From: Candidatus Alloenteromonas pullicola
GTDB lineage: Bacteria > Bacillota_I > Bacilli_A > RFN20 > CAG-826
Direction of reading: 5' to 3'
DNA: 32,627 bases
Assembly: GCA_018714785.1 (NCBI GenBank)
Contig: DVMV01000011.1
Location: 1 to 32,627 of the forward strand
The position numbers were made by a program, and so were the translations under genes. The notes beneath the pieces were generated by a model, which ran no database searches, was not told the DNA's origin, and saw nothing but the letters and a program-made list of their open reading frames with translations. The first letter of the stretch is position 1. Every line of letters starts with the position of its first letter. Below, piece after piece: positions 1 to 32,627 of the stretch.

Positions 1-276
1 GCAAGTCTTACCATATAGCATTCAAACTGGAAAACAACATTTTCGTGTTTGAAGTTTAAAATAATTTGTTTGACGAAAATCAATGAATGGTTCCCTGATG
101 TGTATGGGTATGCCGATATCTATACCACGCATTTAATTTGGTCTCGCAACAGCACCATTTTCTTACGAAAATTTAAAATTGAAAGAATAAACAGATTAGA
201 TTTAATAAAGTAGGCATTTTTAATCGAATATATTGTGAGTTTCATCCGCAACAATAATTGCTAGAAAAATAAAAAA
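1..276. other. AT-rich intergenic region with possible decayed reading frame
   Basis: This stretch is much richer in A and T than the rest of the window. I see no intact gene. On the plus strand, frame 1 is open from 19 to a TAG stop at 211-213. The last ~45 codons (79-213) read like protein (it contains the peptide EWFPDVYGYADIYTTHLIW), but there is no ATG start, no ribosome binding site and no family I recognise. It could be the remnant of an AT-rich acquired gene, or chance. Positions 214-276 hold nothing identifiable apart from the A-rich flank of the tRNA terminator. Confidence 0.25.
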
Positions 277-300
277 TCTGACATCTTTGACGATGTCAGA
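271..300 (-). terminator. Rho-independent terminator of the tRNA operon
   Basis: A 9-bp perfect stem (TCTGACATC, 277-285, with GATGTCAGA, 292-300) has a 6-nt loop. On the minus strand it is followed by a run of six U and a further U-rich tract. It lies 14 nt downstream of the tRNA-Phe CCA end. It may also end read-through from the phosphate operon, which has no obvious terminator of its own. Confidence 0.9.
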
Positions 301-314
301 CATTCGTTTCGGGT

Positions 315-390
315 TGGTGGCCCAAGGCGGAATCGAACCGCCGACACAGGGATTTTCAGTCCCTTGCTCTACCAACTGAGCTATCGGGCC
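315..390 (-). tRNA. tRNA-Phe (GAA)
   Basis: A 76-nt cloverleaf with the CCA end encoded. The acceptor stem GGCCCGA/TTGGGCC has one G·U pair. The anticodon loop CTGAAAA gives anticodon GAA. The D arm (GCTC...GAGC) and T arm (GGCGG-TTCGATT-CCGCC) are canonical. It is the second gene of a two-tRNA transcript, 6 nt after tRNA-Asp. Confidence 0.96.
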
Positions 391-396
391 AACGCC

Positions 397-473
397 TGGC
401 GGACCATGCGGGATTCGAACCCGCGGTCTCTTCCGTGACAGGGAAGCATGTTAGGCCGCTACACCAATGGTCC
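397..473 (-). tRNA. tRNA-Asp (GTC)
   Basis: A 77-nt cloverleaf with CCA encoded. The acceptor stem GGACCAT/ATGGTCC is fully paired. The anticodon loop CTGTCAC gives anticodon GTC. The T arm GCGGG-TTCGAAT-CCCGC is canonical. It is the promoter-proximal tRNA of the pair. Confidence 0.96.
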
Positions 474-493
474 TTGGTTAAAGGCGCTTCCAT

Positions 494-522
494 ATTATCC
501 GCAAGCGCCCTCGCGTTTTCAA
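494..522 (-). promoter_or_regulatory. Promoter of the tRNA-Asp/tRNA-Phe operon
   Basis: On the minus strand, a -35 TTGAAA (517-522) and a -10 GATAAT (494-499) are separated by exactly 17 bp. The predicted start lies near 487, about 14 nt before the mature tRNA-Asp end. It sits between the end of phoR and the tRNAs, so the tRNAs do not depend on the phosphate operon. Confidence 0.8.
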
Positions 523-557
523 GAGGAAAGTAGACGTTTTTCCAATCATCTTCTTAG

Positions 558-2180
558 CTATTTAGCTAAGGGGAAGGCGCAGGTGAACCTCGACCCCTCG
601 CCAAGCCTCGAGCTGACGCCCACCTTGCCCCCGTAATTGAGCATCACGTGCTTGACGATCGCTAGACCAAGTCCGGTCCCGCCATCGTAGGAATGGGCCT
701 TGTCTGTCCGATAGAACCGTTCGAAGATGTGCTGCTGGTCCTCCTCGCTTATCCCGATGCCATCATCCTCGACGTAGAAGCCGTCCTCTAGGAAGCAGAC
801 CTTGACGTGCCCGTTGGGCTTCCCATACCTTATGCCGTTCTCCACCAGGTTCTTTATGACGGCATAGGCGTCGGAGCGGTTAATCGGATAGCTTAGCTTA
901 CCTTCTATGGTCAGCTCAGACCCACTTTGGCTAGAAAGAGGCAATAGCTCCTTCTTAACCTCTTCGGCGACCTCAGATAGCTCAATCGGCCCCCCGACCT
1001 TCTTGGCCCCCGACTCGATGCGGGATAGCGAGAGCATGTCCTGAATGAGCCGTAGCATCCGCTTGCCAGCGGCGCTTATGCAGGCGATGGGCTGATCAAG
1101 CGATTCGTCTTTGTTCTTCAGCGACAATATCTCGGCTTGCCCCAATATCGAGGTAAGCGGGGTCTTGAGCTCGTGGGAGGCGCTGGAGAAGAAGTTGGAG
1201 CGCAGCTTCTCGCCGTTCACCTCGAATGTGATGTCGGCCAGGCAAAGGACATAGCCGATCGAGGCCTTGTATCCCCTAAGCGCGTAATGCTTGCCAGCGA
1301 TTGATATAAGCGACTCCACCGGGTCATACCTCTTGATCTTCCCTTCGACCTTCTCCTCAAGCCCTAGGTCAAATAGGGTGTGTTCCTTATTCGGATCGAG
1401 GCGGAAGGCGCTGGCGCCGGCCTCGTTGATGAAGCCGAGCTTTAGGTTGTACTCGACGATGATTATGGGGTCGCTGACGGAGTCGAGCACCTTGCGGATG
1501 CCCTCCTTCTCCTCCTGCATCGTCCTCCTGGCGTCGAGCAGCTGCCGGCTGGCAACATCGACCGCCTCGTAGTACCTATTGGCCCTTGCCCAATTGGTCT
1601 TCGGAAAGGGGGTGAGCTCGGCGGCCCCACTAGCGAGCTCATCGAAGCGGAGGTGGCTCAGCTTAATCGGCTTGATTGATAAGGAATGAAGGTATAGCGA
1701 TAAAGCCACCCCAGCGGCCAAAACGACGACGAAGACGATGCCGGAATATAGGCAAAACCACGCAAAGTCGGTCCCAAAAGCCGGATTCGCGGCTTCCACA
1801 TAGACATAGGAGAACGATTCGGAATCGACCTTCAAGCAGCAGATCCCGGTCGAGGAGGATATGCCATCGCCCCTGCTCCCGATGCCTTCTGAGGATTTCG
1901 CCGCCTCCTCCACCTCGGGTAGGGTATAGTATTCCTCAGGCAGCTCGCCGACTTCGTAGATGGGCTCTAGGTCATCGTTAAGGAAGGCAACCTTCACGCC
2001 TTCTAGCGAGGGCGCTGAGGCAGGGTCTTCGCTCGCGGCATATAGACTGGCGTAGGAATGCGCCTCTTCCTTAACCGAGGACAAAGACGACTTGGAGAAC
2101 AGCGAGGCGGTTACCCCCAAGCAGGCGGCCTCCATGACGGTTATGACCGCGGCCGATATCAAAGCGATTCTTTTTCTCAT
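558..2180 (-). CDS. phoR: PhoR-like membrane sensor histidine kinase
   Basis: Sensor kinase of the phosphate-starvation two-component system (540 aa). Two membrane helices (~5-28 and ~139-165) flank an extracytoplasmic segment. Then come a linker helix, a PAS-like domain (~225-320; SVSDPIIIVEYN), HisKA with phosphoacceptor His336 in SASHELKTPLTS, and HATPase_c with N-box (NLVEN, 444-448), G1 (DDGIG, 472-476), F-box (FERFYR) and G2 (GTGLGLA, 501-507). This layout is that of Bacillota PhoR/WalK-type kinases. The start ATG overlaps the phoP stop by 4 bp (ATGA), so translation is coupled. It is the last gene of the pst-pho operon, and that position supports the PhoR assignment. A perfect dyad sits over the stop codon (553-570), but no U-tract follows it. 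Confidence 0.92.
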   Translation of the reverse strand: MRKRIALISAAVITVMEAACLGVTASLFSKSSLSSVKEEAHSYASLYAASEDPASAPSLEGVKVAFLNDDLEPIYEVGELPEEYYTLPEVEEAAKSSEGIGSRGDGISSSTGICCLKVDSESFSYVYVEAANPAFGTDFAWFCLYSGIVFVVVLAAGVALSLYLHSLSIKPIKLSHLRFDELASGAAELTPFPKTNWARANRYYEAVDVASRQLLDARRTMQEEKEGIRKVLDSVSDPIIIVEYNLKLGFINEAGASAFRLDPNKEHTLFDLGLEEKVEGKIKRYDPVESLISIAGKHYALRGYKASIGYVLCLADITFEVNGEKLRSNFFSSASHELKTPLTSILGQAEILSLKNKDESLDQPIACISAAGKRMLRLIQDMLSLSRIESGAKKVGGPIELSEVAEEVKKELLPLSSQSGSELTIEGKLSYPINRSDAYAVIKNLVENGIRYGKPNGHVKVCFLEDGFYVEDDGIGISEEDQQHIFERFYRTDKAHSYDGGTGLGLAIVKHVMLNYGGKVGVSSRLGEGSRFTCAFPLAK

Positions 2181-2839
2181 TCCAGGATATACCCCATTCC
2201 CCTGACGGTGGATATGGCGATCCCATAGGGCGCGAGCTTGCGCCTGATCATCGAGATGTGGACGTCGACGGTGCGGGTCTCGACGTCGACCGCATCGGGC
2301 CAGACCAGGTGGAGGAGGTCGTCCTTCTTCACCAAATTGCCATGGTGGTCATAGAGGGCCTTTAGTATCTCCATCTCCTTGTTGGTTAGCTGCATTGGCG
2401 AGCCGTTGAGCAGGAAGCGCTGCTTGCCCGAGTCGTAGCTAAGCCCCTTGAAGGAAGGCGATTGGGCGCCGGATTTCCTTATGTTGGCCTTGCACCTAGC
2501 GAGCAGCTCCATCACCCCGAAGGGCTTGTCCATGTAATCGGAGGCCCCCATCTCTAGTCCCTTGACCTTGTCCGACTCCCCGTTTTTGGCGGAGACGATT
2601 ATCACCGGGATGTCGCTATAGAGGGTGTTGGACTGCAAGTCGCGGAGTATCTCGAAGCCATCCTCCCCCGGCAGCATCAGGTCGAGGATTATGAGGCTTG
2701 GCCTTTGACTCTTCAGTGAGGAGAAAAGCTCCGCCCCGCTAGAAAGCGTCAAAAAGGAGAATCCCCCAAGCGGGAGGGCGCAGGCGTAAAGGTCGCGGAT
2801 TGCTGGGTCGTCGTCGACCGCGTAGATTAGGTTTGTCAT
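2177..2839 (-). CDS. phoP: PhoP/PhoB-like OmpR-family response regulator
   Basis: DNA-binding partner of the adjacent kinase (220 aa). The receiver domain (1-~118) has the acidic pocket Asp9-Asp11, phosphoacceptor Asp53 (LIILDLMLPG) and the conserved Lys105 (DYMDKPFG). The C-terminal winged helix (~125-220) contains TNKEMEILKALYDH and ends RRKL...TVRGMGYILE, as in OmpR/PhoB proteins. The gene starts 1 nt after the phoU stop (TGATATG) with no Shine-Dalgarno, suggesting translational re-initiation, and it overlaps phoR by 4 bp. From the operon context it should bind the Pho box upstream of pstS and autoregulate the operon. Confidence 0.93.
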   Translation of the reverse strand: MTNLIYAVDDDPAIRDLYACALPLGGFSFLTLSSGAELFSSLKSQRPSLIILDLMLPGEDGFEILRDLQSNTLYSDIPVIIVSAKNGESDKVKGLEMGASDYMDKPFGVMELLARCKANIRKSGAQSPSFKGLSYDSGKQRFLLNGSPMQLTNKEMEILKALYDHHGNLVKKDDLLHLVWPDAVDVETRTVDVHISMIRRKLAPYGIAISTVRGMGYILE

Positions 2840-2840
2840 A

Positions 2841-3482
2841 TCAGGATTCCATATGGGCGCCGGTGAACATGTAATCGACCCACTCCCCCAGATTGACCCC
2901 GTGGTCGGCGATGCGCTCTAGGTATTTGGCAACCAGGGCGCTCACGATGCCCTCGTCGGCCTCGAGCTCCCCTTTGCTAACCCCGTCGGCGACGTCTTGC
3001 CTGACCTTGAGGAAGAGGTCGTCTACCTTCTCGTCCTCCTTGTCGAGGCTTCTGGCGAGCTCTAGGTCGGAGTTCAGGAACGCGCGGAGGCCAAGGTCAA
3101 GCAGCGACTTAACGTAGGAGGATAGCAAGGTGAGGTCGGGGTGCTCGACCTTCTTACCCTTGGATAGGTAAAGCGCCTCCTCGGCGATGTCGGAGGCGTA
3201 GTCCCCGATCCGCTCGAGGTCGGTGATCATCTTCAAGGCCCCCGAGCAGAAGAGGAAGTCGTTGGCGTAAGGCGAATCTAGCAAGAGCAAAGAGAAGCAG
3301 CTCTTCTCTATCCCGCGGTGGAGGCTATCGACCTCCTTGTCGCCCTCCACCACTTCCTTGGCGGCTACCAGGTCGCCGTTAAGCAATGAATCGACGGCCT
3401 TGCCGACCGCCTTGTTGGAAAGGAAGAAAAGCTTGGTCAGCCTTTCCCTTATGGAAGATAGTTCTTCTTCTATGCGCTCCAT
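2841..3482 (-). CDS. phoU: Phosphate signalling/transport regulator PhoU
   Basis: An all-helical protein of 213 aa, normal for PhoU, with the two related three-helix bundles of the family. The E/DxxxD metal-site motifs are seen around DLERIGDYASDIAEEA and KYLERIADHGVNLGEW. PhoU links Pst transporter status to the PhoR kinase and restrains Pho activation when phosphate is plentiful. It follows pstB with a 12-nt gap and a strong GGAGG 4 nt before the ATG, and precedes phoP by 1 nt. The placement between pstB and phoPR fits that role. Confidence 0.94.
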   Translation of the reverse strand: MERIEEELSSIRERLTKLFFLSNKAVGKAVDSLLNGDLVAAKEVVEGDKEVDSLHRGIEKSCFSLLLLDSPYANDFLFCSGALKMITDLERIGDYASDIAEEALYLSKGKKVEHPDLTLLSSYVKSLLDLGLRAFLNSDLELARSLDKEDEKVDDLFLKVRQDVADGVSKGELEADEGIVSALVAKYLERIADHGVNLGEWVDYMFTGAHMES

Positions 3483-3494
3483 ACGTCCTCCATT

Positions 3495-4256
3495 CTACCC
3501 GAATCTGCCGGTTATGTAATTAAGGGTGCGCTTGTCCTTCGGGGTCGAGAACAAGGCCTTGGTCGGGGCGTATTCGACCATCTCGCCAAGCAGGAAGTAA
3601 GCCGTCTTGTCGGCGACCCTGGTCGCCTGCTGCATGTTGTGGGTGACGATGACGATGCTCATCTCGTTTTTAAGCGTCCCCATCAGCTCCTCGATCTTGG
3701 CGGTCGAGATGGGGTCGAGGGCGCTGGTGGGCTCATCCATAAGCAGCACCTCGGGGGAGGCGCTTAGGGCCCTCGCGATGCAAAGCCGCTGCTGCTGGCC
3801 GCCCGAAAGCGACAAGGCGCTTTCCTTTAGGCGGTCCTTAACCTCGTCGAATATCGAGGCGCGGCGGAGGCTCTGCTCGACTATTTGATTGAGCTCGTCC
3901 TTTTTCTTCACGCCGAATAGCCTCGGGGCGAAGGCGATGTTGTCATAGATCGAGGTCGGGAAGGGATTGGGGCGCTGGAACACCATGCCGATCCGCTTCC
4001 GCAACAGGTTCACGTCGACCTTCTTGGAGTTGATGTTCTCGCCATCGAAGACTATCTCCCCCTCGACCCGGCAGCCCTCGATGAGGTCGTTCATCCGGTT
4101 CAGCGACCGCAGGAAGGTGCTCTTCCCGCATCCCGAGGGGCCAATGAGGGCCAGCACCTCTTTGTCATAGACGTCGATGTTGATGTCCTTGAGAGCCTGC
4201 GTCTTGCCATAGTAGAGGTTTAGGTGGCGGACGTTGATTTTCTTATTTGCTTCCAT
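3495..4256 (-). CDS. pstB: Phosphate ABC transporter ATP-binding protein PstB
   Basis: ATPase subunit of the high-affinity phosphate importer (253 aa). It has Walker [10 protein letters not shown] (39-47), the Q-loop in [14 protein letters not shown] (a PstB hallmark), signature SGGQQQR (151-157), Walker [13 protein letters not shown] and the H-loop in VTHNMQQA. It energises PstC-PstA on the cytoplasmic face. The start overlaps the end of pstA by 14 bp, with GGGAGG 4 nt upstream of the ATG inside pstA. Confidence 0.97.
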
Positions 4257-5103
4257 ATGACCTCCCTTTCGATAACAGTTTCCCTAATAGCAGCGATAAC
4301 CCATCCAAAGCCAATACGAGGACAAGCAGCACCAACGCCGTGGCGCTCGCCTCCTCGCGATACCCGTATGAGGCGAAGTAATAGATGTCGAGGGCGAGGC
4401 TCGTGCCCGGGGATAAGGGCGAGGCCGGGACGCGGTTGACGACCATGCCGACGGTGACAAGAAGCACCGCCGATTCGCTTAGCACCCTGCCGATCGAGAG
4501 GATGATCGAGGTGATGATGCCCGGCATCGCGCAGGGCAAGACGATGCGGAAGGTGGTGTCGGCTTTGCCGGCCCCCAGGGCGAATGAGGCCTCGCGGAGC
4601 GAATTCGGCACCGCGTGCAGGCTCTCCTCGACGCCCCTGACTATGACCGGCAGCACCATCAAGGCCAAGGTTATGCCGCCTCCCAATAGGCTATAGCCCA
4701 GCTTGAGGTAGTCCACGAAGACGAGGTAGCCGAATAGGCCATAGACGATCGAGGGGATGCCAGACAGGGTCTCCACCGCCAAGCGGATAACCTTCACGAT
4801 GGGCGAGTTGCTCTTCGAGTATTCGTTTAGGAACACCGCGGCCAATATGCCGATCGGTGCCCCGATCCCTAGAGAAATCAGAACCAGGTACAAGGTGCCC
4901 AACATTGCCGGCACGATCGAGGGCGAGCGGCTGGAATACGCCCCGAAAAGCAAGTCCAGCGAAAGGTTCGGCGCGCCCTTGATGACTATGTAGACGACCA
5001 GGGCCACCAAGGCGGCAAGCGAGATGCCCATGCCGAGGTAGGACCCGCCCAAAAACGAGTAATATATGCCCCTTCTGCGGCGGAAGGACTTCTCGCTCAG
5101 CAT
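4243..5103 (-). CDS. pstA: Phosphate ABC transporter permease PstA
   Basis: Inner-membrane permease of 286 aa with about six helices. It has the PstA-typical conserved stretch [20 protein letters not shown] and the BPD-transport EAA loop near [29 protein letters not shown]. It pairs with PstC to form the phosphate channel. It overlaps pstC by 7 bp and pstB by 14 bp, so the whole transporter is translationally linked. Confidence 0.95.
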
Positions 5104-5993
5104 TTTTTGTCCCTCCCTTTTATGGCCATGAAGGCGGCGTTTAAAAGCAACGTCAGCACGAACAGCACCACCCCGACGGCGATGAGGCTGGTCTTCGCCT
5201 CGGCGGTGTATTCGGTGGCCCCGAGGGCGATGGCCCCGGTGAGGGTCAGGGTGCTTTGGAATAGCGAAGTCGGGACCGAGGCCCGGCCACCTATGACCAT
5301 GATGACCGCCATCGTCTCCCCCATGGCGCGCCCGCTAGAGAGGACGAGCGAGGCGAAGATGCCGCTTTTGGCGGCGGGCATGACGACCTTGAAGCAAGCC
5401 ATCTCCCGGCTCGCCCCCAAAGCCAACGCCCCTTCGTAATAGGAAGGGTTGACCGCCTGCAGGGCATCGAGGGTGAAGCTCACCATGGTCGGCAGGATCA
5501 TGATGGACAACACTATCGAGGCGGCGAGTATGCCATAGCCGACCCCGTTTGGCGAGATGTAATCCCGCAGGAACGGGACGATGACCGTCATGCCGAACAA
5601 TCCGTATATGACCGAGGGGATGCCGGAGAGTATCGAGATGGCGAAGCTCACCGGCCGCTTGAACACAGAAGGCACGAACTTGAATAGCGCCATGGCGGTC
5701 AATAGCCCCAAAGCCCCGCCGATGGCGGTGGAAAGCAAGGTGACGAGGATGGTGGTCAATAGCATCCCGGCGATGCCATATAGCGGCGGGTTGCCAAGCG
5801 GGCGCCAATCGCTATCGAGGAAGAAGCTCCCGAACCCGACCTTCGCCATGAAGGGGACGCCGGTGGCGAATAGGAAGCAGGCGATTGAGATCATCGCCAA
5901 AACGCCGAAAAGGGCGCAGCAAAACAGCGCCCATCTGACGATCTGCTCCCTAGCCTGGCCCCTATGCGAGGTTAGCCTAGAAGCTGACTCCAT
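5097..5993 (-). CDS. pstC: Phosphate ABC transporter permease PstC
   Basis: Inner-membrane permease of 298 aa with an N-terminal helix at ~22-45 and five further helices. The conserved permease segment ISILSGIPSVIYGLFGM and an EAA loop (YYEGALALGASREMACFKVVMPAAKSGI) identify it. It is the heterodimer partner of PstA. Its ATG lies inside the end of pstS (22-bp overlap), with an AGGGAG about 12 nt upstream, so its expression is coupled to the binding protein. Confidence 0.95.
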   Translation of the reverse strand: MESASRLTSHRGQAREQIVRWALFCCALFGVLAMISIACFLFATGVPFMAKVGFGSFFLDSDWRPLGNPPLYGIAGMLLTTILVTLLSTAIGGALGLLTAMALFKFVPSVFKRPVSFAISILSGIPSVIYGLFGMTVIVPFLRDYISPNGVGYGILAASIVLSIMILPTMVSFTLDALQAVNPSYYEGALALGASREMACFKVVMPAAKSGIFASLVLSSGRAMGETMAVIMVIGGRASVPTSLFQSTLTLTGAIALGATEYTAEAKTSLIAVGVVLFVLTLLLNAAFMAIKGRDKKC

Positions 5994-6841
5994 TTGGTTA
6001 TCTGCTCTCCCTCTGGGGCTTCGCTGTCGTAGATGAGGGCGAGGTCCTCTTTGGAAATGTCGCTAAGCGGGTTGTTCAGGTTGACGATGATGCCGATGCC
6101 GTCTTTGGCTACGGTGTACGGGGTGCAGCTGGAAGCCTTATCCGAATCGAACTCCTCCGAGATCATCCCGAAGGCGCTTACTCCGGTCTCGGCGTTGGAA
6201 TAGCCAGTGCCCGATCCTCCGCCGGAGACGTTGACCACGACTTCGGGGTTGAGGCGCTGATACTCCTCGGCGAGCAGGATCATAAGCGGCTGCAGCGAGG
6301 TCGAGCCGGAGATGTCGATCTCCCCGGATAGCGATGGGTTGGACTCGTATTCGCTTGCCCCATCGACGATGGAGACGTAGCCGTTGTCGGCGATGATTTC
6401 CTGAGCTTGGCTTGACCTTAGGAAGGAAAGGTAATCGGTGTATAGCGGCGACCCGGTGATGGTCGCTTCCTTGTAGATGACGTTCAGCGGCCTGGAGATG
6501 GCGTATTCGCCGGACTTGATGTTGGCGCTATTGGCCTCCACCCCGTCGACGGTGAGCTTCTTGACGGAATCGTCGAGGTAGCCAAGCGAATCGAAGGCGA
6601 TGGCGTATTGGTTGTTCTCGACCTCGGCTAGGACCGCGGCGGTCGAGTTCTGCACGACGGCGTTATTGACGTCGGGCTGGTTCTTCAGGCCAAGTATCTC
6701 CATGAAGGCCCCTTTGGTGCCTGAGCCGTCCTCGCGGGTGACGACGGTGATGTTGCTTTCCGGATCGAATTCCCTCGGGCCGCAGGATGTCAAGGCGACC
6801 GGCGCGATGGCGATGGCGGCGAGGATCAGTGTTTTCTTCAT
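5972..6841 (-). CDS. pstS: Phosphate-binding lipoprotein PstS, permuted domain order
   Basis: Extracellular phosphate-binding lipoprotein. I start at the second ATG (6841): the AAAGGG ribosome site is 8 nt upstream of it but only 2 nt from the ATG at 6847. From this start it is 289 aa, with a signal peptide ending in lipobox LTSC (Cys20). The segment that is C-terminal in E. coli PstS comes first (VVTREDGSGT, then ISRPLNVIYK, then QEIIADNGYVSI). The normally N-terminal half follows (ISGSTSLQPLM, SGGGSGTG, DGIGIIVNLNNP, ending ITKWSQLLG). The fold is therefore circularly permuted relative to E. coli. From memory the same order occurs in streptococcal and other Bacillota PstS proteins. It is the first gene of the Pho operon. 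Confidence 0.93.
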   Translation of the reverse strand: MKKTLILAAIAIAPVALTSCGPREFDPESNITVVTREDGSGTKGAFMEILGLKNQPDVNNAVVQNSTAAVLAEVENNQYAIAFDSLGYLDDSVKKLTVDGVEANSANIKSGEYAISRPLNVIYKEATITGSPLYTDYLSFLRSSQAQEIIADNGYVSIVDGASEYESNPSLSGEIDISGSTSLQPLMILLAEEYQRLNPEVVVNVSGGGSGTGYSNAETGVSAFGMISEEFDSDKASSCTPYTVAKDGIGIIVNLNNPLSDISKEDLALIYDSEAPEGEQITKWSQLLG

Positions 6842-6864
6842 TTCCATTTCCCTTTGACGCCACT

Positions 6865-6930
6865 AGTATGGTTCCAAAGCCGACCCGACTCCACTAAGGC
6901 AGGGTAAAAGAAGGTAAAAAGAACGTAAAG
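6865..6930 (-). promoter_or_regulatory. Pho box and promoter of the pst-pho operon
   Basis: On the minus strand, three TTTAC repeats lie at 6925-6929, 6914-6918 and 6904-6908, spaced 11 and 10 bp with TTCT between them. This matches the direct-repeat, one-helical-turn layout of Bacillus PhoP boxes. A weak -10 (CATACT, 6865-6870) lies downstream and no -35 consensus is present, as expected for an activator-dependent promoter. Predicted transcription start is near 6858, just before the pstS ribosome site. The repeats are seen directly; binding by this PhoP is inferred. Confidence 0.7.
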
Positions 6931-7002
6931 CCGCCAATCGTCGCGCGGGCGCCCACATACCCGAATTGTCTAGAAATGACGGCTTCTTTTAGGTAGAATG
7001 CC

Positions 7003-8406
7003 ATGTATATGAAACCATCCGAAAAGCCGCGCAAAAAGCCGGCCAAGCCCAAAGCCGTTGATGCGCAGGAAGAAGTGAGAAGAGCCGAGGAACGCGAGAA
7101 GATAAACGCCCAGCTGCTGGCCCTGGGAAACCCCAAAGGGAAAGCCACCAAGAAGAACATCATATCCGGCATCGTGCTGCTGGTCATGATGATCATCATG
7201 GTCCTCTCGGTCATGCTGTCGACCAGCGAGCTGAGCGAGATTGGAAAAACAATAGGCAAAATCGGCCAAGGGAGCAACTACGTTTGGCTGATCGGCGGGT
7301 TCATCGCCGCGCTGGTTTTCTTCCTTCTCTACCCGTTATCGCTTCTGATACTCTCGAAGTCGTTCGACCCAAAGTCGTCTTCCTCTGACGCCTACCTGAT
7401 CGGGGCGGGGGAGCATTTCTTCAACGGCATCACCCCCTTCGCGGCCGGCGGGCAGCCGATACAGATATACGAGTTCTCCAAAAAAGGCATGAAGCCTGGT
7501 GTCGCGACCGGATTGGTCTTGACCAACTTCATACTCTACCTCACCGTCCTGAACGCCTATGAAATCCTGGCATTCATCTATTGGGAGGATATCAATCAGG
7601 CCATAATCGCCAGCGGATGGAACTATTGGGCCGTCATCTCGGTGGCCATATTAGGCTATGTCTTCAACCTCGGCTTCCTGGCCTTCATCATCGCTTTGGG
7701 CGTCAGCAAGCGCCTGGCCGATTGGCTCGTCTCGGTCGCAAGGTGGCTGTGCCGCTTTAAGCTCATCGGCAAGTTCCTCACCCCGGCGATACCAAGATTC
7801 GAGATCTACTGCAGCAACGTCCAATCGACCATCCGAGGCGTGTTCCACCACAAGAAGGCCGTCTTGGCGGCCATCGCCATCAAAATCGTGGTTTACGGGA
7901 TATACTTCGCTTTGCCCTACTTCATAATCAACGCGGTTGGGCAGAATCTGCCGCCGACGAAGATCTTCGAGACCATGATGGTCACGTCTTTCGCCTCCAG
8001 CGCGGTCTGCTGGGTACCTACCCCCGGCGGGACCGGCGGAATCGAATTCGCCTTCTCCATCGCCGTCGGCGCGGTGTTGCCCGGAATAGCCGACCTCGCG
8101 GCCGTCGGGAACTCCATCTCGCTGATCTGGCGCTTGCTAACCTTCTACTTCGTCCTGCTTCTTTCGCTAGCCGCCGTTATCGTCTTCGAATCCGGCTTCC
8201 AGATAAAGCTGAAGAAGGACGTGGCCAGAAGCGAGAAGAAGAAAGAGGAACTGCTGCAAAAGCTGGAGGAATTGGACGCCGAGTCCGCGCAGGAAGAGGC
8301 TTCGGATGCGCTGCCCGAGGAATCGCCAAGCCCCGAAACAGGCAATGCCGATCCTTCGCCAGGAACCGCGCAGGACCCCGAAAAGCAAAAAGAAAAAGCG
8401 GAATAG
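7003..8406 (+). CDS. Flippase-like integral membrane protein (LPG synthase TM / UPF0104 family)
   Basis: A 467-aa membrane protein of the COG0392 type (YbhN/AglD2, the membrane half of MprF). It has a Lys-rich cytoplasmic N-terminus (~1-48), then about eight helices from ~50 to ~405. The family motif GEHFFNGITPFAAGGQPIQIY is followed by a late TPGGTGGIE segment. The C-terminal tail (~405-467) is charged, coiled-coil-like, and rich in Glu, Ser and Pro. There is no aminoacyltransferase domain, so it is not a full MprF. Members are thought to move lipids or lipid-linked sugars across the membrane. Start: AGGT 8 nt before the ATG. It is divergent from pstS and convergent with gt2, leaving only 2 bp between the stop codons. 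The substrate is unknown. Confidence 0.82.
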   Translation: MYMKPSEKPRKKPAKPKAVDAQEEVRRAEEREKINAQLLALGNPKGKATKKNIISGIVLLVMMIIMVLSVMLSTSELSEIGKTIGKIGQGSNYVWLIGGFIAALVFFLLYPLSLLILSKSFDPKSSSSDAYLIGAGEHFFNGITPFAAGGQPIQIYEFSKKGMKPGVATGLVLTNFILYLTVLNAYEILAFIYWEDINQAIIASGWNYWAVISVAILGYVFNLGFLAFIIALGVSKRLADWLVSVARWLCRFKLIGKFLTPAIPRFEIYCSNVQSTIRGVFHHKKAVLAAIAIKIVVYGIYFALPYFIINAVGQNLPPTKIFETMMVTSFASSAVCWVPTPGGTGGIEFAFSIAVGAVLPGIADLAAVGNSISLIWRLLTFYFVLLLSLAAVIVFESGFQIKLKKDVARSEKKKEELLQKLEELDAESAQEEASDALPEESPSPETGNADPSPGTAQDPEKQKEKAE

Positions 8407-8424
8407 GATCACCTGTTCCGCTTT
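8395..8424. terminator. Bidirectional terminator containing both stop codons
   Basis: A 13-bp stem (8395-8407 with 8412-8424, one T·G pair) has the 4-nt loop ATCA. A-rich sequence on the left and TTTATTTCTTT on the right give a U-tract in both directions. The TAG of the flippase gene (8404-8406) and the TGA of gt2 (8409-8411) both lie inside the hairpin. Confidence 0.88.
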
Positions 8425-9719
8425 ATTTCTTTCCAGGCAACCTTCTTCTGGCGTGAGCCTTTCGAGACCGATTGCCCGTAGGCCACCATGGCGAACGCCC
8501 CAAGCCAGATTCCCTTGCTGGCATCCTTGTACCAGCCCTTGCCGAGTATCTTCCTATCGAGGTAGACGCCAAGCCATGATTGGTATGTCCAGGCCGCGTA
8601 GTAGAACAGCAGGGCCGCCGCCGCGGCGATTAGCATGATGACTATCGCCAGGAACGCGGTACCATCAAGCCCCGGCGTGAATAGGTATTCGGGATAGATG
8701 GCGATCCCCCCGGCCTGCAGGCCCAATGTTATGAAATAGAAGGCGAAGTAGATGGGGAAGCTGATCCCGAGGATCATCGGCAGCGGCACGAAGCTGAGCT
8801 GGGCGAACATGTCGAGATAGGTCAATTTGCCGGTTTTGAAGAACATCCCCAGCAGCTTCGGCGCGTGCTCCTTGTACAGCTTCGACAGCGCGTTGGCCAT
8901 CCTGGCGTTCCTGGCGGCGGAATCCTGCTTCGACGATGGCTGATCCTCATAGACGATGGCATCGGGCACGTAGTTGATGTGGCGGCCTTCCTCCATGCGC
9001 TTGACCGCGAACTCGGCGTCGTCGGTTCCGCTCATCGAATCCCATCCGCCGATCTCCCGCAGCACCTTGGTGGAGACCATCATGCCGGCCCCGGAGATCA
9101 TAGAGTTCCACCCGACCCGCTCGCGGAAGTTGCAGGCGAGCCGGGAGTCGCGGGCGTAGTAGCAGCTGGAAACCGAGGTCCAGAGGTTCTGCCCCATGTT
9201 GGACGGGGCCTCGTGGGCCCGGGCTATTTCCGCCCCGTCGCCTAGCGCCCTGTTCATGGCATGCAGGAAGTCCTTGCAGGGGATGTTGTCGGCGTCGAAC
9301 TTGACGACCGCGTCGTAACCCCTATCCGATTTGAGGACCTCGTCAATGAGCAGCTTTATCGGATAGGCGGCCCGCTTCTTGTTGGGGTCATCCTCATGGC
9401 GCTCATAGACTATCGCCCCGGCCTTCTTGGCCAGCTCGAAGGTGTTGTCGGTGCAGTTGTCGGCGCAGACATAGACGTCATATAGGTCCTTGGGGTAATC
9501 GAGGTCGTTGAGCAGCGACTTCACGGTCCCCTCGATGACGCTGCTCTCGTTATGGGCCGGGATGATGATGGCGAACCGGCGCAGCTTGCCGTCCCCCTTG
9601 AACTTCTTGGCCCTTAAGGGCGCGAAGGCGATGAAAAGGAACTGGAAGCCGAGCAGGAAAAGCACCCATAGGAGCACGAGCCCGATAAGGGCGGTCAAGA
9701 CGTAGAAAGCGATATCCAT
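8409..9719 (-). CDS. Membrane-anchored family 2 glycosyltransferase
   Basis: Processive-type GT2 (436 aa). An N-terminal helix (~5-33) is followed by a GT-A domain: IIIPAHNESSVI, the nucleotide-sugar site VCADNCTDNT, the metal-binding FDADN, the acidic TDDAEF and the DQPSSKQDSAARNARM stretch (equivalent to the QxxRW region). C-terminal helices (~305-345, 355-385) follow. Such enzymes use UDP- or GDP-sugars at the cytoplasmic face to build lipid-linked or exported polysaccharide; the product cannot be read from sequence. The only plausible start has no ribosome site and lies 7 nt after a TATAAT box, implying a leaderless mRNA. It ends in a terminator shared with the flippase gene. Confidence 0.85.
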   Translation of the reverse strand: MDIAFYVLTALIGLVLLWVLFLLGFQFLFIAFAPLRAKKFKGDGKLRRFAIIIPAHNESSVIEGTVKSLLNDLDYPKDLYDVYVCADNCTDNTFELAKKAGAIVYERHEDDPNKKRAAYPIKLLIDEVLKSDRGYDAVVKFDADNIPCKDFLHAMNRALGDGAEIARAHEAPSNMGQNLWTSVSSCYYARDSRLACNFRERVGWNSMISGAGMMVSTKVLREIGGWDSMSGTDDAEFAVKRMEEGRHINYVPDAIVYEDQPSSKQDSAARNARMANALSKLYKEHAPKLLGMFFKTGKLTYLDMFAQLSFVPLPMILGISFPIYFAFYFITLGLQAGGIAIYPEYLFTPGLDGTAFLAIVIMLIAAAAALLFYYAAWTYQSWLGVYLDRKILGKGWYKDASKGIWLGAFAMVAYGQSVSKGSRQKKVAWKEIKRNR

Positions 9720-9726
9720 GGCAAGA

Positions 9727-9755
9727 ATTATAGGCCATATGGCAATTAGGGTAAA
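9727..9755 (-). promoter_or_regulatory. Promoter of the GT2 gene, leaderless type
   Basis: A -10 TATAAT (9727-9732) and a -35 TTTACC (9750-9755) are separated by 17 bp on the minus strand. The -10 ends 7 nt before the ATG, so the transcript would begin at or 1 nt before the start codon. The -35 overlaps the U-tract of the rubrerythrin terminator. It also shares the 12-mer AGGGTAAAAGAA (plus strand, 9748-9759) with the Pho box at 6901-6912. Confidence 0.7.
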
Positions 9756-9785
9756 AGAAAAAGGGGCCTGGCTATGCCAGACCCC
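9756..9785 (-). terminator. Terminator of the rubrerythrin gene
   Basis: A 10-bp stem (GGGGTCTGGC, 9785-9776, with GCCAGGCCCC, 9772-9763; one U·G pair) has loop ATA and is followed by TTTTTCTTTT on the minus strand. It begins 12 nt after the rubrerythrin stop. Confidence 0.92.
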
Positions 9786-9797
9786 GTTTCACCAAAC

Positions 9798-10337
9798 TTA
9801 ATAGTTGATGACAGAAAGCTCGAAGTAGGACTGCGGGTGGTTGCAGACCGGGCAGACCTTCGGGGCGTACTTGCCGACCACGATGTGTCCGCAGTTGCGG
9901 CACTTCCAGACGGCCAGGTCGTTGCCGACGAAGACGACGCCTTCCTTGACGTTGTTGAGCAGCTTCTTGTAGCGCTCCTCATGGTGCTTCTCGATCTCGG
10001 CGACCATGCGGAACTTCGCGGCGATCTCGGTGAAGCCCTCTTCCTCGGCGATCTTGGCGAAGGAGGGATACATATCGGTCCACTCGTAGTACTCGCCCTC
10101 GGCGGCGGCCTTTAGGTTATCGGCGGTGCCGTGGATGTCGCCGCCCTGGAGGTACTTGAACCAAAGCTTGGCGTGCTCCTTCTCGTTGTCGGCGGTCTCC
10201 TGGAAGATGGCAGCGATCTGCTCGTAGCCCTCTTTCTTGGCCTTGGAGGCGAAGTAGGTGTACTTGTTGCGGGCCTGGGATTCGCCAGCAAAGGCTTCCA
10301 TCAGGCATTTTTCGGTTTTCGAACCTTTGAATTCCAT
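9798..10337 (-). CDS. Rubrerythrin (peroxide-reducing diiron protein)
   Basis: Cytoplasmic oxidative-stress protein of anaerobes that reduces H2O2 to water (179 aa). An N-terminal four-helix diiron domain carries the ligand Glu residues in [23 protein letters not shown] and [12 protein letters not shown]-terminal rubredoxin-like domain follows, with CRNCG (CxxC) and CPVCNHP (CxxC) for one Fe. Length and domain order are those of classical rubrerythrin. A strong AAGGAG lies 9 nt before the ATG, and a TATAAT box is 27 nt upstream. No reductase partner is adjacent, although the iron-uptake genes lie nearby. Confidence 0.96.
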
Positions 10338-10364
10338 TGTTATATCTCCTTTGAATTCGCCTTA

Positions 10365-10370
10365 ATTATA
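10365..10370 (-). promoter_or_regulatory. -10 element of the rubrerythrin promoter
   Basis: A perfect TATAAT on the minus strand lies 27 nt before the ATG, with room for a ~20-nt leader holding the ribosome site. No convincing -35 is seen at 17 bp. The upstream acyltransferase gene has no terminator, so read-through is also likely. Confidence 0.55.
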
Positions 10371-10418
10371 GGCAATGCGGCGGGGAAAGGAAGCAAAACG
10401 CAACGCACTGGGATTTCC

Positions 10419-11210
10419 TTATTTGCCCTCTGGGCGCTTAACGTAGGCAATCCACTCCACGTTGGTCTCGTTGGAAGAGGTGTCGACCATGTATTCGTAG
10501 ACCGCGTCGCGGAGCTGCTTCTTCCGCTGCTGCATCGAAAGCGACATATCCGGCATGATCGGCTTGGATATGTGCAAGGTCGGCACCGGGGGCTTCTTCT
10601 TGAAGAACCGCCGCGGGCGGTAGGTCGTGCACATCGCGACCACCGGGGCGCCGATCTCCGCCGGGTAGACGAACGAGTCGTCGCCAAACGGGCGGATGTG
10701 GGTGCTATAAGGCCAGATGTGGGCCTCGGGGAAGATGGCGATGCCGCATTTGTGCTTGCAGTGGTACTTGATGGCTTCAACGAACCCCTGCCGCTGCTCG
10801 GGAGTTTCCGGCGTGGGGATGGCGCCGATCATGCAGACCAAGCCGCGGATCCCCTTGATCGAGGTGGTGTCCTGGTTGGTGATGATGTAGGTGCGCTTGG
10901 CCCTCGAGGCCAATAGCTGGGCGATGCCCGCATCGGCGATCTGGGTGTGGTTCCCATAGAAGAAAACCGGCTTGCCCATGATGCCCTTTATCCGCTTGTT
11001 GCCGACCACCTTGTAATGGAGGAACAGCCGGTAGATCAGATTCCCGAAAGGGTAGATGATGAAGTAGTAGAGGGTCCAGGCGCAAGCGCGATAAAGCCAA
11101 TTGGTATGGTGGTATTTGAAATTCTTCGGCAAAGGCCGGTGCGTGATGTTCGTCCCGGAGAACTCATCGTGGAGCGGGTCATCATAATAAACGATCTTGC
11201 TGGGCTTCAT
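10419..11210 (-). CDS. PlsC-like 1-acyl-glycerol-3-phosphate acyltransferase
   Basis: Membrane-associated lysophospholipid acyltransferase-family protein (263 aa). A hydrophobic segment (~42-62) precedes the catalytic HxxxxD motif (YGNHTQIAD). Motif III is FPEAHIW instead of the usual FPEG, and a late P-containing motif is APVVAMCTTYRP. Family members acylate lysophosphatidic acid, but the HTQIAD and FPEAH variants leave the exact acceptor open. The start codon overlaps the stop of the upstream GT4 gene (ATGA), so the two are co-translated. That suggests joint work on a glycolipid or phospholipid. Confidence 0.85.
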   Translation of the reverse strand: MKPSKIVYYDDPLHDEFSGTNITHRPLPKNFKYHHTNWLYRACAWTLYYFIIYPFGNLIYRLFLHYKVVGNKRIKGIMGKPVFFYGNHTQIADAGIAQLLASRAKRTYIITNQDTTSIKGIRGLVCMIGAIPTPETPEQRQGFVEAIKYHCKHKCGIAIFPEAHIWPYSTHIRPFGDDSFVYPAEIGAPVVAMCTTYRPRRFFKKKPPVPTLHISKPIMPDMSLSMQQRKKQLRDAVYEYMVDTSSNETNVEWIAYVKRPEGK

Positions 11211-12376
11211 TTGACCGGCTGGCCTTTCTTGGCTTTGTAGTCCGCGATGGTCTGCTCGAACATATGCTCCATCGCGTCCATGGACTTCTCGAAGTCGAAC
11301 CGCGAGGCGAAGCCGAGGTAGGCATCGGCGTTTTGCTTCCTCTCCTCGGGATGCTCGATCCAGTAATCGATGTGCCGGGCCAAATCCTTGGCGGAGCGGT
11401 GATTATAGACATTGAGCTTCTTGTCGATGGCGAAGGTCGAGACCGAGGAACGCGGGGAATCGGTCAGAACCGGGGCGATGCCGACGGAAATGGCCTCCAG
11501 GCATGAAACCGGCTCGATGTCGACCGTTCCGACGTGGCAATAGATGTCGGTGCAATTAAGTATCTTGACCATGTCGGCCCTTGAATGGAAGCCGAACACC
11601 GGCTCGTTGGCGCACCACTTCTTGGCCTCGCGGCGCAGCTGATGCTCCAGCGGGCCGGCGCCAGGCAAAACAAGCAGGATGTCCTTGCGGTGCTTGGAGT
11701 ACTTCATGGCCTTCAGCAACACGCGGTGGTCCTTCTCCTTGGAATAGCGGGCGGTGTAGGTCACGACTATCTTGCCGTCCCACTCTGCGGGGCGCTTCAC
11801 GTCCTCGCGCTGGAAGGCGCTTTGGATGCCGTTGGATATGACATAGGACTTGGAATGGAAATGGTTCTTCTTCTCGAATAGGTCGTGGATGAACTGCGAG
11901 GGGTAATGGATCGCGTCGACCTTGCTGAACAGAGACTTATATAGTTTGCGGTAGACCGCGAGGTTGACGGCATAAACGTTCTCCAGCCCAAGGTGGTTGG
12001 TGAAGTTCTCCGCCTGCGTGTGGAGGCTCGCGGTGCAGGGTATCCCCATCTCGTGGGCGATGTCGCAGGCCTTGCCCGACATGAACCCGCAGAAATTGAA
12101 GTGGGCGATGTCGGCTCCCTGTAGGGCTTCCTTGACCACGTCCATCCCTTTTCTAGAGGCAAGGCAGACGCCGTTGGATTGAACATAATGCTTGAACGGC
12201 CCGAACCAGATAGGTGGGACCACGTAATATCCAGGCTTCCCCTTCTTGTCCTCATCGGGGCAGACGATCCGGACCTCGTGTCCCTTGGCCCGCAGCGAGC
12301 GGATCACGTTCATCGTGGCGATGGTCGTCCCGTTGTTCTCCTCCCCCAGGACGTCGCAAATAAAGGTTATAACCAT
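11207..12376 (-). CDS. GT4-family glycosyltransferase, probably glycolipid-forming
   Basis: Cytoplasmic or membrane-peripheral GT-B enzyme (389 aa from this start). N-terminal domain: FICDVLGEENNGTTIATMNVIRSLRAKGHEVRIV. The C-terminal domain starts near IVVTYTARYSKEKDH and has LPGAGPLEHQLRREA and the EPVSCLEAIS nucleotide-sugar motif (ExxxxxxE-like). It resembles diacylglycerol glucosyltransferases of Bacillota and Mollicutes, but a sugar or acceptor cannot be assigned. I start at 12376, not at the upstream ATG (12424), because a TTGACA/TACAAT promoter covers the upstream segment and a GGAG lies 10 nt before 12376. It overlaps the acyltransferase gene by 4 bp. Confidence 0.85.
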   Translation of the reverse strand: MVITFICDVLGEENNGTTIATMNVIRSLRAKGHEVRIVCPDEDKKGKPGYYVVPPIWFGPFKHYVQSNGVCLASRKGMDVVKEALQGADIAHFNFCGFMSGKACDIAHEMGIPCTASLHTQAENFTNHLGLENVYAVNLAVYRKLYKSLFSKVDAIHYPSQFIHDLFEKKNHFHSKSYVISNGIQSAFQREDVKRPAEWDGKIVVTYTARYSKEKDHRVLLKAMKYSKHRKDILLVLPGAGPLEHQLRREAKKWCANEPVFGFHSRADMVKILNCTDIYCHVGTVDIEPVSCLEAISVGIAPVLTDSPRSSVSTFAIDKKLNVYNHRSAKDLARHIDYWIEHPEERKQNADAYLGFASRFDFEKSMDAMEHMFEQTIADYKAKKGQPVK

Positions 12377-12396
12377 TAAAAAGTTTCTCCGGGGGT

Positions 12397-12424
12397 ATTG
12401 TATACAATTAAAATAGACTGTCAA
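12397..12424 (-). promoter_or_regulatory. Promoter of the GT4-acyltransferase operon
   Basis: On the minus strand a perfect -35 TTGACA (12419-12424) and -10 TACAAT (12397-12402) are separated by 16 bp. Predicted transcription start is near 12390. It decides the start codon of the GT4 gene. Confidence 0.8.
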
Positions 12425-12511
12425 ACCAAAGCGAGTGCAAAACCGCGGAGAAAAACGCGGTGAATACTAAGAAATTAAACAATCTAGTTTTCAATACTAC
12501 TTCTTGAAGTT

Positions 12512-12568
12512 ATAAAAAACCGAATGGGTTTTGCGGGCTTTCGATTAAACCGATTCCATTCGGTTTTT
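12512..12568 (-). terminator. Terminator of the feoAB operon
   Basis: A 13-bp perfect stem (12515-12527, AAAAACCGAATGG, with 12556-12568) has a long loop that itself contains a short GTTT/AAAC pairing. On the minus strand the second arm ends GGTTTTTTATAA. It lies 38 nt after the feoB stop. The remaining sequence to 12396 holds the GT4 promoter and a small unsupported hairpin (12442-12461). Confidence 0.82.
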
Positions 12569-12605
12569 GCGGTTTATTTAGAAAATGGCCGAACCTTGTC
12601 TAACC

Positions 12606-14750
12606 TCACTTTTTCCTTTTCTTTGAACACTCGGAATAGTAGGCGCAGCCCTCGCATTCCTTGCTGCGGCACCCGCCTTTGAGAATGAGAAATATTATTG
12701 CGGCGATGAGGGCGGCGAAGACCACGCAGACGATCGTGATGTCGAGCCAAGAGGGGTTGTCGAAGAGGTTTCCGACCTGGAACACCAAGGTCGCGGCGAC
12801 GTAGGCGACCAAGGTCTGCAGGGCCATGTACCCCACCGCCATCCAGGTCGAGCCGAGTTCGCGACGCTCGGCGGCGAAGGTCGCGATGCAGGGCATGTAG
12901 AGCAAGACGAATATGAGCAGCGAGAACGCCTGCAGCCCGTTCATGACGCTGGTGAGGTTCGCCTCGCCGATAAGCAACGACAGGGTCGAGACGATGCTCT
13001 CCTTGGCGCTGAGCCCGGTTAGGATGGCCGAGGTTACCCGCCAGTCGGTCACGCCGAAGGGGCGGAAGACCGGGGTGATGAAGCGGGCGATGTAGCTGAG
13101 CAGGCTCTGCTCGTTGTCGGTGACGAAGTTGAGGTGGTAATCGAACGACTGCAGGAACCAGATTACCATCGTGGCCACGAAGATAACGGTGAAGGCCTTC
13201 TTGATGAAGTCCTTCGCCTTGTCCCACATGAGCATCAGCGAGTTGCGCAGGGTCGGGAAGCGATACGCAGGCAACTCCATCATGAAGGGGCTCGGCTTGC
13301 CTTTGACTATCGCCTTCGAGGCGGCGGCGGCCAACACGGCCATCGCGACCCCGATGACGTATAGGGCGATCATGACCAGCGGCGAATAGACTCCGAAGAA
13401 CGCCGCGGTCAGCAAAGCGAATACCGGCAGCTTCGCCGAGCAGGACATGAACGGGATTAGCAAGATGGTGAGCCGCTTGTCGCGGTCGCTGGTGAGCGTC
13501 CTAGAGCTCATGACCGCCGGGACCGAGCAGCCGAAGCCGATCAGCATCGGGACGAAGCTGCGCCCGCTTAGCCCCAGCTTGCGCAGCGGCTTGTCCATGA
13601 TGAAGGCCACGCGGGCCATGTAGCCGGAATCCTCCAATAGCGAGAGGAAGAAGAACAGGGCGACGATGGTCGGCACGAAGGAGACGACCGAGCCGATGCC
13701 CCCTATCGCCCCATCGCAGACCATCGAGACGACGACCGGGTTGACCGAGGCGCCGTCCATGGCCTTCCTTATTATCTCGACCAGGTAGTCTATCCCGAGC
13801 CCTAGGTAATCCGAGACATACGTGTTCACGACCCCGAAGGTGAGCGCGAAGACCGCGCCCATGATCAAGACGAAGATCGGGAACGCCAGCCACTTGTTGG
13901 TGAGTATCCTGTCGATTTTGTTCGACCTGATCTGGCTCTTGGTCATCGGATTTACCCGGTGGACGCAGGTGGCGCACAGCGAGTCGATGAACTGGTAGCG
14001 CATGCTGGCGATGGCGGCCTCCCTATCTAGCCCGGAGTCCTTCTCCATCTCCTTGACGATGTGGCCGATCATGTCCTTCTCGTTGTCGGTGAGCCCGGCC
14101 TGTTTCTCAAGCGGCGCGTCGCCCTCTATTAGCCTGGTGGCCAAATATCTAATCGGGAGGTGGTAGCGGTCGGCGTGGTCGGAAAGCAGGTGCATGGTCG
14201 CGTGGATGGCGTTGTGCACCGGGGAGTCCGGCGGGCAGAAGTCGAGCTTCTTGGGGACGTTGTGCTCGCTGCCGATGCGCTTTATGTGCTCGACTAGCTC
14301 CCCTATGCCCTCGCCCTTGGAGGCGGATATCGAGCAGATCTCGATGCCCAATCCCTCCTCGAGCTTGTTCTGGTCGATGGAGTTGCCGGCCTTGCGGAGC
14401 TCGTCCATCATGTTGGCGGCGATGAGCATCGGCTTGCCGAGCTCCATCAGCTGCATCGTGAGGTAGAGGTTCCGCTCGATGTTGGTCGCGTCGATGATGT
14501 TGAGTATCAGATCGGGGTTGTTCTTCAATATGAAGTCGCGGGTCACGACCTCCTCATTTGAGTATGGCGAAAGCGAGTAGATGCCCGGCAGGTCGACCAC
14601 CTCGATCTTCTCCTTGGCGCCTTTTATGAAGCCGGATTTGGATGAGACGGTGACGCCGGGGAAGTTGCCCACCCGCTGCGAGGAGCCGGTGAGGGCGTTG
14701 AACAGGGTGGTCTTGCCGCAGTTCTGGTTTCCGACGAGGGCGACTAGCAT
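12606..14750 (-). CDS. feoB: Ferrous iron transporter FeoB
   Basis: Main Fe(II) uptake permease (714 aa). The N-terminal G domain has G1 GNQNCGKTT (7-15), Thr34 switch region (PGVTV), G3 DLPG (53-56) and G4 NMMD (113-116). A helical insertion domain and the membrane part with Gate motifs (e.g. GFGCSVPAVMSSRTL and PCIATFAAERRELG) follow. The short Cys-rich cytoplasmic tail (GGCRSKECEGCAYYSEC) may bind metal or an Fe-S cluster in place of FeoC. The start is 3 nt after feoA, and its GGAGG lies within the end of feoA. The iron demand fits the many Fe-S and diiron proteins in the window. Confidence 0.97.
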   Translation of the reverse strand: MLVALVGNQNCGKTTLFNALTGSSQRVGNFPGVTVSSKSGFIKGAKEKIEVVDLPGIYSLSPYSNEEVVTRDFILKNNPDLILNIIDATNIERNLYLTMQLMELGKPMLIAANMMDELRKAGNSIDQNKLEEGLGIEICSISASKGEGIGELVEHIKRIGSEHNVPKKLDFCPPDSPVHNAIHATMHLLSDHADRYHLPIRYLATRLIEGDAPLEKQAGLTDNEKDMIGHIVKEMEKDSGLDREAAIASMRYQFIDSLCATCVHRVNPMTKSQIRSNKIDRILTNKWLAFPIFVLIMGAVFALTFGVVNTYVSDYLGLGIDYLVEIIRKAMDGASVNPVVVSMVCDGAIGGIGSVVSFVPTIVALFFFLSLLEDSGYMARVAFIMDKPLRKLGLSGRSFVPMLIGFGCSVPAVMSSRTLTSDRDKRLTILLIPFMSCSAKLPVFALLTAAFFGVYSPLVMIALYVIGVAMAVLAAAASKAIVKGKPSPFMMELPAYRFPTLRNSLMLMWDKAKDFIKKAFTVIFVATMVIWFLQSFDYHLNFVTDNEQSLLSYIARFITPVFRPFGVTDWRVTSAILTGLSAKESIVSTLSLLIGEANLTSVMNGLQAFSLLIFVLLYMPCIATFAAERRELGSTWMAVGYMALQTLVAYVAATLVFQVGNLFDNPSWLDITIVCVVFAALIAAIIFLILKGGCRSKECEGCAYYSECSKKRKK

Positions 14751-14753
14751 ATA

Positions 14754-14975
14754 TCAGTCCTCCACCTCGATCAGGTCGGCATCGTCTTTGCGGATGCTAA
14801 GCTCATAACCCCTTATGTGGATCTGGATGGGGTCGCCTAGCGGGGCCTTCTTCGTTATGAGGACCCGGGTCCCGGGGATTATCCCCATCTCCAGCAGGCG
14901 GTGGCGCATCGAGCCCTCTCCCCCCACTTTCGCTATCTTCTTCGAGATGCCAACCTTCAATGCCGATAATTTCAT
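14754..14975 (-). CDS. feoA: Ferrous iron transport accessory protein FeoA
   Basis: Small SH3-like cytoplasmic protein (73 aa) that supports FeoB. The motif MRHRLLEMGIIPGTRV followed by APLGDPIQIHIRGYELSIRKDDA is diagnostic of FeoA. It is the first gene of feoAB. There is no ribosome site, and the -10 box ends 9 nt before the ATG, implying a leader of only ~3 nt. Confidence 0.95.
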   Translation of the reverse strand: MKLSALKVGISKKIAKVGGEGSMRHRLLEMGIIPGTRVLITKKAPLGDPIQIHIRGYELSIRKDDADLIEVED

Positions 14976-14984
14976 ACCGGCAAG

Positions 14985-15013
14985 ATTGTAAACTAACCTA
15001 AACCTTTTGTTAA
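14985..15013 (-). promoter_or_regulatory. feoAB promoter with DtxR-like half-site
   Basis: A -35 TTAACA (15008-15013) and -10 TACAAT (14985-14990) are spaced 17 bp on the minus strand. The spacer contains TTAGGTTAG (14993-15001), which equals the left half of the DtxR/IdeR consensus; the right half is poorly conserved. Iron-dependent repression by a DtxR-type regulator is inferred and not proven. Confidence 0.7.
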
Positions 15014-15053
15014 CAACTACTAACTAATTTTACAGAGAATCGTTTTAGGCACG

Positions 15054-15076
15054 AAAAAAGGCGGCTTTTGGCCGCC
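15054..15076 (-). terminator. Terminator of tRNA-fMet (and probably glf)
   Basis: A 6-bp all-GC stem (GGCGGC/GCCGCC, 15060-15065 with 15071-15076) has a 5-nt loop and is followed by TTTTTT on the minus strand. It lies 11 nt after the tRNA CCA end. No terminator separates glf from the tRNA, so it may serve both. Confidence 0.93.
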
Positions 15077-15086
15077 TATGGTTTCG

Positions 15087-15163
15087 TGGTCGCGGGAGGT
15101 GGATTTGAACCACCGGCCTCCAGGTTATGGGCCTGGCGAGCTACCGGGCTGCTCCATCCCGCA
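15087..15163 (-). tRNA. Initiator tRNA-fMet (CAT) with unusual bases
   Basis: A 77-nt cloverleaf with CCA encoded and anticodon CAT. Initiator identity comes from the D arm (GAGCAGCCCGGTAGCTC, with A11-U24) and from the lack of a Watson-Crick 1-72 pair. Oddities: position 1-72 is U·G instead of C·A. Position 33 is C (loop CCCATAA) instead of the near-universal U33. The 29-41 pair is A-U, so only two of the three usual G-C pairs of the anticodon stem remain. Confidence 0.92.
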
Positions 15164-15166
15164 ATG

Positions 15167-15217
15167 GGCCGAATTTTTCGGCTCGATAACTATATACTCG
15201 GTTTAGGAAGTTATCAA
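15167..15217 (-). promoter_or_regulatory. tRNA-fMet promoter and leader hairpin
   Basis: A -35 TTGATA (15212-15217) and -10 TATAGT (15189-15194) are spaced 17 bp on the minus strand; transcription should start near 15182. The short leader folds into a perfect GCCGAA-AAA-TTCGGC hairpin (15167-15181) that ends 3 nt before the mature tRNA. It lacks a U-tract, so it is not a terminator and may affect 5' processing. Confidence 0.75.
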
Positions 15218-15225
15218 GTTTTTTC

Positions 15226-16338
15226 CTATTCCCGGCTCACCGCATCGAACAACTTCATGGCCTCGAGGATGGTGTCGTCCATGTCGAAGTAGCGGTAATT
15301 GGCGAGCCGGCCGAGGAAATATACGCCTTTTTCTTTGCCGGCCAGCTCCTTGTAGGCGGCGGAAAGCGATGAGTTGCGCTCATCGTTGATCGGGTAATAG
15401 GGGATCTTCCCGGGAGCGAAGGAATCCGGATACTCGTAGGTGACGACGGTGTATGGGAGCTCCTTCAGCGAGCCGTCGAACATCTTGTGCTCGCAGACCC
15501 GGGTATAGCCGGGCTCGCGGTCGGTGTAGTTCACGACCGGGTTCCCCTGGAAGGATGGCACCGGCTTGACCTCGGTCTGGAAGCGGAGGCTCCGGTACTC
15601 AAGCCGGCCCAATTTGAAATCGAAGTACTCGTCGAGGCACCCGGTGTAGATCACCTTATCGGAGAGCTTATCCAGCTCGGCCTTATGCTCCAAATAATCG
15701 ACGCCAAGCCTCACCTCGGCCCCCGATAGGAGGTTGTCGATGAGCTTGGAATACCCGCCTTTGGGCAAACACTGATAGGGGTCGTTGAAGTAGTTGTTGT
15801 CGTAGGTGAAGCGAAGCGGCAATCGCTTGATGATCGAGGCGGGGAGATCCTTGCAGTCCCTTCCCCACTGCTTCTCGGTATAGCCCTTGACCAAGGTATT
15901 GAAGATGGTCCGCCCGACCATCGAGAGGGCCTGCTCCTGCAGGTTCTTCGGTTCGGATATGCCCTCCGCATCGACCTCTTCCTTTATCTTGGCCTTGGCC
16001 TGCTCGGGAGTGTCAACCCCCCAAAGCTCGTGGAAGGTGTTCATGTTGAAGGGCATGTGGTAGTAATGGCCCCTGTAATATGCAAGCGGCGAATTGATGA
16101 AAGGGTATGTCTCCACATGGGAGGTGAAGAAATCGTAGGCCGCCTTGGAGTCGGTGTGGAATATGTGGGGGCCGTATACGTGGACCGGGATGCCCATTAC
16201 GTCGGCGGTGTGTATGTTCCCGCCCAGGTGGCTCCGCTTCTCCACCACCAGGACCTTCTTGCCTTGGTCGAGGGCGAGCCGGGCGAAACTGGCCCCGGAA
16301 AGCCCGGAGCCCACGATGAGGTAATCGAATTTTTCCAT
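15226..16338 (-). CDS. glf: UDP-galactopyranose mutase
   Basis: FAD enzyme (370 aa) that interconverts UDP-galactopyranose and UDP-galactofuranose, supplying Galf for cell-surface glycans. The N-terminal dinucleotide fold VGSGLSGASFARLALDQGK and EKRSHLGGNIHT bind FAD. Family motifs include YGPHIFHTDSK, GYTEKQWG, PLRFTYDNNYFNDPYQCLPKGGY and the late FLGRLANYRYFDMDD. Length is typical. The sole sensible start is leaderless (-10 box 6 nt upstream, no ribosome site). It is divergent from the GH2 gene. The substrate could be fed from galactoside breakdown by the neighbours (inference). Confidence 0.96.
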   Translation of the reverse strand: MEKFDYLIVGSGLSGASFARLALDQGKKVLVVEKRSHLGGNIHTADVMGIPVHVYGPHIFHTDSKAAYDFFTSHVETYPFINSPLAYYRGHYYHMPFNMNTFHELWGVDTPEQAKAKIKEEVDAEGISEPKNLQEQALSMVGRTIFNTLVKGYTEKQWGRDCKDLPASIIKRLPLRFTYDNNYFNDPYQCLPKGGYSKLIDNLLSGAEVRLGVDYLEHKAELDKLSDKVIYTGCLDEYFDFKLGRLEYRSLRFQTEVKPVPSFQGNPVVNYTDREPGYTRVCEHKMFDGSLKELPYTVVTYEYPDSFAPGKIPYYPINDERNSSLSAAYKELAGKEKGVYFLGRLANYRYFDMDDTILEAMKLFDAVSRE

Positions 16339-16344
16339 GGGCTA

Positions 16345-16373
16345 ATTGAAAACCAACAAGGCGGGCTTGTCTA
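16345..16373 (-). promoter_or_regulatory. glf promoter, leaderless type
   Basis: A -35 TAGACA (16368-16373) and -10 TTCAAT (16345-16350) are spaced 17 bp on the minus strand. The -10 ends 6 nt before the glf ATG. It occupies the same 46-bp gap from which the GH2 gene is transcribed in the other direction. Confidence 0.6.
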
Positions 16374-16390
16374 GATGTTAGGATATGTAT

Positions 16391-18691
16391 ATGAAACAGT
16401 ACCTCAATACCGGCTACGCCTTCTGCAAAGGGTTCGACCCCGACCTGGATTGCCCTGGTGAGGTCGAATTGCCGCATCCGGCGGTCTACCTGCCCCACCA
16501 TTACTATTCCAGCGGCGACTATCAAGGCCAATTCACCTACGCGACCTGCTTCGACGACGAATATCCCGAACTGCCCAGCAAGCTGCTGCGCTTCGAGGGG
16601 GCGATGCTCAAGATGGAGGTGCTGCTCAACGGGGAGATACTCGGCAAATTCATCTCGGGCTTCCTGCCGGTGGACATCGACGTCACCGGCAAGATAAGGC
16701 GGAAGGGGAACCGCCTCGTGGTGCTGCTCGACTCAACAGAGGACGCCGAGATCCCGCCGTTTGGCAACGTGGTCGATTACCTGACCTACGCCGGGCTTTA
16801 CCGCGGGGTGTGCCTAATAAGCCAACATGAGTCGCATCTAAGCGACATCTACGCGCGGGGGAACTCCAAAGGGGAGATTTTCGTCGAGGCCTACGACGAA
16901 AGCGGCGAGCGCACCGAGGACATCAAGTGCACCCTCTACCTGGATAAGCAGCGGCTAGTCGACTTCAAGGGAAGCAAGGGAAGGCTTTTCGACCCCAAGC
17001 CCTATTCTCCTTCTTCCCCGACTTTATACCTCCTCGAGGTCAATTACGGCGAGGAGAAGTATAGGCAGAGGCTGGCCTTCCTCGACTATAGCTGGACAAA
17101 GGACGGCTTCTTCCTGAATGGGGAGCGCCTGAAGCTGGTCGGGCTCAACCGCCACCAAAGCTACCCCTACTTCGGCTCGGCGGCCCCCAAGGCCCTGCAG
17201 GAGGACGACGCAAGGCTATTGAAGGAGCTTGGCATCAACCTCGTCCGGACCTCGCATTATCCCCAAGGCGAGGACTTCCTCTCCGCCTGCGACGAGCTCG
17301 GGCTCTTCGTAATCGACGAGATACCGGGCTGGCAGCACATCGGGACATCGAAGAAGTGGCGGGAAACCGAACTCGACTTCTGCCGTAGGATGATCAGGAA
17401 GGAAAGGAACCACCCCTGCCTGATCGGATATGGCCTGCGCATCGACGAGTCCCCCGACGACCACGAGCTTTATTCCGCCTTGGAGAAGATAAAATCCGAA
17501 CTCGATCCCTACCGCCCCTCGCTTGGCGTGAGGAACTTCATCGGCTCGGAGCAGCTCGAGGACATCTACGCCTACAACGACTTCTCCTGCTCCTCGATAA
17601 ATCACGGGCTGATCAACCCGCGGAAATACGGCGACAAGAACAAGGCCAAGATGGTATCGGAGCATAACGGCCACATGTTCCCAACCAAGATGACCGACCG
17701 CGATGAGCGGCGGGACGAGCAGGCCCTGCGCCACCTCCGGGTGCTCGACGATGGCTTCAAGTACAAGTCGCTCTCGGCCGTGGTCGGGTGGTGCGCCTTC
17801 GACTACGGGACCCACATGGACTTCGGCTCGGGCGACATGGTCTGCTACCATGGCGTTTTCAGCATCTTCCGCAACAAGAAGGAGGCGGCCTACGCCTACG
17901 AGAGCCAGTTCGCCTCCCACGACGTCGCCTACATCGGGCAAAGCCTCGACCTCGGCGATTCGCCAGAGACCCTATTGCCGGAGAGGATGCCGATTTACAC
18001 CAACGCCGACAAGGTCACCCTCTACCGCGGCGACATGCTGGTGGGCGACTTCTTCCCCGACCGCAAGGGCTACCCCCACCTACCCCATCCGCCGGTGTTC
18101 ATCGACTCGTTCATCCCCGACGCGGCCTTGCCCAAGTACATGAAGGGGCTTGAGAGGAAGCGGGTCAAGAAGGTGCTCGCCTATGCCTCAAGCCATGGCT
18201 TCAACGCGCTTAAGCTGCGCCACAAGCTGTCGATCCTCTGCTCCATGGTCAGGCATCGCCTGAAGTTCGCCGATTTGCAGGAGATCTACGTCGGGGCGGT
18301 CGGGATTTGGGGGAACAAGCGCCTCGACTACCGCTTCGAGTTCTACCGCGATGGCAAGAAGTTCAAGACCATCGTCAAGTCGCCCTGCCACTACTCGACG
18401 CTTGAGATAACACCCAGCAAGACCAACCTCGAATACGGCAAGACTTTTGACGCGGCGAGGGTCGAGATACGCCGGGTCGATGAGAATGGAAACCTGCTCC
18501 ACCTCGACGGCGGGCCGATAAGCCTTCAGGCAAAAGGCCCCATCAGGATAATGGGGCCCGAATGCATCTGCCTCGAAGGCGGAGCTGGGGCGGTCTACGT
18601 CGCCTCTATGAAGGTGAAATCGCCGCAGAACGCCGTTTTGCTGTTAAAAGAAGGTGATAAGGAATACTCAATCGGCTTCCTGGTTGGCTAA
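16391..18691 (+). CDS. GH2 glycoside hydrolase, beta-galactosidase-like
   Basis: Cytoplasmic retaining glycosidase (766 aa from this start; no signal peptide). I prefer the second ATG because AGGA lies 7 nt upstream of it; the ATG at 16385 is the alternative. An N-terminal jelly-roll (~25-150) and Ig-like domain (~150-235) precede a TIM barrel starting near FFLNGERLKLVGLNRHQSYP. The barrel contains NLVRTSHYP, the acid/base segment LRIDES and the nucleophile segment SEHNGHMFPTK. A C-terminal beta region follows. The Asn that normally precedes the acid/base Glu is Asp here. The adjacent GPH symporter supports galactoside use, but other beta-glycosides are possible. The 3' end overlaps the symporter gene tail-to-tail by 24 bp. 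Confidence 0.86.
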   Translation: MKQYLNTGYAFCKGFDPDLDCPGEVELPHPAVYLPHHYYSSGDYQGQFTYATCFDDEYPELPSKLLRFEGAMLKMEVLLNGEILGKFISGFLPVDIDVTGKIRRKGNRLVVLLDSTEDAEIPPFGNVVDYLTYAGLYRGVCLISQHESHLSDIYARGNSKGEIFVEAYDESGERTEDIKCTLYLDKQRLVDFKGSKGRLFDPKPYSPSSPTLYLLEVNYGEEKYRQRLAFLDYSWTKDGFFLNGERLKLVGLNRHQSYPYFGSAAPKALQEDDARLLKELGINLVRTSHYPQGEDFLSACDELGLFVIDEIPGWQHIGTSKKWRETELDFCRRMIRKERNHPCLIGYGLRIDESPDDHELYSALEKIKSELDPYRPSLGVRNFIGSEQLEDIYAYNDFSCSSINHGLINPRKYGDKNKAKMVSEHNGHMFPTKMTDRDERRDEQALRHLRVLDDGFKYKSLSAVVGWCAFDYGTHMDFGSGDMVCYHGVFSIFRNKKEAAYAYESQFASHDVAYIGQSLDLGDSPETLLPERMPIYTNADKVTLYRGDMLVGDFFPDRKGYPHLPHPPVFIDSFIPDAALPKYMKGLERKRVKKVLAYASSHGFNALKLRHKLSILCSMVRHRLKFADLQEIYVGAVGIWGNKRLDYRFEFYRDGKKFKTIVKSPCHYSTLEITPSKTNLEYGKTFDAARVEIRRVDENGNLLHLDGGPISLQAKGPIRIMGPECICLEGGAGAVYVASMKVKSPQNAVLLLKEGDKEYSIGFLVG

Positions 18692-20332
18692 GGCTTCCCG
18701 CTCCTTGATCTCCTTTTCGATCTTGGCGTAGAACTCCTCGTCGATCTTGTAGCCGAAATGAACCAGGCAATAGGAGGCGATTAGGAACAGCAGCGCGCTG
18801 CCGACCATCCAGATGCCCATGACGTTCTTGCTGCCAGCGTCGACCGCGGCAATGATGGCATCGACCTCGTTGGCGGCCGCCTGCTCAAGCGCGGCCCTTT
18901 CCTCGTCGGTCTGGGCCAGCGAGACGTCGTGGGCGAGGTTGGTCTGCACGTCGGATATCTGCTGGGTGATGCCGTATATGCCGGCCGAGAGGAAGCTGAC
19001 CATGATGAGCCCCTTCTGCAAGGCCGAGCTGAGCTTGGCGGTGAACGGGCGCCAGCTCGAGGCGACGGCTTCCTTCCTTTCGCCGTACTTCCACTGGTTG
19101 TACTCTATGCAGTTCTGCAGCATGACCAGCAGCACCATGTAGAAGATCCCCTGGGCGCCGAAGAAGAATAGCGGCGGGATGTATAGCAGCGACAGCGTGC
19201 CCCCGAAGGCCCACAGCAAGCCGGAGGGGCTGGCGTCGTTGTAGGCAAGCGGCTTATCGGAGAACAGCGGGAAGCCGACCAGGAAAAGCACGGCATAGGC
19301 CACGATGGCCACGAAGAAGCACCAGGTCAACAGCGTCTGCCGCTTGAAATGGTTGATGAGCGGCTTGAACAACAGCTGGGCGGCGATGGTCCCGATGGCG
19401 TACATCACGGTGAACACCAGCATGATCGAGCCCCCGGCGTCCCCGCCATAGCCGAAGCAGAGGTAGAAGTAGTTGGAGCCGAAGCTCACGACCAGGCTCG
19501 CCGCGGCGTAGTAGAGGAAGATGGCGATGACCACGATTAGCAGCGGCTTGTTCTTGCCGATCATCTTGAACATGTCGGTGATCTTGGTGCCCTCGCTTGC
19601 CTTCTGCTGGCTCGGGTCGATCCGCTTCTCCTGGCAGAAGAAGAATATCGCGAGCTGGGAGGCGAGGAAGAGGACCGAGCTCACCACGGCGATGATCCCG
19701 TAGATGTAATAGGAGTTGGTCGCGGTCGGGAAAAGCGAGCAGACGCCATACATGACGAAGGTGCCGACCGAGATGAATAGGCTCACCAGGAAGGTTATGT
19801 TGTTGCGCTGCTTCTCCCCCGAGGTGAGGGAAGGCACCATCGCCCAATAGGCGCAGTCGTTCATCGTGAAGACGAAGTCCCACAGGAAATAGAAGATGCC
19901 GAAGCAGAGGACGTACCACCAGCCGGTCGGCTTGCACAGGAACAGGCACAGCATCACGATGGTGTTGCCGATGCCGCCTATCAATATCCAGGGCTTGTAC
20001 TTGCCGGTCTTGAAGCGGGCCTTCTCTATGATGAATCCCATGATGGGGTCATTGAGCCCATCCCAGATCAGGCAGATCACGAAGATGATGTTGATGACCA
20101 CTATCTGGGCCGAGTATTGGCCAGTGGCGTCCCAGGATGAGGAATAGGTCCCCAGCACCCCGGAATACATCATGAAGGTCAAAAGGAAAGACGACACCAG
20201 CTGGTAGGCGGCGTCGCGAAAGGCCCCGGCCGAGGAGAATATCCACTTGGTCCGCTTCGGGATCTCGTCCCCCTCATATGTCTGCATGAAGAAAAGCTGC
20301 CCCCGGGATTTGGTGTCGATGTGCTTACGCAT
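18668..20332 (-). CDS. GPH-family sugar:cation symporter
   Basis: Major-facilitator-type transporter (554 aa from this start), related to MelB/LacS/XynP, with about 12 helices. The family signature DGLNDPIMGFIIEKARFKTGKYKPWI lies in the first third. The C-terminal cytoplasmic end is KIEKEIKEREALANQEAD. I use the ATG at 20332, which has GGAGG 6 nt upstream. The reading frame stays open to 20596, but that extension overlaps the divergent permease and does not resemble the family. There is no EIIA-like regulatory domain. It probably imports the substrate of the neighbouring GH2 enzyme. A cre-like site lies upstream. Confidence 0.88.
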   Translation of the reverse strand: MRKHIDTKSRGQLFFMQTYEGDEIPKRTKWIFSSAGAFRDAAYQLVSSFLLTFMMYSGVLGTYSSSWDATGQYSAQIVVINIIFVICLIWDGLNDPIMGFIIEKARFKTGKYKPWILIGGIGNTIVMLCLFLCKPTGWWYVLCFGIFYFLWDFVFTMNDCAYWAMVPSLTSGEKQRNNITFLVSLFISVGTFVMYGVCSLFPTATNSYYIYGIIAVVSSVLFLASQLAIFFFCQEKRIDPSQQKASEGTKITDMFKMIGKNKPLLIVVIAIFLYYAAASLVVSFGSNYFYLCFGYGGDAGGSIMLVFTVMYAIGTIAAQLLFKPLINHFKRQTLLTWCFFVAIVAYAVLFLVGFPLFSDKPLAYNDASPSGLLWAFGGTLSLLYIPPLFFFGAQGIFYMVLLVMLQNCIEYNQWKYGERKEAVASSWRPFTAKLSSALQKGLIMVSFLSAGIYGITQQISDVQTNLAHDVSLAQTDEERAALEQAAANEVDAIIAAVDAGSKNVMGIWMVGSALLFLIASYCLVHFGYKIDEEFYAKIEKEIKEREALANQEAD

Positions 20333-20374
20333 GTTTTGCCTCCATTGCCATATATTAAACCTGGCAAAAGCAAA

Positions 20375-20390
20375 ATCGAAGCGCTTCCAT
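20375..20390. promoter_or_regulatory. cre-like LacI-family/CcpA operator
   Basis: On the minus strand ATGGAAGCGCTTCGAT matches the Bacillus cre consensus (WTGNAANCGNWWNCAW) at all but one defined position, and contains the perfect dyad GAAGCGCTTC (20378-20387). It lies 43 nt upstream of the symporter ATG and 24 bp before the -10 of the divergent permease, so it could control either. The regulator (CcpA or a local LacI protein) is not encoded in this window. Confidence 0.65.
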
Positions 20391-20413
20391 GACCATTTTT
20401 CCGCATAGAAGAA

Positions 20414-20419
20414 TATAAT
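20414..20419 (+). promoter_or_regulatory. -10 box of the permease gene, leaderless type
   Basis: A perfect TATAAT ends 9 nt before the ATG at 20429, and there is no ribosome site between them. Any -35 is weak (ATGACC with a 19-bp gap). Confidence 0.55.
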
Positions 20420-20428
20420 TGCGCGGCT

Positions 20429-21736
20429 ATGGTAGGGACTCTCGCGATCAGCATAGCCAGCTGCCTGTTGATGGCCAGCAGCGCAATCTTCTTCCCCAAC
20501 GTCAACTTCAAGGGGCACCATTTCCCGCTTTATTGCCTGTTCCCGCTTCTTGGGGCGGTCGTTTTGCTCGCCTCCGGGCTGGTGAACGCCAACCACCTCG
20601 TTGAACTATTCACCTCCAATTCGCCGGTCAACCCGCTGCAGATACTTTTGCTCTTCTTCTCGATGGTCTTCGTCTCGACGATGCTCGACGAGGAGGGCTT
20701 CTTCGCCTATTTGGCTAAGAAGGCGCTTAGCCATTCGGGCAGCTCCCAATATGGCCTATTCACCCTGCTTTTCGCCTTCGTGAGCATCCTCACCATCTTC
20801 ACCTCCAACGACATAATCGTCTTGACCTTCACCCCGTTCCTGATCCTTTTCTGCCGCCGCGCCAAAATCGACCCGATACCCTACCTGCTATGTGAGTTCA
20901 TCGCCGCCAACACCTTCTCCGCCTTCCTGCCGGTCGGCAACCCAACCAACATCTTCTTAACCCAGTCGCTACAGATATCCTGGGCCGACTACCTAATGGC
21001 GATGAGCCTGCCTTCTTTGGCCTCGGGCCTCGTCGCCTATTTGGTCCTGCTGCTTCTATTCTCCAAGAAGCTCAAAAAGAAGCTTGAGGTCAAGGAGGAG
21101 GACGACGCCTGCATCGAGGACAAAGTCTCGCTCACGGTCTGCATTGCGGCGCTGGCCCTATGCATCCTCAGCTGCGCCCTATCGTCGTTCCTGCCGCTGC
21201 CTAGCTACCTCTGCTGCTTCATCGTGGCCATTGCGCTGCTCGCCTTCTCGCTTATAAAAGGCGGGATCGCCCATAGCGTGAGGAAGCCGCTCAGCGCATT
21301 GTCGCGCCTCCCCTACTCGCTATTGCCGCTGCTGCTTGGCATGTTCGTCATCGTCTTCTCGCTCAAGGAGGAGGGCATAACCGAGGCGATAGGCCGCTTC
21401 CTAAGCGGGGAGTATGGCATCTGGAGCTACGGCGCGACCTCGTTATTGGCGGCCAACCTCACCAACAACATCCCGATGTCGGTCCTCTATGAGGAGATAT
21501 TCCTAAGCGTCCCCTACGACGCGTTCGAGGTCTACGCCGTGATACTATCGAGCAACCTCGCCGCCTACCTCACCCCGTTCGGCGCCTTGGCGGGATTGAT
21601 CTTCATCTCCAAATGCCACAGCGAGGAGGTTCCGCTTACCTTCTCGAAGTTCTGCCTATACGGGATAATAACCGCAATACCCTGCCTGATCGCCGGGCTT
21701 GGGGTGCTACAGATCGAGTCGCTACTCATGCGATAA
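20429..21736 (+). CDS. ArsB/SLC13-type ion transporter superfamily permease
   Basis: Polytopic membrane protein of 435 aa with about 10-12 helices. Two inverted-repeat signatures of the ion transporter superfamily are seen: SNDIIVLTFTPF with VGNPTNIFL in the first half, and LTNNIPMSVL with NLAAYLTPFGALAGLIF in the second. Family members carry arsenite, Na+/H+, dicarboxylates or other anions. No ars genes (arsR, arsA, arsC) are present, so arsenite export cannot be claimed. It stands alone, divergent from the symporter, and ends at a bidirectional terminator. The start has no Shine-Dalgarno. Confidence 0.82.
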   Translation: MVGTLAISIASCLLMASSAIFFPNVNFKGHHFPLYCLFPLLGAVVLLASGLVNANHLVELFTSNSPVNPLQILLLFFSMVFVSTMLDEEGFFAYLAKKALSHSGSSQYGLFTLLFAFVSILTIFTSNDIIVLTFTPFLILFCRRAKIDPIPYLLCEFIAANTFSAFLPVGNPTNIFLTQSLQISWADYLMAMSLPSLASGLVAYLVLLLLFSKKLKKKLEVKEEDDACIEDKVSLTVCIAALALCILSCALSSFLPLPSYLCCFIVAIALLAFSLIKGGIAHSVRKPLSALSRLPYSLLPLLLGMFVIVFSLKEEGITEAIGRFLSGEYGIWSYGATSLLAANLTNNIPMSVLYEEIFLSVPYDAFEVYAVILSSNLAAYLTPFGALAGLIFISKCHSEEVPLTFSKFCLYGIITAIPCLIAGLGVLQIESLLMR

Positions 21737-21761
21737 CCCCGCAAATCCAAGTCGGTATACG

Positions 21762-21793
21762 AAAAAAGCCATCCGTTTCGCCGGGTGGCTTTT
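21762..21793. terminator. Bidirectional terminator between the permease and orf193
   Basis: An 11-bp stem (AAAAGCCATCC, 21764-21774, with GGGTGGCTTTT, 21783-21793; one T·G pair) has an 8-nt loop. T-runs occur on both strands. It lies between two convergent genes, 27 nt from the permease stop and 5 nt from the orf193 stop, and so ends the seven-gene rex operon. Confidence 0.85.
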
Positions 21794-21798
21794 CGACT

Positions 21799-22380
21799 TC
21801 ATTTGCCCTGCCTTATGGCCCCTAGGGGGTATAGCAGGTTCTTGTAGACGATGTCGGCCGCCTTCTGCTCGTCTTCCCCTTTGCCCAAGTCGAAGTAGGC
21901 GTCGAAGAAGCAGAGCAATGAGCCGATGATGCCTGGGATGGGCGATTGGTTGCCGAGCTTGTTGGAGGCCTCGTTGGCTAGGCCGAAGAAGAAGTCCTCG
22001 ACCTCCTTGAAGTGCTTCTGATGGATCGCGGCGACCATCATGAGCCCCTCCTTTCCAAGGGTCTCAAGCTCATCGTAGGGGATGGTCTGCTTCTGCTGGA
22101 CCTCCGCCACGTAGCGGAGGAAGTCGCTTTCCTCCCTGACGACGAAGTTGCGGAAGAAGACGGCCTGATTGTGGGTCATCCCGCCGCTAGAGGCGCCGAC
22201 GGAGATCATCGTGCGCTCCACCACCTGGGCGAGCAAGCGGCAGAAGTTCTTGTCGCTGGAGTCGAACTCGTCCTTCTTTATCGCGGGGTCGATGGCCTTG
22301 AACAGCCCCACCAGCCCCAAGTCGACGGCGGAATAGTAGGAGAAGGCCGACTTCTCAAGCTCCTCGGGGGCAGCCATCAT
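21799..22380 (-). CDS. Unrecognised helical protein, last gene of the hydrogenase operon
   Basis: A 193-aa soluble, mostly alpha-helical protein that I cannot assign to a family. Visible features are a Tyr/Phe-rich start (KSAFSYYSAVDLGLVGLF), a Gly-rich turn SVGASSGGMTHNQAVFFRNFV, DFFFGLANEASNKLG and a hydrophobic stretch PGIIGSLLCFFDAYF. It has no Cys cluster, signal peptide or clear transmembrane helix. A helical-bundle chaperone of the TorD type is conceivable from size and context, but its motifs are not evident. The start overlaps the stop of the [FeFe]-hydrogenase gene (ATGA), so the two are co-translated. That suggests a role in assembly, activity or signalling of that enzyme (inference). 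Confidence 0.75.
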   Translation of the reverse strand: MMAAPEELEKSAFSYYSAVDLGLVGLFKAIDPAIKKDEFDSSDKNFCRLLAQVVERTMISVGASSGGMTHNQAVFFRNFVVREESDFLRYVAEVQQKQTIPYDELETLGKEGLMMVAAIHQKHFKEVEDFFFGLANEASNKLGNQSPIPGIIGSLLCFFDAYFDLGKGEDEQKAADIVYKNLLYPLGAIRQGK

Positions 22381-23834
22381 TCTCCCTTTCTGGTTGAGGC
22401 GATCTTCGGATCGGCCATGGCCGCATTGGCCGCGCCGAGCATAGTGGTCTCCTTCGATTCATGGCCGTATTTGTCGACGTCGGCCGCGTCGCGGACCTCA
22501 TGGGTGAGGCAGCACGGGCCGCCGATGCAGCCGCCCGGGCAGGCCATGCCCTCGATGAAGTTGCCCTGCAGACGGCCGTTCTTGGCTTGGGTGAGGGCCA
22601 TCTTGCACTGGTCTAGGCCGCTCACGGCTACCGGCTTCACCTCGAAGTCGATGTTCTGCTCCTTGAGGGCCTGCCTGACGGCGTCGGACAATCCGCCGCT
22701 GCGGGCGAAGATACGGCCATAGTAGGAGGCATTGTCCAGCGGCTTCTCCTCGAGCTTGGTGAGGTCGATATCGCGGGCATCGATGAGGGCCTGCAGCTCC
22801 TCGAAGGTGATGACGCAGTCGACGTAGGGGGCGGAGTCCTCGCGGAACATCTCCATCTTCTTGGCGATGCAGGGACCGACGAAGACGGTCTTGCCGGTCG
22901 GATCGATGTGCTTGATGTACTTGGCGATCGCGGCCATCGGCGAGAGGTTCTGCGAGACCTTGCCGGCGAGGGTCGGGAAGGCGGTATTGACGTATCTTAC
23001 GAAGGCCGGGCAGCAGCTGGATGTGCAGAAGCCCTCCTCGGAGAGGTCCTTGGCCTCGTTTAGCGCGACTAGGTCGGCGCCCAAGGCAGCCTCAACGACG
23101 TCGGTGAAGCCGAGCGCCTTGATGCCGGTGACGACCTGGCCGAGCTTGGCGTAATGGAACTGGCTCGAGATCGAGGGGGCGACGATCATGTAGGTCTTGT
23201 ACTTGGCTCCGCCCTCCGATTCCTTGATTATGTCGATGCACTTGGTGATGTAGCTCTTGTCCATGATGGCGCCGAAGGGGCAGGCATAGGAGCACTGGCC
23301 GCAGCGGGTGCACTTCTCCTCGTCGATCTCGGAAATCCCGTCCGGGCGGGCGTGGATTGCGCCGATTTTGCAGCTTGCCTCGCAGGGGCGGCGGCGGTTG
23401 ATGATGGCGCCGAACTGGCAGGCCTTCATGCACATGCCGCAGTTGACGCACTTGTTCTTGTCGATGTGGGCGCGCAGGTCATCTCCGAAGCTGATGCAGT
23501 TGAGCCGGCAGGCCTGGGCGCAGCGATGGGCCAGGCAGCCGCGGCAGTCGCTGGTGACGGTGATGCCGCCGAAGGGGCACTCGTCGCAGGCGGCCTCGAT
23601 GACCTCCAGCAGGTTCGGGTTGCTCTTGTCGCCGCCGAGGGCGAGCTTGACGCGGTCGGCCGCGATGGCCCTCTCCTTGTAAACGCAGCAGCGCATGGTG
23701 GCCTTCGGGCCCGGGGCGATGACCTTCGGGATGCCAGCCTTCTTCTCCTCCAGCGTCCCGTCCCAATAGTCCTTCGCGACTTCCTTGAGGACGCGGTATT
23801 TCAGCTGTTGAACCAACGTGTCGAACTTTGTCAT
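22377..23834 (-). CDS. Monomeric [FeFe]-hydrogenase (group B-like)
   Basis: Probably catalytic hydrogenase (485 aa), evolving H2 from reduced ferredoxin. The N-terminal half is rich in Cys. It has a region of Cys at 83, 86, 97, 100, 105, 109 and 113, then ferredoxin-like sets CVNCGMCMKAC (129-139) and CTRCGQCSYAC (175-185). The H-domain contains all three signatures: TSSCCPAF (L1, Cys274/Cys275), VGPCIAKKME (L2, Cys322) and EGMACPGGCIGG (L3, Cys432/Cys436). This supplies four cluster ligands plus the proton-transfer Cys. The GPCIAKK and TSSCCPAF forms fit group B, not the classical CpI type. No HydE, HydF or HydG maturase is in the window. Confidence 0.9.
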   Translation of the reverse strand: MTKFDTLVQQLKYRVLKEVAKDYWDGTLEEKKAGIPKVIAPGPKATMRCCVYKERAIAADRVKLALGGDKSNPNLLEVIEAACDECPFGGITVTSDCRGCLAHRCAQACRLNCISFGDDLRAHIDKNKCVNCGMCMKACQFGAIINRRRPCEASCKIGAIHARPDGISEIDEEKCTRCGQCSYACPFGAIMDKSYITKCIDIIKESEGGAKYKTYMIVAPSISSQFHYAKLGQVVTGIKALGFTDVVEAALGADLVALNEAKDLSEEGFCTSSCCPAFVRYVNTAFPTLAGKVSQNLSPMAAIAKYIKHIDPTGKTVFVGPCIAKKMEMFREDSAPYVDCVITFEELQALIDARDIDLTKLEEKPLDNASYYGRIFARSGGLSDAVRQALKEQNIDFEVKPVAVSGLDQCKMALTQAKNGRLQGNFIEGMACPGGCIGGPCCLTHEVRDAADVDKYGHESKETTMLGAANAAMADPKIASTRKGE

Positions 23835-23846
23835 TGTCTTTTCTCC

Positions 23847-25028
23847 TTAGAAATAGGTCACCTGGATGTGCTTGCCCATGTTGCGAAGCTCTTGGGCTAA
23901 ATTGTCTATGATCTGCATCTTCATCTTGAACCCGATGTGGTATTGGGGGTCCTGATGGGCTGGGTTGACCGCGCAGCCGACGTAGAAGACGATGTCGGTC
24001 GCCTCCTCGAAGAGCATCTTCGCGATCTGGCTCGCCCCATCGCTGCGGAAGCTCCAGTCGAAGTAGGCCTTGTTCTGGCCCTGGTAGTCCTTTGAGAGCT
24101 GGAGCACCTTGTTGAGGGTGATGATCCCCTCGGTAGCGAGGTCCACCCCCTTGATGTAGGAGATGGGCGGGACCTCGGGGTCGAGGTAGTCGAGGCTGCC
24201 CTCGATCGGCGAGCCGAGGTAGCGGGCCGCCAGCGAGCAGGTCGTGCCCCCGCAGACGATGTGGGGGCCGGGCAGGGCGAAGAAGCTGCTTAGCACCTTC
24301 TGGTCGTCCTCCTTGTTGGTGGGCGGGCCGACCATGAGGTTGGCCGTCTTCCGTTCCCGTCTGCGGACGGTCAAGCAGGTGGTGTCGTCCCCCGGGCGCC
24401 TATTATATAGGAGATCGCAGTGGTCGACGAGCAATGTGGCCGTGTTCTTGGCGGAGATGCTCGGGTCGTAAAGCCCCTGCAGGTAGGCACTTATCTCCTC
24501 CCGGGTCCAGCCGAAGTTGAGAGTCTCCCCCACCCCGGCGTAGACCGCCCCGTCGGAGAACATCGACAATGAGTCGTTCACGTCGAAGTAGCATCTGGCT
24601 TTCTTGATTGTCTTGCCTTCGACCGAGAGGGTCTGGTAATCGAGGCGCTTCTCCTGCCCGTTGCGCAAAAACACCGGCTCGGGGTTGTCGAAGTTGTAGA
24701 TGAGGGCCGAGTAGTCGCTTTCGATGCGGCAGACGGTGAAGGTCGAGTAGGCGACGTTGCCCCGGTCGCGGGCGATCGGGAGGGTCTTCACCAGCGTCTC
24801 CACCCCATCCTCGATCGAGAGCCCGGCCTCGGCCATGCGGGAGAGCATGGCGGAGGTGAGGGTCGATAAGATCGAGGCCACGACCCCGGAGCCGAGCCCA
24901 TCGGCCAATACCAAAGTCGTCGACCCGTCGCTTCCTTTGACTATCTGGACGTGGTCGCCGCATAGCTCCTCGCCTTTGTGGTTGACGGAGAGGTAGCCGG
25001 ATTCAAGCTCGGTGTTATCTTTTTCCAT
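23847..25028 (-). CDS. SpoIIE-like PP2C serine phosphatase of the hydrogenase operon
   Basis: A 393-aa cytoplasmic protein. The N-terminal ~225 residues form a PPM/SpoIIE phosphatase: metal-binding Asp25 (CGDHVQI) and Asp43-Gly44 (LADGLGSG), Asp159-Gly160 (MFSDGAVYAG) and Asp214-Asp215 (PGDDTTCL). The C-terminal ~165 residues (MVGPPTNKEDDQKVLSSFF, VCGGTTCSLAARYLG, then DLATEGIITL) form a separate domain that I do not recognise. SpoIIE phosphatases usually dephosphorylate STAS-domain anti-anti-sigma factors, but no STAS protein or RsbW-type kinase is nearby. The gene overlaps the PAS-hydrogenase by 14 bp. This pairing occurs in hfs-type clusters of clostridia, so it probably relays the redox/H2 signal. 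Confidence 0.85.
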   Translation of the reverse strand: MEKDNTELESGYLSVNHKGEELCGDHVQIVKGSDGSTTLVLADGLGSGVVASILSTLTSAMLSRMAEAGLSIEDGVETLVKTLPIARDRGNVAYSTFTVCRIESDYSALIYNFDNPEPVFLRNGQEKRLDYQTLSVEGKTIKKARCYFDVNDSLSMFSDGAVYAGVGETLNFGWTREEISAYLQGLYDPSISAKNTATLLVDHCDLLYNRRPGDDTTCLTVRRRERKTANLMVGPPTNKEDDQKVLSSFFALPGPHIVCGGTTCSLAARYLGSPIEGSLDYLDPEVPPISYIKGVDLATEGIITLNKVLQLSKDYQGQNKAYFDWSFRSDGASQIAKMLFEEATDIVFYVGCAVNPAHQDPQYHIGFKMKMQIIDNLAQELRNMGKHIQVTYF

Positions 25029-26691
25029 TGTCGGGGTCTATCGTCTTCGCCAGGTTGGTGAGGGCGATCTTGGTGTTGGCGGCGCTTTCGCCAAGCAATT
25101 GGGCGATTTCCTGAACGGCCCGTAGGTTCTTTTCGATGACGTCTTTGGTTATCTCGGCGGTCGCCTTGGCGTCGCGGACCTGCTTCTCGTGCTCGAGGTG
25201 GGTCTGGGTCCGGTCGCGGATGGTGCCGATTATGATGTGGTAGCGCTCGTCGTGGATGAGCGAGGCCTCGACGTAGAGGTCGTACTTCTCGAGGTGGATG
25301 TGGCGGTTGCGGATGCTCTCCCCGGATAGGCAGAGGGCGAAAAGCGAGGGATCGAGTATCTCCTCGACGCTTCTGCCGACGCAGGCAGAGGAGCTGACGC
25401 CAAGCAGCTGGCATAGCGATGGGTTGATGAGCTGCACCGTCAGATCGTCGGAGCAGACGATGATGCCGTTCGGCGTGTTCTCGATGATGTCGTTGCCGAA
25501 GCTCGATGCCTTCTCCGATAGATAGGGGAGGCACATCTCCAGCGACGCCTTCCCGTCGAGCACGGCGATGGCCTTCTCGCGGCAGGTGGCGTAGCCGCAG
25601 GAGGAGCAGTTTAGCTCGTCCTTTGGAGAGTATTTGCCAATCGCGTTGAGGACCCGGGTGATCTCCTCCTCGCTATGGCGGCGGGTCCTCTCGGGCCCGG
25701 GATGGAAGTCCTTGCGCAGCGTTTCCGGGTCAGGAGCATCGACGTCGAAGTCCTCCTTGCCCGCCGAGTGGCGGGTGCGCAATAGCGACGCCAGGCTCGG
25801 CCTTCCGCCGAGGGCGGGGCCGTTTAGGCAGGAGCCGCGGCAGGAGCTCATCTCGACGAAGGCGTGGTGGATCTTCCCCTTCTCGATGTCCTCGATGGCG
25901 GAAAGCACCTCATCCATCCCCGAGACGGCCAGGTAGTCGTATTTCTTGGATAGCCGGTCCATCGTGGCGAGGATCCCCCCTTCGGTCGGGAAGAGCCTGG
26001 CCTTGGATTTGGCTAGCGTTATGTCGTCGTCTTGCCCCACCTCGATGCCTTTCTCCTTGAGCATCCGCTTGAGCTCTATGAAGGTGAGGTCCAGGTCGTC
26101 GTATCCGTCGTAGCGGTCGACCTCGTCCTTTTTGGCGATGCAGGGGCCGAGGAAGACGACGGTGCAGCCCGGGTGGGCCTCTTTGATCATCTTGGCGTGG
26201 GCCTGCATCGGCGAGAGCACCGGGGCCAGGAATTTGGCTAGCGAAGGGTGGTGGCGCTCGATGAGCAGGTTGACCGCGTGGCAGCAGGTCGAGATGATGA
26301 CGTCGGAGCTGCTGGAGTCCACCAGGCGGTCGTACTCGCGCTTGACCTGGGTGGCGCCGAGGGCGGTCTCCTCGGCATCGGCGAAGCCTAGCTTGATGAG
26401 GGCTTCGCGCAGTTTCTTGAATGAGGTGGAGGGGAAGGCGCTTAGGTAGCTCGGGGCGACAGAGGCATAGCAGTTGCCGCGCTTGATCAGCTCATAGGCG
26501 GTGTCGGTGTCGTCGCGGATCTTCTTGCACCCCTGGGGGCATACCAAATAGCAGTTGCCGCAGAGGATGCACTCGTCGGCGATGATGCTGGCTTGCCCGT
26601 CCTTGAAGGAGATCGACTTGACCGGGCAGTGCCTGATGCACTTGTAGCAGCTGCGGCAGTCGTTCTCGAGGCTATAAAGCACCTTTTCCAT
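25015..26691 (-). CDS. PAS-domain [FeFe]-hydrogenase-like sensor (group C-like, HydS/HfsB type)
   Basis: Probable sensory hydrogenase (558 aa). Two 4Fe-4S ferredoxin motifs come first (Cys12/15/18/22; Cys41/44/47/51). The H-domain motifs are altered: L1 ISTCCHAV (Cys136/137, with His in place of Pro), L2 LGPCIAKKDE (Cys184) and L3 MSSCRGSCLNGP (Cys284/288). All cluster ligands remain. An extra Fe-S motif (Cys362/365/370/387; NCSSCGYATC) precedes a PAS domain (~400-495; NTPNGIIVCSDD) and a C-terminal helical segment. There is no kinase or other output domain, so the signal must pass to a partner, presumably the overlapping phosphatase. GGAGGG lies 5 nt before the ATG. Confidence 0.87.
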   Translation of the reverse strand: MEKVLYSLENDCRSCYKCIRHCPVKSISFKDGQASIIADECILCGNCYLVCPQGCKKIRDDTDTAYELIKRGNCYASVAPSYLSAFPSTSFKKLREALIKLGFADAEETALGATQVKREYDRLVDSSSSDVIISTCCHAVNLLIERHHPSLAKFLAPVLSPMQAHAKMIKEAHPGCTVVFLGPCIAKKDEVDRYDGYDDLDLTFIELKRMLKEKGIEVGQDDDITLAKSKARLFPTEGGILATMDRLSKKYDYLAVSGMDEVLSAIEDIEKGKIHHAFVEMSSCRGSCLNGPALGGRPSLASLLRTRHSAGKEDFDVDAPDPETLRKDFHPGPERTRRHSEEEITRVLNAIGKYSPKDELNCSSCGYATCREKAIAVLDGKASLEMCLPYLSEKASSFGNDIIENTPNGIIVCSDDLTVQLINPSLCQLLGVSSSACVGRSVEEILDPSLFALCLSGESIRNRHIHLEKYDLYVEASLIHDERYHIIIGTIRDRTQTHLEHEKQVRDAKATAEITKDVIEKNLRAVQEIAQLLGESAANTKIALTNLAKTIDPDNGKR

Positions 26692-26714
26692 TGTTCCCTC
26701 CTAAAACCCAAGAA

Positions 26715-26731
26715 GGGGGCTTTTGGCCCCC
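26715..26731 (-). terminator. Intra-operon GC hairpin, possible attenuator or processing site
   Basis: A 6-bp all-GC stem (GGGGGC/GCCCCC, 26715-26720 with 26726-26731) has a 5-nt loop. It begins 7 nt after the 2Fe-2S protein stop and ends just before the ribosome site of the sensor hydrogenase. The following sequence (TTCTTGGGTTTT) is only partly U-rich, so full termination is unlikely. It may set the ratio of upstream adhE to downstream hydrogenase message. Confidence 0.5.
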
Positions 26732-26737
26732 TGTGGA

Positions 26738-26998
26738 TCACTTGCCTAGAAGCGGCAAGACTTGGTCTTCGAATAGCTTGGAGACGGTCTCCGGCTTGAC
26801 GCCGGGGACGACCTTCTCCCCCACCTTGACGCTGACCCCGTCGTGGCCGCACTGCCCGAGGCAGAAGGCGGCCTTCAGCGTGACCTCATTCTGAAGGCCG
26901 AGGCGGATTATCTCCTCCCTGGCCTTCTCGATGACGTCGCGGGAGCCCTTGAGGTGGCAAGAGCTCCCAACGCAGATAGATAGCTCGACGCTGGCCAT
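26738..26998 (-). CDS. Thioredoxin-like [2Fe-2S] ferredoxin (NuoE/HydC C-terminal type)
   Basis: Small electron-transfer protein (86 aa) equal to the C-terminal half of NuoE. The [2Fe-2S] ligands are Cys9-x4-Cys14 (CVGSSC) and Cys46-x3-Cys50 (CLGQC). It lacks the N-terminal helical part of full NuoE, so it is a stand-alone ferredoxin of the kind found in hfs/hydrogenase gene clusters. The start shares one base with the adhE stop (TAATG). It may pass electrons to or from one of the downstream hydrogenase-type proteins (inference). No NuoF-like NADH-binding partner is in the window. Confidence 0.9.
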   Translation of the reverse strand: MASVELSICVGSSCHLKGSRDVIEKAREEIIRLGLQNEVTLKAAFCLGQCGHDGVSVKVGEKVVPGVKPETVSKLFEDQVLPLLGK

Positions 26999-29658
26999 TA
27001 GTTCCCCTTATAGGCGTCCTTCATGATCTGGATCATGTCCTCGATCATCGGTTCGCGCGGGTTGCACGGGGTGCACTGGTCCTCATAGGCGAGGTAGGCC
27101 AGCTCCTCGAGGTGCGACATGTAGTACTCCTCGTCCGGTATCAAGGACGCGAAGTTCATGTCGATGCCGATCTCCTTGCCGAGGTTCATGACGGCGTCGG
27201 ATAGGGCCTGGGTGGCCTCCTCCGGGGTCTTGGCGGGGAGGTTCAGGACGCGGCAGATGTCGAGGTAGCGCTTGTCGCAGTTGTATTCCTCGTACTTCGG
27301 CCAAACGGAGAGCTTGGTCGGCTGGGTTCCGTTGTACTTGATGACGTGCGGGAGGAGGATGCCGCAGGTCTGGCCGTGGATGGTGTGGTATTCGGCGCCG
27401 ATCTTGTGGGCCATGGAGTGCACGATGCCGAGGAAGGCGTTGGCGAAGGCCATGCCGGCGATGGTGGCGGCGTTGTGCATCTTCTCGCGGGCCTTGAGGT
27501 CGTTTTTGCCGTTATGGACGCAGCGCGGCAGGTAGGTGAAGACCAGCTCGATGGCCTTCAGGGCAAGCCCGTCGGTGTAGTCGCTGGCCATGACCGAGGT
27601 GTAGGCCTCGATGGCGTGGGTGAGGACGTCCATGCCGGTGTAGGCGGTGGAGCGGGCCGGGATGTTGGTGGTGAACTCCGGATCGACGATGGCGATCGAC
27701 GGGGTCAGGGAGTAGTCGGTCAGCGGGTACTTCTTGAGGTTGGCCTTGTCGGAGATGACTGCGAACGGGGTGACCTCAGATCCGGTGCCCGAGGTGGTCG
27801 GGATGCAGATGAGCTTGGTCTTGCGGCCGAGTTCCGGGTACTTGAAAGCCCTCTTGCGGATGTCCATGAACTTCTGCTTGAGGTCGTCGAAGTTGACTTC
27901 GGGGTGCTCGTAGAAGATCCACATGCCCTTCGCGGCATCCATGCAGGATCCGCCGCCGAGGGCGATGATGGTGTCGGGCTGGAACTCAGACATGAGCTCG
28001 CATCCCTTCCTGACGGTGGTGATGTCGGGGTCGGGCTCGACGTCGGCGAACAGCTGGTAGGTGACCTTGTTGCGGCGGGCCATCAGCTCATCGATTATCT
28101 TGTTGAGGAAGCCGAGCTGGACCATCGAGTGGTCGGTGACGATGAAGACCTTGGAGACGTCCTTGGCGCTCTTGAGGTACTGGATGGAATTGCGTTCGAA
28201 ATATATTTTCTGCGGGACCTTGAACCACTGCATGGTGTTCCTCCTTTTGCCGACTCGCTTGATGTTGAGAAGATTCAAAGCCGAGATGTTCCCGGCGACC
28301 GAGTTGTGGCCATACGAGCCACAGCCGAGGGTCAGCGAGGGGATGAAGGAGTTGTAGACGTTGCCGATGCCGCCGAAGGTCGAGGGCGAATTCCAGACGA
28401 TGCGGATGGCCTTGACGATGTCGCCGAAGCGGTCGGACATGGCCTGGTCATGGCAGTGGATGGCCGCGGTGTGGCCGAGGCCGCCGAACTCGAGCATCTT
28501 CTCGCACATGGCGGTGCCTTCGTCGAATCCGGAGACCTTGTAGACCGATAGGACCGGGGAGAGCTTCTCGCGGGAGAGCGGCTCCTCGGGGCCGACCTCG
28601 GTGCAGCAGGCGGCGATGATCTGGCAGCCATCGGGGATGGTGAAGCCGGAGTTCTCGGCGATGCGCTTGGCGCTCATGCCGGCGACGTCGGCGTTGAGCC
28701 TGGCGGCAGCAACGTTCTCGCTGCCCTTGGTGACGCCGAACATGTACTTCTCGAGCATCCTCTTCTCCTCCTCGGAGGCGAAGTAGACGCGGTATTTCTT
28801 GAGCATCGCGACGACGTCATCGTAGACGGCCTCGTCCACGAAGACGGCCGATTCGGAAGCGCAGATCATGCCGTTGTCGAACGACTTGGAGAGGACGACG
28901 TCGTTGACGGTCTGCTCGATGTCGCAGGAGCGGTCGATGTAGCAGGGGACGTTGCCCGCGCCGACGCCGAGGGCCGGCTTGCCGCATGAGTAGGCGGCCT
29001 TGACCATGGAGTTTCCGCCGGTGGCGAGGATGGTGGCGACGCCGGGGTGGTTCATAAGGGCGGAGGTGGCATCCATCGAGGGGTGCTCAATCCACTGGAT
29101 GCAGTTCTCGGGGGCGCCAGCGGCGATGGCGGCATCGCGCATGACGATGGCGGCGGCTTTGGAGCACTGCTGGGCCTTCGGGTGGAAGCCGAAGATGATC
29201 GGGTTGCGGGTCTTGATGGCGATCAAGCTCTTGAAGATGACGGTCGAGGTCGGGTTGGTGACTGGGGTGACGCCGCAGACGACGCCGACCGGCTCAGCGA
29301 TTTCGGTGATGCCGGTGACAGGATCGTCGGAAATGATGCCGACGGTCTTGAGGTGGCGCATGTTGTTGACGATGTACTCGCAGGCGAACAGGTTCTTGGT
29401 GGCCTTGTCCTCAAATACGCCGCGGTGGGTCTCCTCGATGGCTTTGCGGGCGAGGATGCCGTGGTTGTCTAGGCCGGCGACGGACATCTTGGCGACGATG
29501 TAGTCGATCTTCTCCTGATCATAAGAGGCGAAGTCGGCAAGGGCCTTAAGACCCTTTTGGACGAGTTCGTCGACTTCCTTCTCAGCGGCGGCTTTCTTTT
29601 CCTCTGGGGTCAGCTCCGGCGCTGGGGCTTGTTCGGTGGTTTTCTTCGTTGTTGCCAT
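26998..29658 (-). CDS. adhE: Bifunctional acetaldehyde-CoA/alcohol dehydrogenase AdhE
   Basis: Reduces acetyl-CoA to acetaldehyde and then ethanol, using two NADH (886 aa). A short Ala/Pro/Lys/Glu-rich N-terminal tail (~1-25) is followed by the aldehyde dehydrogenase domain with catalytic Cys266 (DNGMICASE) and the NAD-site segment GVGAGNVP. The linker leads to the Fe-dependent alcohol dehydrogenase domain: GGGSCMDAAKGM, and metal-ligand segments DVLTHAIEAY and GIVHSMAHKIGAEYHTIHG. AdhE normally assembles into cytosolic spirosomes. It starts 6 nt after rex; the only good ribosome site (AAGGAGG, inside the rex end) is an unusually long 14 nt away. It heads the structural genes of the operon, where Rex control by the NADH/NAD+ ratio is expected. 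Confidence 0.97.
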   Translation of the reverse strand: MATTKKTTEQAPAPELTPEEKKAAAEKEVDELVQKGLKALADFASYDQEKIDYIVAKMSVAGLDNHGILARKAIEETHRGVFEDKATKNLFACEYIVNNMRHLKTVGIISDDPVTGITEIAEPVGVVCGVTPVTNPTSTVIFKSLIAIKTRNPIIFGFHPKAQQCSKAAAIVMRDAAIAAGAPENCIQWIEHPSMDATSALMNHPGVATILATGGNSMVKAAYSCGKPALGVGAGNVPCYIDRSCDIEQTVNDVVLSKSFDNGMICASESAVFVDEAVYDDVVAMLKKYRVYFASEEEKRMLEKYMFGVTKGSENVAAARLNADVAGMSAKRIAENSGFTIPDGCQIIAACCTEVGPEEPLSREKLSPVLSVYKVSGFDEGTAMCEKMLEFGGLGHTAAIHCHDQAMSDRFGDIVKAIRIVWNSPSTFGGIGNVYNSFIPSLTLGCGSYGHNSVAGNISALNLLNIKRVGKRRNTMQWFKVPQKIYFERNSIQYLKSAKDVSKVFIVTDHSMVQLGFLNKIIDELMARRNKVTYQLFADVEPDPDITTVRKGCELMSEFQPDTIIALGGGSCMDAAKGMWIFYEHPEVNFDDLKQKFMDIRKRAFKYPELGRKTKLICIPTTSGTGSEVTPFAVISDKANLKKYPLTDYSLTPSIAIVDPEFTTNIPARSTAYTGMDVLTHAIEAYTSVMASDYTDGLALKAIELVFTYLPRCVHNGKNDLKAREKMHNAATIAGMAFANAFLGIVHSMAHKIGAEYHTIHGQTCGILLPHVIKYNGTQPTKLSVWPKYEEYNCDKRYLDICRVLNLPAKTPEEATQALSDAVMNLGKEIGIDMNFASLIPDEEYYMSHLEELAYLAYEDQCTPCNPREPMIEDMIQIMKDAYKGN

Positions 29659-29664
29659 AATGTT

Positions 29665-30324
29665 TTACTTTTCCTCCTTGGCAAGGGCGATGTTCAGCCG
29701 GTGCGATAGCACGGCTAGCGATGAGGCGAGATTGACGTTCTCCACGACGATGTCGGGGGGAAGGTCAAGGTGGGCAGGGGCGAAATTCCAGATGGCCTTT
29801 GCCCCGCCGTCGACGGCCAGGAGAGCGACCTCCTGCGCCACTTTGGCCGGGACGGTCAAGATGGCGATGTGGGCATTGAGCCTCGGCAAGATCTCCTTTA
29901 GCATCGATATCGGGAATATCTCTTTCCCGCCGACCCGCTTCCAAAGGAGCGAGGGATCGGAATCGAAGCCGGCCAAGATCTCGAGGCCCATCTCGGAGAA
30001 GGCGGGGAAGTTGAGCAAAGCCGAGCCCAAATGCCCTACGCCTATCAAGATGGCGGAAGTCGAGTCCCTATAGCCCAGGAAGGTCTCGATGTCCTCAATA
30101 AGGAGCTTGATATCCCTACCCTTCTTCGGCCTTCCGGCTTCGGAGGAGACGTTTTGAAGATCCTTGCGGACCTGCTCCTCGCTATAGCCAAGCCGGCCGG
30201 CGATCAGGGGAGATGAGACAATTTCAACGCCGCCCTCATGAAGCTCTTTAAGCAACTTGAGGTAGATTGGGTAGCGTCCCAGTTGATTGAGGGAATATGT
30301 CTTCATGTTCCTTGATAAGGGCAT
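29665..30324 (-). CDS. rex: Redox-sensing transcriptional repressor Rex
   Basis: NADH-responsive repressor (219 aa; 213 if it starts at 30306). The N-terminal winged helix (RYPIYLKLLKEL to EEQVRKDLQNVSS) is followed by a Rossmann domain with GVGHLGSALL (95-104) for NAD(H), and a C-terminal swapped helix. The DNA-contact loop reads SSEAGRPKKGRDI, not the GxxGKRGVGY of the classical Rex, so its operator may differ from TTGTGA/TCACAA. Both start candidates have a purine-rich site only 2 nt away, so the start is uncertain. As the first gene of the adhE-hydrogenase operon it presumably autoregulates. Rex normally leaves DNA when NADH is high. Confidence 0.93.
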   Translation of the reverse strand: MPLSRNMKTYSLNQLGRYPIYLKLLKELHEGGVEIVSSPLIAGRLGYSEEQVRKDLQNVSSEAGRPKKGRDIKLLIEDIETFLGYRDSTSAILIGVGHLGSALLNFPAFSEMGLEILAGFDSDPSLLWKRVGGKEIFPISMLKEILPRLNAHIAILTVPAKVAQEVALLAVDGGAKAIWNFAPAHLDLPPDIVVENVNLASSLAVLSHRLNIALAKEEK

Positions 30325-30330
30325 CGTCCT

Positions 30331-30414
30331 ACCGATACCGAGATTAAGATATTAAAAATATCTACCGCAGTCAACAAAATAAAAGTATTTTTTTACCGAT
30401 ACCGATATACCGAT
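30331..30414 (-). promoter_or_regulatory. Promoter and operator repeats of the rex-adhE-hydrogenase operon
   Basis: A -35 TTGACT (30369-30374) and a -10 TATCTT (30346-30351) are spaced 17 bp on the minus strand. The spacer and -10 are covered by a perfect inverted repeat AGATATT-AAA-AATATCT (30347-30363). Tandem plus-strand hexamers ACCGAT lie on both sides: ACCGAT-ACCGAG at 30331-30342 (at the predicted start of transcription) and three ACCGAT copies at 30395-30400, 30401-30406 and 30409-30414 (upstream of the -35). The repeats are seen directly; which protein binds which is unknown. Confidence 0.65.
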
Positions 30415-30460
30415 TTATTAATTTTTATCCTGCTACGATTATTTATTTTCCGATAGTAAG

Positions 30461-30483
30461 AAAAAAGCACCTTAATGGTGCTT
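30461..30483 (-). terminator. Terminator of the merR-flavoprotein-cupin operon
   Basis: A 7-bp perfect stem (AAGCACC, 30465-30471, with GGTGCTT, 30477-30483) has a 5-nt loop and is followed on the minus strand by TTTTTT. The second base of the stem region overlaps the cupin stop codon. Confidence 0.9.
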
Positions 30484-30898
30484 ATTTTGCTTTTTCGGCT
30501 TCGGCAACGTAGGAAAGGTATTCCTCCTCGTCGACCGGCTCAAGCCAATCGGTGCCTTCGCTTGGAGCAACCTCGACCGAGACGTGGGCGAACCACGAAT
30601 CGGGGTAAGCCCCATGGAAATGCCTGACGTTAGGCGGGATGACGACCACGTCGCCAGGAAGCAATTTGCGGGCCTTCCCTCCATCCTGTTTATATATGCC
30701 GACCCCATCGGTGCATAGCAGGATCTGGCCTCCGCCACGATGGATGTGGAAGTTGTTCCGGCATCCGGGCTCGAAGCTGACGTTGGCCACGCCTTTCCCT
30801 AGCGGATTCAAGAAACTGTCCTTTATGAAATAGGCGGCGTAGGCAGCATTCGGTTCCCCCAATCCATAGAGCGGATTGAACTTATCATCCATCAGCAC
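30482..30898 (-). CDS. Small cupin-domain protein
   Basis: Single-domain cupin of 138 aa. Cupin motif 1 is NNFHIHRGGGQILLCTDG, with metal-ligand candidates His51, His53 and Gln58. Motif 2 is PGDVVVIPPNVRHFHGA, with His93 or His95. The start (NPLYGLGEPN) and the end (SWFAHVSVE) match the cupins often found next to carboxymuconolactone decarboxylases and flavin reductases. The reaction is not known. It overlaps the upstream flavoprotein gene by 7 bp and is the last gene of a MerR-led operon, so it probably takes part in detoxification of reactive electrophiles or quinones (inference). Confidence 0.85.
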   Translation of the reverse strand: MLMDDKFNPLYGLGEPNAAYAAYFIKDSFLNPLGKGVANVSFEPGCRNNFHIHRGGGQILLCTDGVGIYKQDGGKARKLLPGDVVVIPPNVRHFHGAYPDSWFAHVSVEVAPSEGTDWLEPVDEEEYLSYVAEAEKAK

Positions 30899-31437
30899 GA
30901 CCTTCCCATCTCATATGCAGCTTTTGCATATTCGCTGTCCTTCGCCTCGCCTTGGTCGTTGAGCCCAGCGGCGAGTAGATAGCCTTTCTCCTTACAATCC
31001 TCGAGACAATCCCTGGTGTAGCCGCGAATCGACTCTAGGGCGTTATGCAGATGGCTTTTCTCGGGGTCCCAAGCCGTAAGGATTATGTATATATCGGATC
31101 TGATCTTCTCATATATCCCGACTGTCCTGTCGATCAGGCACTTTAGCTGACCGGACATGGAATAGAAATACACCGGGCTGGCGAAGAGGATTACATCGGC
31201 CTTTAAGAGCAAAGGCAGGATATCGTTGACACCATCGTCTTGGATGCAACGCCCGATCTTGGTGCAGGCATAGCAGGCCAGGCATGGCTTTAGGCCCATC
31301 TTACCGATGGATACGGTTTTCACCTCATGCCCCGCTTCCATGGCCCCTTTGGCGAACGAAGATGCCAAAAACGAGGAATTCGAATCCTTCCTTGGGGACG
31401 ATTCTATGATTAGAACCTTCCTCATTATATTTTGCAT
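30892..31437 (-). CDS. NAD(P)H-dependent FMN reductase / iron-sulfur flavoprotein
   Basis: Flavodoxin-fold protein (181 aa; 177 if it starts at 31425). The FMN phosphate loop is SSPRKDSNSSFL; the second flavin loop is ASPVYFYSMSGQLK. A compact Cys motif CLACYACTKIGRC (Cys52, 55, 58, 64; Cx2Cx2Cx5C) matches the 4Fe-4S motif of archaeal-type iron-sulfur flavoproteins, so it may be an O2/H2O2- or quinone-reducing enzyme. The first ATG has GAAGG 3 nt upstream and overlaps merR by 13 bp. The second ATG overlaps the merR stop by one base. Either is possible. Confidence 0.85.
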   Translation of the reverse strand: MQNIMRKVLIIESSPRKDSNSSFLASSFAKGAMEAGHEVKTVSIGKMGLKPCLACYACTKIGRCIQDDGVNDILPLLLKADVILFASPVYFYSMSGQLKCLIDRTVGIYEKIRSDIYIILTAWDPEKSHLHNALESIRGYTRDCLEDCKEKGYLLAAGLNDQGEAKDSEYAKAAYEMGRSC

Positions 31438-31787
31438 TCGCCTTCAATCTCTTCGTAATGAGCAATCTTGTAATCGAGGAGATCCATGGTCTTCTTCAGC
31501 TTCTCCAAAGTATCCTGAAGACGTTTCTTCGATTTTTCCAGGATAGCAAGACGCTCCTCCTCGTTCCCAGGGCCTTGGTCGACCAACGCGAGATACTCCT
31601 TGATATCTTCAAGAGGTATACCGGAATCCTTGAAACAGATAATAACTCTCAATCGATCAATGTCCTCGTCGCAGTAATCGCGAATCCCCGAGGAAGACCG
31701 ATGTGGTTTGAATAGCCCGATTTTTTCATAAAAACGGAGCGTATCGCGAGTTAGTCCTACCCGTTTTGCAAGTTCTCCAATCTTCAT
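31425..31787 (-). CDS. MerR-family transcriptional regulator (AdhR/NmlR-like)
   Basis: A 120-aa regulator. The N-terminal winged helix (MKIGELAKRVGLTRDTLRFYEKIGLFKP, then the RDYCDEDIDRLRVI wing) is followed by a dimerising coiled coil (~75-110) and a short tail ending GECKI. The AdhR/NmlR group responds to aldehydes or thiol-reactive electrophiles. The single Cys near the C-terminus and Cys51 in the first domain are the only candidate sensor thiols. It leads the operon with the flavoprotein and cupin, whose promoter has the long spacer and dyad typical of MerR control. Confidence 0.9.
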   Translation of the reverse strand: MKIGELAKRVGLTRDTLRFYEKIGLFKPHRSSSGIRDYCDEDIDRLRVIICFKDSGIPLEDIKEYLALVDQGPGNEEERLAILEKSKKRLQDTLEKLKKTMDLLDYKIAHYEEIEGECKI

Positions 31788-31806
31788 AAATAGTACCTGT
31801 ATAATT

Positions 31807-31837
31807 ATTCAAAACCTTCGAGCCGGCTCAAGGTCAA
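31807..31837 (-). promoter_or_regulatory. MerR-type promoter with 19-bp spacer
   Basis: On the minus strand, -35 TTGACC (31832-31837) and -10 TTGAAT (31807-31812) are 19 bp apart. A dyad (ACCTTCGAGCC/GGCTCAAGGT, 31814-31834, with a one-base bulge; perfect core GAGCCGGCTC) fills the spacer. This is the classical layout of promoters that MerR proteins untwist to activate. Confidence 0.72.
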
Positions 31838-31843
31838 TAGCTA

Positions 31844-32627
31844 TTAGCCTAAGGCAATTTCCAAGGCCATCATGACGACAAAGCCAATGATGAAGCTCCA
31901 GAGGCCAAAATGCTCGTGTTTGCTTATCGACCCAGGAATCAACTCGTCGACAGTCGCGTAGATCATTGCCCCGGCCGCAAAAGAGAGCAAAAAGGGCAAC
32001 GCGGAGGAGAAAGCGGCGCCTATTGCGCAGGCAATAATGCCAAATAAAGGTTCTGGGAGGCCGCTACTAGCGCCAAACGCAAACGCTTTGCCACGGCTGT
32101 ACCCTTCGTCTAAAAGAGGAAGCGAGGCGGCAGCGCCCTCAGGAATATTCTGAATGGAGATGCCTAGAGCCAGGGTAATGGCCGCCAAGGCGATAGGCCA
32201 TTGATCCGGAGAAGCGAAGTAAATTCCACACGCCAAACCGACAGCAATACCCTCGGGTATATTATGCAAGGTTACGGCTAAGAACAATTTGGTGGATGGT
32301 TTCACCCCACTGGTTTCCGGACCTTCTTTCCTTCCATCCGGATGCATATGGGGTATCAGCTTATCCAAGGCAAACAGAAGTAGACATCCAGCCAAGAAGG
32401 AACCGCAAACAACCAGCAAAGAATAATTCCCAAAAGTCGAAGAGGCTTGTTCCATGGATGGAAGCAAAAGACCAAAGACGGCAGAGGACACCATTACCCC
32501 ACCGCTGAATCCCAAAACGATTGAAGAAATCTTTGGGCCAAGCGACTTTTTGAAAAACAAAGTGAATGAAGCCCCTATGACCGTAGAAGCGAAGATAAGC
32601 CCAAGACAAATGAAACTAAGTAAATAT
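31844..32627 (-). CDS. ZIP-family divalent metal transporter, 5' end outside the window
   Basis: Metal permease (Zn/Fe/Mn) of the GufA/ZupT type, at least 260 aa. The frame is open with no stop to the right edge, and the residues before position 32560 (LLSFICLGLIFASTVIGASF) form a normal first ZIP helix. The true start is therefore beyond the window, and the TTG at 32558-32560 is not the start. Metal-site motifs are TLHNIPEGIAVG (helix 4) and SIQNIPEGAAASLPLL (helix 5, with Gln for His, as in this subfamily). The His-containing loop is PHMHPDG. The stop is 57 nt before merR; no terminator is seen between them. Confidence 0.9.
   Translation of the reverse strand, partial: YLLSFICLGLIFASTVIGASFTLFFKKSLGPKISSIVLGFSGGVMVSSAVFGLLLPSMEQASSTFGNYSLLVVCGSFLAGCLLLFALDKLIPHMHPDGRKEGPETSGVKPSTKLFLAVTLHNIPEGIAVGLACGIYFASPDQWPIALAAITLALGISIQNIPEGAAASLPLLDEGYSRGKAFAFGASSGLPEPLFGIIACAIGAAFSSALPFLLSFAAGAMIYATVDELIPGSISKHEHFGLWSFIIGFVVMMALEIALG

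Follow-up and report, generated by a model that had tools for sequence, protein, structure and literature searches.

The ACCGAT arrays that flank the rex promoter of Candidatus Alloenteromonas pullicola very probably constitute a variant operator of the redox-sensing repressor Rex, bound by the NAD+ form of the protein and repressing rex-adhE. An operator that is specific to the lineage and read by Rex itself is the most likely reading of the sequence comparisons. Support for it comes from conserved palindromes at rex promoters and from where they lie with respect to the predicted promoter elements, from similar sites at other redox genes, and from covariation with the Rex recognition helix. 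No paper describing the motif was found in a literature search that lacked the original comparative analysis of Rex regulons, where an earlier mention is possible.

Genomic Setting of the rex Locus

The window, meaning the whole stretch of 32,627 nucleotides that was analyzed, forms contig 6 of a genome of 1.05 Mb assembled in 41 contigs, the near relatives of which are uncultured gut Bacilli. On the minus strand, rex is followed first by adhE and then by a block of [FeFe]-hydrogenase-type genes.

29665..30306, minus strand: rex, redox-sensing repressor (NF003994, Pfam, solved Rex relatives; the ORF reaches 30324)
26998..29658, minus strand: adhE, bifunctional aldehyde/alcohol dehydrogenase, next in the operon after rex (Pfam)
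21799..26691, minus strand: [FeFe]-hydrogenase-type genes including PAS and SpoIIE-phosphatase members, downstream and co-directional (Pfam)
30465..30483, minus strand: terminator-like hairpin between the rex promoter and the upstream cupin gene (sequence)

Relatives retain both the rex-adhE gene order and the order of the hydrogenase block behind it. The block behind adhE (21799-26997, minus strand), likewise conserved behind rex-adhE in relatives, resembles a sensory-hydrogenase cassette with a PAS [FeFe]-hydrogenase-like protein, a SpoIIE-type phosphatase, a second hydrogenase, and a 193-aa protein. The gap between adhE and the hydrogenase genes (26692-26997) encodes a small thioredoxin-like ferredoxin-type protein, assigned by eye, and a matrix scan of the window found no operator there. 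Upstream of rex lies a ZIP metal transporter gene (31844-32560, minus strand), with cupin, FMN-reductase-like, and MerR genes in between (30482-31787, minus strand). In several relatives (L006, L013, L014, L015) a ZIP gene is the immediate upstream neighbor of rex, and no cupin homologue was found near rex in relatives with this adjacency. No relatives were found in viral contigs.

Architecture of the rex Promoter

The features discussed below are listed in order of position.

30320..30342, minus strand: putative downstream operator array CTCGGTATCGGTAGGACGATGCC, at the predicted transcription start
30331-30336 and 30337-30342, plus strand: ACCGAT/ACCGAG units
30346..30351, minus strand: predicted -10 element TATCTT of the rex promoter, 17-nt spacer (sequence)
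30347..30363, no strand: inverted repeat AGATATTAAAAATATCT in the promoter spacer, judged a chance dyad
30369..30374, minus strand: predicted -35 element of the rex promoter, TTGACT, of which 5 of 6 aligned relatives keep TTGAC
30380..30401, minus strand: putative upstream operator, palindrome TATCGGTAAAAAAATACTTTTA, with a strong left half and a weak but conserved right half (TACTT)
30394..30415, minus strand: overlapping half-site array ATCGGTATATCGGTATCGGTA, steps 8 + 6 = 14 bp, 9.7 bits
30395-30400, 30401-30406, and 30409-30414, plus strand: ACCGAT units

All five hexamers lie where the first-pass annotation had placed them, two at the predicted start and three upstream of the -35; the arrays, described there as about 65 bp apart, begin 64 bp apart. 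ACCGAK occurs five times in 30325-30420, a count reached by 0 of 2000 shuffles (mean 0.31, maximum 3). The window contains ACCGATACCGA twice (0.02 expected), both copies lying in the rex promoter, and the 1.05-Mb genome has no further copy; ACCGATACCGAK is found genome-wide only at the same two places. These units are genuine and conserved, and their clustering is not random. Each is a half-site of a larger palindrome and not an independent tandem repeat, the tandem look arising because overlapping sites share a half-site, as exemplified by the array ATCGGT-AT-ATCGGT-ATCGGT (8 + 6).

The palindrome at 30380-30401 has the top matrix score in the window (17.0 bits; next independent score 9.1), which was reached by 1 of 2000 shuffles, and has one half-site in common with the array at 30394-30415. 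One array precedes the -35 and the other covers the predicted start, at the same place as a second palindrome in other genera. As palindromes, the sites in the window are weaker, each with one good and one degenerate half. An alignment of the window with six relatives shows conservation of the upstream array (..CGGTA....TATCGGTAAA...TACTT), whose TATCGGTAAA..TACTT part is kept in all 6 relatives, and of the -35 TTGAC; a third block, CGGTATCGGTAGGACGATGCC at the predicted start, is identical in the four nearest relatives. Translation of rex likely starts at the ATG ending at 30306, with AAGGAA in front, in preference to the ATG at 30324, because the latter falls within the conserved operator block GACGATGCC.

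Conservation in close relatives extends to the hexamer arrays but not to the inverted repeat between them. The perfect 17-bp dyad reported in the spacer, AGATATT-AAA-AATATCT, does occur at 30347-30363, but it is absent from the four closest relatives, in which the promoter alignment shows a diverged spacer, and an equally good dyad arose in 404 of 2000 shuffles (20%) of the 157-bp AT-rich intergenic stretch. By these comparisons the repeat is a product of chance. It was rejected as a second operator, and the idea that two different regulators act here is not supported.

A genome-wide search for further ACCGAT arrays found the double unit nowhere beyond the rex promoter. No other operators were identified in the source genome, as sites with up to two mismatches (dxs, ackA, an ABC permease) fall within coding genes or at their ends. 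Plain genome-wide counts at two mismatches were not above the reversed control, and the evidence is therefore one of position, not of count.

A Conserved Palindrome Upstream of rex in the Family

Genes for Rex were gathered from 120 of the 220 genomes of the taxonomic family, yielding upstream DNA for 119 loci, of which 105 non-redundant regions were used for motif statistics. Motif discovery upstream of rex in relatives, as proposed in the first-pass annotation, recovered a conserved palindrome in one register. An unbiased count of inverted dyads found GGTA-N6-TACC in 36 of the 105 regions (shuffles 0.11), CGGT-N8-ACCG in 25 (shuffles 0.04), and TCGG-N10-CCGA in 22 (shuffles 0.11), all three sharing the register of the palindromic matrix consensus WWTCRGTAWW|WWTACYGAWW, an 18-20 bp palindrome with an N4 spacer and an AA/TT core. 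The best site scored at least 16 bits in 78 of 105 regions (shuffles 0.1) with a matrix trained on the same loci that it scores; because of this fitting, the dyad count, which involves none, is the cleaner test. A clear site is missing in about 17-20% of the family's rex upstream regions.

Many promoters in the family carry two sites, most commonly 47 bp apart; half-site pairs at this distance, bracketing the core promoter, occur in 19 of 105 regions (shuffles 0.1). Direct half-site spacings of 8 bp (14/105; shuffle mean 0.1) and 14 bp (9/105; shuffle mean 0.0) are as would be seen when neighboring operators share a half-site. The reported lack of a classical Rex box holds across the family, with neither TTGTGAA-N4-TTCACAA nor TTGTTAA-N4-TTAACAA found at up to 2 mismatches in any of the 105 regions. 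The variant motif accompanies rex across some 20 genera and is conserved down to about 50% Rex identity.

Sites also occur at other genes. Among 224 family genomes, exact matches to TCRGTAANNNNTTACYGA number 14, nine of them directly before rex and one before adhE without rex. With a stricter pattern, 23 sites were found and none for the reversed control. Of the 23, 15 are at rex, and the others include sites before gapA-pgk and ppdK and, in two genera, before the same FAD-oxidoreductase gene (gene names assigned by eye from translations). The latter is a candidate new Rex target.

The Rex Protein and Covariation with the Upstream Site

The Rex encoded in the window scores 231 bits against NF003994 (cut-off 130) and contains PF06971 (Put_DNA-bind_N) and PF02629 (CoA_binding). 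NF003994 also matches B. subtilis Rex and was discarded as too broad a marker of the variant. The Rossmann NAD(H) site GxGxxG is present (ILIGVGHLGSAL in the translation), as is the basic pair of helix 3, where the Arg and Lys of QVRKDL align to Arg50 and Arg51. Compared with the S. agalactiae structure 3KET (PMC8376106), the winged helix is shared and Arg50 is kept, whereas Ala47 is replaced by Glu, Arg62 by Pro, and Tyr66 by Arg, with a one-residue insertion before the wing. In the numbering of the 219-aa ORF, the Glu aligned to Ala47 is residue 50. The variant recognition helix and wing read EEQVRKDLQNVSSEAGRPKKGRD, and the classical wing (YFG-GxRGxGY) is not found in the window Rex, which has QNVSSEAGRPKKGRD instead. 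Membership of the Rex family stands despite the wing because the curated models do not require a wing type. The description of the DNA-contact loop as non-classical is well supported.

Ala47 of S. agalactiae Rex makes contact with bases 6 and 16 in the structure of the DNA complex, where Arg50/Arg51 recognize G5/G7 (PMC8376106). In the window's clade the residue aligned to Ala47 is Glu. Among clear-site loci, 71 of the 73 with Glu at 47 have G at half-site position 6 (TCRGTA), compared with no G there in 9 of 11 with Ile/Met/Val (TCGATA), counts that are not corrected for shared ancestry. Ile/Met/Val at 47 occurs in two genera of the family and in other families. Every change at 47 is accompanied by Arg in place of Tyr/Phe at residue 66 of the wing, so the residue that sets specificity is not isolated. 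The motif follows the recognition helix of the Rex encoded next to it and is thus most simply Rex's own operator. A new Rex operator type, one of two options raised initially, is well supported by the conserved palindrome, the absent classical boxes, the sites at redox genes, and the helix covariation.

The known operator ROP, TTGTGAA-N4-TTCACAA, is found in S. aureus, S. agalactiae, and Streptomyces (PMC2883068, PMC8376106). Like ROP, the family consensus is an 18-bp N4-centered palindrome with an AA/TT core, near the -35/-10 and preceding rex and adhE, the window's halves being partly degenerate. It differs in its half-site (TCRGTAA versus TTGTGAA), in its frequent overlapping sites with a shared half-site, and in its two arrays flanking the promoter. 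The Clostridiaceae motif TTGTTAA-N4-TTAACAA, whose targets include adhE, gap, and hydrogenases (PMC8457756, citing Ravcheev 2012), has the same length, spacer, and TAA/TTA core. Relative to that motif, the family has C in place of T at half-site base 2, while base 4 (structure position 6) is G with an E-type Rex and A with an I/M/V-type. We lean slightly toward a scenario in which this branch of Rex switched its DNA code from TTGTGAA to TCGATA to TCRGTA via helix-3 residue 47 and the rebuilt wing, and binds half-site-sharing operator chains on both sides of the promoter.

Proposed Regulation and Alternative Explanations

In the Rex family, the NAD+ form binds and represses, and NADH releases it (PMC8376106, PMC8457756). 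We infer binding, repression, and the NADH response from the family, and infer the operon extent as well. NAD+-state Rex dimers would bind one array just upstream of the -35 and another over the transcription start, an arrangement that suggests occlusion from both sides. Bound Rex would block RNA polymerase and thereby keep rex-adhE, and probably the downstream hydrogenase genes too, repressed. A rise in NADH/NAD+ would then release Rex, turning on ethanol and hydrogen formation and re-oxidizing NADH. As in Clostridia, the predicted target genes, adhE and hydrogenase, are ones whose products use NADH or reduced ferredoxin.

It is improbable that a regulator other than Rex controls rex-adhE through the ACCGAT arrays, perhaps alongside a second one that binds the spacer dyad. 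The motif is unlike classical Rex boxes and in its own genome is present at the rex promoter only, but it tracks rex over some 20 genera, recurs at adhE, gapA, and the FAD oxidoreductase, and varies with the Rex recognition helix, and the dyad is not conserved. Still less credible is a downstream array that acts mainly as an RNA or 5′-UTR element and not as a DNA operator: five species keep CGGTATCGGTAGGACGATGCC unchanged at or after the predicted start, yet the locus has no Rfam match and other genera hold an upstream-like DNA-type palindrome at the same place. That the hexamers, short and tandem as they are, could be neutral simple repeats without function is refuted by their conservation down to about 50% Rex identity and by the shuffles, none of which reached their count.

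Rex regulons have been predicted by scanning for classical boxes, and such a scan would find nothing in these uncultured gut Bacilli. With the variant Rex operator, NADH/NAD+ control of ethanol and hydrogen formation would become predictable for over 100 genomes, and the series of variants offers a natural set for residue-by-residue tests of specificity change in a transcription factor.

Two further observations concern individual loci. Near-perfect variant operators lie upstream of the FAD-dependent oxidoreductase genes at L237 2513-3973 and L238 2328-3592. In other families of the class (L194, L195, L197, L266), a Val-47 Rex occurs with TATCGATA-N6-TATCGATA-like upstream sites, a further operator variant.
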